Assembly: GCA_027483645.1 (NCBI GenBank)
Contig: JAIXUD010000009.1
Location: 366,814-430,813 of the forward strand
Reading direction: 5' to 3'
From: Sphingobacteriales bacterium
Lineage (GTDB): Bacteria > Bacteroidota > Bacteroidia > Chitinophagales > CAIOSU01
DNA: 64,000 bases
Positions 1 through 64,000 of this stretch are shown here, piece after piece (the first letter of the stretch is position 1; every line of letters starts with the position of its first letter). Made by a program: the position numbers and the translations under genes. The notes beneath the pieces were generated by a model. The model made no database searches, was not told where the DNA came from, and saw only the letters and a list, made by a program, of their open reading frames with translations.

Positions 1-355
1 AGTGCTACCAGGCGACGAGCAGACCCAAAAATACTTGGCTGGCCTTCAAAGCGACGATCAATTGATAGCCACCGCCAAAACCACAGCTGAAACCACGCCG
101 AACGAAGCTAACTACCTCAACCTAAGCCTTACCTACTATAATGTAGGCCGCTATCAAGATTGTATTGATGCCGCTTACAAAGCGCTGGAGTTTAAGCCCG
201 ATTTCCCAGAGGCGTACAATAACATCTGCTCTGCCCACAACGAGCTAAAGCAATGGGATTTGGCAATTGCTGCCTGTAGCAAAGCCTTGCAATTGGCCCC
301 GAATTATCAATTGGCCAAGAACAACTTGAACTGGGCGAAGGGGCAGGTCAAGTAG
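1..355 (+). CDS. TPR-repeat protein, C-terminal fragment (gene cut by window edge)
   Basis: The frame is open from the first base of the window to a TAG at 353-355, so the true start lies upstream. The visible 117 or so residues contain two to three tetratricopeptide repeats, with typical alternating helices around LNLSLTYYNVGRYQDCIDAA and AYNNICSAHNELKQWDLAIA. TPRs are protein-protein interaction scaffolds. The upstream part could carry a glycosyltransferase, transmembrane or other domain, so no function can be assigned. The GTG at position 2 is an unlikely start because the repeat is already under way. Confidence 0.7.
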   Translation, partial: VLPGDEQTQKYLAGLQSDDQLIATAKTTAETTPNEANYLNLSLTYYNVGRYQDCIDAAYKALEFKPDFPEAYNNICSAHNELKQWDLAIAACSKALQLAPNYQLAKNNLNWAKGQVK

Positions 356-394
356 TTGTTCAAGGTCTAGGATGACATAATTCGATAAACTGAA

Positions 395-623
395 CGTCAT
401 TGCGAGGATTGAAACGTAGCTTTTCGCGTAGTTGAATGACGCGGCAATCCCTACCCCCGGAGAATAGTGTGCCCAGACCAATGCCCCCAATACATAATAA
501 GGTTAGTGCAGCCATATTAGTTAACTCAATACCCCAAGCATGGGATTACTGCCCGAGGCAGTGAGAATAGTTGCTTCGTCGCTCCGTTGCGCGAAGGGCA
601 CAAAGTCGCTCCTCGCAATGACG
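395..623. repeat. Inverted-repeat element, copy A (GTCATTGCGA family)
   Basis: The ends are a perfect 14-bp inverted repeat: CGTCATTGCGAGGA at 395-408 and TCCTCGCAATGACG at 610-623. Inside, a second inverted motif (GGCAATCCC near 443, GGGATTACTGCC near 542) flanks a core containing CCAATACATAATA. The same end, inner and core motifs recur at 17511-17734 and 33901-34109. It carries no ORF, which fits a non-autonomous MITE- or REP-like element. It fills most of the gap between the TPR gene and the next promoter. Confidence 0.8.
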
Positions 624-665
624 ACCGTTTTTTCCTAATACATTCGTTTTGTCCATAATGTCCCT

Positions 666-699
666 TTTGCAACGCAATGACGTTCGTTTTGTATCTTTG
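666..699 (+). promoter_or_regulatory. Promoter of the DUF6913-dapA operon
   Basis: TTTG at 666-669 and TATCTTTG at 692-699 match the Bacteroidota -33 (TTTG) and -7 (TAnnTTTG) elements with a 22-bp spacer. The -7 box ends only 7 bases before the ATG at 707, so the predicted transcript has almost no leader. Confidence 0.6.
671..691. repeat. Solo right end of the GTCATTGCGA element
   Basis: AACGCAATGACGTTCGTTTTG repeats the right-hand end of the 17511-17734 copy (GCAATGACGTTCGTTTTG). No matching left end lies close by other than that of copy A, so this is either a solo end or the outer boundary of a composite element starting at 395. It ends exactly where the -7 box of the following promoter begins. 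Confidence 0.55.
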
Positions 700-706
700 T
701 AATACT

Positions 707-1261
707 ATGCTGTTGCTTGACGCCATTAAACGATATGTGTTTTGGAGGAGTTTGAAAGCCGAAACAATCTTGTTGAAACGCAACGGGGAGGTGAAGAATT
801 ATGCCAACTCGCGCTTCATCGGTATCTGGTTTGATGCCAGCAATAGGGAGCAGTATACCGTAATCGATGCCTTTGCTCGCAAGCTTACCGCCCAGGGTAA
901 AAAAGTAGATTTGTTGGCGTATGTAGGCGCGGTGAAGAAGAGCGAGGTAATCAAGTTTGAACACCTGGAGCCCAAAGAGATTAGCTGGGCCGGCGTACCG
1001 AACGCCAATGCGATAGAGAACTGGGCCGATAAACCATATGACTTACTGCTATGCCTTCACCCTACTAGTTGCCGGCCATTGGAGTACCTAGCGATGTTGA
1101 GCAAAGCCACATGCCGTGTAGGCCGTTACAGCGAAGATACCGTGGAGTGCTACGATTTGATGGTTTCGCTGGGTGATAGCAAGGATTTGGAGGCCATGAT
1201 TAACCAAGTGGACAAGATATTGACACAGATAAATAAAAACCAACAACAAAATGCCGCATAA
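707..1261 (+). CDS. DUF6913 family protein
   Basis: About 184 residues from the ATG at 707, chosen over an upstream ATG at 677 because the -7 promoter box lies between them. The sequence matches the Bacteroidota family called DUF6913, often found just before dapA: short, soluble, with a conserved middle section (FDASNREQYTVIDAFARKL) and a C-terminal LGDSKDLEAMINQVDKIL helix. It has no signal peptide or membrane segment. Its last 11 bases overlap the start of dapA, so the two are co-translated; this hints at a lysine or peptidoglycan-precursor context but proves nothing. The biochemical function is unknown. Confidence 0.8.
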   Translation: MLLLDAIKRYVFWRSLKAETILLKRNGEVKNYANSRFIGIWFDASNREQYTVIDAFARKLTAQGKKVDLLAYVGAVKKSEVIKFEHLEPKEISWAGVPNANAIENWADKPYDLLLCLHPTSCRPLEYLAMLSKATCRVGRYSEDTVECYDLMVSLGDSKDLEAMINQVDKILTQINKNQQQNAA

Positions 1262-2138
1262 GTTTAAAGGTACCGGTATCGCCTTAGTTACCCCCTTTTT
1301 AGAAGATGGAAGCATTGATTTCGATAGTTTGAAAAAACTCATCGAGCATGATATAAAGGGCGGAGTGGAGTATTTGGTATCACTTGGCACCACTGGCGAA
1401 ACAGCTACTTTGAACAAGGAAGAGAAGTTGCAAGTATTGCGCTTTACTGCCGAAGTGGTTGATGGCCGCGTGCCATTGGTAGCTGGCTTTGGAGGCAACG
1501 ATACCCGCGAACTGTTGGAAAGTATCAAAGCATTTGACTTTAAAGGTTACGATGGTTTGCTTTCTGCCAGCCCATACTATAGCAAACCTACGCAAGAGGG
1601 CATCTACCAGCATTACAAGGCAGTTGCCTATGCTTCGCCGGTGCCGGTTATATTATACAACGTACCAGGCCGTACCAGTAGCAACGTAACTGCGGAAACT
1701 ACCTTGCGCCTGGCACGAGACCATAAGAACATTATCGCTATCAAAGAAGCGTCGGGTAACTTCGACCAAGTGATGCAGATTATCAAAAACAAGCCTGATG
1801 GCTTTTTGGTGATTTCGGGCGATGACCTCATTACCTTGCCATTGATTGGTTGTGGTGCTGATGGCGTTATTTCTGTAATTGGCAATGCGATGCCTGCAGA
1901 CTTTAGCGAAATGGTGCGCCTGGCATTAAAAAATGACTTTGTAGCCGCCCGCAAACTGCACTATAAGCTTACCGACCTCACTAACTTACTATTTGTTGAG
2001 GGCAACCCTGGCGGCGTAAAAGCCACCTTACAGCACCTTGGAATCTGTACCGACCAAGTGCGCTTGCCATTATGGCGCATTAGCGACGGCCTAAAAGCTA
2101 AGCTAAAACAAGAGCTTGACACAATAAGCCGCAGTTAA
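1251..2138 (+). CDS. dapA: 4-hydroxy-tetrahydrodipicolinate synthase
   Basis: Condenses pyruvate with aspartate semialdehyde, the first committed step of the diaminopimelate/lysine pathway, in the cytoplasm. The 295-residue length is normal. Family hallmarks are visible: the GTTGETATL loop at residues 46-54, the catalytic tyrosine in YNVPGRTSSN (about 137), and the Schiff-base lysine in AIKEASGN (about 165). The ATG overlaps the end of the DUF6913 gene by 11 bases, a sign of translational coupling. A perfect hairpin with 8-bp arms (GCATAAAA/TTTTATGC, 2158-2177) follows the stop and may cap the transcript. Confidence 0.97.
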   Translation: MPHKFKGTGIALVTPFLEDGSIDFDSLKKLIEHDIKGGVEYLVSLGTTGETATLNKEEKLQVLRFTAEVVDGRVPLVAGFGGNDTRELLESIKAFDFKGYDGLLSASPYYSKPTQEGIYQHYKAVAYASPVPVILYNVPGRTSSNVTAETTLRLARDHKNIIAIKEASGNFDQVMQIIKNKPDGFLVISGDDLITLPLIGCGADGVISVIGNAMPADFSEMVRLALKNDFVAARKLHYKLTDLTNLLFVEGNPGGVKATLQHLGICTDQVRLPLWRISDGLKAKLKQELDTISRS

Positions 2139-2191
2139 TAGGCGTTTGTGGGCAGTGGCATAAAAGATTTTTTATGCTGTAAATAAAGTGC

Positions 2192-2199
2192 TAATTTTG
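2192..2199 (+). promoter_or_regulatory. -7 element of the bamD operon promoter
   Basis: TAATTTTG is a perfect TAnnTTTG box. It ends 6 bases before the GTG at 2206. The upstream -33 element is weak (T-rich run at 2168-2176), and overlaps the hairpin behind dapA. Confidence 0.5.
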
Positions 2200-2205
2200 C
2201 AAGCT

Positions 2206-3033
2206 GTGTTGAACAAAGAAATATACATCACTTTACTGGCAGCTTTAATGCTGTTCGCGTCTTCGTGTGCTGAGAGTTATCAGAAAGTGCTGAAGAGTAC
2301 CGATTTTGACTACAAGCTAAAAAAGGCCAACGAATACTACGAAAAGGAAGAGTACGCGAAAGCTATCCCTATCTACGAGGAGCTCATACCAATTATCAAA
2401 GGTACAAAGAGCATCGATGAGGTTTACTTCAAATATGCCATGTCTCACTACCGCGAAGCCAACTTTTTGATTGCCGGTTTCCACTTCAAGAACATTAGTG
2501 ACAATTACGCGCTGAGCCCCTTTGCCGAGGAAAGCCTGTATATGAACGCGCAGTGCCAGTACGAAATGTCCGCAGAAGTGCCGTTGGATCAAACTTATAC
2601 CATCAAGGCTATAGACGCATTCCAATTGTACATCAACAGCTACTCAAGTAGTACAAGGTTGGATGATTGCAACTTAAAAATTGGACAAATGCGCCGCAAG
2701 CTAGAGCTTAAAGCGCTGGATGCTGCCGAGCTATACCTTCGCACCAAGCAGTACAAGGCTGCCGCAGTATCATTTGCAAATATATTGGTTGATTTCCCCG
2801 ACACTAAAGATGCCGAGAAGATTTCTTACAATGTAGTAAAGAGTTACTTCCTGTATGCGGAGAACAGTATTGTTACCCGCCAGAAAGAGCGATATGAAAG
2901 CGTAGTGAGCAGTTACAAAAACTTTGCACGCCGCTATCCGAATAGTGTTTTTATAAAAGATGCCCAAAAGTATCAAGAACTTGCGGTGGAAAGACTGGAA
3001 GATTTAGCCACTAACCCTGCTAGCAAATCCTAA
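2206..3033 (+). CDS. bamD: Outer membrane protein assembly factor BamD (lipoprotein)
   Basis: A TPR lipoprotein of the BAM complex that helps BamA insert beta-barrel proteins into the outer membrane. The N-terminus is a lipoprotein signal with lipobox FASSC (Cys about residue 21). Five TPR-like helical pairs follow, including YYEKEEYAKAIPIYEELI and FKNISDNYALSPFAEESLYM, the latter typical of BamD. Length about 275 residues is normal. There is no ATG before the signal peptide. I chose the GTG at 2206, though GTG 2188 or TTG 2209 are possible; 2188 would sit upstream of the -7 box. It probably heads a unit with omega, coaBC and porD. Confidence 0.9.
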   Translation: MLNKEIYITLLAALMLFASSCAESYQKVLKSTDFDYKLKKANEYYEKEEYAKAIPIYEELIPIIKGTKSIDEVYFKYAMSHYREANFLIAGFHFKNISDNYALSPFAEESLYMNAQCQYEMSAEVPLDQTYTIKAIDAFQLYINSYSSSTRLDDCNLKIGQMRRKLELKALDAAELYLRTKQYKAAAVSFANILVDFPDTKDAEKISYNVVKSYFLYAENSIVTRQKERYESVVSSYKNFARRYPNSVFIKDAQKYQELAVERLEDLATNPASKS

Positions 3034-3037
3034 GATT

Positions 3038-3370
3038 ATGAAGAAGAACCAGTTAATGACCCTGCAACCGAACGTGGAAACACGCGACTTGAACACCATT
3101 GCTGCCAAAAGCGGTGGTAACTTGTTTGAATCGTTGGTAATCATCGGCAAACGTGCCAGCCAAATAAACATGAAGCTGAAAGAGGAGTTGCACTCAAAAT
3201 TGAACGAGTTTGCAAGTGCCAACGACAACTTGGAAGAGGTATTTGAGAACCGTGAGCAAATTGAAATAAGCAAATACTACGAGAAGCTGCCAAACTCGGT
3301 TATTATCGCATTGGAGGAATTCAACAACGATGAGATTTACTACCGTAAGGCAACCGACGAACAAGCCTAA
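3038..3370 (+). CDS. rpoZ: DNA-directed RNA polymerase omega subunit, Bacteroidota type
   Basis: 110 residues matching the Bacteroidota RpoZ/omega family, which is divergent from the proteobacterial one. The core around LFESLVIIGKRASQINMKLKEEL corresponds to the omega segment that wraps the C-terminus of beta-prime. Omega helps assemble and stabilise RNA polymerase. The gene starts 4 bases after bamD and is followed 9 bases later by coaBC. The bamD-rpoZ-coaBC order is common in this phylum and supports the call. Confidence 0.88.
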   Translation: MKKNQLMTLQPNVETRDLNTIAAKSGGNLFESLVIIGKRASQINMKLKEELHSKLNEFASANDNLEEVFENREQIEISKYYEKLPNSVIIALEEFNNDEIYYRKATDEQA

Positions 3371-3379
3371 TAGCACCTT

Positions 3380-4582
3380 ATGCTAGCTGGCAAAAATATA
3401 TTGCTGGGTATTACCGGTAGCATTGCCGCGTACAAGTGTGCCTTTTTGGTTCGTTTGCTGGTAAAGCAGGGGGCCAATGTTAAGGTGGTAATGACAAGTG
3501 CAGCCCAGCAGTTTATCACCCCACTTACCCTTTCTACGCTCAGCAAAAATCCCGTGCTTACCCAATATGCCGACGAAGAAGGCAACTGGAACAGCCACGT
3601 GGAGCTAGGCCTATGGGCCGATGTGATGCTTATTGCGCCTGCTTCGGCCAATACGATTACCAAATTGGCTTACGGCCTATGTGATAATCTGCTTACGGCT
3701 ACCTATTTATCGGCGCGGTGCCCCGTAGTAATTTCACCAGCTATGGATTTGGATATGTACCAGCATCCATCAACCCTTGCCAATATCCAGAAACTACGCT
3801 CCATCGGCAACCTTATCATCCCTGCTACCAATGGCGAACTGGCCAGTGGATTGATAGGCCAAGGTCGCATGGCCGAACCTGAGGACATTATCGCCTTCCT
3901 TGAAGAGCACCTCTTCTACCCCACGCAAGACCAACTAAAGGGTAAAAAAGTACTGATTACCGCAGGCCCAACCGTAGAGCCTATTGATCCGGTTCGTTAT
4001 ATCAGCAACCACTCTACTGGTAAAATGGGCTTTGCGCTTGCTCAACAATTTGTGCGTATGGGTGCAGAAGTGACCTTGATAAAAGGCCCTACTTTGCAAC
4101 AACCCCACATTAACGGAGCCATCAAAGTAATAGAGGTGGGCAGCGCTGCGGAAATGTTTGATGCTACCACCCGAGAGTTTACTGGCAAGGACATTACCGT
4201 AATGGCAGCAGCCGTAGCCGATTATACCCCAGCCGACGTTGCTGAAAAGAAAATAAAGAAAGACGGCCAAACCCTTGAATTAGCCTTGGTAAAAACCCGT
4301 GATATATTGGCAGAACTGGGCCGACAAAAAGCTGAGGGTCAGATATTGGTAGGCTTTGCCCTTGAAACCAACGACGAAGAGGCACATGCACAAGTAAAAC
4401 TGCGGAAGAAAAACCTTGACTTGATAGTGCTGAACTCCCTAAGAGATGCAGGCGCAGGTTTTGGGCACGATACCAACCGGATAACTTTGCTAGACAATAA
4501 AGGCGGGAAAAAACAGTTTGAATTAAAAAGCAAAACCGAGGTGGCCTTAGATATCATCAAAGCCATTACCGAGCAATTATAG
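3380..4582 (+). CDS. coaBC: Bifunctional phosphopantothenoylcysteine decarboxylase / phosphopantothenate-cysteine ligase
   Basis: Two steps of coenzyme A synthesis. The N-terminal flavoprotein CoaC domain (about 1-185) has GITGSIAAYK, PASANTITKLAYG and the GQGRMAEP motif. The C-terminal CoaB domain starts near residue 188 with VLITAGPTVEPIDPVR and ends with the nucleotide-binding AAVADYTPADVAEKKIKK region. Length of 400 residues is standard for the fusion. The usual PAMNxxMw motif of CoaC reads SPAMDLDMYQHP here, a variant I believe is common in Bacteroidota. It ends 5 bases before porD. Confidence 0.95.
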   Translation: MLAGKNILLGITGSIAAYKCAFLVRLLVKQGANVKVVMTSAAQQFITPLTLSTLSKNPVLTQYADEEGNWNSHVELGLWADVMLIAPASANTITKLAYGLCDNLLTATYLSARCPVVISPAMDLDMYQHPSTLANIQKLRSIGNLIIPATNGELASGLIGQGRMAEPEDIIAFLEEHLFYPTQDQLKGKKVLITAGPTVEPIDPVRYISNHSTGKMGFALAQQFVRMGAEVTLIKGPTLQQPHINGAIKVIEVGSAAEMFDATTREFTGKDITVMAAAVADYTPADVAEKKIKKDGQTLELALVKTRDILAELGRQKAEGQILVGFALETNDEEAHAQVKLRKKNLDLIVLNSLRDAGAGFGHDTNRITLLDNKGGKKQFELKSKTEVALDIIKAITEQL

Positions 4583-4587
4583 CAATT

Positions 4588-5499
4588 ATGGGAAAACTAT
4601 GGTGTATCTGCATAATGTTGGTGTTTGCTATGGTGGCGAATGCGCAAGAGCTTAATTGCAAGGTGCAGATTTTAGCACAAAAGATAACCACTACCGACCC
4701 GAAGGTTTTCCAAACCCTGGAGACTGCCATATTCGAGTTTATGAACAACCGAAAATGGACAGGGGATGTTTTTAGGCCTGAAGAGCGTATTGAAGTGAGC
4801 TTCATAATCAACGTAACGGAAGACCTTGGTAGCAATAATTACAAGGCCACTGCCAATATACAAGTATCTCGCATTGCCTTCAACAGCAGTTATAGTACTC
4901 CCCTATTGAACTATGCCGATGGTAATTTCAACTTTACTTATGTAGAGTACCAGCCTATTGAGTTCAACGAAAACCTTTTTAATAGCAACCTTGCATCGTT
5001 GCTAGCTTACTATGCCTACATTGCACTGGGCATGGATTATGATACTTACTCGCCAAAGGGGGGTACACCTTACTACCTCAAGGCGCAAATGATTCGCAAC
5101 AACGTGCCTCAAAACCTTCCAGCTAGCCAAGGCACCGGCTGGCAGCCGCAAGATGGCGGTGGACAAAGGAACCGCCAAATAATGATTGAAACCACCTTAA
5201 ACCCTCGTTTTGAGGTGTTGCGAGATGTGGCTTATGATTACCATCGCAAAGGCCTTGATGTAATGTTCGATAACGTGGCAACTGGCAGGGCCGCCATCTT
5301 AACCGCTATCGGCAAAATGGAGCGTCTAGCCGAAAGCGACGCAAATGCTATGATATTGCAAATGTTTTTTGACAGCAAGCGTGCTGAGTTGATTAGCTTA
5401 TTCTCCAATGGCACCCCAGGCGAAAAGGCAAGTGCATACAACCTATTAGTGAAGCTAGATGCCCGCAAGGCTGATTTGTACTTGGAAATGAAGAAGTAA
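4588..5499 (+). CDS. porD: Type IX secretion system protein PorD (DUF4835)
   Basis: 303 residues with a signal peptide ending near VANAQ (residue 20). It matches DUF4835, renamed PorD, a protein needed for T9SS function in Porphyromonas. The body contains the family-typical LNCKVQIL opening, the central FNFTYVEYQPIEFNE region, and a helical C-terminus ending ARKADLYLEMKK. The coaBC-porD order is conserved in Bacteroidota. Its presence fits with the many T9SS-sorted proteins encoded further on. Confidence 0.88.
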   Translation: MGKLWCICIMLVFAMVANAQELNCKVQILAQKITTTDPKVFQTLETAIFEFMNNRKWTGDVFRPEERIEVSFIINVTEDLGSNNYKATANIQVSRIAFNSSYSTPLLNYADGNFNFTYVEYQPIEFNENLFNSNLASLLAYYAYIALGMDYDTYSPKGGTPYYLKAQMIRNNVPQNLPASQGTGWQPQDGGGQRNRQIMIETTLNPRFEVLRDVAYDYHRKGLDVMFDNVATGRAAILTAIGKMERLAESDANAMILQMFFDSKRAELISLFSNGTPGEKASAYNLLVKLDARKADLYLEMKK

Positions 5500-5501
5500 G
5501 T

Positions 5502-5526
5502 TTGGTCGACAGACGACGGACCATGG
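5502..5526. repeat. GGACCATGG-type micro-repeat
   Basis: A short degenerate stretch (CGACGGACCATGG) in the 33-bp gap between convergent porD and the MATE gene. It shares words with the longer arrays at 31822-31895 and 51103-51136. Confidence 0.4.
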
Positions 5527-5532
5527 TTTCCG

Positions 5533-6900
5533 TCAATTTCCTAGCGTATCATGCCGCTTAATCAACCCCTTCGTTAATATCTCAAACCTAATAAACAGCG
5601 ATACCGCCGCGCAAGTAAGCCCTGTAAGATAACCATACCAGATACCAGGAGGGCCCAAATCGAGCACAAAAGCGAACACGTAGCTACAAGGTAAGGCGAT
5701 AACCCAATAAGCCACAAATGCAATAAACATAGGTATCTGCACATCGGCCAAGCCACGCAGGCTGGAGATTACCACCATCTGCAAGCCATCGCTCAATTGG
5801 AAAATAGCCGCAATGATAAGCAAGCCTGATGCTATTGTCATTACTTCCACACTATCTGCCTTGGCAAAAAAGGTGGGCAATTCATTTCTAAAAAAAGCAA
5901 AAGCCAACGCAGTGCAGCCCATAAAGACAAATACAAGCCTAAAAGCTGCATGGCCCGCCTTACGCAGCTCAATATACTGGTGCTTGCCGTGGTAGTTGCT
6001 TATCATAATGGTAGAAGCCATACCAAAACCACTGGCCGTTAAGAAGGTAGCCGAGGCCAAAGTAATAGCAATATGGTGCGCCGCTTGGGGCACTTTGCCA
6101 AACCAACCCATCATAATAGCTCCACAAGCAAAAGCCGCTACCTCCATAAAAAACTGCAAGCCCACCGGGAAACCGATTTTACCTATTTCCCCTAATATCA
6201 ACCAATCAGGCTTAAACTGCTTGAAGCCTTGATAATAGAAGCGAAGTTTCTTATCCCAATAGATATATAGCCCCAAGCCCACAAACATAAATATACGTGC
6301 AATCAATGTAGCCAATCCAGAGCCTTCCGCTCCCATAGCATCGAAACCTAGCTCCCCATAAATAAAAACGTAGTTCAGGATTATGTTGAGAATATTGCCT
6401 GTTAAGCTAATAATCATGGGGGGAACAGTATTACCCAGCCCTTCTAAAAACTGTTTCAAACCGGCAAACCCCATAATAGGGAGTACCGAAAATGCGATAT
6501 AGGTATAAAAGGGAATCGCCACATCTACCACACCTGTTTCCTGACCTAAAAACGGCATGGCGATAATAAGGAATAGGTTGAGCACCATAAATAATAACCC
6601 AGCAGATAGATTGAATAGCAAGCCTTGCTGCAGTAGCTGTCGGCACTTGCCAAGGTTGCCTTCTCCAGATGCTTTGCCTACCAGTGGCGTAAGGCCCGTG
6701 CTAAGCCCCAGCCCGAAGATAAACAGGAAGATAAAAACATTGTTGGCAAATGAAATACCCGCCAACTCAGTATCGCCTAACCGCCCTACCATTATGGTAT
6801 CTGCCAACATAGTAACCAAATGCCCCACCTGCCCCAAGCTGATAGGGATGGCAAGCAAAATCAGCTTCTTGTAATAATATCGGCTTTCGGCAGTGAGCAT
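5533..6900 (-). CDS. MATE family multidrug/Na+ efflux transporter
   Basis: About 455 residues with twelve hydrophobic segments, typical of MATE (MOP superfamily) cation-coupled exporters in the inner membrane. Characteristic pieces are ADTIMVGRLGDTELAGI near residue 35 and FLFIFGLGLSTGLTPLVGKA in the N-half; the C-half has the pseudo-symmetric repeat. The frame can be extended to a TTG at 6906, but I chose the ATG at 6900 because the start of the duplicated relic at 9239 also begins there. The likely -7 box is at 6929-6936. Substrate cannot be told. Confidence 0.93.
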   Translation of the reverse strand: MLTAESRYYYKKLILLAIPISLGQVGHLVTMLADTIMVGRLGDTELAGISFANNVFIFLFIFGLGLSTGLTPLVGKASGEGNLGKCRQLLQQGLLFNLSAGLLFMVLNLFLIIAMPFLGQETGVVDVAIPFYTYIAFSVLPIMGFAGLKQFLEGLGNTVPPMIISLTGNILNIILNYVFIYGELGFDAMGAEGSGLATLIARIFMFVGLGLYIYWDKKLRFYYQGFKQFKPDWLILGEIGKIGFPVGLQFFMEVAAFACGAIMMGWFGKVPQAAHHIAITLASATFLTASGFGMASTIMISNYHGKHQYIELRKAGHAAFRLVFVFMGCTALAFAFFRNELPTFFAKADSVEVMTIASGLLIIAAIFQLSDGLQMVVISSLRGLADVQIPMFIAFVAYWVIALPCSYVFAFVLDLGPPGIWYGYLTGLTCAAVSLFIRFEILTKGLIKRHDTLGN

Positions 6901-6928
6901 TATCAAGCCCTTATTATTCAGGCGCGCG

Positions 6929-6936
6929 CAAAGTTA
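6929..6936 (-). promoter_or_regulatory. -7 element of the MATE gene promoter
   Basis: CAAAGTTA on the + strand reads TAACTTTG on the - strand, a perfect TAnnTTTG, about 28 bases before the MATE ATG. The duplicated copy at 9265-9275 reads TAAAGTTA, so its conserved G is lost. Confidence 0.55.
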
Positions 6937-7065
6937 TCAATTTAGAAGTGCAAAAAAAGGCTTGCACCATCTACTGATTTTTAAATCGAAAAAAATAAGC
7001 CTTAAAGCGTATGAGAACTTAACTTTTATGGTTAAATTGAAACTTCTTACTATCCTCAACTACCT

Positions 7066-9048
7066 ATGCAAATGTCTAAGTACCTCGCCGCAGCCTGCTT
7101 TATGGCCTGCTTATTTAACAGTCAGTCACTTTTGGCCAACGACAGTATTTACGAACAGAGACGATTGGCCTACATTAACAACAGCCTCAATACCATCAAT
7201 AACGACGTAATTACCATACAGGCATACGCCAATGGCGCTGCTGATACGGCTTTAATTAACGAATTGATTAATAGAATACCAACCAAAAGTACATCCGATT
7301 TTGATTTAGTGAAACTAGTGAGGGTACTGTTTCTAACAAATGGCACCCAAGACTCGCTTATATTACCGGGTATTGAAAATATACCTTACTGGCTAACCAA
7401 AGGCGATACCCTACGTGGCTATTGGTCGGAAAACCACATGATTATGTGGATGTCCTGCAATTTTCTGTTGAAAGAAAAGTATGGGTTTGCCGCCGATACT
7501 GCGCTAGAAACTCGGCTAAAGCATTACCTCAATTTGAAGATAAAATATGGCTTTTATGAGTTTTTCTCACCAGTATATGCGCCATTTTCCCTTAGCGGGC
7601 TGCTAAACCTTGCCGATTTTGCACAAGATCCCCAGATTAAAAGCTTAGCTACCCAAGCAGCTGTAAGGCTTTTGAAGGATTTGCTATTGGTAACCAACGA
7701 TAAAGGGGTAATGTTTGCCGTAGCAGGGAGAAGCTTCTATAGTAAATACGATAATGCTTACGACGAAAACCATAGCAGTCTCATTTACTTACTCACTGGC
7801 ATGGGCGATGCGCCCACTAGAGCCTCGCACTCCGGAGGTTTTTTGGCTACATCAACCCTTCAAGTAGATAGTATTGTTTCAAGTTGGAAACCGTTGTTGG
7901 ATACTACCTACTATATGGGTCATAGTTTGGATAGCGGCCTTATATTGAACAGTAGCCAACGTACACTAGACAAAACCATATTTACTTGGAGCTCAGGAGG
8001 TTATTTCCACCCAACGGTGGCCTTTCAAACTGCACAGTTGCTTACCGATTCTATGATTTGGTTCCATGTTGATTTTGAGGCATTTCGCATCTTCTCAACC
8101 TTTTCACCTCAAGCGGTGCTTGAGCTGTCAGAAAGTGTACCTGCAGTTTCAATGAGCACTGTTATTTCTGGCCAACAAGTTTCTATTTTCAAGCAAAATC
8201 AAGTTACCTTATCTTCTTTGAATAATTTTTGGCCTGGAAAGGTATCATATCAACAGTACCCTTGCATGGCCAATGTGGGCACCACGGCAGTTTATACCGC
8301 TTCGGGCATACCAACAACCGATTGGTATGACCGCAACTCTGACAATAGCAACGACCACCTACCTTACATTACCCAAGAAAAAAACGTAGCGCTGCTAATG
8401 TACCGCCCTGAGCCTAACAACATTTTGCTAAAAAGTACTGATGTAGCCCTGCACTTTAAGGATGCAGACTTTGATGAAGTACGAAACGATAGTTTGTGGC
8501 TTTTGGGCCGCGAAGGCAATGGATATGTAGCCGTGCGCCGCAGTTGTGTTGGCCAAATTAATAATGAACGCGCATGTGCCGCCGCAGAGGGCCAAAGTTG
8601 GGTGATAGTTGTTGGCGACTCATCCATGTACGGTACCTTCGATGATTTTGAAGATGTAATCTTACAGGCACAGTTTAGCGAGGAATGGTACAATGATTCC
8701 TTAACCAATGAAAGGGTCTACTATGCTAGCGTAACCGTAGATAGTATTGAGCTAGAATATGCTTGGCGACGTGATTTGCCTAGTGGTATTGAGGGCGTTG
8801 GCGAAAACAACACCAACTTTAAAGTATACCCCAACCCAACTGACAATGTAGTAAACATTGCTTTTGAAAACCCACTTGGGCTAGAAACCAACATACAAGT
8901 AACCAACATGCTCGGCCAAGTAGTGCATACCGCTGCAATAGAAGGCACCCAGGTGCAAGTGCAAACCCAAGATTGGCCTGATGGCGTTTACTTGATAATG
9001 GTGGAACAACAAGGTACTAAGAGCGTAGAGCGATTGGTAAAGTACTAG
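7066..9048 (+). CDS. Secreted T9SS type A protein, tandem paralogue 1
   Basis: 660 residues with a signal peptide (cleavage near SLLAND, residue 26) and a C-terminal T9SS type A sorting domain from about 585 (VYPNPTDNVVNI ... KSVERLVKY). The body I do not recognise. Residues 30-250 are helix-rich, with GYWSENHMIMWMS near 118, suggestive of an alpha/alpha toroid like those of polysaccharide lyases or glycosidases; the middle (about 300-560) looks beta-rich. That combination would fit a carbohydrate-active enzyme, but no catalytic motif is certain. It is about nine-tenths identical by eye to the next gene and has the same length, so the pair arose by duplication of a 2,337-bp unit. Confidence 0.85.
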   Translation: MQMSKYLAAACFMACLFNSQSLLANDSIYEQRRLAYINNSLNTINNDVITIQAYANGAADTALINELINRIPTKSTSDFDLVKLVRVLFLTNGTQDSLILPGIENIPYWLTKGDTLRGYWSENHMIMWMSCNFLLKEKYGFAADTALETRLKHYLNLKIKYGFYEFFSPVYAPFSLSGLLNLADFAQDPQIKSLATQAAVRLLKDLLLVTNDKGVMFAVAGRSFYSKYDNAYDENHSSLIYLLTGMGDAPTRASHSGGFLATSTLQVDSIVSSWKPLLDTTYYMGHSLDSGLILNSSQRTLDKTIFTWSSGGYFHPTVAFQTAQLLTDSMIWFHVDFEAFRIFSTFSPQAVLELSESVPAVSMSTVISGQQVSIFKQNQVTLSSLNNFWPGKVSYQQYPCMANVGTTAVYTASGIPTTDWYDRNSDNSNDHLPYITQEKNVALLMYRPEPNNILLKSTDVALHFKDADFDEVRNDSLWLLGREGNGYVAVRRSCVGQINNERACAAAEGQSWVIVVGDSSMYGTFDDFEDVILQAQFSEEWYNDSLTNERVYYASVTVDSIELEYAWRRDLPSGIEGVGENNTNFKVYPNPTDNVVNIAFENPLGLETNIQVTNMLGQVVHTAAIEGTQVQVQTQDWPDGVYLIMVEQQGTKSVERLVKY

Positions 9049-9053
9049 TAAAT

Positions 9054-9094
9054 ATCAAGACATCAGTATCAAGCAATCAGATACAGGCGTCAGG
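9054..9094. repeat. ATCAAG/GATAC-type micro-repeat
   Basis: Degenerate repeats of ATCAAG, ATCAG and GATAC follow the stop of the first paralogue. Read on the other strand they resemble the TTGATAC array at 47337-47376. Confidence 0.4.
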
Positions 9095-9239
9095 TTTTTT
9101 TAGGGTATTTAGATTTATGTGCTAACGTAGGACTGCTACAGTAGGTAAACACTTCAAATATTACCATTATACCGCTAAAGATAATTGCGCCCAATAGGAA
9201 TGGCCAGATGCTGCTTTTGCGACTTTCGGCAATGAGCAT
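9090..9239 (-). pseudogene. Relic or chimaera of the MATE gene 5' end (49 codons)
   Basis: An intact 49-codon frame starting ATG CTC ATT GCC GAA AGT CGC, almost the same as the first codons of the MATE gene (ATG CTC ACT GCC GAA AGC CGA). After residue 7 it diverges, but patches such as GCCATTCCTA and ATAATGGTA still resemble MATE DNA with deletions. The product would have one hydrophobic segment (PFLLGAIIFSGIMVIF). The upstream region matches the MATE promoter region but with a damaged -7 box. Most likely it is a fragment carried along with the duplication and then eroded; expression is doubtful. Confidence 0.6.
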
Positions 9240-9402
9240 TTACAGGCCATGATTGTTTAAGTGCGTAAAGTTATCAATTTAGAAGTGCAAAAAGCGGCTT
9301 GCTACATTTACTGATTTTTAAAGCAAAAAAAATAAGCCTAATAGCGTAGGAAAGCTAAACTTTTATGGCTAGATTGAAACTTCTTACTATCCTCAACTAC
9401 CT

Positions 9403-11385
9403 ATGCAAATGTTTAAGTACCTCGCCGCAGCCTGCTTTTTGGGCTGCCTATTTATCAGTCAGTCACTTTTGGCCAACGATACTATCTACGAACAGCGACG
9501 ACTAGCCTACATTAACAACAGCCTGAACACCAACAATAATGACGTAATGACCATACAGGCATACGCCAATGGAGCGGCAGATACGGCTTTAATCAACGAA
9601 TTAACGGATGCAATATCAGCCCAAACCACATCCGATTTCGCCTTAGTGAAACTCGTAAGGGTGTTGTTTCTAACAAATGGCACCCACGATTCGCTCATAA
9701 TTCCAGCCATTCAAAATATACCCTACTGGCTAACCAAAGGCGATACCACACGTGGTTATTGGTCGGAAAACCATATGATTATGTGGATGTCGTGCAATTA
9801 TCTGTTGAAAGAAAAGTATGGCTTTGCCGCCGATACCGCGCTGGAAACCCGCCTAAAGCATTACCTCAATTTGAAGATAAAATATGGTTATTATGAGTTT
9901 TTCTCATCGGTATATGCGCCATATACACTTAGCGGCTTGCTTAACCTTGCCGATTTTGCGCAAGATGCCCAAATAAAAAGCCTAGCTACCCAAGCAGCCG
10001 TAAGGCTTTTGAGGGATTTGCTATTGGTAACCAACGATAAAGGGGTAATGTTTGCGGTAGCAGGGCGAAACTACTACAGTAAATACGATAGGCCATACGA
10101 TCAAAACCATAACAACCTTATCTATTTACTCACCGGCATGGGCAATGTTCCAACAAGGGCTTCGCATGCTGGTGGATTTCTGGCAACATCAACTCTACAA
10201 GTAGATAGTATCATTTCCTCTTGGAAACCGTTAATAGACACTACCTACTTTATAGGTCATAGTTTGGATAGCGGCCTTATATTGAACAGTAGCCAACGCC
10301 CTTTAGACAAAACCATATTTACTTGGAGCTCAGGAGGTTATTTCCACCCCACTGTGGCCTTTCAATCTGCAGAATTGCTCACCGATTCAATGATTTGGTT
10401 TCATACCGATTTTGAGCCCTTTCGCATCTTCTCAACCTTTTCACCTCAAGCGGTGCTTGAGCTGTCAGAAAGCGTACCTGCAGTTTCAATGAGTACTGTT
10501 ATTTCTGGCCAACAAGTTTCTATTTTTAAACAAAATCAAGTTACCCTTACCTCTTTGCAAGATTTTTGGCCAGGAAAGGTTAGCTACCAACAGTATCCAT
10601 GTGTTGCCAACGTTGGCACTACGGCAGTTTATACTGCTTCGGGCATACCTAAGCCCAATTGGGATGACCGCAACGGAAACAATAGTAACGACCACCTACC
10701 CTACATTACCCAAGAAAAAAACGTAGCGCTGCTAATGTACCGCCCTGAGCCCAACAACATTTTGCTGAAAAGTACCGATGTAGCCCTGCACTTTCAGGAT
10801 GCAGACTTTGATGAAGTACGAAACGACAGTTTATGGCTTTTGGGCCGCGAAGGCAATGGATATGTAGCGGTGCGCCGCAGTTGTGTTGGCGAAATAAACA
10901 ACGTGCGCGCATGCGCCGCCGCAGAGGGCCAAAGTTGGGTGATAGTAGTAGGCGACTCATCCATGTACGGTACTTTCGATAATTTCGAGGATATAATATT
11001 GCAGTCGCAGTTTAGCGAGGAGTGGTATAATGATTCCACAACCAACCAAAGGGTATATTATGCAAGCGTAACGGTTGATGGGGTTGAGCTTGAGTATGCT
11101 TGGGGCCGCGGTTTGCCTAGTGGTATTGAGGGCGTTGGCGAAAACAACACCAACTTTAAAGTATACCCCAACCCAACTGACAATGTAGTAAACATTGCGT
11201 TTGAAAACCCACTTGGGCTGCAAACCAACATACAAGTAACCAACATGCTTGGCCAAGTAATGCATACTGCCGCAATAGAAGGCACCCAGCTGCAAGTGCA
11301 AACCCAAGATTGGCCTAATGGCGTTTACTTGATTATGGTTGAACAACAAGGTACTAAGAGTGTAGAGCGATTGGTGAAGTACTGA
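9403..11385 (+). CDS. Secreted T9SS type A protein, tandem paralogue 2
   Basis: Again 660 residues, with a signal peptide, a helix-rich N-half with SENHMIMWMS, a beta-rich middle and a T9SS type A sorting domain from about 585. Start and stop are each exactly 2,337 bp after those of paralogue 1, so no net insertion or deletion has occurred since duplication. Substitutions are scattered, with clusters near residues 60-75 and 410-420, whereas the sorting domain is almost unchanged. Both copies have intact frames, so both may be functional. The role is unknown, as for the first copy. Confidence 0.85.
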   Translation: MQMFKYLAAACFLGCLFISQSLLANDTIYEQRRLAYINNSLNTNNNDVMTIQAYANGAADTALINELTDAISAQTTSDFALVKLVRVLFLTNGTHDSLIIPAIQNIPYWLTKGDTTRGYWSENHMIMWMSCNYLLKEKYGFAADTALETRLKHYLNLKIKYGYYEFFSSVYAPYTLSGLLNLADFAQDAQIKSLATQAAVRLLRDLLLVTNDKGVMFAVAGRNYYSKYDRPYDQNHNNLIYLLTGMGNVPTRASHAGGFLATSTLQVDSIISSWKPLIDTTYFIGHSLDSGLILNSSQRPLDKTIFTWSSGGYFHPTVAFQSAELLTDSMIWFHTDFEPFRIFSTFSPQAVLELSESVPAVSMSTVISGQQVSIFKQNQVTLTSLQDFWPGKVSYQQYPCVANVGTTAVYTASGIPKPNWDDRNGNNSNDHLPYITQEKNVALLMYRPEPNNILLKSTDVALHFQDADFDEVRNDSLWLLGREGNGYVAVRRSCVGEINNVRACAAAEGQSWVIVVGDSSMYGTFDNFEDIILQSQFSEEWYNDSTTNQRVYYASVTVDGVELEYAWGRGLPSGIEGVGENNTNFKVYPNPTDNVVNIAFENPLGLQTNIQVTNMLGQVMHTAAIEGTQLQVQTQDWPNGVYLIMVEQQGTKSVERLVKY

Positions 11386-11443
11386 GATAGATAGTAAGGA
11401 TTAAAATATCAAACCTAGTCCTGCAATTTTGTGGATTATAGAT

Positions 11444-11480
11444 AAAGTGGGCGTCATATTAATGGCGTCCACTTTTTTAT
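11444..11480. terminator. Bidirectional terminator between convergent genes
   Basis: AAAGTGGGCGTCAT, loop ATTA, ATGGCGTCCACTTT (14 pairs including two G-T) followed by a T run on the + strand; an A-rich side serves the other strand weakly. It lies between paralogue 2 and the convergent DCC gene. Confidence 0.8.
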
Positions 11481-11879
11481 TTACCCTACAATAAATCTAG
11501 TCCTTTCTTCTGGGCTGGGTAAGCGGCAATTTTCTGATTTGCCGAACCAACGGTAACGATTGCGGGCAATGACATCATATACCCAATTGCGCAAAAACGG
11601 TGGCACAATGATAAAACCGTAACAAAGTGGCCATAAGCCAGAAAGCTTTTTGGCAATTCGCAAAGCAGCGGTGGAGCGGGTATAGATTGTATCCCCTTCA
11701 ATCAACACTACTGACGAATATTCCTCGGCATTGAGGCCGGCCTTGGTGAGCTTCTCTTTGGCAAAATCGGATTGAAGGGCCGCAAATTTAAAATGGTTCT
11801 TTGGATCGTGGTCAATCACAAAATTGACCGAAGCGTTGCAAAAGTTGCACACACCATCAAAAAATATTACGCGTTCCAT
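11481..11879 (-). CDS. Thiol-disulfide oxidoreductase, DCC family (DUF393)
   Basis: 132 residues with the defining FFDGVCNFCNASVNFV motif at the N-terminus (Asp followed by CxxC), the hallmark of the DCC/YuxK family of predicted thioredoxin-like proteins. The C-terminal region (YRWFGKSENCRLPSPEERTRFI) is also typical. Cytoplasmic, no signal peptide. Its ATG overlaps the stop of the upstream T9SS gene by one base (TAATG), so the two are translationally coupled; why a DCC protein follows a secreted protein is unclear. Confidence 0.88.
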   Translation of the reverse strand: MERVIFFDGVCNFCNASVNFVIDHDPKNHFKFAALQSDFAKEKLTKAGLNAEEYSSVVLIEGDTIYTRSTAALRIAKKLSGLWPLCYGFIIVPPFLRNWVYDVIARNRYRWFGKSENCRLPSPEERTRFIVG

Positions 11880-13762
11880 TAGAGTTTAATAAAGCGTGCG
11901 GTACGGTTAATAGTTCCTTTGGCATCGCTTACCTTCACTATATACATACCTGCTTGAAGAGACGCGGTAGCAATACCATTGCCAGTATATTCTTGCTGAA
12001 GCATGAGTTTACCAGAAATATCGAATACAGTTACGGTTACACCTTGCTCGCTTGTTGGCAGATCAAGGTAAAGCTGGTCAATAACCGGATTAGGATAAAC
12101 TTTAATGCTATTTTCGGCAGTGGGTTTCATGGGTTCAATAATGCCAACCAGTGGCACATCTTCGCCAAACAACGGACGAATCATAGGGGCACCGGTGATT
12201 TGCGACTGGAACCAAGTATTGTTGGAAAAGTAATAATTATGCTGGCTAGAATTGTTCTGTATATCCATGCCCACTTGCAAGTTTCTTTCTGAAACCTGCT
12301 GCCAACCTACATAAAAAGTACCGCTCACCACCGTTGGCACAGGCAATACAAATGTGGCAAAGCCATTTAAGCTATCCACGTACCTCGGCCTTTGAAAATC
12401 GATGGAATAAATGGTATCGTATGCGGTTCCGTCATTATTTACCGGCAATGAACTCCAAATAAAGAACGAAAACAACTCATTGGTAACATCTTCATTGATG
12501 CGTGTAAAGTGAATCAGCACCGCCCGCAAGGTATCCGGCTCATTGAGTGTAAACTCCATCGCAAAGCGCTTCAAACCTGTTGCCCCTGCAAGCCCGTAGC
12601 CCTTCTCTGCGGTGCCGTCATCATAGGCCAATAGGTTGTAAAATTCTACTGGGTTGATTACGGTATCGTTGTTGCGGCTAATGTCGCCACCCACTGGGTT
12701 TACAAACGTTTTCAGCGTTATCAATACACTATCGCCAGGGTCGGCATCGGGGAGGTTTTGTACATAATCCAATGAGGTGAAAACAAAACAACTATCGGAT
12801 TGTGGTGCTGAGTTGTAATTGAAGATGTTACTTGCAAATAGTTGATTTTGGGCGCTGCCGTTTACTTGCGAAAATGCTTGGTAGCGAAAGTCGATACTGG
12901 TATTGCTCGAGAAGTTGTTTTGGTAGCAAAGCGTTACATTAGAATCTACTTCGGTACTTTCATGGCCTTCAAACTGCAACCAAGGCATAGTGGTATAGTT
13001 TTTCAAAAAAGAGGTTGGCTCCTCAAGTACCGATGCATCACGCAGCACGGTATCGGCAAGCTCGCGGCTAGCATCCATGTATACATAATCTATATGCCAA
13101 TGGTCATTGTTGCCAGTAATAGTAGCCCGATTACGAAAACGGAAACGGAAATCGTTTCGGAAATAAAACAAGTCATCGAGCAAAACAAAAACCTGAGTAA
13201 ACTGAGGGTTAACTGGGCGAATATCGTTTCCATCTGCCCCCCAAACTGTTACCCAAGTGGTATCATCGAGGCTAAATTCCAACACTAGTGAGTCGCCTCG
13301 GTCAGGGTAATCGCCCAAACCCATCGGCTGGAACGAAAAGCTGAAATATACCGAATCGCCCACGCCCAACGGCAAGGTACTTAGGTTAATCGGTTTAGAG
13401 GTAAGCGTATCAGCGCCGCCCTCGGTAGGCGAGTTTACGTTTTGGCGGTATGGTTTGCCTATGGAATCAACCCCATCAAAGGTGGCGACACCGTAGCTTA
13501 TCTTGTTGATTGGGTAATCGTTGTTGATGTACACTTGCCTGTTCTGCCAGAAGGCAGTATCAGGGTATTGGCTGCGGTAAGAGAAGTCATCAATAAATGG
13601 CAACGATAGCGTATCGGCCTGCTTGCGGCTCACGGCTTCATTCCACCTTTGGCTACCCGGCACCATGGAGCGGTACTTCAAATCAACCACTTCTTCCACC
13701 TGTGCTTTTGCAGCAAATACGGCTATGGTAAACAAGAGTATAGTAAACAGCTTTCGCATCAT
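11879..13762 (-). CDS. Secreted T9SS type A sorting-domain protein, beta-rich
   Basis: 627 residues. A signal peptide ends near FAAKAQ (about 21). The body is rich in short beta strands and in Asp, Asn, Thr and Ser, with no domain I can name with certainty; stretches such as YFSFSFQPMGLGDYPDRGDSLVLEFS and WHIDYVYMDA resemble a MAM/jelly-roll-like module seen in many Bacteroidota surface proteins. The T9SS sorting domain runs from about 551 (IKVYPNPVIDQLYLDL) to the end. Export by T9SS to the cell surface or medium is likely. It is followed, by one-base overlap, by the DCC gene. Confidence 0.85.
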   Translation of the reverse strand: MMRKLFTILLFTIAVFAAKAQVEEVVDLKYRSMVPGSQRWNEAVSRKQADTLSLPFIDDFSYRSQYPDTAFWQNRQVYINNDYPINKISYGVATFDGVDSIGKPYRQNVNSPTEGGADTLTSKPINLSTLPLGVGDSVYFSFSFQPMGLGDYPDRGDSLVLEFSLDDTTWVTVWGADGNDIRPVNPQFTQVFVLLDDLFYFRNDFRFRFRNRATITGNNDHWHIDYVYMDASRELADTVLRDASVLEEPTSFLKNYTTMPWLQFEGHESTEVDSNVTLCYQNNFSSNTSIDFRYQAFSQVNGSAQNQLFASNIFNYNSAPQSDSCFVFTSLDYVQNLPDADPGDSVLITLKTFVNPVGGDISRNNDTVINPVEFYNLLAYDDGTAEKGYGLAGATGLKRFAMEFTLNEPDTLRAVLIHFTRINEDVTNELFSFFIWSSLPVNNDGTAYDTIYSIDFQRPRYVDSLNGFATFVLPVPTVVSGTFYVGWQQVSERNLQVGMDIQNNSSQHNYYFSNNTWFQSQITGAPMIRPLFGEDVPLVGIIEPMKPTAENSIKVYPNPVIDQLYLDLPTSEQGVTVTVFDISGKLMLQQEYTGNGIATASLQAGMYIVKVSDAKGTINRTARFIKL

Positions 13763-13826
13763 GGTTTTAGTTTCGAGCTAGGCCACTTTCAACAGCCTTG
13801 CAGTATACAATAGCGTATATAACGCC

Positions 13827-14675
13827 TTAAAAGTCATCAATATTACCATCCTCAGTAGTAGTGCTGTCAATTAGTCCCTCCGGGCAAGGATTATTACCAA
13901 TTTCATCTGGCAAATATTGCGAGAAGAACAAGTCGATTGGGGCACCTGCATCTAAAATAACACCTGATTGATACGCAGGTATTTGTTTTACAATTACAGC
14001 ATTCATGGTATCGGTTACCGAAGCATCGTATACCGTTGCAGCAATAGTAAGCCCCAGCTCCGTAACCAAAATCTGTGAGGTACCGTAGGAAAGCCCAATG
14101 AGGCAAGGTACTTCTACTGGACCGCCAAACCCGTTGCTTACCACCAAATCGACCCTTGAACCTATCGGCAAACGGAAGCCAGCGTTAATCGACCTACCAG
14201 CATACAACACATCCATTACAAAGTTTCCGTTAATGCCGGATGGCTTGTAAATAATACTATCAAGCTTCAAGCCAGCATTTTGCAGCTTCTTGCTGGCCTC
14301 CCTAAACGGTTTTTCAAAGATATCTGGTAGGGCAACCTTGGGTGGTTTAGCAGCATTAATAGTGATATAGATAACCCTGTTCTCTTTTACCTTACTCAGC
14401 GGTTTCGGCTCTTGGTCAACCACTGTAAGCGGCTTTTTGCCCGGTACAAATACCGAATCGTATACCACAAAGGCCAGTTTGGAAGCCTCCAAGGCCTCCT
14501 CCACTTCGGTTACGGTAAGGCCTGTAAGGTCGCGCACGGTAACGCTCTCGCCAAAGCGGGTATAACTTTTTAAGTACCAAACGGTACCGAATAGGAGCAT
14601 AATTAATATGAGTATGGCTACTGCCATATTCACTACAAATACCCTACTGAAAACAAAACTAACTATGCCTTTCAA
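13827..14675 (-). CDS. Membrane-anchored PASTA-domain protein
   Basis: 282 residues: short cytoplasmic start, one membrane segment (about 12-32), then three PASTA-like repeats (about 37-108, 111-182 and 187-253), each with a VxxxxPxxG-type turn and a final VxLxxS strand. PASTA domains bind peptidoglycan fragments or serve as spacers in the periplasm. There is no kinase or penicillin-binding domain. It starts inside the last 17 bases of the double Ddl gene, so the two are co-translated; that neighbour argues for a cell-wall role. Confidence 0.85.
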   Translation of the reverse strand: MKGIVSFVFSRVFVVNMAVAILILIMLLFGTVWYLKSYTRFGESVTVRDLTGLTVTEVEEALEASKLAFVVYDSVFVPGKKPLTVVDQEPKPLSKVKENRVIYITINAAKPPKVALPDIFEKPFREASKKLQNAGLKLDSIIYKPSGINGNFVMDVLYAGRSINAGFRLPIGSRVDLVVSNGFGGPVEVPCLIGLSYGTSQILVTELGLTIAATVYDASVTDTMNAVIVKQIPAYQSGVILDAGAPIDLFFSQYLPDEIGNNPCPEGLIDSTTTEDGNIDDF

Positions 14676-17370
14676 CCCGGTTGCGTTTAAAACTGAAATC
14701 TAATATACGGTCAATAAAATCATAAGGCTTATACCCGTTGATTGCCGCTTGGTGAAAAATGCACGTTGCTGGGGTCATCCCCGGTAACGAGTTCACCTCA
14801 ATTATTATTGTTTCCACCTTCATTTGCTCGCTTACCCGCACAAATGCATCAATACGGCAGTATCCCTCCACCTGCAGCAATTGGGCTACACGACCTAGTT
14901 CTGCCTTTACTTGGACACTAATGTGGTCGTACTCCTCACGGTTCTTGCCAAAGCGCGCCGGGGTAAGGTTTTGCCCCTCCCCTGCTAGAAACTTCTCCTC
15001 CAAAGATAACACCTCGCCGCCAGCCAATGCTTCTGATGGCTCAAATACCTCATAAGTTATTTCCTGCTGGCCATTGCCATTAAAGTGGGTAAGCATGCCG
15101 CCCGTCACCTCAAGGAAATATTTGGCTCCTTGCCTATCAATAAAGCTCTCTACCAACGCTACATCTTTCTGGCTAAATTCTTCTTTAGCCTTCAGTTTCA
15201 ACACCTTGGCAGACTCTGGCTCCAAGCTCACCGTATCGCGGAAGAGCTGGGTAAAGAATGCCTTTAATTCCTCAACGTTCTTAATCTTTTTCACTGCCGA
15301 GCTACAGCCATCATCAACTGGCTTAGCTATTAGCGGGAATTTCAATTCTGAAAGCAAGCGGGCAATAGCCGCTTCGGGGTCGTTTTTATATTCTTGTTTG
15401 CTCACCAGCACCTGGTCCGCAACCAAAAAACCATGATTTTTTAAAAGCTGGTTGGTAGTATACTTGTTAATGGTAGTGCTGCTGGAAGTAACGCCGCTGC
15501 CGTTGTACGGTATGCTGTATTGCTCCAAAATGGCCTGCAAAGCACCATCCTCGCCGGGGCGACCGTGCAGGGCAATAAACACGCCATCCACAAGCTCTTG
15601 CAAATCGGTAAAGCTTAACTTTTTCGGTTCGAAAGTGAGCGTGTCGGCAGTGTAGGTTTCAGTAATGGCGCTGCACTCTTGGCGTATTTGCTCAATAAGC
15701 GGGTGGCGCTTGTGGTGCAATACCTTGTCGCGGATGTCGTCGGCGTTATCCTTCAACAATACGTTTACTGGTATCTGATAAATATCAAAATGCTCATCGT
15801 TTCCTGTAAGAAAGATAGGCACTGGCTCGTACTTTTGCGAAGACGACAGCTTTTCAAAGACGTTCCTGCCGCTCTCCACAGAGATATGCCTTTCCGAAGA
15901 ATAACCACCCAATATCACCCCAATGCGCTGCTTTTCGAGTGCTTGGGTTTTCAGTAATATTAGCTCGTTGTCTAGCTCGTCAAGCGTAAGCTTAATGTCC
16001 AGGTTCATCGGTTGCTGGCGTTGGCGCTCTTCCAGCGAGGTGCGGATAATATAGGTAAGGAACTGCGATGGGTTCAAACCAATTTCGGCCGCCTGGTGGA
16101 AGAAAAACGACGACGGCAACATGCCCGAAGTAGTGTTGGGATCATTCAGGAAAATAGTGCCATCGGTACGGATAAAGCCATCAATACGCGCATAAACATG
16201 GAAGCCGAAAAACTCAAATAACTCCACACTTTCCTTACGTATGCGGGCGAGCGTGGCATCATCCACTTCAATAGGCGTAACCTTTCTAGATAAACCCGGT
16301 AGATATTTGCTGCGATAATCGAAAACCTCTTTACCCTTCACAATCTCAGTGGGCGGCAAAGCCACGGCACTGCCATCCTCATTGCGGATAACTATGCAAG
16401 AAAACTCCTTGCCTTCTATAAATTCCTCAACCAATACCTCGCTCTCAGCATCCAAGGCCATTAAGCGAAGCGGTTCTTTATTTTCTTCGAAATACTCTTC
16501 GATGTAGTTCAGCAAATCCTCAGGGTGGAAGATTACCACTTCGCCATCGTTATCAGCATGGCCGGCAAAAATCGGCATACCGAGTCCTTCGCGGATGTCG
16601 CTCAGGTCGCGTACCACGGTTACTTTGGCTTCATCGTCCAAGTCCACCCAATCCAGAGGATCAAGGTGGCGGATGAAGAATGCCTTATCCATGCCACGCT
16701 CAAAAGCACCTAGGTTGTCATCACTCAAAATAGAGACCCCAATAGACGACCCTTGATTAGCCGGTTTAATCACTAGCTTCTCCCCTACCTTGTTGCGGGT
16801 TTGGGTATACAAAGCAGTTCTATCATGGCCGTGCAGCCATTCATGTCGATTGATTATCTGGAACTTGGGCGTAGCAAGTGTGGTGTGTTGCAAAGCCTTC
16901 TTCTGGAAAGCCTTATTCATACCCACAGCAGAAGGTAAAATACCCGAGCCAGAGTAAGGCAGATTCAGCGACTCTAAGATGCCTTGTATCTGCCCATCTT
17001 CGCCATAACTACCATGCATGGCCAAGAAGGCAAAATCCATATAACTAGGCAATTCGTAGGGCAATATCAACTTTCCCACCTTGCTTATCATCTGCTTCAG
17101 TTCATCATCATCAAGGCTGGCAAGGCTTTCAATATAAATCTGGAAGTTGTTGGCACTATCAGGCAAGTAGCCTAGCGGCGGGTAAAAATCGCGAATGGTG
17201 CCCTTGTACACATACTGCCAATCGAGCAAAATGAGGTTCTTTAGGCTATCCACAAATATGGGCACCGGCTCAAACAACGCCTTGTTGAGGTTGTCGTAAA
17301 CCGTTCTACCACCTGCAAATGATATCTCGCGCTCCCTAGATGGCCCGCCAAAGAAAATGCCTACTCTCAT
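14659..17370 (-). CDS. ddl: Double-length (tandem-fused) D-alanine--D-alanine ligase
   Basis: 903 residues, about twice the normal 300-370. Two complete ATP-grasp Ddl-like units follow each other. Unit 1 (about 1-440) has FFGGPSREREIS, MHGSYGEDGQIQG, KPANQGSSIGV, FDYRSKY near 353 and a Mg-binding loop reading NDPNTTSGM near 410. Unit 2 (about 477-903) has ILGGYSSERHIS, LHGRPGEDGALQ, KPVDDGCSSAV, EEKF near 790 and EVNSLPGMT near 857. So unit 1 keeps the substrate-loop Lys-Tyr but has an altered metal loop, while unit 2 has a normal metal loop but Lys-Phe. Makes or once made the D-Ala-D-Ala end of peptidoglycan stem peptides. Downstream it overlaps the PASTA gene by 17 bases. Confidence 0.9.
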   Translation of the reverse strand: MRVGIFFGGPSREREISFAGGRTVYDNLNKALFEPVPIFVDSLKNLILLDWQYVYKGTIRDFYPPLGYLPDSANNFQIYIESLASLDDDELKQMISKVGKLILPYELPSYMDFAFLAMHGSYGEDGQIQGILESLNLPYSGSGILPSAVGMNKAFQKKALQHTTLATPKFQIINRHEWLHGHDRTALYTQTRNKVGEKLVIKPANQGSSIGVSILSDDNLGAFERGMDKAFFIRHLDPLDWVDLDDEAKVTVVRDLSDIREGLGMPIFAGHADNDGEVVIFHPEDLLNYIEEYFEENKEPLRLMALDAESEVLVEEFIEGKEFSCIVIRNEDGSAVALPPTEIVKGKEVFDYRSKYLPGLSRKVTPIEVDDATLARIRKESVELFEFFGFHVYARIDGFIRTDGTIFLNDPNTTSGMLPSSFFFHQAAEIGLNPSQFLTYIIRTSLEERQRQQPMNLDIKLTLDELDNELILLKTQALEKQRIGVILGGYSSERHISVESGRNVFEKLSSSQKYEPVPIFLTGNDEHFDIYQIPVNVLLKDNADDIRDKVLHHKRHPLIEQIRQECSAITETYTADTLTFEPKKLSFTDLQELVDGVFIALHGRPGEDGALQAILEQYSIPYNGSGVTSSSTTINKYTTNQLLKNHGFLVADQVLVSKQEYKNDPEAAIARLLSELKFPLIAKPVDDGCSSAVKKIKNVEELKAFFTQLFRDTVSLEPESAKVLKLKAKEEFSQKDVALVESFIDRQGAKYFLEVTGGMLTHFNGNGQQEITYEVFEPSEALAGGEVLSLEEKFLAGEGQNLTPARFGKNREEYDHISVQVKAELGRVAQLLQVEGYCRIDAFVRVSEQMKVETIIIEVNSLPGMTPATCIFHQAAINGYKPYDFIDRILDFSFKRNRVERHS

Positions 17371-17510
17371 ATTGAATGTAAATTTACACTTTCGGCATCA
17401 AACGGTAAAAACCGTAAATTAAACATGCTGTGGGTAAAGCTGTCAAGGTTAGTTTGTTTCTAAAACAGCTCTTCCAAAGTGAGCGTCATTACAAAAAACC
17501 TACAAAACCG

Positions 17511-17734
17511 ACGTCATTGCGAAGGCCTACTTGGTGTTGCGACTCCTGCTAAACAGATATGGCCTGAAGCAATCCCCTGCACCGAAGAATAATATTCACG
17601 AAACCGAGAAACCAATACATAATACGAATTTCTTTCAATCGCTTTCGAACACCGTCCAATGCGGCAGGGGATTGCTTCAGGCCATTGAAGTTCGTACCAA
17701 AATCGTAAAATCAGGTTGGCCTTCGCAATGACGT
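17511..17734. repeat. Inverted-repeat element, copy B (GTCATTGCGA family)
   Basis: Best-preserved copy. Outer arms ACGTCATTGCGAAGGCC (17511-17527) and its perfect complement at 17718-17734; inner arms GGCCTGAAGCAATCCCCTGC (17561-17580) and perfect complement at 17664-17683. The core contains CCAATACATAATACG. It makes up most of the 391-bp gap between ddl and msrB, both on the - strand. Confidence 0.85.
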
Positions 17735-17761
17735 TCGTTTTGGTTTTCGTTAGGCGCAACC

Positions 17762-18214
17762 TTACACCTTCGCCAGCGAAAGCGAATTGATGCAGTACCT
17801 CAACCCACTTGGTTTCGGCCCATCGGGGAATACATGGCCCAGGTGACAATCGCATACGCTACACTGCACTTCTACGCGATACATACCGAAGCTTTTATCA
17901 CCAATGTATTTAATCACATTCTCCTGCACAGGCTCGGTAAAGCTTGGCCAGCCCGTACCTGATTCAAACTTTTGATTGGCATCAAATAGCTCCGTACCGC
18001 AGCAAGCGCAGGCATACAAACCTGGCTCAAATTTGCTACAAAACTCGCCACTGCCCGGCCGCTCAGTGCCGTGTTGGCGGGTTACATAGTATTGCTCTTC
18101 GGTAAGTTGGGCTTTCCATTCTGCATCGGTTTTCTCCTCGCGCTTGGGCGGGGTGGGGTTTCCTTTTTCTACGAAGTGGATTACAGTTTTCCAAGTGATG
18201 GTTTCGGTGCTCAT
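17762..18214 (-). CDS. msrB: Peptide-methionine (R)-S-oxide reductase
   Basis: 150 residues, cytoplasmic. Reduces the R epimer of methionine sulfoxide in proteins. Two zinc CxxC pairs (CACC and CSVC), the SGTGWPSFTEP motif and the catalytic cysteine in RYCINSLSL (Cys 141) are all present. The start at 18214 (MSTETITWKTV) matches the family's usual N-terminal length. It stands alone, with the inverted-repeat element just downstream. Confidence 0.96.
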   Translation of the reverse strand: MSTETITWKTVIHFVEKGNPTPPKREEKTDAEWKAQLTEEQYYVTRQHGTERPGSGEFCSKFEPGLYACACCGTELFDANQKFESGTGWPSFTEPVQENVIKYIGDKSFGMYRVEVQCSVCDCHLGHVFPDGPKPSGLRYCINSLSLAKV

Positions 18215-18309
18215 GGGGATTATCTAAATTTGGCTTCGTGGGATTGAGAGGATTTATTGGATTAACACTTATTATTGACAACACTTAAAGTAAGCTAAAG
18301 TTCCTCCAA

Positions 18310-18519
18310 TCACTCTTCTGTGTTTGATGGCTTTAACGCGAAAGAATCGTTATCAAATACCACTAAACCTTCTTCATGAAGCTGTTGCAGGATCATCCGA
18401 ATATTAGGAATCTCAACATGAAGATTAAGTAATGCAAATCGGCGCTGAAATTGATACCACGATACTGGGGAAGGGTCAGTATCCTGTAATCTTTGAAGAA
18501 TGGCTTCTCTGGCTGTCAT
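18310..18519 (-). CDS. Small hypothetical protein, possible winged-helix fold
   Basis: 69 residues from the ATG at 18519; the frame is open further but would overlap the upstream T9SS gene. The helix-helix-helix pattern (AREAILQRLQ, WYQFQRRFAL, IPNIRMILQQLHEEGLVVF) ending in a short strand pair resembles a winged-helix DNA-binding domain, but this is a guess from the pattern. It lies 34 bases after the T9SS gene on the same strand. Confidence 0.55.
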   Translation of the reverse strand: MTAREAILQRLQDTDPSPVSWYQFQRRFALLNLHVEIPNIRMILQQLHEEGLVVFDNDSFALKPSNTEE

Positions 18520-18553
18520 AATCTTATTGTACAAATTTTGATTTCCCAACAAT

Positions 18554-19810
18554 TTACCGTTCCAACAAAAACTTCCCCCTCGCCACGCTACCATCCAGTC
18601 CTACCATTTCTACCATATAAATGCCAGCGGGTAAGGTGGCAACATCCACTAATCCTGATTGCGGATATGCTTGCGAAACGATTTTTTGCCCATTGTAGCT
18701 GTAAATATTTAACGCAGTAGACGAGCTTCCAATACCCTTAATTTGAATATAATTACTGGCGGGGTTCGGGAACATTTGGAGGGTGAAATTGCTGAAATCA
18801 TCTATCCCTACCGGGGCGAAAGTGATGGTTTGAGTAATCTGCGCGCTGTCGCAACCATCCGTGGCAAATAGCTGTACTTGATAACTGCCACTATCGGCAT
18901 ACTGGTGTTGAGGATTGGCATCGGTACTGGTAGCGCCATCGCCAAAATCCCAAAGATAATCGGTAGCATTAGCTGATGCGTTGGTAAATGATACTATACC
19001 AGCATCTTCTGTATAACTAAACCCACCCCGCACCGTTGCGGTATCAATACCCCAAACGCTCAAACTATCAAACACCATTTGGTGAGCAATGCGCTGTATA
19101 TTGTCGGCATCGGTAGCGTTAATGACATTAGGATATGTGGCCCCGATTGGGCTTTTTTGGAAGATAGCAGCATAAAAGGTGCAAGCACTTAAGTAAGAAC
19201 CATGCATGCTTGGGTGGCTCTGGTCAGGGTCGTAAAGGTTTATGCCGGGGAAGCTATCGCGAACCGTGCGCCAAACGGCCCCCACCGGTGCTACTGGTGC
19301 TTGATGGGTTTGGCCCATTTCCAAATAACTATCGTGCAGGCGGTGTTGCATGCCCGCATAGGTGCATACTGGTGTATAGTTCGCACAATTGCTCGCATCA
19401 CCATTTTGCCTACCCCAAGTCATATAGAATATTGGGGTAGTACAGCTATTGCTAGCCCTTACTTTGCGCACCAAGCTATCGGCAAAGGGGTACACATCCA
19501 CAGCCACTTGGGCTGGTGCGAACGATGGCAATTGGCTTTGCTCTTGCAATACCACATAGTCCCATGGCTGCGCTGCAATTTTCGACTGGGTGGTGGTATT
19601 GGTGTTGTGCTGCTGTAGGGTATAGCCACCGATGGTATTGCTGTCAAACGTAAGCGTATCGCCTTTTGATGTGGCAATATTGGCTATAAGTTGAGGCAAG
19701 TTGTTTACATAGATATAACTGTTGCCTACAAAAAGCACCGTAACCCGTTGCTGGGCAACAGCCGATACTACTGTAACCATACACAGTGTAAGGAGTGACA
19801 TAATACGCAT
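18554..19810 (-). CDS. Secreted SGNH-hydrolase-like protein with PKD and T9SS type A domains
   Basis: 418 residues. Signal peptide to about residue 19 (AVAQ). The catalytic-type domain (about 22-235) has VLFVGNSYIYVNNLPQL, the serine block of SGNH/DUF4886-type esterases, the YVVLQEQS block, and a final DQSHPSMHGSYLSA with the Asp-x-x-His pair. A PKD domain follows (about 265-335; YLWDFGDGATSTDANPQHQY), then a T9SS sorting domain from about 345 (FPNPASNYIQI). Probably a surface esterase or polysaccharide deacetylase; the substrate is unknown. Confidence 0.88.
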   Translation of the reverse strand: MRIMSLLTLCMVTVVSAVAQQRVTVLFVGNSYIYVNNLPQLIANIATSKGDTLTFDSNTIGGYTLQQHNTNTTTQSKIAAQPWDYVVLQEQSQLPSFAPAQVAVDVYPFADSLVRKVRASNSCTTPIFYMTWGRQNGDASNCANYTPVCTYAGMQHRLHDSYLEMGQTHQAPVAPVGAVWRTVRDSFPGINLYDPDQSHPSMHGSYLSACTFYAAIFQKSPIGATYPNVINATDADNIQRIAHQMVFDSLSVWGIDTATVRGGFSYTEDAGIVSFTNASANATDYLWDFGDGATSTDANPQHQYADSGSYQVQLFATDGCDSAQITQTITFAPVGIDDFSNFTLQMFPNPASNYIQIKGIGSSSTALNIYSYNGQKIVSQAYPQSGLVDVATLPAGIYMVEMVGLDGSVARGKFLLER

Positions 19811-19850
19811 AGCAACAATGATTTAGATTAGAAAATTAAGCATTTAGACC

Positions 19851-19884
19851 CAAATTTAAAATTCATCAACTAATAAACTTCAAA
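19851..19884 (-). promoter_or_regulatory. Promoter of the SGNH/PKD gene
   Basis: On the - strand, TTTG (19884-19881), a 22-bp spacer and TAAATTTG (19858-19851), a perfect -7 box, about 40 bases before the start at 19810. Confidence 0.6.
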
Positions 19885-19978
19885 ATGGATCCCTTTTAAA
19901 GATACTTTGTTTCCGTTTCCATCCGTTTACGTTATATTAGCAACGGAAAAAGTAGATAACTATAAACACGATACACCT

Positions 19979-20119
19979 ATGTCTCTTACGAACCAGAACC
20001 AAGGCAATAAAAAAGGCGGCAAAAAAGTAGGCACTACCAAAGCGGCCAATGCAGTAAAGCCACCAAAAACCAGCGTAGCAAAGCCTAAAGTAAACATGCC
20101 ACGCAAAACTGGCGGTTAA
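19979..20119 (+). CDS. Small lysine-rich basic protein
   Basis: 46 residues from the ATG at 19979 (MSLTNQNQGNKKGGKKVG). It is strongly basic, rich in Lys, Pro, Thr and Gly, without hydrophobic stretches, and ends KVNMPRKTGG. The composition recalls histone-like or nucleic-acid-binding tails of Bacteroidota small proteins. I cannot name a family. Upstream 24 codons are open but have no conserved look. It converges on the membrane protein gene, with only 3 bases between stops. Confidence 0.5.
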   Translation: MSLTNQNQGNKKGGKKVGTTKAANAVKPPKTSVAKPKVNMPRKTGG

Positions 20120-20122
20120 GGC

Positions 20123-20629
20123 CTATAGCCTAGGCACTACCAGCATAGCTACCTCTACTACGGTAATTATTACAAACACAATCAATGCTTCGTTGCGCAT
20201 CTCAGGCATGTGCAGCAAGTAGTCTTTTGCAAAGCCTTGGCTGGGGGCTATTTTCTGCCCAAAGGCTTTAGCTCTCACTTCGCGCATTTTCGTCAAAATA
20301 AGGTTGCGGAAAAAGAACATGAGAATTTGGCCAGTAAAGCCAAAGGCAAGGGTTGATGGTAAACTCTTTATCAGCAATTCAGCATCGTTAAAAACGTATT
20401 GGGATAGTAGATATGCCCCCAACGGGGCCACTAAAGCTATTGCTAGCATAAACTTCACACCTTGCCAAGTGCTTATGGAAAGCAATGCTTTGAGTACTCC
20501 TCCATTTACAGCTGCAATCAAAAATATGTGCACTATAACCGCAACACCCATTGCTCTCAATTTTACTTTTACTATAAAGCTTCGAAAGTAAAAATGATTG
20601 GGTGGGAAACCAAGAAATAGCCAAAACAT
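20123..20629 (-). CDS. Hypothetical integral membrane protein
   Basis: Up to 168 residues. Four hydrophobic segments are visible, at about 28-48 (VAVIVHIFLIAAVNGGVL), 58-80, 92-112 and the C-terminus (ALIVFVIITVVEVAMLVV). A second possible start is the ATG at 20551, which begins right at the first helix (MGVAVIVHIF); the upstream section is aromatic-rich and less convincing. No family recognised. Confidence 0.6.
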   Translation of the reverse strand: MFWLFLGFPPNHFYFRSFIVKVKLRAMGVAVIVHIFLIAAVNGGVLKALLSISTWQGVKFMLAIALVAPLGAYLLSQYVFNDAELLIKSLPSTLAFGFTGQILMFFFRNLILTKMREVRAKAFGQKIAPSQGFAKDYLLHMPEMRNEALIVFVIITVVEVAMLVVPRL

Positions 20630-20749
20630 CTACCCAAATAGAACTAAAGTGGGCTACTTATTCAGTTATTCCCACTATATCCTTTTCAAAATGATTATTT
20701 TAGCACGGCGAGTAATATTAGTCAATAGCATTTTACCAAAGCATTTTGC

Positions 20750-22105
20750 ATGAAAAGTTCTTATGTTGCATATAGTGTTATTAGTCTATTGCTACTACTT
20801 TTGTCTTCATGCGGTAGCAAGCAAGCTGCCCTAGTTGGTAAAGGTGATGCAAATTATTTGTACACCCTCAACGATCGCTTACATGAAACCATCATACACG
20901 ATGGGTTTCCTCCGCCAGTAGCCTCTCGTATATCGGCATATGCCAATTTGGCTGCATACGAAGTGGTATGCTTAGCCGACACCTCCTACAAAAGCTTTAG
21001 CAGCGTTTACAACAACTTCAATATGCCCAATATAAAAGGGCTCAACGAAGCTTGGGATATAAACGTAGGGGTATTGGTTGCTTTCAACAAGGTATCGGGC
21101 AAACTAACCTTTCGACCCTATATTGTACAACAGTATATAGATTCTGCCCTTATAACTTTGCAAACGCAACTTGATAGGGAGGTAGTAGAAAACTCAAAGA
21201 AAATAGGGGAACAGATAGGAGCTGCGGTGCTGGCGTACTCTGCTACCGACCAATATAAGGAAACGCGGAACATGCCTGGGTTTTCGCCAAGTGGAAAGCT
21301 GGGCAGCTGGGAACCTACCCCACCAAAGTATATAGATGCCATAGAGCCACACTGGGGCAAAATGCGCCCGATGCTGCTAACCGCTGCCAACCAGTTTAAA
21401 TGTGCCGAACGGATACCATTTGATACGCTACCGGGCTCGCCTATGTACCAAGCAGCGCTAGAAGTATATAATATGGTGAAGGATACCACACCCGAATATA
21501 AAGCCATAGCCATTTTTTGGGATTGCAATCCGCAAAAAACGAACATAAAAGGCCACTTAATGATTACGGTGAGGCAGCTTACGCCAGGTGGCCATTGGGT
21601 AAACATAGCCAGTACCGCCTGCGAAAACAAGAAGCTTGGCCTAGAAGAGAGCAGCTTTGTAATGGCGCTTGTAAGCAGCACCATCTATGATGCATTTATA
21701 AACTGCTGGCATGAAAAGTTTTTAACCGATGTGATTAGGCCAGAAACCTATATTAACAGATATATTGACCCGGCTTGGAACCCGTTGCTGGAAACCCCTG
21801 TATTCCCAGAGCACCCAAGCGGGCATAGTGTAGTATCAGGAGCGGCATCTACAGTATTGGAGCATTTTTTTGGTACTAACTTTACCTTTACCGATAGTAC
21901 CGAAGTAACCTTTGGTAATGGCATAAGGCACTACACTTCATTTAAGCAAGCTGCTGATGAAGCTGCCATGAGCAGGCTATATGGCGGCATCCACTTTCGC
22001 TTGGCTTGTGACGATGGATTGTTTATGGGCCGAAACATTGGCAAACATGCATTAAGCAAAATAGGCACCCATCGCTCGCTTACAACGGCCACTTCCCAAA
22101 AGTAA
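20750..22105 (+). CDS. Vanadium-dependent haloperoxidase / PAP2-type lipoprotein
   Basis: 451 residues. Lipoprotein signal with lipobox LSSCGSK (Cys 21). The C-terminal half carries the vanadate/phosphate pocket of the PAP2-haloperoxidase superfamily: a Lys and Arg seven apart in KFLTDVIRPE, FPEHPSGHS near 356, and SRLYGGIHF near 407, in which Arg and His are six apart as in vanadium haloperoxidases. Acts in the periplasm or on the outer membrane; it could be a haloperoxidase or an acid phosphatase. Its 3' end overlaps the convergent VCBS gene by 26 bases. Such pairs recur in Bacteroidota. Confidence 0.88.
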   Translation: MKSSYVAYSVISLLLLLLSSCGSKQAALVGKGDANYLYTLNDRLHETIIHDGFPPPVASRISAYANLAAYEVVCLADTSYKSFSSVYNNFNMPNIKGLNEAWDINVGVLVAFNKVSGKLTFRPYIVQQYIDSALITLQTQLDREVVENSKKIGEQIGAAVLAYSATDQYKETRNMPGFSPSGKLGSWEPTPPKYIDAIEPHWGKMRPMLLTAANQFKCAERIPFDTLPGSPMYQAALEVYNMVKDTTPEYKAIAIFWDCNPQKTNIKGHLMITVRQLTPGGHWVNIASTACENKKLGLEESSFVMALVSSTIYDAFINCWHEKFLTDVIRPETYINRYIDPAWNPLLETPVFPEHPSGHSVVSGAASTVLEHFFGTNFTFTDSTEVTFGNGIRHYTSFKQAADEAAMSRLYGGIHFRLACDDGLFMGRNIGKHALSKIGTHRSLTTATSQK

Positions 22106-25100
22106 ATGTTCTAGTTATCCCATCATTGTTTATTACTATTAAAGTTGGCTTAGTTTGGCCCTTTAATACAACAACCGCTAGGTGCCTTACCTTTTCTACC
22201 AAATTCAACCCTGATAGGTTGGGCGAAACTGCAACAAAGCCAAACTTACCGTTGCCTAGCAGCAACGTGCCAGGCGATGCCCCTGCGTGTTGCCCATGCT
22301 CAATGCGTGCACGTCTGGTATTTCCTGCAATCAATACATCCAACAATCCATCTCCATTAAAGTCCATTGGCAACAAGGCATTGCCCCTAGCTACTTGAGC
22401 CTCTATAGGAAATGGTACAAACTCAAACTTACCATTTTGTAAATTTTTTATTACTCCACTGGACAGCTCGTTTACCAAATACTTATCTGAATTTCGCAGT
22501 TTGTCGAACCCAAAGATATCCAACAAGGATGCCGAGGCAAACTTGTTGTGAGTATGGAATTTAGCACGCATTTTGGGCATTTGGCTACTTAGCACATCGC
22601 GGTCATAAACTAAACCAAGGGTATCTAATATATACATGGCCACAATGGGTTCTTTTACTCCATTGTCATCAAAATCATTATAAAACACCATAATTGGCTG
22701 CTCGGCCGAAGCTTGGTAATAGGTATTCAACCCTTGGTTACCCACTAAATAATCCATAAATCCATCACCGTCAACATCTGCTGGAACAATAGAAGCCCAC
22801 AATCCAGAATGTTTTTCCAGTCCAGTGCCCGTTTGCAGCACCAATCCTTGTGCTGTACCCTTAAATACCGTTACCGGCTGCCACTCACCTACTACTATTA
22901 AATCTTTTATCCCATCATTATCATAATCAGTACTAATTGCGTCGGTTACCGAGCCGAGTTTATTGAAGCCTTTGGTAGCCGAGGCGGTTATATCCGTAAA
23001 TTTATCTCCATCGTTTCGCAATAGTATACTGGGCACCTTTCTAGGGTACTCCCCAGGAGCACAATATGCGCCGACAAACAAATCCAAATCCCCATCACTA
23101 TCAACATCAATAGGCACAATTCCATCCGTTACTAAATTTTGGGTGGGTAGCGCATCGTTTACTACTTCAAATACCCCATTACCTTTGTTTACATACAACT
23201 GATCTTGAAGCTGTTGAGGCGTGCTTTTTTCGTTGCTTCCATTGGCCATATAGCAATCCAACAGCTTGTCGCCATTAAAATCAAAAAAGGCCACGGCAAT
23301 ATTTTCGTTGGCAAAATCTTTCCAAGGTTGGGCAGGCGCTTCCACAAATACGCCCCGGTTGTTTTGCAGATACAATATCGGTTTGCTGCCATTATAAGCA
23401 CCTCCAATAAATACATCATCCAACCCATCATTGTTTACATCGGCTGTAGCAAATGCAGGGCCCTCTTTTGATATCATAAATGGCAATAAACGGTCTTGCC
23501 TAAAATCAATAAATGGCGACTCTGTATGGATGTGGGTAATAATGTTACTAGTCTCTTTAAAGAGTGGCACTGGAGCTTTATAAGGCATCGCTAAGGGTGC
23601 CGTTTCTGGTTCGGAAAGGGTAATGTGATACTTTCCTTCCAAATCTTTTATTTTTTGCCATTTGCCATTTGGCCATACCACCTCCAAGCTATCCACCTTC
23701 GCTTCGCCCAAGCCAAAATGTAGCCTAAAGGTGGAGTTGGATTGAAAACCTGTAGCATTGCAGAGCTCTCTTATTTGCAAACCTTTATCTGTGTATATGG
23801 TGACCTTGGTGCCAATTGCTGATGTATTGGTAGTATTGCCCAATAGCTTTATATTTAAACTATTCTCTTTGCTATTTGAACGGTTCTCATACAGAAAAGC
23901 CACTGTATCAGTATTGTTTATTACCAAGTCCAAGTCACCATCTCCATCAAAATCAGCGTAAGCACCACCTCCAGTTACCACCCTTTGCCCAAGCCCTGCG
24001 CTTACAGTTTCGTTAGTAAATTTTAGGTTGCCATGGTTTAAGTATAGATAATTGGGCAATTGCACCTTTGGCATATTTTTATAAATGGTATCAATATCAT
24101 GATAAAAACCATACTCATTCAAAACATCCTCTTCCAACTTAGAATAATCGGTATCATTATATTCCCTTTTAATGCCATTCGAAACGTAAATGTCTGTCCA
24201 TCCATTATTGTCAAAATCAGCCAACAATATGGTCCACGACCAGTCTGTAGCATCTACACCTAACATTGATGCCGCTTCTTGAAAATATCCTGCTCCATAG
24301 TTTAGTTGCACTGCATTTTTAACATATTGGTTGGGTGGAAATTTTTGAAAAACTTCTTCATAAAAAAATAAGGGCACCATCAATTGGTTCTTCTTTTGTC
24401 GATAGTGGCTTTCTTGTTTCATATCAACCACCATGAGGTCTTGCCAGCCATCATTATTTAAATCGCCAAAATCAGAACCCATGGAAAAAAAACTGGTAGA
24501 TTGAATACGCTCAGCAGTAGCATCGGTGAATGTTCCATTTTGGTTGTTTATATACAATTTGTCAACGCTGATAAAATCGTTTGCCACAAATATATCTGGC
24601 CAATGGTCTCCGTTAACATCTGCTATACTTACACTTAGGCCGAAACCGAGTTCGTCTTTTATTCCTGCAGCTTTTGTGACATCAACAAATTTCCCATTTT
24701 GGTTTTCCAATAATTGATCCATTCCTTGATTGTAGAAATTTGTATCCTGAAAGGCCATTACATACATATACAAGTGGAACTGAACAGAATGGTTGGCAAT
24801 GTAACAATCCAAGTCACCATCCCTATCCATATCAAAAAATGTAGCTTGGGTGCTACCTTGTTTAGAGGTAAACCCAAAAGCGGTGGCCTCTTCTTTAAAT
24901 TCCCAGTTGCCATAGTTAAGGTACAATAGGTTGGCGCTTAGTGCAGTATCGGGCCCGGAGCGGCAAACAAACACATCCAATTTCTCATCTCCATTTACAT
25001 CGGCAACGGTTACCCCAGTATACCAGCCCTCAACATAATCTTTCATTATGGTTGGGGTTATGTTCTTAAACTTTAAGTCGCCAAGGTTCTTATATAGTTC

Positions 25101-25433
25101 AACTCCCTTTTGGTTTGAGGTAAACACAATATCCTCAAGGCCATCACCGTCCAAATCACCCACGGCTACCCCTCCGCCATTATATGAATACAAGTATTGC
25201 GCTGGGTTAAATCCCAATCCTTCTATCATATCGTTTCTAAAACTAATACCCGATTCAGTTGCTGGAATTAGGCGAAACAATGCATTTTCAGAGCTATCAG
25301 AAGCAACTAGATCAGCTCCTTGTGATAATCCTTGTGGTAATCCTTCCGGAAATTTTTTACTAGAGCAACTCCATATTAGAATTGAAATGGATAATAGGAT
25401 AACGCTCAAAAGGAAACGAAAAGAATTAAACAT
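22080..25433 (-). CDS. FG-GAP/VCBS-repeat (CRTAC1-type) lipoprotein
   Basis: 1,117 residues. Lipoprotein signal with Cys 23 (IWSC). Many calcium-binding FG-GAP/VCBS blades follow, recognisable by D-x-D-G-D/N-x-D patterns such as GDLDGDGLEDIVF, DMDRDGDLDCYI and DFDGDGDLDLVI; they should form beta propellers. An ASPIC/UnbV segment sits near 540-600 (GTKVTIYTDKGLQIRE ... FGLGEAKVDSLEVVWPNG), followed by a second propeller. Outer-membrane or surface location is likely. The gene converges on, and overlaps, the haloperoxidase gene. The binding partner is unknown. Confidence 0.9.
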   Translation of the reverse strand: MFNSFRFLLSVILLSISILIWSCSSKKFPEGLPQGLSQGADLVASDSSENALFRLIPATESGISFRNDMIEGLGFNPAQYLYSYNGGGVAVGDLDGDGLEDIVFTSNQKGVELYKNLGDLKFKNITPTIMKDYVEGWYTGVTVADVNGDEKLDVFVCRSGPDTALSANLLYLNYGNWEFKEEATAFGFTSKQGSTQATFFDMDRDGDLDCYIANHSVQFHLYMYVMAFQDTNFYNQGMDQLLENQNGKFVDVTKAAGIKDELGFGLSVSIADVNGDHWPDIFVANDFISVDKLYINNQNGTFTDATAERIQSTSFFSMGSDFGDLNNDGWQDLMVVDMKQESHYRQKKNQLMVPLFFYEEVFQKFPPNQYVKNAVQLNYGAGYFQEAASMLGVDATDWSWTILLADFDNNGWTDIYVSNGIKREYNDTDYSKLEEDVLNEYGFYHDIDTIYKNMPKVQLPNYLYLNHGNLKFTNETVSAGLGQRVVTGGGAYADFDGDGDLDLVINNTDTVAFLYENRSNSKENSLNIKLLGNTTNTSAIGTKVTIYTDKGLQIRELCNATGFQSNSTFRLHFGLGEAKVDSLEVVWPNGKWQKIKDLEGKYHITLSEPETAPLAMPYKAPVPLFKETSNIITHIHTESPFIDFRQDRLLPFMISKEGPAFATADVNNDGLDDVFIGGAYNGSKPILYLQNNRGVFVEAPAQPWKDFANENIAVAFFDFNGDKLLDCYMANGSNEKSTPQQLQDQLYVNKGNGVFEVVNDALPTQNLVTDGIVPIDVDSDGDLDLFVGAYCAPGEYPRKVPSILLRNDGDKFTDITASATKGFNKLGSVTDAISTDYDNDGIKDLIVVGEWQPVTVFKGTAQGLVLQTGTGLEKHSGLWASIVPADVDGDGFMDYLVGNQGLNTYYQASAEQPIMVFYNDFDDNGVKEPIVAMYILDTLGLVYDRDVLSSQMPKMRAKFHTHNKFASASLLDIFGFDKLRNSDKYLVNELSSGVIKNLQNGKFEFVPFPIEAQVARGNALLPMDFNGDGLLDVLIAGNTRRARIEHGQHAGASPGTLLLGNGKFGFVAVSPNLSGLNLVEKVRHLAVVVLKGQTKPTLIVINNDGITRTFTFGKWPL

Positions 25434-25551
25434 ATTAGGTGTTTGAGTGTATTACTTTTGCGGGATATAGAAACATACAGTGAGAAGCCTTGCCCATCCC
25501 TTTGCTAATATTGTAAATAAAAATGAAAAGATAATCACCCAAAGGCCAAAT

Positions 25552-26352
25552 CTAATTTAATGCTGCGTCCAGCATTTCAAAATACTGTGGATGTTCGCCC
25601 AGTTGGTGCGTACCATCAGGTACGGTAATGAAGGTGGTATTAGCAGGGCGGTACTTGGCAAGCGCCTCTGCCGATTTATAGGGTACCGTTCCATCAGCAG
25701 TGCCATGGATGATATACACAGGCCCTTTATACTTAGGCAAAACATGCTCATTGCTGAACTTATATTTCAATATCCAATGCACCGGTACTACGTTATATGT
25801 ATGGTGCTTGGTAACATCCATTAGGCTATTGTAGGGCGTGTTTAGAATCAATACATCGGGCTGATACTTTGCGGCAACGGTTGGTGCTACGCCACTTCCC
25901 ATGGAGGTGCCTACCACTACTATGCGCTTGCCAATAGCCAGTTGTTGCGCATATTCATAAAAGAGCTCGGCATCTCGTACAAACTGCTCTTGGCTCTCAA
26001 TGGTGCCACCGCTTTTACCATAGCCTCGGTAATCGGTCATAAACACCTCATAGCCACGGCTAGTAAAATCTTCTGCTACCAATCCCCATCGGTCCATACT
26101 TCCTCCGTTGCCATGATAATATACAACCATTCCCTTACTATCACCTTCAGGATGGAAGTGCACCGCGTGAAGTTTTATACCATCGTCAGCTTTTACAAAA
26201 TGCTCCTCAAATGGCTGAACGAAATTAAAAACATGGTCTTGCGGAATAGCATAGGGATGAAACACCAATCGCTCCTGCATGAAGTACAGCAACACGCAGC
26301 CACCTATGTAGGCGATGATAAGAAAAGCGAATAAGTAGAGCATCTTGCGCAT
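25552..26352 (-). CDS. Alpha/beta hydrolase, membrane-anchored
   Basis: 266 residues. One N-terminal membrane segment (about 4-24) then an alpha/beta-hydrolase fold of the FrsA/BEM46-like type: oxyanion YYHGNGGSM, nucleophile Ser about 153 in VVGTSMGSG, Asp about 215 in GTADGTVP and His about 249 in GTHQLGE. Probably an esterase or peptidase-like enzyme facing the periplasm. It lies alone on the - strand between the VCBS gene and the ATTGGTTA-type repeat. Confidence 0.9.
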   Translation of the reverse strand: MRKMLYLFAFLIIAYIGGCVLLYFMQERLVFHPYAIPQDHVFNFVQPFEEHFVKADDGIKLHAVHFHPEGDSKGMVVYYHGNGGSMDRWGLVAEDFTSRGYEVFMTDYRGYGKSGGTIESQEQFVRDAELFYEYAQQLAIGKRIVVVGTSMGSGVAPTVAAKYQPDVLILNTPYNSLMDVTKHHTYNVVPVHWILKYKFSNEHVLPKYKGPVYIIHGTADGTVPYKSAEALAKYRPANTTFITVPDGTHQLGEHPQYFEMLDAALN

Positions 26353-26360
26353 TGGTGTTT

Positions 26361-26437
26361 GGGTATTGGTTATGGGTTATTAGTTATTGGAGATGAATTG
26401 AATTTTTACCAATCAACCAATAACCAATCAACTAATT
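26361..26437. repeat. ATTGGTTA-type micro-repeat with inverted arms
   Basis: Left arm of GGTTATT/ATTGG words (26361-26390) and right arm ACCAATCAACCAATAACCAATCAACTAA (26408-26435), mutually complementary. The 20-mer at 26408-26427 recurs exactly at 57272-57291. It fills the gap between the hydrolase and DnaJ-like genes. Confidence 0.65.
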
Positions 26438-27389
26438 AACTCGCTCTGAGTTTCCGCATTTGCTCGAAAATCTTAATCTCTTCCTTAGTCAAATCTTCGT
26501 GCAACTGCAGGCGAACGGTGAGGTATAAATCGCCAAAAGAATCAGCCTTACCAAATACCGGCATGCCTTTCCCCTTCAAGCGCAGCACTTTGCCATTGTT
26601 GGTACCTGCTGCTATAGTCATGCTCACCGAGCCATCCAAGTGCGGCACTGTAATTTTACCACCCAAGGCTGCGGTATATATGGCGATGTTCATATCACGG
26701 TATAGGTCATCTTCTTTTCGCTCGAATACTGGATGCTTACGCACGCTTACTTCCAGGTATAAGTCGCCATTTGGGCCGCCGCCTGCACCAGGACCGCCCT
26801 TGCCTTTGGCACGTAATTTTTGGCCATCGCGTACACCAGGTCGCAAAGGCATTTTTAGCTTTTCCTCGCCTACATTTATCACTACATCAACACCCTTAAA
26901 AGCATCTTCAAGTGATATCTCGTACTGTGCGGTATAATCTTGCCCAGCACGGGCGCGGGTGCGCTGCTGGCCACCATATTGTTGCTGCCTCGATCCGCCA
27001 AAAAGGTTTTGAAAGAAATCGGAGAAGCCCCCGCCAGCAGCAGCACCGCCACCAAATATATCTTCGTAGTTGCCTTGGCTATATTGGCCAGCACCACTGC
27101 CGCCGCGCTGTTGCTGGTATTGGCGGAAAAAGTCATCGGCATTGCTGCCGCCACCTTGTTGGTAGTGCTTATAGTTTTCGCCGAACTGGTCGTACTTCTT
27201 GCGTTTATCGGCATCGCCCAATGCCTCATAGGCTTCGTTTATTTCCTTGAATTTCTTCTCGGCCTCGGCGTTGCCCGCGTTTTTATCGGGGTGGTACTTT
27301 TTCGCCAGCTTACGATACTCCTTCTTTATCTCGTCGGCAGTGGCAGTTCGAGGTACGCCCAATATTTTATAGTAGTCTTTGTATTCCAT
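26436..27389 (-). CDS. DnaJ/CbpA-like co-chaperone
   Basis: 317 residues. J domain at the N-terminus with HPD at residues 33-35, then a Gly/Gln-rich linker (about 75-150), then the two-lobed DnaJ C-terminal substrate domain ([20 protein letters not shown] ... LRLKGKGMP). There is no zinc-finger region, so it is a CbpA-type rather than a DnaJ-type partner of DnaK. The linker is low complexity, which produces long open frames on the other strand that are not genes. Confidence 0.93.
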
Positions 27390-27461
27390 AATTTAACTCA
27401 ATATACTGCCATTGTACAAAATTCGTGCAAAGAGTTATGCATTGCCATTTTGGCAGAACTA

Positions 27462-28625
27462 TTACTCTACATACAGCGCCAACCCCTTCAAATACGAACC
27501 CTCTGGATGGAAAATATTCACTGGATGATCGGCAGGCTGAGAGAGGTGGTGCATCACACGAATATTGCGCCCAGCCTCAATTGCTGCTGCTACAACGGTA
27601 TGGTAAAACAACTCCCTATCAACCACTTGCGAGCAGGAGAAAGTGAAAAGGATGCCGCCAGGCGCTATCTTCTGCAAGCCCATGATGTTTAGGCGTTTAT
27701 AACCTTGCACCGCGCGGTGGCGGGCGGATAGATGCTTGGCATATGCCGGCGGGTCGAGTACCATTACCTCATAAGGTTCTTCTACTTGTTTGAGGAACTG
27801 CATTACATCCTCGCAATAAGCTTCGTGGTTCTTTTCGGTTTTGTTAAGTGCTGCATTTTCGTTGGTCCAGCCGATGGCTTTGCTGCTACTATCTAAGGAG
27901 TGTACGGTTTTGGCACCTGCTTTAGCTGCATAAACCGAGAATCCACCCGAATAGCAGAACGCATTCAGCACCCGTTTCCCTTTGACATACTTGCTTAGGA
28001 GCTCGCGGTTATCCCGTTGGTCGAGGAAAAAGCCAGTCTTTTGGCCCGTTTGCCAGTTTACTTTAAACTGGTGCCCGTGTTCTTTTACTATCTCTTCCGT
28101 AAGGCTGCCTTTTATAAAACCTTCCTCCGGGTTGTTGGTTTCGGCAGGTTTTAGGTAGATGTTGGCCACATTAGGCAATACTTCTTCAATCGCTTTGGCA
28201 ATTTCCTTAGCCGCCAATTGCATACCAGGTGAATGCGGCTGCACCACTACGGTGCTGCCATATACATCCACCACCAATCCCGGCAGGTTATCACCCTCGC
28301 CGTGTATCAAGCGGAAACAGTTGGTATCCTCCGTCCCCGCCAAACCCGCACGCTGGCGATAGGTGTAAGCTGCTTGTATACGCTCAGTCCAAAACGCCGC
28401 ATCCAGCAATCGCTGTTGAAAGCTGATGATCCGCACCATGATACTGCCGTTGGTATAATGGCCGGTTGCAAGGTATACGCCTTTGGCGGTCCATACCTCG
28501 GCTACGTCGCCATCCTTCAGTTTCGGGTCAATATGGTGTATAGCGCCAGAGAATATCCAAGGGTGCTTACGGTCTAAGGCTTGTTCTTTGCCGTGTTTCA
28601 GGGTTAGTTTAGGGTAATGCATCAA
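27462..28625 (-). CDS. Class I SAM-dependent rRNA methyltransferase (RlmI-like)
   Basis: 387 residues. N-terminal PUA-like domain (about 1-85, with HPWIFSGAI), then a Rossmann methyltransferase: RDNRELLSKYVKGKRVLN, AFCYSGGFSVYAA (SAM site), and VLDPPAYAKH, the NPPY-like motif. This architecture is that of RlmI/YccW, which methylates a cytosine in 23S rRNA. Cytoplasmic. The site in this organism cannot be told. Confidence 0.92.
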   Translation of the reverse strand: MMHYPKLTLKHGKEQALDRKHPWIFSGAIHHIDPKLKDGDVAEVWTAKGVYLATGHYTNGSIMVRIISFQQRLLDAAFWTERIQAAYTYRQRAGLAGTEDTNCFRLIHGEGDNLPGLVVDVYGSTVVVQPHSPGMQLAAKEIAKAIEEVLPNVANIYLKPAETNNPEEGFIKGSLTEEIVKEHGHQFKVNWQTGQKTGFFLDQRDNRELLSKYVKGKRVLNAFCYSGGFSVYAAKAGAKTVHSLDSSSKAIGWTNENAALNKTEKNHEAYCEDVMQFLKQVEEPYEVMVLDPPAYAKHLSARHRAVQGYKRLNIMGLQKIAPGGILFTFSCSQVVDRELFYHTVVAAAIEAGRNIRVMHHLSQPADHPVNIFHPEGSYLKGLALYVE

Positions 28626-28682
28626 ATAGCGAATTCAAAATTTGAGATTAAAAGCATCATAAGGGGTGTAAATGAGTCTTAG

Positions 28683-29564
28683 TTATACTAACCCCCTCAG
28701 TGCCAAGTAAGCAACCACTACAGGGATGGTAAAGTAAAATGCATCGAACCTATCCATAATGCCGCCGTGGCCTGGGAGCAGGGTGCCGCTATCTTTGATG
28801 CCCAAGTTGCGCTTCAGCATTGATTCCACCAAATCGCCGAACGTGGCAAAGGTGCTGGCCAATACTGCCACCACTACCCAGTCGTAGAGTTCCCAGCCAC
28901 CTACAGGTATTATGTAATACAGCAATACCGCAGCAATCGCACAGCCTACTACGCCGCCCAACGAACCTTCTATGGTTTTGCCTGGGGAAATGCGGGGCAT
29001 CAGCTTGGTTTTGCCCAGCTTGCGGCCCACTAGGTAGGCGCTACTATCGTTGGCCCAAATCAATAAAATAACAGCCAGTAGCGGCCGCCAGTTGTAGCCC
29101 TCAGCACCATGGGTAAGGTAGATAAGCAGCGCAAATGGAAATACCAGATACACAAACGCTAGCATATGGTGACCGATATTGCGAAAAGCATCTTTCGATT
29201 CGGAAAAAAGCTCCACCACAAAAAACAGCAAGAAGATAGCTGGTAATAACAGGTTGAAATTGATGCCAATCTCGTAAGCCTCCAAGTAGCCGTAGCTATC
29301 TGCAAAGGCCGTGAGGTAGATGCCCGTAGCCACCAACAGCGCCATCGGCAAATACCAATTGGATACCTTGCTGCGCCCCCTTTCCTTTGCAGTAATGGCA
29401 TAAAACTCGCGTAGCGAAAGCAACATTACGATGCCCATCAATGCCAAGAAAGTATACAGGTGTAGCACAATGCCTGCCACCATCACTGACCCGAAAGTGA
29501 GGCCGGTAGCGGTGCGTATGCCTAGGTCACTCTTCTTCTTCTGTTCCGGTTTCGGTATCGCCAT
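28683..29564 (-). CDS. cdsA: Phosphatidate cytidylyltransferase
   Basis: 293 residues, eight or so membrane segments. Makes CDP-diacylglycerol from phosphatidate and CTP, the branch point of phospholipid synthesis. The CdsA signature is clear near the C-terminus: KRNLGIKDSGTLLPGHGG followed by IMDRFDAF. Its start lies 38 bases inside the DUF2007 gene, so CPBP-DUF2007-cdsA form one operon. Confidence 0.95.
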   Translation of the reverse strand: MAIPKPEQKKKSDLGIRTATGLTFGSVMVAGIVLHLYTFLALMGIVMLLSLREFYAITAKERGRSKVSNWYLPMALLVATGIYLTAFADSYGYLEAYEIGINFNLLLPAIFLLFFVVELFSESKDAFRNIGHHMLAFVYLVFPFALLIYLTHGAEGYNWRPLLAVILLIWANDSSAYLVGRKLGKTKLMPRISPGKTIEGSLGGVVGCAIAAVLLYYIIPVGGWELYDWVVVAVLASTFATFGDLVESMLKRNLGIKDSGTLLPGHGGIMDRFDAFYFTIPVVVAYLALRGLV

Positions 29565-29757
29565 TGTTGATGAGTTGTAGGGCTTTCAATAGTTTCTCTT
29601 CCGGTACATATATCTCTTGCCTGCCAATGGAAATAATGGCAGAGTCTTGCTTGTTGATGATTACGGCTTCCACATCGTTCTCCTGCAACATGGCCTCGAT
29701 AATGCTCGCCCGGTACGGAAACGATGTTTCGAATGCTTTTACCCAGCCTCTTTCCAT
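29527..29757 (-). CDS. DUF2007 family small protein
   Basis: 76 residues; begins with the family-typical KAFETSFPYRASIIEAMLQENDVEAVIIN and IYVPEEKLLKAL, the DUF2007 'putative signal transducing protein' fold. It ends in an acidic tail (TETGTEEEE). Its ATG overlaps the CPBP stop (TAATG) and its 3' end overlaps cdsA by 38 bases. The function is not established; the constant linkage with cdsA or CPBP proteases suggests an envelope link. Confidence 0.85.
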   Translation of the reverse strand: MERGWVKAFETSFPYRASIIEAMLQENDVEAVIINKQDSAIISIGRQEIYVPEEKLLKALQLINNGDTETGTEEEE

Positions 29758-30680
29758 TATTTAGGTATATGGGGTTTGATAATAGTACGGGTGTAAAATT
29801 GCATTAATACTAAGGTAGTAGTAACCAGCGAAAATAAACTCAAGTAAAATGGTATCGATACCTGTTCCGGGTCACCGATAACTTCTTGTTCCAACAAATA
29901 TACCAATGCCAGTTGCCCGCCGTTGAAAACCGCATGGCAAAAGATGGGTACGATAATATTACCGCTCCAAAAAGCCATGTAACCGAGCATCATACCCAGT
30001 ATCATCCTCGGGATAAACCCCGCAAACTCCATATGGATGGCGCTAAATGCCGCCGCCGATAAGATGATGGCCAAGTGCGGGCTCGATGTAATGCGGTACA
30101 CTAAGTTCTGTAGACCACCCCTAAAGAATATTTCCTCGGCAATGGGAGCGATAAACGCAATCAATAAGAAATTGCCCAAAATAGCCACCCATCCTTTTTG
30201 GTTGAGCATATCGAGCTGAGTTTTGGTTATTTGCTCCTCCATCTCCCAAGCCCCATCGGACAGCGGCAGTTGCTGGTTTACCTCGTTGCTCATGTAGATA
30301 AACGGCAGGCATAAGATAATGGCGGCAAACCCCAATACCAGCAAGGTGGATGGCGGCCTGCGGTAGGCACCAATGATGCGCTTTACAGGCTCTGCATAGA
30401 TGCGCGCCAGTGCCAAGGGTGGAAGGATAAACGTGAACAATATGCTGGAGCCATTAATGATGCGCAGCTCCCAAACTGTATAATCAGGAACTAATTGCTG
30501 GGTGAAATAATTAATAGCAGCATCAAGCCCATACTGTATGGCAATGAATACGGGAGTAAACACGTAAAAATACACCGCAATAGCCCCGAGCCATAGCCCA
30601 AAAAAGGCTAATAGCATTTGGTAATTGCGCTGATGTACGTCGAACTCGGTCACCTTAATTGACAATTGCGTGGAATGCAC
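29757..30680 (-). CDS. CPBP family intramembrane glutamic endopeptidase
   Basis: 307 residues, with seven to eight membrane helices. The Rce1/CAAX-like (CPBP) motifs are present: EEIFFRGGLQ near 180, FSAIHMEF near 215, and a final CHAVFNGG. These proteases cleave within or near the membrane; bacterial substrates are mostly unknown. First gene of the CPBP-DUF2007-cdsA operon. Confidence 0.9.
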   Translation of the reverse strand: MHSTQLSIKVTEFDVHQRNYQMLLAFFGLWLGAIAVYFYVFTPVFIAIQYGLDAAINYFTQQLVPDYTVWELRIINGSSILFTFILPPLALARIYAEPVKRIIGAYRRPPSTLLVLGFAAIILCLPFIYMSNEVNQQLPLSDGAWEMEEQITKTQLDMLNQKGWVAILGNFLLIAFIAPIAEEIFFRGGLQNLVYRITSSPHLAIILSAAAFSAIHMEFAGFIPRMILGMMLGYMAFWSGNIIVPIFCHAVFNGGQLALVYLLEQEVIGDPEQVSIPFYLSLFSLVTTTLVLMQFYTRTIIKPHIPK

Positions 30681-30776
30681 GTAAATTTACGGTTTATTTG
30701 TGCGCTTTGTCTGAATCAGCATTTATAGAATTGAATAATTTTAGAATTCAGGCGTTTAACTTTAACCTTACTCAAA

Positions 30777-30806
30777 TTGTACCTTGTACATCGTACATTG
30801 TACATC
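30777..30806. repeat. GTACGATGTACAAG-type micro-repeat
   Basis: On the - strand it reads GATGTACAATGTACGATG then TACAAGGTACAA. The 18-mer GTACGATGTACAAGGTAC is shared exactly with 60341-60358. It lies directly upstream of dusB. Confidence 0.6.
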
Positions 30807-30816
30807 ATCAAATAAA

Positions 30817-31818
30817 ATGAATATTGGCCCCATAACATTACCCGATTTCCCGTTGCTGCTGGCACCAATGGAGGATGTGAGCGACCCGCCTTTCCGCCGG
30901 CTATGCAAACTGCACGGGGCAGACTTGATGTACACGGAGTTTATCTCTAGTGAGGGGCTTATAAGGCATGCCGATAAAAGTGTGCAGAAACTGGACATCT
31001 TTGATTACGAGAAGCCCATAGGCATACAGATTTTCGGAGGCGATGGCAATTCTATGGCCGAAGCGGCTCGCATGGTTACTGAAGCCCAACCTGACTTGGT
31101 GGACATAAACTATGGCTGCCCGGTAAAAAAGGTAGTATGCAAGGATGCCGGTGCAGCAGTGTTGAAGAACATCCCTAAAATGATACGCCTTACCGAGGAG
31201 GTAATTAAAAGCACGCACCTACCCGTAACCGTAAAAACCCGGCTAGGCTGGGACGAAAACAGCAAGAATATTGAAGAGATTGCCGAACGCCTGCAAGACA
31301 TTGGCGTGCAAGCACTGAGCATACACGGCCGAACCCGTGTGCAGATGTATAAAGGCGAAGCAGACTGGACGCTGATAGGCAAAATAAAAGACAACCCCCG
31401 AATACGCATACCCATATTTGGCAATGGCGATGTAGATAGCCCCGAAAAGGCCAAGGAAATGAAAGACCGCTTTGGGGTTGACGGCATAATGATTGGCCGA
31501 GCCTCTATTGGTCACCCATGGATATTTAGGGAAGTAAAACACTACCTAGCCACTGGCGAGCACTTACCAGCCCCTACGCTGGATGAGCGCGTACTGGCCT
31601 GCAAAGAGCACTTGGAATTCTCCGTGCAATGGAAAGGCATCAACCTCGGTATTGTAGAAATGCGCCGCCACTATACCAACTACTTCCGTGGCATGCCGAA
31701 CGTGAAAGAATACCGCCGCATATTGGTAAGCTCAACCGATTTGGAAGAATTATATTCCACCCTGGAAGCTATACGTGTAGCGTATGCTGGCTTTGATTTT
31801 AATCTAGCTGAATGTTAG
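30817..31818 (+). CDS. dusB: tRNA-dihydrouridine synthase DusB
   Basis: 333 residues from the ATG at 30817; an earlier ATG at 30784 lies within the micro-repeat and is rejected. FMN-dependent reduction of uridines in the tRNA D-loop. TIM-barrel motifs: APMEDVSDPPFRRL, the catalytic Cys in NYGCPVKK (about 101), HGRTRVQMYKG, FGNGDV, and GRASIGHPWIF. The C-terminal helical domain (HYTNYFRGMPNVKEYR) is standard. It is followed by a GGACCATGG-type repeat array. Confidence 0.95.
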   Translation: MNIGPITLPDFPLLLAPMEDVSDPPFRRLCKLHGADLMYTEFISSEGLIRHADKSVQKLDIFDYEKPIGIQIFGGDGNSMAEAARMVTEAQPDLVDINYGCPVKKVVCKDAGAAVLKNIPKMIRLTEEVIKSTHLPVTVKTRLGWDENSKNIEEIAERLQDIGVQALSIHGRTRVQMYKGEADWTLIGKIKDNPRIRIPIFGNGDVDSPEKAKEMKDRFGVDGIMIGRASIGHPWIFREVKHYLATGEHLPAPTLDERVLACKEHLEFSVQWKGINLGIVEMRRHYTNYFRGMPNVKEYRRILVSSTDLEELYSTLEAIRVAYAGFDFNLAEC

Positions 31819-31821
31819 TTA

Positions 31822-31971
31822 TTGGACCATGGACGAAAGACGATGGACCATGGATGCTTCAAAAAGAGGACCACGGACCACTAACTACGGACAACAGTTC
31901 GCATCAAAAATATATTGTTTTTTAATTATTATTGTAGCAACCATGGTCTATTGTCCATGATCTATAGTCTC
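31822..31971. repeat. GGACCATGG micro-repeat array with inverted copy
   Basis: Left block (31822-31895) has repeated GGACCATGGAC, GACGATGGACC and GGACCACGGACC words. After an AT-rich gap, an inverted block (about 31938-31971; CCATGGTCTATTGTCCATG) answers it. It occupies the gap between convergent dusB and the YwqK-type gene, and could fold into an imperfect hairpin. Confidence 0.6.
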
Positions 31972-31975
31972 GAAT

Positions 31976-32350
31976 TTACTTCGAAGCAATTACCGCACCA
32001 CTAACATTGTACTGCCGGGCGCTGATGAGGGTCCCGTAATGATATTCGATTTCGTAGAGGAGATTGCCTTGACTGTCCCAAAATTTCCAAGTACCGTGTT
32101 TTAGACCTTCCTCGTAGCGGGCTTGGGTGGTAAGTTGGCCATTTTCATTAAAACAAGCCCAAGCACCATCCGGTATATTAGCTTGGTACCAGCCGGTTTG
32201 GCTGATTTGCCCATTTTGGTGGCGTTGGATGAGCGCTACCTTTCCCCTTTTTTGGTGAATGTACTCATCAGTAACTGGCTCTGTAACCGTCTGTGCGACA
32301 GCCACTTGCCAACCAATAACTAAGCATAATATGGAAAGAAATTGTATCAC
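31976..32350 (-). CDS. Secreted MORN-like repeat protein (YwqK family)
   Basis: 124 residues. Signal peptide ending near VAVAQ (about 20). Two to three MORN-variant repeats (GQISQTGWYQANIPDGAW, GQLTTQARYEEGLKHGTW, GNLLYEIEYHYG), as in proteins annotated 'toxin-antitoxin system YwqK family antitoxin'. There is no partner toxin next to it, so that name is probably misleading here; a periplasmic or envelope role is more likely. Confidence 0.8.
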   Translation of the reverse strand: MIQFLSILCLVIGWQVAVAQTVTEPVTDEYIHQKRGKVALIQRHQNGQISQTGWYQANIPDGAWACFNENGQLTTQARYEEGLKHGTWKFWDSQGNLLYEIEYHYGTLISARQYNVSGAVIASK

Positions 32351-32449
32351 CCGCTCTTTGTTGTTAACATTAACTTAACGTGAAATTAATAAATCCGTAA
32401 CAAAGTAGCTATGGGTATTGTTCGTTAATAGGTGGACATAGGCGAAATA

Positions 32450-32740
32450 TTACCTAAACAGCTTCCAATCGGCCCAAAAAGTACCAAAAGGTGGTATGGA
32501 AAGAACGAGGGCCAGGGCTGTTTTGCTCCACTTCCACTTAAACTCGTTGTGGGCGATTAGCACGTAGATGATGTAAGCAACAAACAACAGCCCATGGCCC
32601 ATGCCCACCACCTTTACCATGCCGGGCTCGCCAGCAAGATACTTTAATGGCATTGCAACGAAGAAAAGCAGTACTGCCGATATACCTTCTAGCAAAGCGA
32701 TAAGGCGCAGTTGACCCAATAATGTATTCAATGATGCCAT
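32450..32740 (-). CDS. DUF3817 family membrane protein
   Basis: 96 residues with three hydrophobic segments. The motifs LRLIALLEGISAVLLFFVAMPLKY and the HGLLFVAYI and PPFGTFWADW blocks are typical of DUF3817, small inner-membrane proteins of unknown function. It stands alone. Confidence 0.88.
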   Translation of the reverse strand: MASLNTLLGQLRLIALLEGISAVLLFFVAMPLKYLAGEPGMVKVVGMGHGLLFVAYIIYVLIAHNEFKWKWSKTALALVLSIPPFGTFWADWKLFR

Positions 32741-32885
32741 GGGATAATTTTTGGCATAAAGTTAGGTTGCAAAGCTCAACTTCTTTCAAATTTTCCCGAC
32801 TATTGTAGGTGATACTTGTCAATTCAATACCGGCAGCACAAATCTTAACCTTTTGGAATTATGCTTTGCTATTGACAGGAGTGCA

Positions 32886-32987
32886 TTTAACCACAAAGGG
32901 CACAAAGGAATTCACAAAGAACACTAACCCCGTATTATTTACTTAGTGAACCTTGTGCCTTTTTCTTAGTGTTCTTTGTGGTTAAAT
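32886..32987. repeat. CACAAAG-type repeat forming a long hairpin
   Basis: TTTAACCACAAAG (32886-32898) continues with GGGCACAAAGGAATTCACAAAG, and is answered by AGTGTTCTTTGTGGTTAAA; the outermost 13 bp are a perfect inverted repeat (32974-32986). This is the main content of the 313-bp gap between the DUF3817 and ceramidase-like genes. Confidence 0.7.
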
Positions 32988-33053
32988 TCCCTCAAAATAC
33001 CAATTATCTCATGGGCGGCGTAGTCGAACCATTGCAATTCACAACCTAAACTC

Positions 33054-33851
33054 ATGCCCAACCGCTCCATCATCTTTAAAATACCCTTAACCGTTGCCAT
33101 AGTCTCTATGGCGTTGCTGTTTGTGGCTTTGCTGGGCCAATGGATGGGCCTACCCGGCATGAACTCCGAGATGTTTTGCGAGACTTTTAGGCCAGGGCTC
33201 ATTAAGCAGCCCGTTAATGCTTGGAGTAACCTAGCGTTTGTTTTAGCAGGCTTAGGGATTGGTTGGCTGCAAAGCAGGGGGCATAAAAAAGGGCATCGCA
33301 ACCCGTTTACCCAAACTCGCTTCTACCCTACTTTCTTTGCTACGGTGGTGGTGCTTTTGGGCCCTGGCTCTATGGCCATGCACGCCAGCACGTCTTCCAT
33401 TTCTGGGTTCTTTGATATGCTGAGTATGTATATGGTAGCATCGTTTATGTTCAGCTATGCGCTGGAGCGGCTACTGCACTGGAAACCCACAACTTTCCTC
33501 ATTTGCTTTGTAATTGCGCTAACACTCTGCATCATTATCGACAGGGGCAAAGTTGACTTCTCCATCGGCATGTTCCCTGCCATGATTCTCATTTTCGGTC
33601 TATACATTGTAGTTGCTGGTACCACAGAGCTCTATTTGGTCTTCATTCGAAAGACGGGTGCTGATGCGCGTATGGCGTTGGCATTTGTAGGTGCGTTTGC
33701 CCTGGCCTTTATAATCTGGCTATACAGCCTCACTGGCGAGGTGCTCTGCGACCCCGATAGCCTGCTGCAAGGCCATGCGGTGTGGCATGTGCTCAATGCG
33801 GTGTCGTTGTTTTATTTGTACCGGTATTATGTTTCGGAGGGCCAGGCTTAA
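33054..33851 (+). CDS. Ceramidase-like (CREST superfamily) membrane protein
   Basis: 265 residues, seven membrane helices. It has the pattern of alkaline ceramidases and related hydrolases: CETFRPGLIKQPVNAWSNLAF with conserved Glu/Trp/Asn, then MAMHAS...FDMLSMY with His and Asp, and finally the HAVWH pair near 240. These residues form a metal site in the family. The activity could be lipid amide hydrolysis; the substrate is unknown, and sphingolipids do occur in many Bacteroidota. Confidence 0.8.
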   Translation: MPNRSIIFKIPLTVAIVSMALLFVALLGQWMGLPGMNSEMFCETFRPGLIKQPVNAWSNLAFVLAGLGIGWLQSRGHKKGHRNPFTQTRFYPTFFATVVVLLGPGSMAMHASTSSISGFFDMLSMYMVASFMFSYALERLLHWKPTTFLICFVIALTLCIIIDRGKVDFSIGMFPAMILIFGLYIVVAGTTELYLVFIRKTGADARMALAFVGAFALAFIIWLYSLTGEVLCDPDSLLQGHAVWHVLNAVSLFYLYRYYVSEGQA

Positions 33852-33900
33852 CTAATCACTTAAAACAGGTTGTTAGTGGTGCGAAGGAATACAAAATGCA

Positions 33901-34109
33901 CGTCATTGCGAGGAGCGACCTTGCGCCCTTCGCGCAACAGAGCAACGAAGCAATCCCATGCGCTAGGTAATTCACTCCCTTAACCAAAAAACCCATATAT
34001 AATAGAATGCTTCAATGGTCATTCCACATCAATCTATGGTGCGTGGGATTGCTTCAGGCTTTTGGGAGGCATCACAGGCTGCGATATCATTTAGGCCTTA
34101 GCAATGACG
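33901..34109. repeat. Inverted-repeat element, copy C (GTCATTGCGA family)
   Basis: Ends CGTCATTGC (33901-33909) and GCAATGACG (34101-34109). Inner arms GAAGCAATCCCATGCGC (33947-33963) and GCGTGGGATTGCTTC (34041-34055). The core has CCCATATATAATAG, a variant of the CCAATACATAATA core of copies A and B. It fills the 297-bp gap after the ceramidase-like gene. Confidence 0.8.
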
Positions 34110-34148
34110 CTCATTTTGAAAGCTCAACGCATGTTTTACCTTAACCAA

Positions 34149-34790
34149 TCACCGCAACAACTCCAGCACCCCATCATACTCGCTCTCTGTTCCATCATGG
34201 AAGATGAGCTCCAAGGTGTAATAGTAGTAGCCTACTGGCGCAGGGTTGCCTTTGTAGCGCCCATCCCAGAGCGGGCGGCCACTGCCGTTGTAGCGGTATA
34301 CTTCATCGCCACTATCGGCATCGTAGAGTGCCATGCGCACCCAAAAGGCACACTCGGGTTTGTCTAATAAATATGCACCGCCACCGCGGGGCACGATGGT
34401 TTCGTATACAATGGGCTCTTTGGAGAATGAATCCGTATCGTAAAATCGAACCTGCACCAATCGGTTATAAGTAGCATCAGTATCGGTGATGGTTACTTGG
34501 TATTCGTTTAGTTGCGCACCGGTGCCTTCCCTGTCCACCTCAATGCGGTTGCTGCGGGTGTTGCCGGGTGTCCAAGCATAGGTGGCCTCATCGCTTGCAC
34601 CGCGTATTTCCACTTGTATGGTTTGCAGGCATGCGCCGTTGGCCTTAATAGTATCGCCATCGGCCAATTGGGCTACCCAAAGTGAAGCGGGCAAAGGAAT
34701 GGTTTCGGCCAATGGCTCCTTTGCGCAGGAAGATTGCAACAGAGCCAACCCTATTACCAACAAAACGATATGTAGGATAGTGGCTCTCAT
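34149..34790 (-). CDS. Lipoprotein with T9SS type B-like C-terminal domain
   Basis: 213 residues. Lipobox LQSSCAKE (Cys about 22). The middle has a beta-sandwich look. The last 50 residues (SGRPLWDGRYKGNPAPVGYY ... DGTESEYDGVLELLR) resemble the CHU_C/type B sorting domain, whose consensus has WDG, GxPxPxGxYxY and a final GxxxLxR. Its gene overlaps the PorP/SprF gene by 4 bases (ATGA), and type B proteins are known to pair with PorP/SprF partners. The unusual point is that a lipoprotein signal and a T9SS type B-like end are in one small protein. Confidence 0.7.
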   Translation of the reverse strand: MRATILHIVLLVIGLALLQSSCAKEPLAETIPLPASLWVAQLADGDTIKANGACLQTIQVEIRGASDEATYAWTPGNTRSNRIEVDREGTGAQLNEYQVTITDTDATYNRLVQVRFYDTDSFSKEPIVYETIVPRGGGAYLLDKPECAFWVRMALYDADSGDEVYRYNGSGRPLWDGRYKGNPAPVGYYYYTLELIFHDGTESEYDGVLELLR

Positions 34791-36022
34791 GGTTGGTTTT
34801 CAATTACAGTGGAGGTATTGCTAGGCAAATTCTTTTTCCCTTTGAAATGTATCAATACATTGCCCGAAGCTACCCAGCCGCCCCGCAATGGGCCGAAGGT
34901 ATGGGTAGAAACACCGCCTTCTAGCACAAAGCTCACGCACTTAGTGCGGTAGCCCACATTGGCGGTGGCAGTTTTGCTGCCGTAGCCGATGCCTGTAAGC
35001 AACCTACCGCCCAATGACTGCACATTGATGCGCGGCCTAAATGCCTGCACCGTAAAGTTTTTGCTGTAGTACTCCAGCATTGGGGTAATTACGATGGGGC
35101 CAATGCCAATATGGTAGCCACCATGAACGTATACTTCCGCCGGCATGGCGCGTTCCTGTTCATTGCCTTGAAAGTGCCAACCTTCTAATGTGTTAAGGTT
35201 ATTCACCGATGCCCCGATAAAGTACTTCGGCTTTTGGTACCAAACGCCGAAGTTAATCATACCATAGCCCAGCACACCACCATCCAACGCGCCATCGCGC
35301 ACGCGGGTACCGCTGCCTTGGTTGGGCGCAATCTGGCCATCCACGTCCTCATCGGTAAGCGGGTGTATGTAAAAGTTGAAGAACTCAAAGCCCAGTCGCA
35401 AGTGCCCGCCCTTCTTCAAATTAACACTAAAACCATGGCTGATGCCAAACTGGGTGCGCTTGTACCTGCCGCCATAATTGCTAGCCCGGTAGTAGATACC
35501 TGTGCCCCAGTTAAACTTCCCGGGATGTTTCTCCTTCAGCATCGGCACATTAAAATCGTAAGCAAACATACTCTGCAAGCCGAATTTTTGTGAAGCATAA
35601 AAGGGAGCCTCAGCCTGAAACAGGAAGTTGTGCTGGTGGTTGAAGCCCGTCATCGCCCGGTTTTGGAAAAGGCTTACTAAGAGGTTGTTCCATTGGTTGT
35701 AATCTGGCTGCACATTTACACTGACTACTCTAGAGGGGGTAGTATCCACAGGGGAAGGAATTATAATATCCGCAACTGGAACCGCCAAAGATGGGGTATC
35801 CATCCCTACGGGCACTATAGTCGGCCTGTTCAAATCTAATATTATCGGCACCACACTGCTGTCTGAAACAACTGCGGCAATAGTATCCACCACCGGTAAT
35901 GAACTAGGGTTTCTATTAAGATCGAGGATAACGGGCACGGTATCCGCCTCTTGGGCCACCATCAAAACTGGGCACAAAAGCAAACAATACAATAAACTCA
36001 GGGAAAGGATAACGGTACGCAC
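34787..36022 (-). CDS. PorP/SprF family outer-membrane protein
   Basis: 411 residues. Signal peptide to about 23. A Pro/Asp-rich linker (about 25-105) has two repeats (VPVILDLNRNP and VPIILDLNRP). From about 108 the PorP/SprF barrel begins (YNQWNNLLVSLFQNRAMTGF), with many alternating strands to the end. PorP/SprF proteins anchor or help secrete T9SS type B cargo such as SprB. The linker is not usual for the family. It is translationally coupled to the type B-like lipoprotein. Confidence 0.87.
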   Translation of the reverse strand: MRTVILSLSLLYCLLLCPVLMVAQEADTVPVILDLNRNPSSLPVVDTIAAVVSDSSVVPIILDLNRPTIVPVGMDTPSLAVPVADIIIPSPVDTTPSRVVSVNVQPDYNQWNNLLVSLFQNRAMTGFNHQHNFLFQAEAPFYASQKFGLQSMFAYDFNVPMLKEKHPGKFNWGTGIYYRASNYGGRYKRTQFGISHGFSVNLKKGGHLRLGFEFFNFYIHPLTDEDVDGQIAPNQGSGTRVRDGALDGGVLGYGMINFGVWYQKPKYFIGASVNNLNTLEGWHFQGNEQERAMPAEVYVHGGYHIGIGPIVITPMLEYYSKNFTVQAFRPRINVQSLGGRLLTGIGYGSKTATANVGYRTKCVSFVLEGGVSTHTFGPLRGGWVASGNVLIHFKGKKNLPSNTSTVIENQP

Positions 36023-36166
36023 GGCTTAAAATTACAACGTGCAAGGCAGGTGGGCAAATAACCACCATAAATTGACGAAATAAATAAAAAAGGGCAAATA
36101 ACAATTACCTGTAACTACAGATAATGGGGCGAAACGATAGTGGTAGTAAATTTTAGGTGGGTAGCT

Positions 36167-36409
36167 TTAGGCCATAGCGAGCGACTTGATTTTTGTCTTA
36201 ATAGCAGCAACGGTATCTTCTTTCACGTGCCGCTTTTCCACTTTGTGCTGAAGGAAGCTCTTAAACTCCTTTTCAATTTCAAAGTGATCAAGACAGCAAG
36301 AGCAGTCTTTCAGCTCTTGTAGAAATACCTTCTCCTCCTCTGCGCTCATTTCTCCATCCAATGAAAGGAAAACCTTCGATAGCACTTTTGAACAATCGTG
36401 ACCCATCAC
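36167..36409 (-). CDS. Anti-sigma factor, RsrA-like
   Basis: 80 residues. Resembles short anti-sigma factors of the zinc (ZAS) type: HDCSKVLSKVFLSLDGEMS, then QELKDCSCCLDHFEIEKEFKSFL. In the classic motif HxxxCxxC the His is replaced here by Glu (ELKDCSCC), although the two spaced Cys remain, with other His and Cys nearby. It probably binds and inhibits the sigma factor encoded just upstream; the ATGA overlap shows coupling. Confidence 0.8.
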   Translation of the reverse strand: MMGHDCSKVLSKVFLSLDGEMSAEEEKVFLQELKDCSCCLDHFEIEKEFKSFLQHKVEKRHVKEDTVAAIKTKIKSLAMA

Positions 36410-36987
36410 TCTTCTTTTTCTTTATAACCTAATGATCTTGCGTAATCCTCCAGCAATTCTTTTAGCATCTGCCTGGCACGGTGTAGGCGCGAACGCACTG
36501 TGCCAATCGGTATATCTATAATCTTGGCAATCTCTTCATAAGTAAAACCTTCAATGTCGCATAGCAGGATAACCGTACGGAAATCCACTGGTAAGGTATT
36601 GATGGCCTTGGTCACTTCATCGCCCAACATGTCTTGGAAGATTTCTTCCCGCATATCGAGCGTACCTACTAACTGAACATCTTCGCTATCGTGATAACTC
36701 ACAATATCCTCATAGTCAACCTTGTTAGGTTGCTTTGATTTTTTCCGATATTCGTTAATGAACGCGTTCTTCAAGATTTTGAACAACCACGCTTTTGCAT
36801 TAGTTCCTTCTACATACGAATTGGCAAATCGGTATGCCTTCATATAGGTCTCCTGTACCAGGTCGTTTGCGTCGTCCTCGTCGTAGGTAAGATGGAAAGC
36901 GAAGTTGTAAAGAGCATCCATATGCGGAAAAAACTCCTTATCGAACAATTCGTCCTTCTTCTGTTTTTCGTCTTTTTCTAAAGCCAC
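36406..36987 (-). CDS. ECF-type RNA polymerase sigma factor
   Basis: About 193 residues. Region 2 (YNFAFHLTYDEDDANDLVQE ... WLFKILKNAFINEYRKKSK) and region 4 (LPVDFRTVILLCDIEGFTYEEIA ... GTVRSRLHRARQML) are clear and resemble SigH/SigR-type ECF factors. No ATG precedes region 2: candidates are TTG 36993 and GTG 36987. I chose GTG because the -7 box (TAAATTTG, 36998-36991) overlaps the TTG. It would be transcribed with almost no leader. Pairs with the anti-sigma gene. Confidence 0.92.
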   Translation of the reverse strand: MALEKDEKQKKDELFDKEFFPHMDALYNFAFHLTYDEDDANDLVQETYMKAYRFANSYVEGTNAKAWLFKILKNAFINEYRKKSKQPNKVDYEDIVSYHDSEDVQLVGTLDMREEIFQDMLGDEVTKAINTLPVDFRTVILLCDIEGFTYEEIAKIIDIPIGTVRSRLHRARQMLKELLEDYARSLGYKEKEE

Positions 36988-36990
36988 GCT

Positions 36991-36998
36991 CAAATTTA
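36991..36998 (-). promoter_or_regulatory. -7 element of the sigma/anti-sigma operon
   Basis: TAAATTTG on the - strand, a perfect TAnnTTTG, followed after AGC by the GTG start. Typical start distance would put transcription within a base or two of that GTG. Confidence 0.5.
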
Positions 36999-37108
36999 GA
37001 GAATTTAAGTTGGGAAAAAATAGCCTGCCATTAAATATGGTGCGGATAATTGAAATATATCCGCCATAATTGTGCCAAGATCTATTTTATATGTGCCTAC
37101 ATACAAAC

Positions 37109-37140
37109 TTTTCCACTCCGCCGTTTATACCGTAGCTTTG
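37109..37140 (+). promoter_or_regulatory. Promoter of the O-antigen-ligase-like gene
   Basis: TTTT (37109-37112, near TTTG), a 20-bp spacer, and a perfect -7 box TAGCTTTG (37133-37140), 9 bases before the ATG at 37150. Confidence 0.55.
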
Positions 37141-37149
37141 CCATCCCTT

Positions 37150-38400
37150 ATGCTGAAAAGGTTGCTGCACATATCGCCCGGTTTCTGGGTAGCCCTCATT
37201 TTCTTGGGCATTGCCTTGGCGAAGCTAAGCCCATTGATAATGAGCGTGGGCATGGGTGGGCTGTTTATTACGGCATTTCTTACCCCAGGTGCCTTCCGCA
37301 AAATACCCAAAATATTAATCGAGGCATCGGCGGGCATTTTTGTATTTTTCTTTTTGCTGGTGCTGGTAAGTGGCCTGTATAGTGATGACCTGACCCAGTG
37401 GCTAGAGCGGCTGCGCATCAAAATACCGTTTCTATTAATGCCTTTAGCATTTTGGGTAAGTACCAGGCCAAGCACCCTGCAGCTCAACCGTACCCTTTAT
37501 TTTATTTGGTTTTTAATGCTGGGCTGCGCCTTGTTTTCTATCGGCATGTATTTGCAGGATATGGAGGGGATTACCGAATCCATCTCCCGCGGCAAATCGA
37601 TGCCAACTCCGTTCAACCATATACGGTTTAGTTTAATGGTGGTGTTTGCCGCGGTTATCGGTTATCATTTATTGAAGGAGCGCTTCGTGGGCAAGTTTGC
37701 TTGGGAGCGTTCAATACTAATGGTGGGTACGGCATTTCTTATCATATTCACCCATATCTGGGCCATCCGTAGCGGGTTGCTTGCGTTATATGTGTGCTTG
37801 GTAGCCATTATGCTTTACGAAATATGGCGCACCCGAAAGTGGCTTTGGTTAGCCGTAATATTAGTGGTAATGCCCACAATACCAGTTGTTGCTTACTACG
37901 TAGTACCCACTTTCAAAAACAAAGTAGGCTACATGATGTACGACTTGCAAAGGTTTAAAGAGGGTGATACCGCAGCTTATAGCGATGCGCGTAGACTGCG
38001 CTCGCTGGAGGTTTCGTGGGAAGCGGGAAAGGAAGAAAAATGGTTGGGTGTAGGCTACGGCGACATTAAAGCCACCATGCTTAAGGAGTACCAAGAACAT
38101 CACCCCGATTTGTTGGCAGATAACTCGCTTGACCCCCACAACCAGTTTCTATATGTATTTGTAGGGCTGGGTTTCGTAGGGTTGGCTTTTTTCGCATGGG
38201 CCGTGCTATACCCCCTGTGGATGGCCTGGAAGTGGGACAATATCCTTTTTGCTTGCTTCAACCTCATTGCTTTGGTTTCATTCATCCCTGAGTACCCGCT
38301 TGAGAACCAAGTGGGCACTGCATTCTACCTTACCATGCTGTTCTTTTTGTATTTCGCGGTAAAGCCGAAGGACGAGCCGAAGGTAAAGGTGAAAAAGTAA
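37150..38400 (+). CDS. O-antigen ligase / Wzy-like polysaccharide protein
   Basis: About 416 residues from ATG 37150. An upstream GTG at 37072 is open but the promoter lies between, so I reject it. About ten to twelve membrane helices with a large periplasmic loop; the motif DPHNQFLYVFVGLGFVGL near 350 contains the His conserved in the WaaL/Wzy_C family. It joins or polymerises surface glycan. No other glycan genes are near, so the substrate is unknown. Confidence 0.85.
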   Translation: MLKRLLHISPGFWVALIFLGIALAKLSPLIMSVGMGGLFITAFLTPGAFRKIPKILIEASAGIFVFFFLLVLVSGLYSDDLTQWLERLRIKIPFLLMPLAFWVSTRPSTLQLNRTLYFIWFLMLGCALFSIGMYLQDMEGITESISRGKSMPTPFNHIRFSLMVVFAAVIGYHLLKERFVGKFAWERSILMVGTAFLIIFTHIWAIRSGLLALYVCLVAIMLYEIWRTRKWLWLAVILVVMPTIPVVAYYVVPTFKNKVGYMMYDLQRFKEGDTAAYSDARRLRSLEVSWEAGKEEKWLGVGYGDIKATMLKEYQEHHPDLLADNSLDPHNQFLYVFVGLGFVGLAFFAWAVLYPLWMAWKWDNILFACFNLIALVSFIPEYPLENQVGTAFYLTMLFFLYFAVKPKDEPKVKVKK

Positions 38401-38412
38401 GAATCGATTAAC

Positions 38413-38856
38413 CTATAGATGTTCTAAGTCATCCAAATCGCGATATCTTTTTGTTGCCTGTTTGTTCACCTTTAAATCTGGTAAGGAGATATAATTTACC
38501 GGAAAACCTAGCGTAAAACCTATGTGCCTCCTTTCATAACAGACATCAAATGTTACCCCATCAATAAAGTTCATTAGATCAATGCGTACTGGAGGATACC
38601 CAAGCTGAACAACGTTCTCGGCTTGCAATAAATCCGCGTCAGAAATCCCTAATGAGCCAAAACCAAAATCAGTTAAAGCAATCTTTAATTTTGCTACGTT
38701 TTCAATACTAGCTTTATACCAAATATCTATATCGCCAGTATATCTTGGATATCCATGTTGGGCAACCGCATAGCCCCCAACAACTAGATAATCAACGTTT
38801 TTCACGTTTAACAATTGTAACAACTCTCTGAAGTCGTTGGGATAATCCATGGGCAT
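38413..38856 (-). CDS. Nucleotidyltransferase-fold protein (MenA/AbiEii-like or DUF6036)
   Basis: About 147 residues from ATG 38856. The motif DYLVVGGYAVAQHG then RYTGDIDIWYKAS is the GG...D-x-D core of minimal nucleotidyltransferases of the type used as toxins or as orphan kinases in two-gene modules. Its start lies inside the end of the small gene 38792-38983, as is usual for such pairs. The target is unknown. An upstream in-frame start would run deep into the partner gene and is unlikely. Confidence 0.75.
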   Translation of the reverse strand: MPMDYPNDFRELLQLLNVKNVDYLVVGGYAVAQHGYPRYTGDIDIWYKASIENVAKLKIALTDFGFGSLGISDADLLQAENVVQLGYPPVRIDLMNFIDGVTFDVCYERRHIGFTLGFPVNYISLPDLKVNKQATKRYRDLDDLEHL

Positions 38857-38983
38857 TAATGTATTGTTGGCGTAAAAACTCAAGCGCGACCATACGTTCT
38901 TCTGGAGTTTTACTTTTCCAGTAGGCTTTATCCTGTTCCGTGGTATCACGGCCCGTTATTTTTATGTGTCTCTCTAGCTTCAA
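38792..38983 (-). CDS. Small partner of the nucleotidyltransferase (possible antitoxin)
   Basis: 63 residues, charged and helical (KTPEERMVALEFLRQQY). It overlaps the start of the nucleotidyltransferase by about 65 bases. Short ORFs of this kind with a TPEER...ALEFLR core are often seen next to such enzymes in Bacteroidota, so I infer a two-gene module. Whether it acts as an antitoxin is not shown. Confidence 0.6.
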   Translation of the reverse strand: MKLERHIKITGRDTTEQDKAYWKSKTPEERMVALEFLRQQYINAHGLSQRLQRVVTIVKREKR

Positions 38984-39049
38984 AGCAATCGCAAATCTTT
39001 AATAAAGATACTTATTTATAACGTTTGCAGCATTGCTTTTGTTTCACAA

Positions 39050-39562
39050 CTAAACTCCATACCGCTCCCTCGCCACCAACTCATGGTGCAGGGTATGCCC
39101 AACAATAACAAACCCGATAGCATTTACACTTACGCTGGCTCCATTTGCAGTACCCAATCGGGTAAGCTCGGTCTCGCTAAAGCTATTGAACAGTGATAAG
39201 GTGGCAGAACGAACGGATTGAAACTCATGCACCAAATCCTTCAAGGTGCGATGCTGCACCCTCGCTGCATCTGCATAATCATTCTCCTCAAAACCAGCCA
39301 AAGGCGTTTCATCACCACGGGCAATGCGCAGGGCACGATAAGCGAAGATGCGCTCTGAATCGCTAAGGTGGTTTACCAATTGCTTGATGCTCCATTTGCC
39401 AGGAGCGTAGGCGTAATCGCCTTTTTCTTCAGCAATAGATTGCCAAAACGCCAGTGAGGCACGGCTGTAGCGGCTTAACAACTCTTGTATGTTATCACCA
39501 TCTACCCTGTTTATATAGGTTTGGTAGAAGGGAGCGTATTCGGTGCTGTTAGGTCGTGGCAT
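39050..39562 (-). CDS. DinB family protein
   Basis: 170 residues, four-helix bundle of the DinB/YfiT type, with metal ligands His in QLVNHLSDSERIFAYR and in the final GHTLHHE. Members are metal-dependent enzymes acting on small thiols or stress proteins; the exact reaction is unknown. It begins 5 bases after the thioesterase gene and is probably co-transcribed with it. Confidence 0.9.
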   Translation of the reverse strand: MPRPNSTEYAPFYQTYINRVDGDNIQELLSRYSRASLAFWQSIAEEKGDYAYAPGKWSIKQLVNHLSDSERIFAYRALRIARGDETPLAGFEENDYADAARVQHRTLKDLVHEFQSVRSATLSLFNSFSETELTRLGTANGASVSVNAIGFVIVGHTLHHELVARERYGV

Positions 39563-39567
39563 GGCTA

Positions 39568-39993
39568 TTACTTTTTCTTTTGGATAACGGCCAAGGTAAT
39601 TCGGCTAAGGCACACCAACTCGTTGCCGGCATTGGTTATGCGTATCTCCCAAACCTGGGTGCGGCCGCCAATGTGTATGGGTTTTGCAACACCAGTTACC
39701 AGGCCATTGCGGGCTGCTTTAATGTGGTTGGCGTTTATTTCCAGCCCTACCACGTATTCCTCAGGGTTGCAAGCCAGGCTACCTGCTATGCTGCCCAATG
39801 TTTCTGCTAATACCACCGATGCGCCGCCGTGCAGTATGCCCATGGGCTGTATGGTGCGGTGGTCCACTGGCATGGTGCCGCTAAGGTGGCCATCGCCTAC
39901 TTCGGTTACGGCAATGCCAAGGTGATCCATCATGTTGCCGTGCGCGCCTTGGTTTATCTGGGCAGGCGTGGCGGGGGTTTTCCAAATGCTCAT
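39568..39993 (-). CDS. Hotdog-fold thioesterase (PaaI/YdiI-like)
   Basis: 141 residues. The PaaI-type pattern GHLSGTMPVDHRTIQPMG then LHGGASVVLAETLGSIAG contains the family's catalytic Glu. These enzymes hydrolyse acyl-CoA thioesters; YdiI/MenI-like members act on menaquinone precursors. First gene of a pair with DinB. Confidence 0.92.
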   Translation of the reverse strand: MSIWKTPATPAQINQGAHGNMMDHLGIAVTEVGDGHLSGTMPVDHRTIQPMGILHGGASVVLAETLGSIAGSLACNPEEYVVGLEINANHIKAARNGLVTGVAKPIHIGGRTQVWEIRITNAGNELVCLSRITLAVIQKKK

Positions 39994-40064
39994 GGGGGTA
40001 AAATTACGGGTTTTGGGAGAAGCATTGTAAATAATATCAGGGCATTTTGAACAATTAAATCCGT

Positions 40065-40072
40065 TATATTTG
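40065..40072 (+). promoter_or_regulatory. -7 element of the RelE/ParE module
   Basis: TATATTTG is a perfect TAnnTTTG box ending 10 bases before ATG 40083. A TTTG at 40046-40049 is a little too close (15 bp). Confidence 0.5.
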
Positions 40073-40082
40073 TTAGTACCTT

Positions 40083-40319
40083 ATGAGCAGAGAAGAACTT
40101 AAAGAACTGTTGCACCAAAAGATTGATGCAACGGATAATGACGAATTGCTGGAGAGAGTAAAATTTTGGCTAGAGCTTGAAAGTGAGCTAGAGGAACCTA
40201 ATTTGTTAACTAAAGCAGAAGCCCAGGCTGTTCAAGAAGGCTTAGCTGATTACCATAAAGGTAAAACCATAACCAACGAAGACTTCAAAAAAGAGGTTCG
40301 AGGATGGCGCGGCAAATAA
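40083..40319 (+). CDS. Antitoxin-like partner of RelE/ParE toxin
   Basis: 78 residues, acidic N-half (KIDATDNDELLERVKFWLEL) and a lysine-rich C-half ending EVRGWRGK. Size and position just before, and overlapping by 16 bases, a RelE/ParE toxin fit an antitoxin of the Bacteroidota 'addiction module' type. The DNA-binding fold is not evident by eye. Confidence 0.75.
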   Translation: MSREELKELLHQKIDATDNDELLERVKFWLELESELEEPNLLTKAEAQAVQEGLADYHKGKTITNEDFKKEVRGWRGK

Positions 40320-40597
40320 TTTGGTCGGAAAAAGTTCAACAAGAGATACGTGATATTCACGATTACTGGGTTGAACGGACGGGATCAGAAAAGTATACAA
40401 TTAAATTGGAAGAATCATTCTTCAAGGCAGCAGACAGTTTAGAATCTTCACCTTATCAAGGAAAACTAACAAAGGCCGAAAGTATTCGATATTTAATCGT
40501 TAAATACCATAAATTATTTTATACTGTTCAAACCGATGAGATAGTAATTCTATCCGTCTTCGATACCCGCCGCGACCCTGACAAAACACCCTTTTAA
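40304..40597 (+). CDS. RelE/ParE family toxin
   Basis: 97 residues. Typical RelE/ParE features: IIWSEKVQQEIRDIHDYW at the start, the central SPYQGKLTKAESIRYLIVKYHKLFY and the final ILSVFDTRRDPDKTPF. RelE-type members cut mRNA on the ribosome; ParE-type members poison gyrase, and the sequence cannot tell them apart. The MazG-like gene starts 3 bases after it. Confidence 0.9.
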   Translation: MARQIIWSEKVQQEIRDIHDYWVERTGSEKYTIKLEESFFKAADSLESSPYQGKLTKAESIRYLIVKYHKLFYTVQTDEIVILSVFDTRRDPDKTPF

Positions 40598-40600
40598 ATA

Positions 40601-40981
40601 ATGAACCACCACACCCACCAAACCGCCATATTCCATACCGCGTTCGGCATACCGATTCAAGATAGCCCGCAAGTGCCTGACGAAGCCCGTGCCAAGCTTC
40701 GCGCAAGGCTGATAGCCGAGGAGAGTGCCGAAGTAATAGAGGCCATTGAAAGCGGCAACATACAGCACATAGCCAAAGAAATTGCCGACCTAATGATTGT
40801 ATTAAATGGCACGGTATTGGAGTATGGCCTGCAACATGTAATGGACCAAGTGATGGATGAAGTATACCGAAGCAACATGAGCAAACTGGGCGCTGATGGA
40901 CAACCGGTGCACCGCGAAGATGGCAAAGTAATAAAAGGCCCCCATTACAGCATAGCCGATTTAACATTTATTGGCAAATAG
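40601..40981 (+). CDS. MazG-like / phosphoribosyl-ATP pyrophosphohydrolase-like NTP hydrolase
   Basis: 126 residues. All-alpha NTP-PPase motif EESAEVIEAI followed by EIADLMIVL, the EExxE...ExxD magnesium site. The C-terminal section with SKLGADGQPVHREDGKVIKG is like the HisE-related proteins found singly in Bacteroidota and phages. It follows the toxin gene by 3 bases; MazG proteins are sometimes tied to toxin-antitoxin control, but here this may be coincidence. Confidence 0.82.
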   Translation: MNHHTHQTAIFHTAFGIPIQDSPQVPDEARAKLRARLIAEESAEVIEAIESGNIQHIAKEIADLMIVLNGTVLEYGLQHVMDQVMDEVYRSNMSKLGADGQPVHREDGKVIKGPHYSIADLTFIGK

Positions 40982-41094
40982 AGTCCACATCTTTTTTCAA
41001 CTTTGTTTGTTACGGTGTGAAGTATTTTTACCGAGTAACAGCAAGTTTTAAACTTTAATCCATTTAATAAGTCCAAACCCTAATAACTAGATCT

Positions 41095-41646
41095 ATGAAA
41101 GCAATCGCAGTACTTTGCATCGGCCTTATGTCATTTATTTTGCCGAGCGTTACCAGCCCAAACATTTACCAGTTCACCATGAACAGTATTGAGGGCAAGC
41201 CGGTACCGCTGGCTCAATATAAGGGCAAAGTGGTTATTATAGTGAACACCGCCAGCAAATGCGGCCTTACCCCGCAATATGCCGACTTGGAGAAATTCTA
41301 TAAAGAATACAAAGGCAAAGGTGTTGTGGTGTTGGGTTTCCCGGCAAACAACTTTATGAAACAAGAACCTGGCAGCAACGAAGAGATTAAAGGTTTTTGT
41401 GAGAAAAATTATGGCGTAACGTTTGATATGTTCGAGAAGATTGAGGTTAAAGGAAAGGAGATACACCCATTGTACGCCTTCCTTACCCAAAAATCGCAAA
41501 ACGGTGCTGTGGAAAGCGAGGTAAGCTGGAATTTCCAGAAGTTCGTGATTAACAAAAAAGGCGAAGTAGTGGCCTCTTTTAGCCCCCGCGCTGGCATATA
41601 TGATGCCGAAGTAGTTGAACTGGTAAACAAATTGGTAGCTGAATGA
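41095..41646 (+). CDS. Glutathione peroxidase-family thiol peroxidase, exported
   Basis: 183 residues. N-terminal signal (about 1-20). The GPx fold has the peroxidatic Cys in TASKCGLTPQY, the FPANNF block and WNFQKFV. Bacteroidota enzymes of this kind usually depend on thioredoxin. Export puts it in the periplasm, next to two thioredoxin-fold exported proteins encoded in the same operon, so the three may form a periplasmic redox pathway. Confidence 0.92.
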   Translation: MKAIAVLCIGLMSFILPSVTSPNIYQFTMNSIEGKPVPLAQYKGKVVIIVNTASKCGLTPQYADLEKFYKEYKGKGVVVLGFPANNFMKQEPGSNEEIKGFCEKNYGVTFDMFEKIEVKGKEIHPLYAFLTQKSQNGAVESEVSWNFQKFVINKKGEVVASFSPRAGIYDAEVVELVNKLVAE

Positions 41647-42128
41647 TACAAAAATGCATAGTGGGCTTGGTGTTGATGTTGTGCGTTGGCTTATCGGCCA
41701 AGGCGCAAACGGTGGAGGTGCTCACCTTTGAGCAACTGCAAACCCGTATGGCCAGCCAAAAGCAAGAGGTAGTGGTTTACAACTTCTGGGCTACGTGGTG
41801 CAAGCCTTGCGTGGAGGAAATGCCTGCTTTCGAAAAGCTATATAAAGAGTACCAGCCCAAAGGCGTGCACGTAGTATTTGTAAGCCTCGATTTTAAGAGC
41901 AAACATGCCAAAGTAGTTGAGTTTGCAGACAAAAAGGAACTACAAGGCGAAGTGATATTGCTTGATGCCCCCGACTACAATGCCTGGATTGACAAAGTGA
42001 GCACCGAATGGGGCGGCAGCATACCCGCCACACTGGTAGTAAAAAAGACGGGTAATGTGCAGAAGTTTCACGAAGGCTCCATGACTTACAACGAATTAGT
42101 GACATTTATAAAACCGCTTTTAAAGTAA
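41643..42128 (+). CDS. TlpA-like periplasmic thiol-disulfide reductase
   Basis: 161 residues. Signal peptide ending near SAKAQ. Thioredoxin fold with active site WATWCKPCVEEMP, as in TlpA/ResA. It overlaps the GPx-family gene by 4 bases (ATGA). It could supply electrons to the peroxidase or act on cytochrome or outer-membrane protein thiols. Confidence 0.92.
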   Translation: MIQKCIVGLVLMLCVGLSAKAQTVEVLTFEQLQTRMASQKQEVVVYNFWATWCKPCVEEMPAFEKLYKEYQPKGVHVVFVSLDFKSKHAKVVEFADKKELQGEVILLDAPDYNAWIDKVSTEWGGSIPATLVVKKTGNVQKFHEGSMTYNELVTFIKPLLK

Positions 42129-42132
42129 ACTT

Positions 42133-42729
42133 ATGAAAAAAGTATTTTCCCTGTTGGCCATTTTGGCTATGGGCGTGGCTACATTTGCCGGCGTAGTAGT
42201 GGGCGACGCAGCACCCGATTTTAAATTGAAAAACATTGATGGCAAAACCGTAACGTTGAAAGATTATACCAATGCCAAAGGTATTATCGTAATTTTTACC
42301 TGCAACCACTGCCCTTATGCGGTGCAATATGAAGACCGCATTATTGCGCTCAACAAAAACCTTAAGGACAAAGGGTTTCCGGTAATTGCTATTAACCCTA
42401 ACGATGCTACCAAATACCCGGATGACAACTTTGATGGTATGGTAAAGCGCGCAAAGGATAAGGGCTTCAATTTCCCCTATCTGCACGATGATACCCAAGA
42501 AGTAGCCAAGGCATATGGCGCTACCCGCACCCCGCACGTTTTTTTACTGGTTAAAGGCAAGGACAATAAGTTTACAGTGGCCTATATTGGCGCCATTGAT
42601 AACGATACCGAAAACGTGAACCCGGAGAAAACCAAGTACGTGGAGAATGCCGTAACCGCACTCAACGCAAATAAAAAACCCGACCCTAGCAGCACCAAAG
42701 CTATTGGTTGCACTATTAAGTGGAAGTAA
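42133..42729 (+). CDS. Exported thioredoxin-like/peroxiredoxin-like protein
   Basis: 198 residues. Signal peptide to about 18. AhpC/TSA-like fold with active site FTCNHCPYAV (CxxCP), the pattern of the Bacteroidota 'thioredoxin family protein' group near TlpA. It contains RTPHVFLL with the cis-proline and a C-terminal DPSSTKAIGCTIKWK with a third cysteine. Third gene of the operon, followed by a terminator. Confidence 0.88.
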   Translation: MKKVFSLLAILAMGVATFAGVVVGDAAPDFKLKNIDGKTVTLKDYTNAKGIIVIFTCNHCPYAVQYEDRIIALNKNLKDKGFPVIAINPNDATKYPDDNFDGMVKRAKDKGFNFPYLHDDTQEVAKAYGATRTPHVFLLVKGKDNKFTVAYIGAIDNDTENVNPEKTKYVENAVTALNANKKPDPSSTKAIGCTIKWK

Positions 42730-42755
42730 CCATTGTTAATAGGTAATACAGAGAT

Positions 42756-42795
42756 AAAAAAGCGCCGATCAGGAAACTGTTCGGCGCTTTTTTTT
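42756..42795 (+). terminator. Intrinsic terminator of the thiol operon
   Basis: AAAAAAGCGCCGA, loop, TCGGCGCTTTTTTTT: a GC-rich stem with an A/T-extended base and eight T residues. Confidence 0.9.
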
Positions 42796-43034
42796 GATTT
42801 TCCCAGCAAGTATATTTTTTGAATAACTACCCATTAAACAGGCAAAGCAATACCAATAGATCGTTTGCTACCATTCTCTGTTTAAAATAACATGTGCCTA
42901 TGCATCTAATCACAAGGTAAAACCTTTGATTTTATTCAAAAAATGTATCGACATTTCGATAAAGATAATTTGTAAAAAACTTGGACGTACCGATTGTAAC
43001 ACTTAATTTCAACTAATTAATATATGCTAGTGCA

Positions 43035-43115
43035 AACCATCGGCCCCGTATGGTTCAAGGTCAATTCAAGTTGTGATTAAAACGCAATTCGACACGAAAG
43101 CGTTTTTTGAACCAT
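43035..43115 (+). promoter_or_regulatory. Possible attenuator in the leader of the SprB-repeat gene
   Basis: AACCAT (43035-43040) can pair with ATGGTT (43050-43055). ATGGTTCAA (43050-43058) can alternatively pair with TTGAACCAT (43107-43115). Between them is a terminator-like hairpin, AAAACGC (43079-43085)/GCGTTTT (43100-43106), with an inner TTCG/CGAA stem and six T residues at 43103-43108. The two outer pairings exclude each other. The 412-bp gap before the gene otherwise shows only the operon terminator. Confidence 0.45.
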
Positions 43116-43141
43116 TAATTAAGATTTAAAAATTACCAATT

Positions 43142-45901
43142 ATGAAAAAAATGTTACTCACCCTTACAGGTCTGCTATCCGTATTTGCTCTAGCTTTTGC
43201 CCAACCTACAGTTAGTTTTACCACGAACAATGTTAATTGTGCAGGTGGCAACGATGGTGCTATCATTACCACTGTAACTGGCGGTAGCGCTCCTTACACC
43301 TACGTTTGGAGTAATGGGAGCACTACGGCAAACCTAGTGAATCTGCCTGCTGGTACATACGCTATTACCGTTACCGATAATATAGGCACCACGGTTGCAA
43401 GCTCAGCTACTATTACACAGCCCACTAGATTATCTGCCGTAGCTTCAGGCAGTGGTAGCTCATGTGTATCTGCATTTGGTTCGGCATGGGTAAGTTCAAC
43501 CGGTGGCACGCCGCCGTATACATTTCTTTGGAGTAACGGCATTACCGCACCACAAGTATCTGGCTTAGCGCCTGGTGTGTATTCGGTAAGCGTTATTGAC
43601 GGCAACGGATGTGCCGCGGGCGATACTGTTTTTATTGGGCAGGGCACGCTTACTATAAGTGTAGCCGTGGTATATGATAGCTGTGCCGGCACAGCCTGTG
43701 CTGTGGCTACCGCTGCTGGTACCAATGCAAGCTATGTTTGGAGCAATAGCTTTACGGGCCCTACCATTTGTGGCCTTGCCGATGGCGCTTACTCCCTAAC
43801 CGCTTCCGATAACTTTGGATGCACCGCCACCCAAACCATAACCGTTGCCAACCAGCCAACCCTTGTTTTACTAACCTCTACCACCCCGGCTAGTTGCGGC
43901 AACGACGGTACCGCGGTTCTTTCGGTAACCGGTGGCACTGGGCCTTACGTTTATTTGTGGAGCAACGGCAGTACAACCCCGCAAGTGGGCAATTTACCTG
44001 CTGGCAATTACAGTGTAACCGTAACCGATGCAAACGGCTGTATTGCTACTGAAACCGCAACTGTGGCAAGCGGCAGTTTTACCATACTATCGTTGCTGGC
44101 TACCCCGGAAACCTGCATAGGTGCCGGCAATGGCTCTAGCCAGATTACCGTAAGCGGCAGCAACCCTCCTTTTAGTTACCAGTGGAGCAATGGCGATACT
44201 ATTAACGCTATTACTGGCTTGTCGGCTGGTGTTTACATAGTAACGGTAACCGATAACTCAGGTTGTATATTGGTGCAAACTACCGTGGTAGGCGCCAATA
44301 CCCTACAAGTAAGCGTAAACCAAACTAGTGCCGCAAATTGCAGTGGCAGTGGCGGTACTTTGGTAGCACCCCCCCAAAATGGCGATGCACCTTATACCTA
44401 CCTTTGGAGCAACGGTAGCACCACCGATACCGCTACTGGCTTGCCGGTAGGTGGGCATACCGTAACGGTTACCGATGCCAATGGCTGCTCAGCAGTGGTG
44501 CACCGTTTTGTTACCGTTGACCAGAGCTGTTACACCTTTGTTGGTGGCAGGGTTTATGTTGATTTGGACGGCGACTGCAGCTTTACAAGCGGCGATTTAG
44601 GCGTTTCGGGCTATATGGTTTCTATTCAACCGGGCTATTATGCCTACACCAATGCTAGTGGTGCTTGGAGCGCTTATTTGCCTTTGGGCAGCTATAATGT
44701 TGTGGTTCCACAATATGGCACAGGCGGAACTTTGATTGATACTTGTGGCATTGATACCTTATTGGTAAACGTGATAGATACCAATACCATAACTGGTTTG
44801 GATTTTCCTAAAACCACTACTACACCAAACAATGTGGGCATATCGGTTTACTGTGGTGTGGCAAGGCCTGGCTTTGTGCAGTACAACAATGTTACCATAT
44901 CCAATTATGGTGTATATGCTGCCAATGTTTCGGGCAGTGTGGTGCTTAGTAGCGCTGTTACTGCCATACCTACTTTCAGCCTTCCGGCAGGCATTACTAT
45001 CGATAGCGTTGCATACGGCCCTACTACCATATACTATAGCGTTACAGGTTTGCTGCCCCAGCAAACCATTAACTTTGGTGTATACGTAACCTTGCCATTC
45101 ATACCTACCGTAAGCTTGGGCCAAGTGCTTACGCACACCGGTAGCATCAATCTACTAAACGCTACCGACCAAGACCTGATGAACAACACTGCTAGCTGCA
45201 ACACGGTTATTGTGGGCTCATACGACCCGAACGACAAACAAGTGTTTAACGCCAATAGCGAAAGCATTGATGGACCAGCAACTGTTGAAGATACATTGCT
45301 GCGTTATTTAATCCGTTTCCAGAATACAGGAACCGATACGGCATTTAATATTGTGGTGCGCGACACGCTCGATAGTGATTTGAACATATCTTCTTTCCGC
45401 TTTATTGCCGCCAGTCACAACGTGGAGATTGAGTTTTACGAAGAGCGAATCGTGCATTTCGTGTTCAACAACATCCTATTGCCCGATAGCAACGTAAATG
45501 AGCCATTGAGCCACGGCTTTATAGAGTTCGAAATAGAAGTGTTGGATAAAGAAGCTTTGGAAGAGGTAACCAACCAGGCAGCCATCTACTTCGACTTTAA
45601 CCCACCCATATACACCAATACCGTATCTACCCAGCGCGCTGTGGGTATAGCAGAGCAGGTACAAGTGCCAGTAAACGTGTTCCCTAACCCAACTACTGGT
45701 TTGCTATCTGTAAATCTTGGCGGTATGTTGGTGGAGCAAGTAGAGGTTTACGACCTAATGGGCAAGCAAGTACTTAACCTAAACTACACCCCAACCATGC
45801 AAGCCGATGTAAACGCTACCGGCCTTAGCAATGGCCTATACATACTGCGCATCCGCAGCGGTGCGGCTTGGTACCAAGATAAAGTGGTGGTGGGGCAATA
45901 G
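43142..45901 (+). CDS. Large SprB-repeat adhesin with T9SS type A domain
   Basis: 919 residues. Signal peptide to about 20. Six to seven SprB-type repeats (about 22-470), each with GG.APY.Y.WSNG...L.AGTY.VTVTD. An SdrD-B-like module follows (about 475-550; GRVYVDLDGDCSFTSGD), then a DUF7619 domain (about 695-830; SYDPNDKQVFN ... RFQNTGTDTAFNIVV), and a T9SS type A sorting domain from about 845 (VFPNPTTGLLSVNL). SprB itself carries cells along surfaces in gliding Flavobacterium; this one is much shorter and has a type A rather than type B end, so adhesion is the safer guess. Confidence 0.92.
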   Translation: MKKMLLTLTGLLSVFALAFAQPTVSFTTNNVNCAGGNDGAIITTVTGGSAPYTYVWSNGSTTANLVNLPAGTYAITVTDNIGTTVASSATITQPTRLSAVASGSGSSCVSAFGSAWVSSTGGTPPYTFLWSNGITAPQVSGLAPGVYSVSVIDGNGCAAGDTVFIGQGTLTISVAVVYDSCAGTACAVATAAGTNASYVWSNSFTGPTICGLADGAYSLTASDNFGCTATQTITVANQPTLVLLTSTTPASCGNDGTAVLSVTGGTGPYVYLWSNGSTTPQVGNLPAGNYSVTVTDANGCIATETATVASGSFTILSLLATPETCIGAGNGSSQITVSGSNPPFSYQWSNGDTINAITGLSAGVYIVTVTDNSGCILVQTTVVGANTLQVSVNQTSAANCSGSGGTLVAPPQNGDAPYTYLWSNGSTTDTATGLPVGGHTVTVTDANGCSAVVHRFVTVDQSCYTFVGGRVYVDLDGDCSFTSGDLGVSGYMVSIQPGYYAYTNASGAWSAYLPLGSYNVVVPQYGTGGTLIDTCGIDTLLVNVIDTNTITGLDFPKTTTTPNNVGISVYCGVARPGFVQYNNVTISNYGVYAANVSGSVVLSSAVTAIPTFSLPAGITIDSVAYGPTTIYYSVTGLLPQQTINFGVYVTLPFIPTVSLGQVLTHTGSINLLNATDQDLMNNTASCNTVIVGSYDPNDKQVFNANSESIDGPATVEDTLLRYLIRFQNTGTDTAFNIVVRDTLDSDLNISSFRFIAASHNVEIEFYEERIVHFVFNNILLPDSNVNEPLSHGFIEFEIEVLDKEALEEVTNQAAIYFDFNPPIYTNTVSTQRAVGIAEQVQVPVNVFPNPTTGLLSVNLGGMLVEQVEVYDLMGKQVLNLNYTPTMQADVNATGLSNGLYILRIRSGAAWYQDKVVVGQ

Positions 45902-45927
45902 ACTGAATTTTATTTGGTAAAATATGC

Positions 45928-45962
45928 AAGAGGCTGCTTCCGGATGGAAGCGGCCTCTTTTC
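45928..45962 (+). terminator. Terminator of the SprB-repeat gene
   Basis: AAGAGGCTGCTTCC, loop GGAT, GGAAGCGGCCTCTT (14 pairs with one G-T) followed by TT. Confidence 0.8.
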
Positions 45963-45974
45963 GTTTGGTACCAC

Positions 45975-46230
45975 GCGGTCAGACGGCTACTGGTGTGCGG
46001 GTATTGAAATTAGCAATTGAGTGGCCTGCATTCGTAGATGCCGTCCGACCGCTATCAACCGAGTGGTCTGTGCCACAAGGATTGACGCTAATTGGTTTAA
46101 AATAAAGACAGCGGCAACATGGGACTTCCACACAGTAGCGGTCGGCCACGCTTGGGCGTGGCCTTTCCGAATATGATGCGCTCCAAAAGGCCAAGTTTAC
46201 CCCTCGCATCACCGCAGTCGTCTGACCGCT
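45975..46230. repeat. 256-bp inverted-repeat element (GCGGTCAGACG ends)
   Basis: GCGGTCAGACG (45975-45985) and its exact complement CGTCTGACCGC (46220-46230) bound a stretch with no gene. Inside there are further GCCGTCCGACCGC and GCGGTCGGCC words and a perfect hairpin GGCCACGC-TTGG-GCGTGGCC (46144-46163). Unlike the GTCATTGCGA family, only one copy lies in this window. Confidence 0.7.
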
Positions 46231-46256
46231 TACAACAACCTTTTAATTCAAAGTTA

Positions 46257-47237
46257 TTACCCCAACCCTTGCATAAACCGCCACGCTGCGGCATAGGCGC
46301 TTAGGGTGCCGGCTTGCACTTGCTGTTGCAGCATATCCAGTTGCAGTTGGTATTGGGTGTTGCGGTGCAAGTGCTCCTTCATCAGTTGGCTGAGGTGCTC
46401 TTGAAACCAATATTGCTCCTGCTGTTGGCGCTTTTGTTGCCAATGACCGTTGCCTTGCATTTGTTCAGTATAACTGGTAATTATGCCCCAAACATCACCT
46501 ACGCCATCGCCATTAAGGGCCGAGCAGGTGCTTACTTTCGGTATCCAACCACCGGCGCTGGGCGGGAAAAGGTGCAGCGCATTGCGGTACTCCCCAGCGG
46601 CGCGTTGGGCTGCTGTTATGTTGTCGCCATCGGCTTTGTTGATGATGAGGGCATCGGCCATTTCCATAATGCCGCGCTTCATGCCTTGCAGCTCATCGCC
46701 AGCACCAGCTAGCATCAGGAGCAGAAAGAAGTCCACCATCTCCGCTACTTGCGTTTCAGACTGGCCTACGCCCACGGTTTCAACAATGATGGTATCGAAG
46801 CCAGCGGCTTCACAAAGCAAGATAGCTTCACGCGTTTTCCCAGCAACACCGCCCAAGACACCGGCGGAAGGGGAAGGACGAATATATGCCTCTGGCTCCA
46901 CCGAAAGTTGATTCATTCGGGTTTTGTCGCCCAAGATGCTGCCTTTGGTTAATTTGCTACTAGGGTCAATAGCGAGGATGGCCGGCTTTCGGCCCAAGCT
47001 AAGTAGGTGTAAACCAAATGCCTCAATTAAAGTGCTCTTCCCTACGCCCGGCACACCCGTAATGCCCACCCGAACGGAATTGCCCGTATATGGCAACAAT
47101 GCTTGAATCAGCTCCTGCGCTTGCTCCAAATGATCAGCACGGGTGCTCTCCACCAAGGTTATGGCGCGGCTCAGCATCACCCGGCTTCCGGAAAGGATGC
47201 CGTTGGATAATTCGGGGATGGTAGGGAGCGGCTGCAT
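46257..47237 (-). CDS. meaB: MeaB-type GTPase (methylmalonyl-CoA mutase chaperone)
   Basis: 326 residues. G3E-family GTPase: P-loop [64 protein letters not shown]. It protects and repairs B12-dependent mutases. The mutase itself is not in this window. The C-terminus is Gln-rich ([13 protein letters not shown]). A GTAC-type repeat lies upstream. Confidence 0.94.
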
Positions 47238-47241
47238 AATT

Positions 47242-47300
47242 TTGATGTACGATGTACAATGTACAAAGTACGATGTTTATGTTTGATGTACCAATGTACT
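47242..47300. repeat. GTACGATGTACAAG-type micro-repeat
   Basis: Words GATGTACGATGTACAATG, GTACAAAGTACGATG and GATGTACCAATGTAC follow one another immediately upstream of meaB. Confidence 0.6.
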
Positions 47301-47336
47301 TATGAAAGGTACCGTTAGAATGGCTCACGTAAAAGG

Positions 47337-47376
47337 TACTTGATACTTGATACTTGATACTCACTACTTGATACTA
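47337..47376. repeat. TTGATAC heptamer array
   Basis: GTACTTGATACTTGATAC then TTGATACTCACTACTTGATACT: three perfect TTGATAC heptamers in tandem and one displaced copy. It runs into the phoH stop codon (47374). Confidence 0.75.
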
Positions 47377-48711
47377 GAGGAGATCATTTGCCAAGTTGGC
47401 CAATTCCGAGCGTTCTCCTTTCTCCAAAGTCACGTGCGCATAGATGTCTTGCCCACGGAATTTATCGATGAGGTAAGACAGCCCGTTACTTTGAGAATCT
47501 AAGTATGGCGTATCAATTTGGTAAATATCGCCCGTAAACACAATCTTGGTTCCTTCGCCAGCACGGGTAATGATGGTTTTCACTTCGTGCGGGGTAAGGT
47601 TCTGTGCCTCATCGATGATAAAGAAGATGTTGGAAAGGCTCCGTCCGCGGATGAAGGCTAACGGTGTTACCACTATCTTCTCGGTATCCACCAGCTCGGT
47701 TATTTTCTTAAAGGCGCGCTCGGTTTCCCTAAACTGGTTTTGGATGAGTTTCAGGTTATCCCAAATCGGCTCCATGTAAGGGTTCACTTTAGCCACGGCA
47801 TCGCCCGGCAAAAAACCGATATCCTTGTTGCTCAATGGCACTATGGGCCTAGCCAGATACACTTGGTTGAAATCTTTTTGCTGCTCCAGCGCACCAGCAA
47901 TGGCTAGCAACGTTTTGCCCGTACCAGCTACCCCTTGCAGGGTTACCAGCTTTACATCGGGGTTCAATATGGCGTGCATGGCAAATACCTGTTCGGCATT
48001 GCGGGGCTTTATTTTGCTTATGGTATTTTTTTCCACTCGCTCAAAAGTATTGGCCACGGGGTTGAAGTATGCCAGCAAAGAGTTCTTCGGGCTCTTCAAT
48101 ATATAGTAGCTGTTGGCACTCGGCCTTTCATCGGTAACCTCTTCAAAGGGCACCGCACCATCCTTGTATATACGGTTTATTACCGCAGGGTCAACCTCCT
48201 CAAGGGTATTTTTGCCTTTAAAAAGGCTGTCCACGTTTTTTACCTTACCGGTTTCGTAATCTTCGGCCAGCAGGTTCAGGGCTTTGGCTTTCAGGCGCAG
48301 GTTCACGTCTTTCGATACCAATATTACCTTTTGATTGGGGTATAGGGTTTGTATGCCCATGGCCACATTCAATATTTTGTGGTCTTGCTTTACCTCGCCA
48401 AATACCTTTTCGGCATCCACATCCCCATGTCCGTTCATGCCTACCATAAAGTTGCCGCGGTTTCCCTCGGGGTCAATAGGTATCCACTCGGTTATCTTTT
48501 TATCTTTCGATAGCGCATCCAGAATGCGGATAAACTCACGGGCTTCAAAGTTCTTATTGTCATTACCCTTCTTAAAGTTGTCCAGTTCTTCCAGTACGTT
48601 TATCGGTATTACTACGTCGTGTTCCTGAAAGGTCCTAAGGGCATTGTGGTTGTATATAATCACCGATGTATCGAGAACGAAAATCTTCTTCTCCGCTTTG
48701 GTCTTTGCCAT
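47374..48711 (-). CDS. PhoH family protein with PIN domain
   Basis: 445 residues. N-terminal PIN domain (about 1-140; FVLDTSVIIYNHNAL), then the PhoH ATPase (about 235-440) with P-loop GVAGTGKTLLAIAGAL, RPIVPLSNKDIGFLPGD and FIIDEAQNLTPHE (Walker B). PIN-PhoH (PhoH2-type) proteins are RNA-unwinding ribonucleases in the cases studied. Cytoplasmic. Confidence 0.93.
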   Translation of the reverse strand: MAKTKAEKKIFVLDTSVIIYNHNALRTFQEHDVVIPINVLEELDNFKKGNDNKNFEAREFIRILDALSKDKKITEWIPIDPEGNRGNFMVGMNGHGDVDAEKVFGEVKQDHKILNVAMGIQTLYPNQKVILVSKDVNLRLKAKALNLLAEDYETGKVKNVDSLFKGKNTLEEVDPAVINRIYKDGAVPFEEVTDERPSANSYYILKSPKNSLLAYFNPVANTFERVEKNTISKIKPRNAEQVFAMHAILNPDVKLVTLQGVAGTGKTLLAIAGALEQQKDFNQVYLARPIVPLSNKDIGFLPGDAVAKVNPYMEPIWDNLKLIQNQFRETERAFKKITELVDTEKIVVTPLAFIRGRSLSNIFFIIDEAQNLTPHEVKTIITRAGEGTKIVFTGDIYQIDTPYLDSQSNGLSYLIDKFRGQDIYAHVTLEKGERSELANLANDLL

Positions 48712-48817
48712 ACACTTCTTATCCTATTTGTACGATAACAAGATAGCGGATTAAGGTAATCACCAAACAAAAGAGTTATCCACCTGCTGTGGGTAGTAAA
48801 TTGGGGGCAACATTGCC

Positions 48818-49273
48818 TTAACTTACATCCCAAGTATGATCGGCCATGAGGGTTACTGTGGCTATATGTGCATTAAACGGAAAGCTCCTGCCCCACTCAT
48901 TGGCCCCTATCATCGATAGTAAATGGCTGCCATCTTTTCTCTCATACAGGTAGTATGTATGACCCACTAACGGCTCAAAACCCATTTCAGACCCATACAC
49001 CATTTCCGAAACCTCTACGCGCCTCTGCAACTCCCGTGCTTGATTGGCCAATACCTCCATCTGCTTGTATAGCTGCTGCATTTGGCGGTCGGTTTGTTGC
49101 TGCATGGCAGCCATGGCCCTACCTTTTATTTTACCCTTGTCTTCGGGTTTTATCAATGCACCCCCCACGGTGTGGGCATAGGGCAGCAGGCCGGGGTTCT
49201 CGGTTATCTTGTCCGGGTCAATAGGATTTATGAAGTCAGGCCTTGCCTGGGGTTGTTCGCGTTCGGCAGTCAT
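48818..49273 (-). CDS. DUF2452 family protein
   Basis: 151 residues. Soluble, with a central helix (MQQQTDRQMQQLYKQMEVLA) and a conserved VGHTYYLYERKDGSHLLSMI strand pair and GRSFPFNAHIATV, all recognisable as DUF2452. Function unknown. It stands alone. Confidence 0.85.
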   Translation of the reverse strand: MTAEREQPQARPDFINPIDPDKITENPGLLPYAHTVGGALIKPEDKGKIKGRAMAAMQQQTDRQMQQLYKQMEVLANQARELQRRVEVSEMVYGSEMGFEPLVGHTYYLYERKDGSHLLSMIGANEWGRSFPFNAHIATVTLMADHTWDVS

Positions 49274-49595
49274 ACTATAAAATTAACACTACAGAGGCAT
49301 TAACAGCGCAATACCGTAATTGTTGTCAATTGAGGGCTTATTAAAAACATCCGTTTACTCAAACAGCCGCTTTCTATTATCACTTAGCATTACAGGATGT
49401 AATTATTACCAATCGCTCCTGATGTCAAATCTCGCTGTAAAAATACAAATTAAACCATATTGATTATCAACAAATTAAGGGGTATCCTAAAAAATAGTCA
49501 GTGAATTATTTAGTGAGCATTACAATTTTTTGTATGTTCAGGAACTGGATTTTTCAGTAGTATACAAATACTGTTTTTACATAAATATAATTTTT
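49274..49595. other. AT-rich intergenic region, nothing definite
   Basis: 322 bp between divergent genes. AT-rich, with a loosely repeated AGCATTACA motif (near 49386 and 49516). I see no perfect TAnnTTTG box close to the 49596 start, no hairpin with a T run and no convincing ORF. Confidence 0.5.
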
Positions 49596-51035
49596 ATGAA
49601 AAACAATACGCAGTACGTACTCATACTTGGCATAGTGGCATTTTTGATGCTCGGTATGGCGCAAATAAGGCTTTTTGAGCACCGCATGATTGTTGATAGT
49701 GCTGTTAGCGCTTTCGTAATATGCAATACCCAATCATTCGATATTGCAGAAAAACGCATCGCAATAGGTATTAACCAGGTATTGCCGGTAATTGCTACTT
49801 ATTTTACCAGCGATGTAAAATGGATAGTAACGGCATATTACGTTAATGATTATCTATGGTATCTTGGTTTTTTTATACTGTTTCTATTTGTACTAAAACA
49901 ACCTTTCGCGGCGCTCGCCCTCTTAATTGGGTATTTTACCAATATAGGTTACAACTACTTTATCTTACCTTATACGGTGCCTATTCTTTGGCCACTGCTC
50001 ATTTTAACAATACTCATCTTAAGGCAACAAACACTTACTAAAAAGCCATGGCTAAGCACGCTAATTGTTGCAATATCTTTGTTTTTCTTAGCCTTTAGCA
50101 ACCCTGTTAATACCATTACTACCTCCATTTTTCTCGTTTATTTTTTTATTGAGCAGTGGCAAAAAGGTAAGGAGTTATGGCAATACAAGGCATCTGCAGC
50201 ATTTTTTATATTGTTGGTAATCATTAAAAACATCAACCCCGATCCTTATGACATCAACCGAGTTAACGATTTTCGATTTGAACAGTTATTTCATCTTGAT
50301 TTCTTGGCCCGTGCTGTTTGGTTGAGCGATTTTATAATTACCTATCCATTAGGTTTGTTTCTGCTAATAGCCGGTTTAGTGATGGGTATTTCTAAATTCA
50401 GAAAAGGATACAAGTTGCAGGCGCTAGTTATCGGTGGTAGTTTTATGTACTTAACGGTGGTCTTTTTAGCCTATGGTTTACCCGCCCGGGCTGCATTTGA
50501 TGATTTGGTGGCAAAGGCGATGGCTCCTTTACTACTCCTTTTTTCGTTCTTGTTGTCAGAGCACCTTATTCATTACACATTACCGAAAAGGCCCTATGCC
50601 TATTATACCTCCTTGGGTCTGTTTGCATTATTGTTCTCCATAAAAATGGCATTTCTATTTAGCCATTATACTGAGATACCCAACACCAAATTAGCGGTGT
50701 GCAAAACTTTGATTGAGCAAGCACCAAACAATGGGAGCAAGTACTATGTAGACATTAGCAATCTACCAGAGCTAGAAGGTTTAGCCCTCAACTCAATGGA
50801 AGTGATTATACATTCGGCACTTACCAGCGAAAAACCCTACGATATGCATATTGTAGTGGCTGATAGTATCGAGTTGGAAGAGGTGCTTCAAGTAGATGAC
50901 CAAGCCATATACCACATGCCCGGCAATAGCTATACACTTGAAGACGAAATGGGTTTCTTCAACTTCAACCTTGAGGAAGACTGGGAAGAGATAATACCCC
51001 AGCCGGCAGAAGAAGATGTGGCGGTGGCTCAATGA
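49596..51035 (+). CDS. Hypothetical polytopic membrane protein (GT-C-like)
   Basis: 479 residues from ATG 49596; the frame is open earlier but the ATG starts right before helix 1. About ten hydrophobic helices cover residues 5-375, with a soluble C-terminal part of about 100 residues that ends acidic (EEDWEEIIPQPAEEDVAVAQ). The layout resembles GT-C glycosyltransferases or polysaccharide proteins but no motif proves it. The DNA is more AT-rich than its neighbours, which may point to transfer. Confidence 0.65.
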   Translation: MKNNTQYVLILGIVAFLMLGMAQIRLFEHRMIVDSAVSAFVICNTQSFDIAEKRIAIGINQVLPVIATYFTSDVKWIVTAYYVNDYLWYLGFFILFLFVLKQPFAALALLIGYFTNIGYNYFILPYTVPILWPLLILTILILRQQTLTKKPWLSTLIVAISLFFLAFSNPVNTITTSIFLVYFFIEQWQKGKELWQYKASAAFFILLVIIKNINPDPYDINRVNDFRFEQLFHLDFLARAVWLSDFIITYPLGLFLLIAGLVMGISKFRKGYKLQALVIGGSFMYLTVVFLAYGLPARAAFDDLVAKAMAPLLLLFSFLLSEHLIHYTLPKRPYAYYTSLGLFALLFSIKMAFLFSHYTEIPNTKLAVCKTLIEQAPNNGSKYYVDISNLPELEGLALNSMEVIIHSALTSEKPYDMHIVVADSIELEEVLQVDDQAIYHMPGNSYTLEDEMGFFNFNLEEDWEEIIPQPAEEDVAVAQ

Positions 51036-51102
51036 GAGAGCAACCAATCAATGTTTTTATCGAAGGGCGTAGTGAAAGTTAGTTTAGCCCAAAAACCAAC
51101 TC

Positions 51103-51136
51103 CGGACCGTGGACCGTAGACTGCGGACCGTGGACT
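51103..51136. repeat. GGACCGTGG micro-repeat
   Basis: CGGACCGTGGACCGTAGACT then GCGGACCGTGGACT: three to four copies of GGACCGT/GTAGAC words, upstream of holA. Confidence 0.6.
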
Positions 51137-51144
51137 AATTTGTT

Positions 51145-51152
51145 TAAATTTG
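51145..51152 (+). promoter_or_regulatory. -7 element of holA
   Basis: TAAATTTG, a perfect TAnnTTTG box, only 4 bases before the ATG at 51157. Confidence 0.45.
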
Positions 51153-51156
51153 CCAC

Positions 51157-52161
51157 ATGCCTGAGTTGGATTACCAAACCATCATCAAAGACCTTAAAGC
51201 GCGCAGTTTTGCGCCCATATACTTTCTGCAAGGGGAAGAGCCTTATTATATTGATAAGGTCAGCGACTTTATAGAGGAGCATGCCTTGAGCGAAGCGGAG
51301 AAGAGCTTCAACCAAACCATTATCTACGGTAGGGATGTGAACCACAATAGCCTAATGGATATTGTGCGCCGCTACCCGATGATGAGCGAAAAGCAGGTGG
51401 TAATACTAAAAGAGGCGCAGAACTACGACTACTTGGATAAGCTGGATGGCTACTTCGATAAGCCGATGCCCAGCACCATTCTGGTGATATGCTACAAGTA
51501 CAAGAAATTCCGCAAAGGTACTAAGGCACAAAAGGCGGTAGAGAAGAACGGGGTGTTTATGAACTCCGAGAAGCTTAAGGACCAGCAGATCCCAGCCTTT
51601 GTTGCGGCCAAGGCACAAAACATCGGCCTACGCCTCGACCCGAATGCCGCCAACCTGTTAGTAGAGTACCTCGGCAACGACCTTAGCAAGATTGAGAACC
51701 AGATGGATAAGCTGGCCCTTAATGCCCAGCAAGGCGTAGCTGTAACCACTGCCGACATCGAGAAGTACATCGGCATCAGTAAAGATTACAACGTATTTGA
51801 GTTGACCGATGCTCTCGTTCGCAAAGACCATGGCAAGGCCCAGAAGGTGGTGAAGTACTTCGCCGGCAACCCGAAAGACCATCACCCCATCATGGTTATC
51901 GCGTTTCTGTACAGCTTCTATAGCAAGGCCTACGCTTACTTCCACTACAAAAACCAAAACGACAACGAGTTGATGAAGTCGCTGGAAACGTATTGGGGGG
52001 CGATACAAAACCTACGCACCTACGGCAAAAACTACACTCAGGCTGATGCCGAAAAAAGCGTGGCCCTGCTACACGAATACGACCTAAAGAGCAAAGGCGT
52101 AGATTACACTGGCGATGAAGGCGACTTGCTGCGCGAGCTGGTGTTTAGGTTGATGAATTGA
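51157..52161 (+). CDS. holA: DNA polymerase III delta subunit
   Basis: 334 residues. The clamp-loader wrench that opens the beta clamp. Opening section FAPIYFLQGEEPYYIDKVSD and the later region DLSKIENQMDKLALNA match HolA, as does the C-terminal collar domain (DLLRELVFRLMN). Length is normal. There is an upstream micro-repeat. Confidence 0.92.
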   Translation: MPELDYQTIIKDLKARSFAPIYFLQGEEPYYIDKVSDFIEEHALSEAEKSFNQTIIYGRDVNHNSLMDIVRRYPMMSEKQVVILKEAQNYDYLDKLDGYFDKPMPSTILVICYKYKKFRKGTKAQKAVEKNGVFMNSEKLKDQQIPAFVAAKAQNIGLRLDPNAANLLVEYLGNDLSKIENQMDKLALNAQQGVAVTTADIEKYIGISKDYNVFELTDALVRKDHGKAQKVVKYFAGNPKDHHPIMVIAFLYSFYSKAYAYFHYKNQNDNELMKSLETYWGAIQNLRTYGKNYTQADAEKSVALLHEYDLKSKGVDYTGDEGDLLRELVFRLMN

Positions 52162-52272
52162 AGATAATATAACCTTGTTTAGCGAGGGCATTAATGAAAC
52201 AGACGAAGCCCTACCAGCTTAAGCATTAGTAGATTGAAAGCAATTAGAGTGGCTACTTGTTGCGCCTTTCTA

Positions 52273-52280
52273 TACCTTTG
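52273..52280 (+). promoter_or_regulatory. Possible -7 element for the DUF3109 gene
   Basis: TACCTTTG matches TAnnTTTG, about 100 bases before the gene; no good -33 element. Confidence 0.3.
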
Positions 52281-52381
52281 CATCACTCCTGTGGTTATAC
52301 TTAACAAAAGAAGTCGGACATTTGCATTCGGTTGGGGCAACCACCTCCAAAACAGCCAATACCCAATAAATAATACACAGC

Positions 52382-52996
52382 ATGATAATGATCGACAATA
52401 TCCTCATATCGGATGAGGTGGTGAAAAAGCAGTTTGTATGCAACCTAAGTGCCTGCAAGGGCGCTTGCTGTGTGGAGGGTGAAAGTGGTGCACCGATGGA
52501 AGATTTTGAGGTAGAAATAATGCTGCGCGACTACGAGAAATTTAAACCATACATGACCCCCGAAGGTATTGCCGAAGTAGAAGCGCGTGGCATGTACTAT
52601 ATGGAGGATGGCGAGGCCAAAACCACCTTGGTAGGCGGCGAAGGTGGCCCATGCGCTTATGTAAACTATAAAGATGGCATTACTTATTGTGGCATAGAGA
52701 AGGCTTGGGAAGAAGGTAAATTGGATTTCCGCAAGCCGGTATCGTGCCATTTGTATCCCATCCGCGTAAAGGAAAGCCACGATGTAGTGTTTGTCAACTA
52801 TTTCTCTTGGGACATTTGCGACCCCGCCTGCTCACTAGGCGAGGCTTTGCAGGTGCCCGTATACCGTTTCCTCCGCGAACCGCTCATTCGCCGCTTTGGG
52901 GAAGAGTTCTACGAGGTGCTTGATGAAACCGTAAAATACGCCGAAGACAACCCTGATGCCGGTGAGATAATTGAATTGGATTCGTTGGAGGATTGA
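52382..52996 (+). CDS. DUF3109 family cysteine-rich protein
   Basis: 204 residues. Cysteine clusters FVCNLSACKGACC near 20-32, GPCAYVNYKDGITYCGI, PVSCHLYP, and ICDPACSLG are those of DUF3109, related to YkgJ-type proteins thought to bind zinc or an iron-sulfur cluster. Cytoplasmic. The role is unknown. A second ATG lies two codons in. Confidence 0.88.
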   Translation: MIMIDNILISDEVVKKQFVCNLSACKGACCVEGESGAPMEDFEVEIMLRDYEKFKPYMTPEGIAEVEARGMYYMEDGEAKTTLVGGEGGPCAYVNYKDGITYCGIEKAWEEGKLDFRKPVSCHLYPIRVKESHDVVFVNYFSWDICDPACSLGEALQVPVYRFLREPLIRRFGEEFYEVLDETVKYAEDNPDAGEIIELDSLED

Positions 52997-53036
52997 TTCG
53001 TTTTAACCTGTTAAGGTTCTGTATTCTGTCTTTAAT

Positions 53037-53069
53037 CACTGAGAAAACGGCACGGAGAAACACGGAAAT
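53037..53069. repeat. CACGGAGAAA-type micro-repeat
   Basis: ATCACTGAGAAAACGGCACG then GAGAAACACGGAAATT, a run of xCACxGAGAAA words, between the DUF3109 gene and the convergent lipoprotein gene. Upstream is a palindrome AACCTGTTAAGGTT. Confidence 0.5.
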
Positions 53070-53756
53070 TTATTCTAGGAAAGGCGGCAAGAATAAAGAA
53101 TCAAGTTCATCGTCATTATAACAGATTATGATGATCGGCATGCCCTTCTTTTGCCTAACAAAGTATTTGCTTGAATTTTGAGCATAACAGGCAAGACTTT
53201 CAGTACCGTTTGTAAAATAATCAGCCTTTAGGAAATAGGATTGCTGAATCAATCGAAAACCATAAGCAATTACTGGCTTAGAGGCCTTTCGATGCCATGT
53301 AAGTTTAATAATTGGATGATGTTGCTTGTCGTAATTGTAATATTCGTGTATTGCCGCTATTACTTCTCGGGTATCTTTAATGCCACCATCTATCCATATT
53401 TGCCCAACGCTATCAATATGCATTGTTAAGGTTGTACGGCTAGGTTCAAACCTGCGTGTAGGTATTCTCTCCAATAATACAGGAATTAAGAACTTGCCAT
53501 GAACACCCAACAAACCTATAGGTATTTTTAGTTTGAGTGGAGTGCTTATTAAGTTACTATCCTCTGATTCATATGTCCTTAGATGTTGAAAAAGATCTGT
53601 AATGGATGGGTCTGTAATATCTTTTTGAGGAATAACAGTATCAGACTTGACAAAAAAGTCATTGTCCAGACAATCTTCATTTGCCTGCTTAACCCCATGA
53701 CATGAAATAGTAAGCAGAAGAAGTAATGATAAGGTAAGGGATATAAACACTTTCAT
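53070..53756 (-). CDS. Hypothetical lipoprotein
   Basis: 228 residues. Lipoprotein signal with LTISC (Cys about 19). The rest has no domain I know; segments such as LTMHIDSVGQIWIDGGIKDT and IAAIHEYYNYDKQHHPIIKL resemble the ExbD/TolR-like periplasmic fold (short strand-helix-strand), but that is tentative. Confidence 0.65.
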   Translation of the reverse strand: MKVFISLTLSLLLLLTISCHGVKQANEDCLDNDFFVKSDTVIPQKDITDPSITDLFQHLRTYESEDSNLISTPLKLKIPIGLLGVHGKFLIPVLLERIPTRRFEPSRTTLTMHIDSVGQIWIDGGIKDTREVIAAIHEYYNYDKQHHPIIKLTWHRKASKPVIAYGFRLIQQSYFLKADYFTNGTESLACYAQNSSKYFVRQKKGMPIIIICYNDDELDSLFLPPFLE

Positions 53757-53792
53757 TACATGGATTTTAGTGATAAACCCGCTGCGGTAACA

Positions 53793-55130
53793 TCACTCCC
53801 CCGAAAACCGCAACCGTTCCCCCAGCTTACTATCATCCAGCACCCCCTGCCGATAAGCCAAGTGCCCGCTTACAAACGTATGCGTAACCGCCGAGCGGAA
53901 AGTTTGCCCCTCAAATGGAGACCAACCGCATTGGTATAGGATGTTATCCGTTTGCACCGTCCAGGGTCGGTTTAAGTCTACCAGCACCAGGTCAGCAAAA
54001 TAGCCTTCCCGTATAAAGCCCCGCTCCGGTATGCGGAACAGGATGGCTGGGTTGTGCGCTGCCTTTTGCACGATGGTTTGTAGGCTTATCTTGCCTTGGT
54101 GATACATTTCTAGCAATGCTACCAGCGCATGCTGCACCAGCGGCCCGCCCGATGGCGCTTTGGAATATATTTGGCCTTTCTCCTCCAACGTATGCGGGGC
54201 GTGGTCGGTTGCCAGCACATCAATACGGTCATCCAGCAAGGCGGCCAGCACCGCATCCCTATCGGTGGCCGTCTTTACGGCAGGGTTCCATTTAATTAGG
54301 GTGCCTTTGGTGGCATAGTCCGCATCGCTAAACCATAGGTGGTGCGTGCAAGCCTCAGCAGTTATCTTCTTGTCCCCCAGCGGGGTGGTGTTATCAAATA
54401 GGTCCGTTTCCATCGCGGTGGAGATGTGCAATACGTGCAACCGCGTGCCATGCGTTTTGGCTAACTCAATTGCCATGCTCGATGACTTGTAGCAAGCCTC
54501 CGCATTGCGAATGATGGGGTGCATCTCCATTGGTATATTGTCTCCGTATTGGGCAATAGCCGCCGCCATGTTCTCGCGGATGGTATGCTCATCTTCGCAG
54601 TGCGTAGCAATCAACCCTGGGAAGGCACCAAACAAGTTGTCAAGCGTTCCAGGATTATCCACCAGCATGTTACCGGTGGAAGAACCCATAAATATCTTCA
54701 GTCCGCACACGTTCTTAAGGTCGGTGCGCATAGCCTCATCGTAGTTATCGTTGGATGCACCCATAAAAAACGAGTAGTTGGCCAATGAGGTGCGCGAGGC
54801 AATTTCATACTTCTGCTCCAACAGCACTTGTGTAGTAGCAGGTGGGTTAGTATTGGGCATCTCCATAAAAGAGGTAATGCCCCCAGCCACGGCCGCCCGT
54901 GCCTCGCTACGTATGTGCGCCTTGTGCGTAAGCCCCGGCTCACGGAAGTGCACTTGGTCGTCAATAAGGCCGGGCAACAGGTATTGCCCTTTCGCATCAA
55001 TCACCTCCGCTTCCGATGCGGAAATGTTGGGGGCAATCTTGGTAATGCGACCGTTGCTTATCAGCACATCGCTTTCGGTTATCTGGCCTTCATTTGCTAG
55101 GCGGGCATTGGTTATTAGGTATGATTTCAT
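53793..55130 (-). CDS. pyrC: Dihydroorotase (class I, Bacteroidota variant)
   Basis: 445 residues. Pyrimidine synthesis: cyclises carbamoyl-aspartate to dihydroorotate. Amidohydrolase motifs: DDQVHFREPGLTHK near 58, GLKIFMGSSTG with the lysine to be carboxylated near 145, HCEDEH, LHVLHIST, and ATDHAPHTLEEK. In most class I enzymes the first motif is DxHxHxR; here the first His is Gln (QVH), a change I recall from other Bacteroidota. It may bind a single metal or be less active. Confidence 0.9.
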   Translation of the reverse strand: MKSYLITNARLANEGQITESDVLISNGRITKIAPNISASEAEVIDAKGQYLLPGLIDDQVHFREPGLTHKAHIRSEARAAVAGGITSFMEMPNTNPPATTQVLLEQKYEIASRTSLANYSFFMGASNDNYDEAMRTDLKNVCGLKIFMGSSTGNMLVDNPGTLDNLFGAFPGLIATHCEDEHTIRENMAAAIAQYGDNIPMEMHPIIRNAEACYKSSSMAIELAKTHGTRLHVLHISTAMETDLFDNTTPLGDKKITAEACTHHLWFSDADYATKGTLIKWNPAVKTATDRDAVLAALLDDRIDVLATDHAPHTLEEKGQIYSKAPSGGPLVQHALVALLEMYHQGKISLQTIVQKAAHNPAILFRIPERGFIREGYFADLVLVDLNRPWTVQTDNILYQCGWSPFEGQTFRSAVTHTFVSGHLAYRQGVLDDSKLGERLRFSGE

Positions 55131-55143
55131 GTAGTTAGAGTTG

Positions 55144-55174
55144 TTCCTATTTCCTATTTCCTATTTCCTATTTC
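55144..55174. repeat. TATTTCC heptamer array
   Basis: Four perfect tandem TATTTCC/TTCCTAT units fill the gap between pfkA stop (55173) and pyrC start (55130). A run of this kind is prone to slippage and lies in the pyrC leader. Confidence 0.8.
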
Positions 55175-56162
55175 AAATATTCGATAGCGTATCTGCCAAT
55201 TGCACCCATTCGGGTTTTATGGCGTTGTGGTATTTGGTAGCTTTTTCCAATGGTACTTCCACCGTTTGGCCGCATTGCACCCCAATCATCAGTCGGGTTT
55301 TGCCTTGCACTATCGCCTCTACGGCTGCCACACCCATTTGGCTGCTTATCAGTCTATCCAAACTGCTGGGGCTGCCGCCACGCTGCAAGTGGCCCAGCAC
55401 TGTTACCTTTATCTCAAATTCGCTCAACCTATCCTTCACCTTGTCAACTATTTCAAAAGCCCCGCCTTGGTCGTCGCCCTCGGCTACTACTACAATGTTG
55501 CTGGTCTTTTTCATAGTGTAGCGGTTCTTCAAGGTCTCCACCAGTTTATCCAAGTCGGTTTTAAACTCTGGTATCAGTATGGCATCGGCACCGCTGGCAA
55601 TGCCACTACGCAAGGCAATAAAACCCGCATCCCTGCCCATCACCTCTACAAAAAACAGGCGGTCGTGGCTTGCCGCTGTGTCGCGTATCTTGTCTATGCA
55701 ATCTACCACGGTGTTCACTGCCGTATCATAGCCAATGGTATAGTCGGTTCCAAACAAGTCGTTATCTATCGTGCCCGGCAAGCCGATAAACTGAATCTCT
55801 GGATACTCATCGGTAAACTCCAGCGCACCCTTAAACGTGCCGTCGCCACCAATAGCCACCACGCCACCGATACCGGCAGCCTTCAAGTTATCATACGCCT
55901 GCTTGCGGCCGCTCTTGGTCATAAACTGCTTGCTGCGCGACGACTTTAAGATAGTGCCACCCCGCTGTATAATATTGCTTACTGAGGAAGAGTTAAGCGG
56001 CTGGAAATCGCCCTCCACCATGCCTTCGTAGCCGCGGAAGATGCCCACGCACTCCGTGCTTTGTGCCAATGCTGCTCGCACCACGGCGCGTATGGCAGCA
56101 TTCATGCCTGGCGAATCGCCGCCAGAAGTGAATACCCCTATTTTCTGTATTTTTGAAGACAT
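55173..56162 (-). CDS. pfkA: 6-phosphofructokinase
   Basis: 329 residues. ATP-dependent phosphorylation of fructose-6-phosphate in glycolysis. GGDSPGMNAAIRAVVR, the ATP-site GGDGTFKGA, catalytic PGTIDND and substrate-binding MGRDAGFIALRSG are all present, as is LGHLQRGGSPSSLDR. Cytoplasmic. A divergent gene starts 18 bases away at 56181. Confidence 0.97.
   Translation of the reverse strand: MSSKIQKIGVFTSGGDSPGMNAAIRAVVRAALAQSTECVGIFRGYEGMVEGDFQPLNSSSVSNIIQRGGTILKSSRSKQFMTKSGRKQAYDNLKAAGIGGVVAIGGDGTFKGALEFTDEYPEIQFIGLPGTIDNDLFGTDYTIGYDTAVNTVVDCIDKIRDTAASHDRLFFVEVMGRDAGFIALRSGIASGADAILIPEFKTDLDKLVETLKNRYTMKKTSNIVVVAEGDDQGGAFEIVDKVKDRLSEFEIKVTVLGHLQRGGSPSSLDRLISSQMGVAAVEAIVQGKTRLMIGVQCGQTVEVPLEKATKYHNAIKPEWVQLADTLSNI
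56148..56155 (+). promoter_or_regulatory. -7 element inside the pfkA start, for the DUF3365-type gene
   Basis: TATTTTTG (a perfect TAnnTTTG) lies within the first codons of pfkA on the opposite strand and reads toward 56181. Confidence 0.4.
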
Positions 56163-56180
56163 CTAATGGTTGATTTTTTT

Positions 56181-56819
56181 ATGAAGAACGCCTATCTATC
56201 CATAGCCACTATAACTATAGCCATTTCGCTTTTTGTTGCCTGTGCCGAAAATACGAACGAAACCTCACATAAAGATACCAAACTGCTACCCAATTCAGGT
56301 GATGTTTACCCTGCCGAGCAGGCCGCCGCACTGGATGTGGCATCGGAGGCAACCCTGATAGGACAGCAACAGTTGGTGAGCATGCTGCTTACGGCCATGG
56401 AAGACAGCGGCACCACCTATGCCATAACTTATTGCAATATTAATGTGGGCGGCATTTACGATTCGCTAGAAGCTACTTTCGGGGTGGATGTAAAGCGCGT
56501 GAGCCACAGGCCACGAAACCCCGCCAACAACATTACACCCCGCGAGCAACAGTTGATTGATGAATACTCCGTATCATCAAAGTTGAGTACCCTAGCCATA
56601 TTTGACGATGGCGACCACTATACTGCCTACCGCCCCATACGCATGAGCTTGCTAGCCTGCAGCAAATGCCACGGCACCCCGGGCGAAGACATTGAAGAGG
56701 TTACTTTCATCACCATCAACATGCTTTACCCTGATGATAAAGCAATTGGGTTTAAGTACAAGGATATGAGGGGGTTATGGAGGGTTGAAGTGCCTAAAAA
56801 TAAGATACAAGATTTGTAG
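56181..56819 (+). CDS. Haem-binding DUF3365/Tll0287-like lipoprotein
   Basis: About 212 residues from ATG 56181. Lipobox FVACAEN (Cys about 19). The C-terminal CSKCHGTPG is a CxxCH site for covalent haem c, and the domain around it (AITYCNINVGGIYDSL ... RVSHRPRNPANNITP) is that of DUF3365/Tll0287. These are periplasmic single-haem proteins, thought to be redox sensors or carriers. It is divergent from pfkA. Confidence 0.85.
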   Translation: MKNAYLSIATITIAISLFVACAENTNETSHKDTKLLPNSGDVYPAEQAAALDVASEATLIGQQQLVSMLLTAMEDSGTTYAITYCNINVGGIYDSLEATFGVDVKRVSHRPRNPANNITPREQQLIDEYSVSSKLSTLAIFDDGDHYTAYRPIRMSLLACSKCHGTPGEDIEEVTFITINMLYPDDKAIGFKYKDMRGLWRVEVPKNKIQDL

Positions 56820-57328
56820 ACGCAAGATTTGCTGCAAAGTTTGATGCCAACATAAATTCTTGCCGTTTAGTAATCAAGAAGTACGATATGAAATGGCATT
56901 CGTACTCGCATCAATAGTCTCTTGGATTCAAAAGCACGGCTCCGACCGACCTCGCCACACCTTCCTTCGCCTTGAATCCTTACGATTTTATTAAAAGTTA
57001 ATCCCGTTAAGAAAAGCCTCCTCAGTACTGAATAAGGTTCTTGATGCGACGTTACCAGTGGGCGGGATTTAACCAATTAATCACTTTCTGGCTTAGCGAT
57101 AGTTTATTATTAACTACTACACTCATCATCATTCGATGATCTTGCGCTTCCATCTTAACATTTACTTGCGTTCTATCCTCCAAAAATATTACTTTCCTTG
57201 TCAGGTCATCATAACCTAGAAAGAAAAAATGAAAGAGGGGGCAATGGCTGCTAAATACCTCTTAACAGATAACCAATCAACCAATAACCAAATAATAAAC
57301 CATTTCCTACAATTTGCTGTTTCTGTAG
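56820..57328. other. Gene-free region with two hairpins and a micro-repeat
   Basis: About 510 bp with no convincing gene. It contains GTACGA...TCGTAC (56881-56886/56900-56905), and GGATTCAA...TTGAATCC (56924-56931/56972-56979) around a GC-rich block. On the - strand this block has patches that look like a broken tRNA (GGTCGGTCGGAGCC, TTTTGAATCC, GAGTACGAATGCC), but a proper cloverleaf does not form. ACCAATCAACCAATAACCAA at 57272-57291 belongs to the repeat family of 26408-26427. Confidence 0.5.
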
Positions 57329-57336
57329 TAACTTTG
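57329..57336 (+). promoter_or_regulatory. -7 element of gcvP
   Basis: TAACTTTG is a perfect -7 box 31 bases before the GTG at 57368. Confidence 0.5.
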
Positions 57337-57367
57337 CACCCATAACGCAGCCAAAATCGTACTCCAA

Positions 57368-60298
57368 GTGAAATATCGTTTGAATAGCACCGACCGGTTC
57401 GTGAACCGGCACATCGGCCCTGATGCCTATGAGACCCGTGAAATGCTTGATGCCATTGGCGTTGACAGCTTGGAAACCCTCATTACCGAGACTGTTCCGG
57501 CCAACATCCGCCTACATGGCGAGCTAAATCTTCCTGCCGCGCTTACAGAGTACGAGTACCTGCGCGAACTGAAACAGGTAGCCAGCAAGAACAAGGTTTT
57601 CCGCACCTATATCGGTTTAGGTTATTACAACAACATCACCCCGAACGTGATCCTGCGCAGCGTGTTCGAAAACCCGGGTTGGTACACCCAGTACACACCA
57701 TACCAGGCCGAGATTGCGCAAGGTAGGTTAGAGGCCCTGCTGAACTACCAGACCATGGTGAGCGACCTTACTGGCCTGCCGATTGCCAACGCATCGTTGC
57801 TGGACGAGGGTACCGCCGCCGCAGAGGCCATGACCATGCTATATGGTGCCCGCGTAAAGGCCAAGGCCAATGCCGACACCTTTTTGGTGAGCAAAAATGC
57901 CCTGCCGCAAACCATAGACCTACTGAAAAGCCGCGCCCTACCGCTGGAATTGACCATTGAAGTGGTGGACGAAACCGCTTTCGACTTCCCTGAGGACGCT
58001 TTCGGCATACTGCTACAGTACCCTGATGCCAACGGCTCCGTAAATGATTATAAAGCTTTGATTGAGAAAGCCCATGCCAACAACGTGTTTGTGGTAATGG
58101 CTACAGACTTATTGGCCTTGACCCTATTGACATCACCAGGCGAGCTGGGTGCCGACGTTGCCGTGGGCAATAGCCAGCGCTTCGGCGTACCGATGGGCTT
58201 TGGTGGTCCGCATGCGGCCTTTTTTGCCTGCAAAGACGAGTATAAGCGCCAGATACCGGGACGCATTATCGGCGTATCGGTAGATGCCAATGGCAACCGT
58301 GCCCTGCGCATGGCCTTACAGACCCGCGAACAGCACATCCGCCGCGAGAAGGCCACTTCCAATATCTGTACCGCACAAGCTTTGTTGGCCATTATGGCTA
58401 GTATGTATGGCGTTTATCACGGTCCCGATGGGCTAAAAGCTATCGCCACTCGTGTACACCACCAAGCCGTTATCTTGGATATTGCCATTACCGGTATGGG
58501 CTATAAGCAGTTGAATACTAACTTCTTCGATACCCTGGCCATCGACTTTAGTGCAGATGGCGCTACCAAAGACAAGTTACAGCAGTTGGCCTTGGCCGCT
58601 GGTATCAACTTTAACTACCACGGAACTTTGGTAACCATTGCTTTGGACGAAAGCACCTTGCCAGTGGACCTTGTTGACATCGTAACCGTATTCGCAAAAG
58701 CCAAAGGCTTGAACGCCGATGAATATGCCTTCACCACTGGTGACGAAAACGATGCCGAGGCGCAGCCGTTGAAAGACCGCTTGCCAGAAGCCTTGGTGCG
58801 CACCAGCGAATACCTTACTCACCCGATATTCAACCATCACCACAGCGAAAGCTTGATGATGCGTTATATTAAGAGCTTGGAGAGTAAGGACTTGTCTTTG
58901 ACCCACTCGATGATTCCATTAGGCTCATGTACCATGAAACTGAATGCCGCTACCGAGCTGAAACCCGTTAGCTGGCCGGAGTTTGGCGCCATCCACCCAT
59001 TTGTACCTGCCGACCAAGTGAAGGGTTATAAGCAGATATTGACTGAGCTAGAGCAATACCTGAACGAGATAACCGGTTTTGCCGCTACTAGCCTGCAACC
59101 CAATAGTGGCGCACAAGGCGAATACGCCGGTTTATTGGTTATCCGTGCTTATCAGAAAGATAAGGGCGAGGCGCACCGTAATATCGTGCTTATCCCATCT
59201 TCAGCCCACGGTACCAACCCAGCCAGCGCCGTTATGGCCGGCTTGGAAGTGGTAGTGGTGAAATGCGATGATGATGGCTCCATTAACCTAGAAGACCTTA
59301 CCAGCAAGGCTACCCAATATAAAGATCGCCTGAGCTGCTTAATGATTACCTACCCAAGCACCTATGGCGTATTTGACGAAACGGCTGTGCAGATTTGCAA
59401 GCTGATACATGCCAACGGCGGCCAAGTATATATGGACGGCGCGAACATGAACGCCCAAGTAGGGTTGACCAACCCCGGCATCATCGGTGCCGACGTATGC
59501 CACTTGAACCTGCACAAAACCTTCGCTATCCCTCACGGTGGCGGTGGCCCGGGTATGGGCCCAATTTGTGTAGCCAAGCACTTGGCGCCTTACCTGCCCG
59601 GCCACGCCTTGGTAGACATGGGCATCGAGAAGCCGATACACGCCGTGAGCGCGGCACCTTGGGGCAGCGCGAGCATCTTGCTCATCAGCTATGCCTACAT
59701 TAAGATGTTGGGGCCCGATGGCGTGAAAGAAGCCACCGAGTACGCCATATTGAATGCCAACTACATCAAGGCGCGTTTGGAAGGCAAGTACAAAGTGCTC
59801 TTCCAAGGTGCCCGTGGCCGTGTAGCCCACGAGTTGATTGTGGACCTTCGCGAATTTAAAAACATCGCTAACATCGAGGCCGAGGATGTGGCTAAGCGCT
59901 TAATGGACTATGGATTCCATGCGCCGACCATGAGCTGGCCGGTAGTAGGCACCATCATGATTGAGCCTACCGAGAGCGAGGACAAGAACGAGCTAGACCG
60001 CCTTTGCGATGCGCTTCTGGGCATCCGTGAGGAGATATTGGAAATCGCCACTGGCCAAGCCGACATATTGGACAACGTGATGAAGAACGCCCCGCATACC
60101 GTAGGCATCATTACCGCCGATGAGTGGAACCACCCCTATGGTCGCCAGAAGGCCGCGTACCCGCTAAACTGGATACATGCCCGTAAATTCTGGCCAAGTG
60201 TAGGCCGTGTAAACAACTCCTACGGCGATCGTAACCTTATCTGCACTTGCCCTCCGCTGGAAAGCTACGAGACCAAAGCTGAGGCGGTTTTGAGTTAA
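57368..60298 (+). CDS. gcvP: Glycine dehydrogenase (decarboxylating), P-protein
   Basis: 976 residues, full-length single-chain form. Decarboxylates glycine with PLP and passes the aminomethyl group to the H-protein of the glycine cleavage system. Opening [19 protein letters not shown], the glycine-rich [16 protein letters not shown] and the PLP lysine in [12 protein letters not shown] near 715 are all as expected. Starts at GTG 57368, the only suitable start. The other gcv genes are not in this window. Confidence 0.96.
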
Positions 60299-60326
60299 GT
60301 TTTGATGCCTGCCTGCTGGTAGGCAG

Positions 60327-60370
60327 GTACGATGTACAAGGTACGATGTACAAGGTACGATGTACGATGT
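60327..60370. repeat. GTACGATGTACAAG tandem repeat
   Basis: Two perfect 14-bp units (60327-60340, 60341-60354) and a third partial unit (60355-60369). A small hairpin CCTGCC/GGCAGG comes just before. It sits behind gcvP and before its terminator. Confidence 0.8.
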
Positions 60371-60392
60371 GATAAATGTTTGATGATATTAG

Positions 60393-60427
60393 GAAAGGCG
60401 CTCGTTTCGGGTGCCTTTCTTGTATTT
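60393..60427 (+). terminator. Terminator behind gcvP
   Basis: GAAAGGCGCTC, loop GTTTC, GGGTGCCTTTC (11 pairs with two G-T), then TTGTATTT. Confidence 0.65.
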
Positions 60428-60510
60428 ATGATTTTAAAAAATACTTGCCCTAACTAAGCGCAATCTCCCGCTAGCTTAGTAAATTGCAACCCAATCTAAA
60501 TCCTCGCCTC

Positions 60511-60840
60511 ATGAGCCACTACGGAGCCCTCCTAACCATTACCAAGAAGAAAGGAACCTTGAACGAGCAAGATGATGCCTTGCTGAAAAAGGTATTGGGT
60601 ATATTGGATATGGATGAATTTGTGGATGTAGCAGGTGAGCCGTTTAGCTTGGAATTCAAGCCCGTAGCCGATACCGATAATCAATACCAGATAAAGCTCA
60701 GCGAATACCCGCAAACCACCGAAGCCGACTTCAAAGCCGCTAAGGATAACGATTGGGAGCTAGCCAAAGAAATCAAAGACATGCTTACCAGCACCCTTAG
60801 CGATCAGTTTGGGTTTAAGGTGGTTTTTGAGGCCTGGTAA
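60511..60840 (+). CDS. Small acidic hypothetical protein
   Basis: 109 residues from ATG 60511; an earlier TTG is unlikely. Soluble, mixed alpha/beta, with many Asp and Lys residues (LNEQDDALLKKVLGILDMDE). I do not recognise a family. It lies alone between gcvP and the putative RNA. Confidence 0.6.
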   Translation: MSHYGALLTITKKKGTLNEQDDALLKKVLGILDMDEFVDVAGEPFSLEFKPVADTDNQYQIKLSEYPQTTEADFKAAKDNDWELAKEIKDMLTSTLSDQFGFKVVFEAW

Positions 60841-60935
60841 GCCCATTGTTTCCTCCCCATTTTCTCTATAATCTCCATTTCTACAATTTTCAGCCAAATT
60901 TTTTTTCGCCAAAAATAAACTCTTTCTCATAACCT

Positions 60936-61040
60936 TGTGCATAAGGTAATCGCTATACCCATAAAATGTTCACAACCATATAGAATCGGTGCATAACCAA
61001 ATAAAACAGGTGCATAAATTGGTTGAAATGTTGTGCATAA
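60936..61040 (+). promoter_or_regulatory. Array of four phased GTGCATAA sites (operator or DnaA-box cluster)
   Basis: TGTGCATAA at 60936-60944 and 61032-61040, GGTGCATAA at 60988-60996 and 61009-61017, all in the same orientation. Start-to-start distances are 52, 21 and 23 bases, close to five, two and two helical turns. On the - strand the first and last read TTATGCACA, a match to the DnaA-box consensus TTATNCACA. They sit just upstream of the -33 box of the RNA promoter in AT-rich DNA, so they could be operator sites or part of an origin. Confidence 0.6.
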
Positions 61041-61056
61041 ATATGACGAAAAAAGT

Positions 61057-61087
61057 TTTGGAAATGTGGGCTGGTGTACTAACTTTG
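61057..61087 (+). promoter_or_regulatory. Perfect Bacteroidota promoter of the putative RNA
   Basis: TTTG at 61057-61060, exactly 19 bases, then TAACTTTG at 61080-61087: the canonical -33/-7 arrangement and the best promoter in the window. Confidence 0.8.
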
Positions 61088-61091
61088 ATAA

Positions 61092-61445
61092 CATCAAGCG
61101 AGGGAAATAAGGCAGGCTTGCAAAAGCCAGATACCTCGGAAAGTTGTTTGAATTGTTGATTTAGTCGAAGGGGTCGGAAGCCGCAAGGTAGACGATCTGG
61201 GAAAGCATCCGCTTCAGAAGACGATCAATATATTAAAGGTAATCACTTCTTCGGAAGAAACGCATGCCGAGAACAATGTTTCATGTTCGTGTCAGAGTCC
61301 TTTTAGGAAAAACACTTCGGTGAAAGACCTAGAAGAGAAGACGAAGCCACAAAACCGTAACTTGACGCTTTCTGGCTGTAATGGCAAATGAAGGTGGAAG
61401 CGGGCTCTAAAACTGTTAAAAGTTTTAGGCCCGCTTCGTGTTTTT
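61092..61445 (+). ncRNA. Putative structured non-coding RNA, about 350 nt
   Basis: Between the promoter and a strong terminator there is no ORF of note but many short stems: GCGAGG/CCTCG (about 61098/61134) enclosing GGCTT-GCAA-AAGCC; a UUCG-looped hairpin CTTC-TTCG-GAAG (about 61247); GAACA/TGTTC (about 61271); and CAC-TTCG-GTG (about 61313). GAAA and GCAA loops and GATC repeats add to the impression of a folded RNA. I checked for conserved pieces of tmRNA, RNase P RNA and group I/II introns and saw none. Function unknown. Confidence 0.6.
61397..61445 (+). terminator. Terminator of the putative RNA
   Basis: GAAGCGGGC-(T)-CTAAAACT, loop GTTAAA, AGTTTTAG-GCCCGCTTC: 17 pairs with one bulged T, followed by GTGTTTTT. 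Confidence 0.88.
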
Positions 61446-61457
61446 AGTGTGGTCACA

Positions 61458-61484
61458 AGTTATTAGTTACTGGTTATTGGTTTA
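61458..61484. repeat. ATTGGTTA-type micro-repeat
   Basis: GTTATTAGTTACTGGTTATTGG, related to the arm at 26361-26390, follows the terminator. Confidence 0.45.
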
Positions 61485-61493
61485 ATTGAAAAA

Positions 61494-61961
61494 CTATAAA
61501 ACCTTCCGCAGCGGCTGGTTGAGGTCGATAAATTCAAAATCAACCTTGGCTTCTGCTTGTAGCGTCTGATATATCTTCAGGCTTTCGGTGTCCGAACTGA
61601 TATAGTATTTTATCGCTGACTCGGTATCTGCTTGGGCGAAAAGTTTTGTGTCATTGGGAATAATGAGGCGCGTTACCGTTTCCAATGAACCAGCTTTTCT
61701 TGCTTTAAAAGCAATACCCGCGATTTCTGCTGAACGAAAAGCATGATGCAACTCAAAGGGTATTATCTTTAATGACGCGGCTGGCAATTCTTGGTATATA
61801 CCATACACGCAATATTCTGCAACAGAAATGGTCGAAATAGCAAGTACAAAGTCTTGCTCCTTGAAATAGCTAAAGTAATGTTGTGCTTTTTGTTGCAAAG
61901 CATCATTCGGGTTAAGCAACCGAATAAAGAAACTAGTGTCAAACAATACGGCGTTCTGCAT
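61494..61961 (-). CDS. PIN-domain toxin (VapC-like)
   Basis: 155 residues from ATG 61961. PIN-fold acidic residues are visible in LFDTSFFIRLLNPND, SVAEYC, and IPNDTKLFAQADTES. PIN toxins cut RNA. Its ATG overlaps the stop of the upstream gene (TAATG). The C-terminus is longer than in minimal VapC. Confidence 0.78.
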   Translation of the reverse strand: MQNAVLFDTSFFIRLLNPNDALQQKAQHYFSYFKEQDFVLAISTISVAEYCVYGIYQELPAASLKIIPFELHHAFRSAEIAGIAFKARKAGSLETVTRLIIPNDTKLFAQADTESAIKYYISSDTESLKIYQTLQAEAKVDFEFIDLNQPLRKVL

Positions 61962-62407
61962 TAGGCCCTTCCTCGAACTTCGTTTAACCATTCGTCCGGA
62001 TCAACTTTACCTACCCAACTTTCTTTGGCCCGCTCTTGAAGCTCTTTAATGTATTCGGCATCAGCCCTTGGGGCATATTCCACATCTGGGAAAAACTGAT
62101 AGTTGGGTTCCCGTCCCTCCTTCTTACTTTCAATCTCAATATTCACCCCATACTCCTGCTCAATTTCGCGCTCTAATTCTTGCAATGATTTATCTTGAAA
62201 CAATTCATTGAGTATTTGGATAGCAAAAGCAGTACGTTCTTTCCTTACATCTATCATGTGCGAGACCACGGCCAGTAAAACAGTGACCGCAATATCATCT
62301 CCATTGGAAGGCAAAAACCTAAGCGTATCGCCCGCCTTGGGTTGTTGCGCGGCTATTTGCCGTTGCAAACTCCCCCTATCGTTAATATCTACCACTATCG
62401 TCTTCAT
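61961..62407 (-). CDS. Probable antitoxin partner of the PIN protein
   Basis: 148 residues from ATG 62407; an earlier open frame to 62506 looks non-conserved. I do not recognise a known antitoxin fold. N-half begins MKTIVVDINDRGSLQRQI with mixed alpha/beta structure; C-half is strongly charged (QELEREIEQEYGVNIEIES) and ends EWLNEVRGRA. Coupling with the toxin by TAATG makes the antitoxin role likely. Confidence 0.6.
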   Translation of the reverse strand: MKTIVVDINDRGSLQRQIAAQQPKAGDTLRFLPSNGDDIAVTVLLAVVSHMIDVRKERTAFAIQILNELFQDKSLQELEREIEQEYGVNIEIESKKEGREPNYQFFPDVEYAPRADAEYIKELQERAKESWVGKVDPDEWLNEVRGRA

Positions 62408-62535
62408 AACCCTAAGATATAATTCCTTCAACAACATGGCTGCAATAGTAGTTCTCGCCACTGCGCACAGTAACACTAATTTACTAACTGATTTCGCAGT
62501 TTGCAAATTATTTGATGGCGAAAAATGAAACGAGG

Positions 62536-64000
62536 TTACCCCAGCTTCGCCAAGCTCTCCTCGGTAGCTTTATACTTAGCTTGACCGTCTGCGAGTTTCT
62601 TACGCTCGGCATCCACAACCGCTGCGGGTGCGCTGCCTACAAACTTCTCGTTGGTTAGCTTGCCTTCTACCGAGCGGATAAAGCCCTGAAGGTACACCAG
62701 CTCCTGTTGAAGCTTAGCACGCTCTTCCTCTACATTTACCACCACACCGGTTGATACAAAGAACCTATCGGTGCCGGCCATAAAGCCTTGGGTGTTGTCC
62801 ACCTCGCTTTGTACAAATACAAACGTGCCCAGCTTACCCAGCTTGGTAATCTGAGGGCGGTATAGCTCGAATAGCTCTTGGTCGGCTACTAGGGCGAAAA
62901 GGTCCACGGTGTCTTTAGGCTTCACCTGCTGTTGGTTGCGGATGTCGCGGATGCCGCTTACCAGTTGCTTCACCGTTTCAAAGTCGGCCAATAGCTTCTC
63001 ATCCACTTCGCCAGCTTTAGGCCAAGCAGCTACTATCAGGCTGTCCTTTGCCTCACGTGGGCGAATGTGCTGCCAAATGTGCTCGGAGATAAACGGCGTA
63101 AACGGGTGTATCAGCTTCAGCAAATCCTCCAGTATCAGCGTAGTTTGCTCCAGCGTGTAGGCATCTATCGGGTGTTGGTATTCGGGCTTAATCATCTCCA
63201 GGTACCAAGAGCAGTACTCATCCCAAACTAGGTTATAAACCGTCAGCAATGCCTCGCTTAGGCGGAACTGCTCAAAGCTTTGGTCGATGCTGATGATGGC
63301 CTTGTTGATGCGCTCACGCATCCATTGGATGCTGGCTTCGTTCTCTTCGTTCTTGCCCGGTGTTACTTCCCAGCCCTGTATCAAGCGGAATGCGTTCCAC
63401 AGCTTGTTACTGAAGTTACGGCCCTGCTCGCACAGCTTATCATCAAACAGCACATCGCCGCCACTTGGGGCGCTGATAAGGATACCAACACGCATGCCAT
63501 CGGCACCATATTGGTCAATTAGGTCCAGCGGGTCGGGCGAGTTGCCTAATGATTTGCTCATCTTACGGCCCTGCTTATCCCTTACCATGCCGGTAAAGTA
63601 CACATCATTAAAAGGCTTCTCGTCCCTAAACTCATAGCCTGCTATTACCATGCGAGCTACCCAGAAGAAGATGATATCCCAGCCCGTAACCAATACGTTG
63701 GTTGGATAGTAGTAGGCCACTTCTTCGTCGCTCTCAAAGCCATCGAATACCGATATCGGCCACAACCAGCTACTGAACCAAGTATCCAGCACGTCTTCGT
63801 CTTGGTGTAAGTCGGCAGCAGTTACTTTGGTTAAGCCAAATTGCTTTTTGGCAAGCTCCACCGCCTCCTCAATAGTCTCGGCCACTACAAAGCGGCCATC
63901 GCTCAAGTAGAACGCTGGTATCCGTTGGCCCCACCACAATTGGCGCGAAATAGGCCAGTTGCGGATGTTCTCCATCCAGTGCTTATACAGGTTCTTAAAG
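62536..64000 (-). CDS. valS: Valyl-tRNA synthetase, C-terminal part (cut by window edge)
   Basis: The frame runs open to the right edge (Phe-Lys-Asn-Leu-Tyr-Lys-His-Trp before the first Met at 63975), so the N-terminal part with HIGH is outside. Visible: NWPISRQLWWGQRIPAF, DVLDTWFSSWLWP, the ATP-binding KMSKSLGNS, the anticodon-binding domain and the C-terminal coiled-coil arm (VEEERAKLQQELVYLQGFI). It charges tRNA-Val. Confidence 0.95.
   Translation of the reverse strand, partial: FKNLYKHWMENIRNWPISRQLWWGQRIPAFYLSDGRFVVAETIEEAVELAKKQFGLTKVTAADLHQDEDVLDTWFSSWLWPISVFDGFESDEEVAYYYPTNVLVTGWDIIFFWVARMVIAGYEFRDEKPFNDVYFTGMVRDKQGRKMSKSLGNSPDPLDLIDQYGADGMRVGILISAPSGGDVLFDDKLCEQGRNFSNKLWNAFRLIQGWEVTPGKNEENEASIQWMRERINKAIISIDQSFEQFRLSEALLTVYNLVWDEYCSWYLEMIKPEYQHPIDAYTLEQTTLILEDLLKLIHPFTPFISEHIWQHIRPREAKDSLIVAAWPKAGEVDEKLLADFETVKQLVSGIRDIRNQQQVKPKDTVDLFALVADQELFELYRPQITKLGKLGTFVFVQSEVDNTQGFMAGTDRFFVSTGVVVNVEEERAKLQQELVYLQGFIRSVEGKLTNEKFVGSAPAAVVDAERKKLADGQAKYKATEESLAKLG

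Follow-up and report, generated by a model that had tools for sequence, protein, structure and literature searches.

What recognizes the row of repeated sites that lies directly upstream of a promoter at this locus, and what does the promoter transcribe? The window, which is the whole 64-kb stretch of DNA analysed, contains exactly four copies of the octamer GTGCATAA, all on the + strand, at positions 60937, 60989, 61010, and 61033.

A Site Array Upstream of a Promoter

A preliminary description of this DNA had placed four sites of one orientation at 60936, 60988, 61009, and 61032. These starts are right for the 9-mer [T/G]GTGCATAA and one base early for the octamer core, which begins one base further on. 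The reported spacings of 52, 21, and 23 bases are correct. Direct reading also shows the promoter to be exactly TTTG-N19-TAACTTTG, which we take to be of the Bacteroidota type. The last site ends at 61040, and 16 bases separate it from the TTTG element. As had been stated, two of the four sites match the DnaA-box consensus, being perfect copies of TTATNCACA, and the other two carry one mismatch. The site list itself stands for these four, but a fifth conserved site (TGTTCACAA, 60967–60975) and a degenerate one near 61021 had been missed. The elements upstream of the RNA gene are as follows.

60936–60944, + strand: site 1, DnaA-box-like, TGTGCATAA (TTATGCACA on the − strand), offset −151 from the RNA core start, a perfect TTATNCACA; near-invariant TTGTGYATAA in 7/7 aligned upstream regions of the genus
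60967–60975, + strand: site 2, weaker, TGTTCACAA, offset −120, on the lattice; GTT.A.AACCA kept in 7/7; other lineages often have a lattice site at −119/−121
60988–60996, + strand: site 3, GGTGCATAA, offset −99, one mismatch to TGTGNATAA; weaker in relatives
61009–61017, + strand: site 4, GGTGCATAA, offset −78, one mismatch to TGTGNATAA; GTG..TAA kept in 7/7
61021–61029, + strand: lattice position of degenerate sequence, lying between sites 4 and 5, GGTTGAAAT, a poor box match (four mismatches) of putative function; the GTT at +12 from site 4 does not vary (7/7)
61032–61040, + strand: site 5, TGTGCATAA, offset −55, a perfect TTATNCACA; GTG..TAA kept in 7/7; 19 of 88 sites fall at −54/−55, more than at any other lattice position
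61057–61087, + strand: promoter, TTTG (61057–61060), N19, TAACTTTG (61080–61087), read directly; TTTG and TAnnTTTG kept in 7/7

The seven upstream regions of the genus all show the same order: TTGTGYATAA, GTT.A.AACCA, a variable site, two GTG..TAA sites, TTTG, and TAnnTTTG.

The preliminary description had named an octamer equally common at random as evidence against its proposal. Taken singly, the octamer is indeed not rare: 3.7 copies are expected in the shuffled window, and 91 copies occur across the 4.27-Mb host genome. The clustering is another matter. Within the 0.91 Mb of the host genome that was scanned, the array is the sole place with four same-strand TGTGNATAA sites (up to one mismatch) within 110 bp, and no such cluster occurred in 4.39 Mb of Markov-simulated sequence. 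Four octamers within 104 bp on one strand are not the product of chance. A chance grouping of an AT-rich octamer, for which the ordinary abundance of the octamer in the window could be cited, is thus vanishingly improbable; it is refuted by the clustering and by the conservation, strand bias, and register described below.

The Promoter Precedes a New Structured RNA

The promoter leads into an RNA gene with the following features.

61087–61447, + strand: structured, likely non-coding RNA of about 355 nt; seven aligned genus copies with compensatory changes; distant homologues found by models R1–R3; family absent from Rfam 15
61094–61098, + strand: 5′ strand of closing helix P1 (UCAAG), pairing with 61361–61365; genus alignment columns 12–16 with 285–289
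61366–61395, + strand: 3′ hairpin, directly after P1
61396–61445, + strand: intrinsic terminator hairpin and T-run, read directly

The alignment of the seven genus copies contains 92 predicted pairs, of which 16 show changes on both sides, and a MAFFT alignment of ten members of about 305 nt shows double changes in 30 of 77 pairs. At the 3′ end, 42 distinct sequences were aligned; in the 3′ hairpin and terminator 95.1% of the cells are paired, compared with 41–52% in slid controls, and both sides have changed in 17 of 21 pairs (6 of 7 in the hairpin and 11 of 14 in the terminator), figures that are biased towards the model because the alignment was fitted to it and that include four last rows of weak opposite-strand or chance matches. 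The window and seven homologous loci gave no match in Rfam 15 at the gathering score; at a relaxed threshold they gave chance-level matches only, the best with an E value of 0.64. The RNA is a new structured family that is not in Rfam. Identity with tmRNA was rejected, as a covariance match places the tmRNA of the host elsewhere, on contig C1. The longest sense reading frames in 38 RNAs are short (median 34.5 residues, maximum 88 in L012), so the RNA is likely non-coding.

These 38 RNAs fall into length classes of 241–245, 263–267, 289, 303–308, 352–359, 402–406, and 616–628 nt. Members of the longest class (L163:979–1601, L170, L164, L165, L167, L168, and L173) contain up to four direct repeats of about 106 nt with the motif CUGAGACGGG..ACCGCAGAAG. 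The L163 RNA (623 nt), whose module carries this motif, has four module copies at spacings of 107, 111, and 102. The 402–406 and 303–308 nt classes fit two copies and one copy of the module, respectively.

Distribution of the RNA

By DNA similarity among 40 genomes, the own one included, the RNA was found in three of the four other species of the genus, with two tandem copies in each; the fourth species (530 contigs) and 35 other relatives gave no match. Three models of the RNA were used for more distant searches, R1 for the 5′ half of the RNA, R2 for the 5′ core, and R3 for the 3′ end. R1 applied to 396 genomes of the order recovered the genus and one distant homologue, in a Chitinophagales MAG (G016). 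A pattern scan of named GTDB contigs, in which 5 of 33 loci were accepted (L044, L057, L059, L063, and L068), added the Cyclobacteriaceae MAG DHS20C17; L038 and L041 of the pattern scan were rejected on reading. When 392 genomes of the phylum were searched, R2 gave no acceptable match outside the own genome, all four weak matches in other genomes being rejected on reading. In 390 genomes from the order to which DHS20C17 belongs it added five homologues, and L134, L138, and L139 were rejected. The model matches L087, L091, and L092 also failed on reading. Because of such rejections R2 alone is weak, and a match to R3 together with R2 in the same strand was taken as proof.

R3 matched 65 of 380 genomes from the order to which DHS20C17, a member of the Cyclobacteriaceae, belongs (E limit 0.01) and 27 of 381 genomes across the class (E limit 0.001), the weakest rows in both cases counted as model matches. 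Thirty loci from the order-wide search were fetched for sequence work. In 29 of them an R2 match to the 5′ core lies ahead of R3 on the same strand (E limit 5), and the remaining one, L161, was placed by reading. One further candidate, L198, appears to be protein-coding, its terminator being fortuitous. The RNA is kept even in genomes of 1.2–1.6 Mb. Two copies 0.3–2 kb apart on the same strand were observed on G002:C36, G003:C4, and G004:C78, and in many genomes of the order-wide R3 search.

A plasmid or phage element was rejected, since no similarity was found in either: there was no match among 72,556 plasmid records, the strict RNA pattern was absent from viral contigs, and three looser viral matches were unrelated on reading. 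Plasmid iterons, which are direct repeats of about 20 bp beside a rep gene on a plasmid, do not describe a locus on a 731-kb contig with no plasmid match.

The Array Is Conserved in Register with the RNA

The preliminary description had proposed looking for the same array ahead of homologous RNA loci in related genomes, with a lack of conservation as the outcome that would speak against it. The array proved to be conserved. The loci were gathered with models of the RNA only (R2 and R3), and the test of the upstream regions is therefore independent and not circular.

The 165 bp upstream of each of 38 loci contain 28 perfect TGTGNATAA sites in all, distributed over 24 loci, where 200 shuffles gave a mean of 0.69 and at most 4. 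With up to one mismatch the sites number 93 (shuffles 13.7, maximum 23); because related loci are not independent, these shuffle counts overstate the certainty, and 21 representatives and a second set of loci give a fairer measure. Of the 93 sites, 88 lie on the RNA strand. Perfect sites number 0.737 per upstream window, compared with 0.011 in 466 control windows. The second set comprises 14 loci of the class sample; it has 45 sites on the RNA strand and 5 on the other (TGTKNATAA, up to one mismatch; shuffles 5.4, maximum 15).

The site offsets from the RNA core start cluster at −54/−55, −65/−66, −77/−78, −86/−88, −97/−99, −110, −119/−121, and −131. They describe a lattice of about 10.8 bp, with an R of 0.87 for 53 sites from 21 representatives, which were grouped by eye, and none of 5000 permutations reached this value. 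The second set has the same period (R 0.67), with the lattice phase shifted by about 1.7 bp relative to the first set (V-test u 3.4). Pairs of sites in the same orientation peak at 11 and 12 bp from start to start, that is, with gaps of 2–3 bp, and again at 21–23 bp. A pair at 11 or 12 bp (up to three mismatches) is present in 36 of 52 loci, compared with 0.87 in shuffles (maximum 4) and 4 of 628 control windows; the other 16 loci have no double box at this threshold. The longest row, in L204, consists of six boxes at 12, 12, 12, 12, and 11 bp, spacings that were counted by eye.

The array of the window is sparser than most. It has mainly 21–23 bp steps rather than adjacent 11-bp pairs, and a pair with a 2–3 bp gap is present solely with the degenerate partner between sites 4 and 5. 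A peculiarity of this one genome was nevertheless rejected as the source of the phasing, since other lineages show the lattice as well. In most of the lineages examined, DnaA boxes form a lattice whose register to the RNA start is fixed. The earlier proposal that one protein binds cooperatively on one face of the DNA gains support from this arrangement, in which relatives retain the sites ahead of the homologous RNA at a constant helical register.

Three of the 38 loci, L145, L156, and L153, have no site at one mismatch. L145 and L156 are extra copies, and the other copy in those genomes bears the array (L202 and L204). Upstream of L145 and L156 there are TCATCG/CGATGA repeats instead of DnaA boxes, as if these copies were under a different regulator. 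The register tests did not include L184, L189, L191–L195, L199, and L200, for which R2 gave no properly placed 5′ core on the same strand. L174, L176, and L177 were omitted as repeats of L145, L167, and L170, and L197 and L203 are truncated. DnaA-like sites are visible by eye in L193 and L195, outside the counts. Among 14 second-copy regions the 5′-core pattern gave a start in nine, and these nine are outside the 52 loci.

DnaA as the Candidate Binding Protein

When the upstream sites of the 52 in-register loci are pooled, their consensus is TGTGGATAA, in which the fifth position is free; this is the reverse complement of the DnaA box TTATCCACA. In a study of E. coli (PMC11317965), DnaA in vivo is described as preferring pairs of boxes 2 or 3 bp apart, a gap equal to the 11/12-bp start-to-start spacing found here. 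The preliminary description had treated cooperative binding and DnaA boxes as alternatives; because motif, orientation, and pair gaps all fit DnaA, the two ideas merge. The host has an intact DnaA, encoded on contig C7, that carries GGRDHSTV, which we take to be its signature. The 90 TTATNCACA sites of the host genome make two close pairs, one in the array and one ahead of dnaB, a name that rests on reading the translation. At the latter place (L070, G000:C9:8741–8776), two DnaA boxes 27 bp apart precede the dnaB-like reading frame.

A different regulator, specific to Bacteroidota and with a motif resembling the DnaA box, could bind the array cooperatively and hold the RNA in its regulon. Such a protein would account for departures from TTATNCACA, namely the T that 35 of 113 sites have at position 4 and the GTTCATAA-type sites used in some families (f86), neither of which are classical DnaA boxes. 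However, the consensus TGTGGATAA, the free fifth base, and the 2–3 bp gaps together form a DnaA signature, and the same boxes stand ahead of dnaB. We consider this regulator unlikely.

The array is probably a cooperative DnaA-binding platform that controls the σA-type promoter of the new structured RNA. Head-to-tail DnaA boxes would occupy one helical face in steps of about 11 bp, covering the stretch between about −55 and −150 immediately ahead of the promoter. An oligomer of DnaA, probably in the ATP form, would load on this lattice, and its nearest subunit, at about −57 from the likely start near 61093, may contact RNA polymerase. Transcription of the RNA would then be raised when active DnaA is plentiful, so that the RNA level would follow the potential for replication initiation, and the RNA would act in trans. 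From the arrangement of the sites, activation appears more likely than occlusion, because no lattice site overlaps the promoter.

The opposite sign of control would have bound DnaA block or trap the polymerase, with the RNA made only at low DnaA. Some promoters in other bacteria are repressed by DnaA, which lends this possibility some weight. No lattice site overlaps TTTG-N19-TAnnTTTG, however, and the nearest ends 16 bases upstream, a usual place for activators. Repression is therefore rather unlikely.

The Array Is Not at the Replication Origin

The preliminary description had also raised an origin-like element. The DnaA boxes on which that suggestion was based fit DnaA in motif, orientation, and pair gaps, but the origin itself finds no support. 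The GC-skew analysis that had been proposed shows a cumulative skew falling almost steadily from 0 to −6783 over the 731-kb contig, with neither a turn nor a minimum at the array, which lies in mid-contig at 427.8 kb. The array is not next to dnaA, which is on another contig, or to other origin genes; an origin is not always beside dnaA, so adjacency is a weak criterion. The origin was not located in the host genome because the GC skew is weak and the contig order unsettled. The array also travels with the RNA gene and is present in two copies in relatives. Despite the DnaA boxes and the AT-rich upstream sequence, a chromosomal origin at this place is very improbable.

Head-to-tail boxes in steps of about 11 bp, with strong and weak sites mixed, are found in the DnaA-oligomerization regions of oriC. 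The array shares these features, but it differs in having no skew turn, in lying upstream of an RNA promoter, and in sometimes occurring in two copies.

DnaA-box clusters away from the origin are also known from datA and DARS of E. coli, loci that promote DnaA-ATP hydrolysis or ADP release and that resemble the array in their position. The array might accordingly serve mainly as a DnaA sink or reactivation site, with the RNA promoter as a passenger, and it does hold several boxes away from the origin that are duplicated along with the RNA in some genomes. Yet across lineages the sites keep a fixed register with respect to the RNA start, a constraint for which a sink would have no use, and neither datA nor DARS is known to have its boxes in register with a conserved structured RNA. 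A sink is improbable.

Relation to Known Systems

DnaA-controlled promoters are already known. The double-box promoters of E. coli (PMC11317965) resemble the present locus in having box pairs 2 or 3 bp apart upstream and DnaA as transcription regulator. They regulate ordinary genes (PMC11317965), whereas the target here is a gene for a structured RNA, preceded by as many as six consecutive boxes whose register to the promoter is fixed. Some likeness exists with CcnA of Caulobacter crescentus, described as a non-coding RNA tied to replication control whose gene has weak DnaA boxes (PMC8959179). CcnA is described there as 182 nt long, located in the origin, and presumably CtrA-activated, in contrast to the array RNA, which is not at the origin. 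In the open paper library we found no class-wide structured RNA under a phased DnaA-box lattice, an absence that speaks for this library and is not proof for everything in print. The coupling of replication initiation to gene expression in Bacteroidota seems little studied, and nothing on it was found in the same library.

The conservation of the sites and their helical register suggest that the RNA is switched by the replication initiator DnaA. In a broader and more tentative reading, which we regard as possible but somewhat doubtful, many Bacteroidia would control replication partly through an RNA dedicated to that task. This large, modular structured RNA of 241–628 nt, with one to four repeats of about 106 nt in some lineages, would be made from a promoter that senses a phased filament of DnaA. 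Its amount would be proportional to initiation-competent DnaA, and it would feed back on the cell cycle or on replication. If DnaA does drive the RNA, the RNA would offer a directly testable readout of DnaA activity across an entire bacterial class and would point to an RNA-based step in replication or cell cycle control. The array would then be a natural promoter at which the geometry of a DnaA filament may be read from the sequence.

The reading frames neighbouring the array are, as we take them, gcvP-like, PIN-domain-like, and valS-like. Short tandem TACGATGTACAAGG repeats lie at 60329–60371 of the window, between the gcvP-like gene and a 118-residue reading frame. Adjoining the RNA, on the − strand at 61494–62506, there are two overlapping reading frames, one of them PIN-domain-like, which resemble a toxin-antitoxin pair.

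Follow-up and report, generated by a model that had tools for sequence, protein, structure and literature searches.

The window analysed here, a 64,000-nucleotide stretch of genomic DNA from a Sphingobacteriales bacterium, contains a non-coding RNA gene (Table 1) that stands as a free unit between a small ORF (60484-60840, + strand) and a PIN-like ORF (61494-61991, - strand). The 5' end of the RNA is probably at about 61090-61093, a minor correction of the 61092 proposed in an earlier note on this DNA, and the helix that joins its two ends, P1, begins at 61094. That note had described a perfect promoter and a terminator, and both descriptions hold: the promoter is of the Bacteroidota sigma-A type (TTTG-N19-TAACTTTG), matching the consensus of TTTG at -33 and TAnnTTTG at -7, and is kept in all seven copies of the RNA that we found in the genus, and the terminator, a long stem followed by GTGTTTTT, is present and covaries in all seven as well. 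The -7 consensus TAnnTTTG of Bacteroidota sigma-A is given in PMC9723704; a generic sigma-70 and terminator scan detected neither the promoter nor the terminator of the window. The longest ORF on the + strand within the RNA has 23 codons, and the seven genus copies share neither a start codon nor a frame, in agreement with the earlier reading that no credible ORF is present.

Just downstream of the RNA and convergent with it lie the PIN-like ORF, which is of the VapC type, and an overlapping partner ORF (61961-62506, - strand). A Pfam search gave no match for either of the two. We considered the VapC-type gene as a partner of the RNA and take its presence to be a coincidence, because it is not shared with the other loci and is without a Pfam match.

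Table 1. Coordinates of the RNA gene, its parts and the associated elements in the window.
Feature	Position	Strand	Description and basis
Candidate partner gene, PIN-PhoH (PhoH2-type)	47374..48711	-	12.4 kb from the RNA
Second exact TGTGCATAA element	60936..60944	+	at -158
One-mismatch copies of TGTGCATAA	60989-60997, 61010-61018		
DnaA-box-like element TGTGCATAA (reverse complement TTATGCACA)	61032..61040	+	fixed at -62 from P1; putative function
Sigma-A type promoter	61057..61087	+	TTTG (61057-61060), 19 nt, TAACTTTG (61080-61087); read from sequence
RNA gene	61090..61445	+	about 355 nt, non-coding; fold, conservation, covariation, ORF check
P1 5' strand	61094..61098	+	UCAAG; partner strand 61361-61365; covaries in 40 homologues
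Conserved internal-loop strand	61099..61112	+	YGAGRGAUAAAAGGC (here CGAGGGAAAUAAGG); near-invariant in 40 homologues, runs into P2
P2 5' strand	61111-61113	+	GGC, entered from the conserved 5' loop strand
5' hairpin	61115..61128	+	GGCUU-GCAA-AAGCC, GNRA loop; fold and covariation; varies in distant homologues
Variable interior arm	61151..61234	+	includes GCAA-capped hairpin 61172-61197; missing or replaced in distant homologues
Remaining variable interior	61235..61345	+	includes UUCG-capped hairpin (61313-61322), whose closing stem covaries
P2 3' strand, conserved loop strand, P1 3' strand	61346..61365	+	GCC; AYAAUAACWGUAR (here ACAAAACCGUAA); CUUGA (61361-61365)
3' hairpin	61366..61396	+	stacks immediately on P1; most homologues have a cUACGg or GCAA loop; all 14 pairs covary
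Factor-independent terminator	61397..61445	+	long stem 61397-61437, then GTGTTTTT; sequence, covariation

The window RNA (356 nt) folds with a minimum free energy of -105.6 kcal/mol (z -3.45), which none of 100 shuffles equalled, and two distant homologues fold at z -5.4 and -6.2. The hairpins with GNRA-like and UUCG loops that had been noticed earlier were recovered (GCAA and UUCG loops in Table 1). When 100 related genomes were searched in blastn style, copies appeared only in three of the four congeners, each of which carries two tandem copies with 77-79% identity in a neighbourhood unlike that of the window, whereas the window genome has a single copy in a different place. The tandem copies (L031 2657-3664, L032 2068-3103 and L033 2511-3521) lie about 290 nt apart, and each has its own promoter and terminator. 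Promoter, terminator and main helices are all kept in the seven genus copies, on which RNAalifold predicts 92 pairs, 16 of them with compensatory changes; the covariation score was reached by no shuffle and was lost when partners were slid.

To these copies we added more distant relatives. With a covariance model built on the seven copies we detected two homologues from other families within the order, at E-values from 1e-15 to 1e-17, and a second covariance model added G005, G006 and G028. Reading the distant homologues side by side revealed that their ends are shared, and a 5'-end pattern (TTTGN{3,8}YCAAGYGAGGGN{0,2}AWAAGGC) was scanned over 84,980 species genomes; 17 loci matched. Of these, 14 hold a complete RNA, and every one of the 14 comes from a Bacteroidota assembly, with Chitinophagales, Bacteroidales and Flavobacteriales among the orders named. 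The remaining three (L080, L081 and L089) are chance matches in coding sequence. A model of the 3' domain was positive in 45 of 395 Bacteroidia genomes, and a phylum-wide draw gave one weak match only outside this class. Relatives of the RNA are found in at least 17 families, all in Bacteroidia except for that one weak match. Near-complete genomes also carry them, in families that seem to be cultured, such as f61, f36 and f23; low-scoring R2 matches, such as those in G034, G026 and G037, were left out of the family. Strict filters were used in the large genome searches, so that the absence of the RNA from any one genome is uncertain. The earlier suggestion of a lineage-specific class is borne out at the level of the class Bacteroidia, but not as a narrow restriction, the RNA being spread far wider than one genus.

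All of these RNAs are built to a common plan, in the order TAnnTTTG, 5-7 nt, P1 (YCAAG), UGAGRGAUAAAA, P2 (GGC), a variable interior, P2' (GYC), AYAAUAACWGUAR, P1' (CUUGR), a hairpin and the terminator, with the TAnnTTTG 5-7 nt ahead of P1 in nearly all homologues. P1 joins the two ends; the large asymmetric internal loop that it encloses is nearly invariant, has UGAGRGAUAAAA as its 5' strand and AYAAUAACWGUAR as its 3' strand, and is closed by P2. The region inside P2 varies freely in sequence and length, and the span from P1 to P1' ranges from 205 to 638 nt; the loop of the 3' hairpin is mostly cUACGg or GCAA. The window RNA has UCAAG/CUUGA as its P1, carries both loop strands (GAGRGAUAAAA and AAUAACWGUAR) with deviations at a few positions (GAGGGAAAUAA, AAAACCGUAA), and has the 3' hairpin stacked on P1 and then the terminator.

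The earlier note had named covarying pairs in an alignment of homologues as a check on the structure, and covariation is strong. For P1, where the 5' site was picked by motif and promoter alone and pairing was disregarded, all five pairs form in 40 of 40 homologues and in ten helix variants (CCAAG/CUUGG, UCAAG/CUUGA, UCAAG/CUUGG, CCAAA/UUUGG, CCAAG/UUUGG, UCAAA/UUUGA, UCGAA/UUCGA, ACAAG/CUUGU, UCAGG/CCUGA and GCAGU/ACUGC), with shuffled partners pairing in at most 33 of 40. Among 61 distinct 3' domains every one of the 21 modelled pairs has changed on both sides, including 7 of 7 in the terminator, and 0 of 500 shuffles were as good on any measure; fitting the 3'-domain alignment to the model biases it towards structure, and slid controls nevertheless collapse.

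Two branches of the family differ from this plan at their 5' ends. A sub-family in f61 (L144, L145, L149, L151, L157 and L160) has the 5' end AUCAAGAACGACGUAYUUUGACAGCC and the 3' end ACACAAAACUUGRUGC, its interior is packed with repeated short arms (GCAUUCGCA-like), and it mostly adjoins a phoH gene. The high-GC family f30 (L245 and L246, in G405 and G449) has a strongly diverged structured stretch, with a hairpin and a terminator at its end, directly upstream of phoH, and this stretch would be missed by a sequence search. Since the 5' ends of both branches have diverged, we take them as homologous over the full length on the strength of the 3' domain, the phoH-adjacent position and, in f61, a P1-like CAAG/CUUG pairing.

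To place the RNA among known classes we used Rfam 15 (4227 models), scanned at the gathering score and at permissive E-values (up to 10). The whole window gave no match at gathering scores, the window RNA gave chance matches only at permissive E-values (E >= 0.55), and scans of homologues from about 20 other loci gave no match, upholding the earlier view that this RNA is outside the known classes. The 6S and 6S-Flavo models do not match the RNA family, nor do the RNase P and SRP RNA models match the RNA, and ARAGORN, run on the window, detected neither a tRNA nor a tmRNA, with none reported by Rfam. Size and stand-alone transcription would fit a strongly diverged housekeeping RNA (6S, RNase P, tmRNA or SRP RNA), and such RNAs usually occur once per genome; this explanation is nonetheless already contradicted, and we regard it as very improbable, given that there is no Rfam match at a useful E-value for the window or for the other homologues scanned, that a separate Bacteroidales-1-like RNA is encoded on another contig of the window genome, and that the RNA is multi-branched with a large variation in length, unlike 6S. 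Many complete genomes also are without the RNA, which argues against an essential housekeeping role. The likeness to 6S and 6S-Flavo (RF00013, RF01685) lies in an independent transcript whose ends are paired around a large conserved internal loop, but those RNAs form a single rod of about 180-200 nt.

Bacteroidales-1 (RF01693), a stand-alone structured Bacteroidota RNA with many conserved nucleotides (PMC2864571), resembles the window RNA in all of these respects, but it has 179 positions and its sequence is unrelated. It was rejected as the identity of the window RNA, the genome's only match being elsewhere (contig C13, 209386-209578) and representing a separate RNA. That match (L197, in the window genome G000) is weak, at 42 bits and below the cut-off of 60, and matches below the gathering score also occur in several other Bacteroidia families, which suggests that the Bacteroidales-1 family is wider than Bacteroidales.

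In a literature search that covered mainly the main texts of open-access papers, neither this RNA nor any RNA partner for PhoH2 was found to be described. An earlier description of the family may exist, and by 'new' we mean a class that fails every membership test made; in this sense the RNA is a new class, and the claim covers the class, not the mechanism. From sequence comparison it is almost certain that we are dealing with a genuine structured RNA family that is transcribed from its own promoter, functions as RNA and is outside Rfam. The gene product is a long folded RNA, not a protein, and belongs to an old, class-wide family of stand-alone RNAs of the Bacteroidia. The RNA probably acts in trans, because its position and orientation relative to genes vary, no co-directional gene lies downstream of it in the window and at many other loci, and the congeners have it as a tandem duplicate. 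The raiA motif (ModT RNA) is likewise a widely conserved structured RNA that acts in trans and is often found beside one protein gene (PMC11706538), but it belongs to Bacillota and Actinobacteriota, whereas the RNA described here has no Rfam match and has phoH, not raiA, as its neighbour.

The region upstream of the promoter carries the DnaA-box-like elements listed in Table 1. In many families the sequence TTGTGNATAA, which on the opposite strand reads as the DnaA-box consensus TTATNCACAA, occurs at a fixed -62/-61 from P1 and again further up. We counted 35 such DnaA-like sites in the 7.5 kb of DNA that precedes the RNAs, whereas 19.4 kb of other intergenic sequence at the same loci held 2, so that the sites are about 45 times denser upstream; dinucleotide shuffles contain a mean of 2.7 and a maximum of 7. 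A location of the RNA gene beside dnaA or oriC is not general: the distance is 5 kb in G734 and 37 kb in G490, and the gene is otherwise far away or on other contigs. By its resemblance to the consensus, the upstream element is a putative binding site for DnaA, through which transcription of the RNA could be tuned.

An all-against-all comparison of the ORFs around 53 RNA loci identified PhoH2 as the sole neighbour family common to many bacterial families, at 20 of the 53 loci. The neighbour is a protein of about 450 aa, with PIN_4 (PF13638) and PhoH (PF02562) domains in the RNA-adjacent homologues. The two genes are adjacent in eight families other than that of the window, where they are 12.4 kb apart; in the congeners phoH is likewise elsewhere than the RNA, and adjacency is lacking from the window's own family and from roughly half of those that carry the RNA. 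In G012, G017 and most f61 genomes the RNA precedes phoH and has the same direction; it is divergent from phoH in f45 and downstream of a co-directional phoH in G398; further adjacent cases are G028, G409 and the f30 genomes G405 and G449. Weak RNA matches in G409 and G485 proved to adjoin phoH, so the RNA and phoH calls in these genomes support one another. PhoH2 is present in 45 of 48 RNA-positive genomes and in 58 of 91 RNA-negative ones (Fisher p 8e-5, with kinship ignored); the RNA-positive genomes without a detected phoH are G604, G613 and G688, and in many genomes phoH is present and the RNA undetected.

In a tree of 65 PhoH proteins the RNA-adjacent ones fall into two clades and about five changes are needed, so that the adjacency is counted as two long-maintained arrangements and not as twenty independent events; it may thus reflect two inherited arrangements rather than repeated selection. 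In one of these clades the RNA is 26-221 nt upstream of phoH, co-directional and terminator-ended, as would be expected if it had arisen as a cis-regulatory leader or attenuator of phoH and had later left this gene in some lineages. We consider such a leader improbable, as the RNA points away from phoH in f45 and f34, is followed by no co-directional gene in the window and at most other loci, has its own terminator, keeps the same end module where phoH is lacking, and occurs as two tandem copies in the congeners.

The confinement of adjacency to two PhoH clades also fits the chief rival explanation, and a quite possible one, in which the RNA has a general factor as its partner in trans (RNA polymerase, the ribosome or another RNA-binding protein) and phoH, a bystander, is linked to it only because gene order has been inherited. 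The RNA and phoH are far apart or on different contigs in f1, f31, f36, f67 and others, and a loop that hardly varies among all members suggests that there is some conserved partner; against a general factor, no other neighbour family is common across bacterial families and PhoH2 is almost always present in RNA-bearing genomes.

The same neighbourhoods bear on a mobile or defence-linked RNA, such as a retron-, CRISPR- or OMEGA-like guide or template. Although the interior evolves fast between conserved ends and one genus has tandem copies, genes for reverse transcriptase, Cas-like proteins and TnpB or IscB are not among the shared neighbours, and the presence of the RNA tracks phylogeny. Searches of 50,697 phage and 72,556 plasmid records gave no match, as did a search of viral contigs with three core patterns, and a role of this kind is highly unlikely.

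We tentatively favour the explanation that the RNA is a ribonucleoprotein partner or regulator of PhoH2, within a class-wide family that has DnaA-like sites upstream. The end module, with its two-stranded loop, short closing helix and free interior, looks like a protein-docking module, and would be where one conserved protein docks, with the variable arms serving as a lineage-specific effector, decoy or spacer domain. In Y RNAs, which are bound by Ro/Rsr, the paired ends form a conserved protein-binding module and the interior is variable. The window RNA resembles them by analogy in its end-paired conserved module and variable interior, but it has no Y RNA match in Rfam and a Ro/Rsr gene is not among the shared neighbours. 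The likeliest docking partner would be the PIN-PhoH (PhoH2/YlaK-type) RNase-helicase, because many lineages keep its gene beside the RNA and RNA-bearing genomes nearly always have it. The RNA could load PhoH2, restrain it in the manner of an RNA antitoxin, or be its obligate substrate.

In mycobacteria, PhoH2 combines an RNase with an ATP-dependent RNA helicase, and a small antitoxin partner is encoded just upstream (PMC7390352), which makes an RNA partner for PhoH2 plausible by analogy. The phoAT-phoH2 system shares the PIN-PhoH architecture and the small partner just upstream (PMC7390352), but the partner there is a protein, PhoAT, whereas here the candidate is a neighbouring RNA, known from gene position. 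The mycobacterial PhoH2 target motif AC[AU][AU][GC] overlaps ACUUG at P1; half of the members have GCUUG there, and we discarded this link. A more extended proposal, which we think unlikely, is that the RNA class is ancestral to the Bacteroidia and a dedicated PIN-PhoH partner, for instance as a guide-like scaffold, a loader or an RNA antitoxin, and that control of its transcription by DnaA couples RNA decay with the replication cycle.

It is rare for a structured RNA to keep a near-invariant core throughout a bacterial class, and RNAs that do so usually serve something central. Because its relatives are absent from the RNA catalogue searched, occur in many Bacteroidia families and are often beside an RNase-helicase gene, this RNA is probably functional and as yet unstudied. 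PhoH2 proteins are widespread and their biology is poorly understood, and if the link to the RNA is true, the function of PhoH2 would become directly testable.
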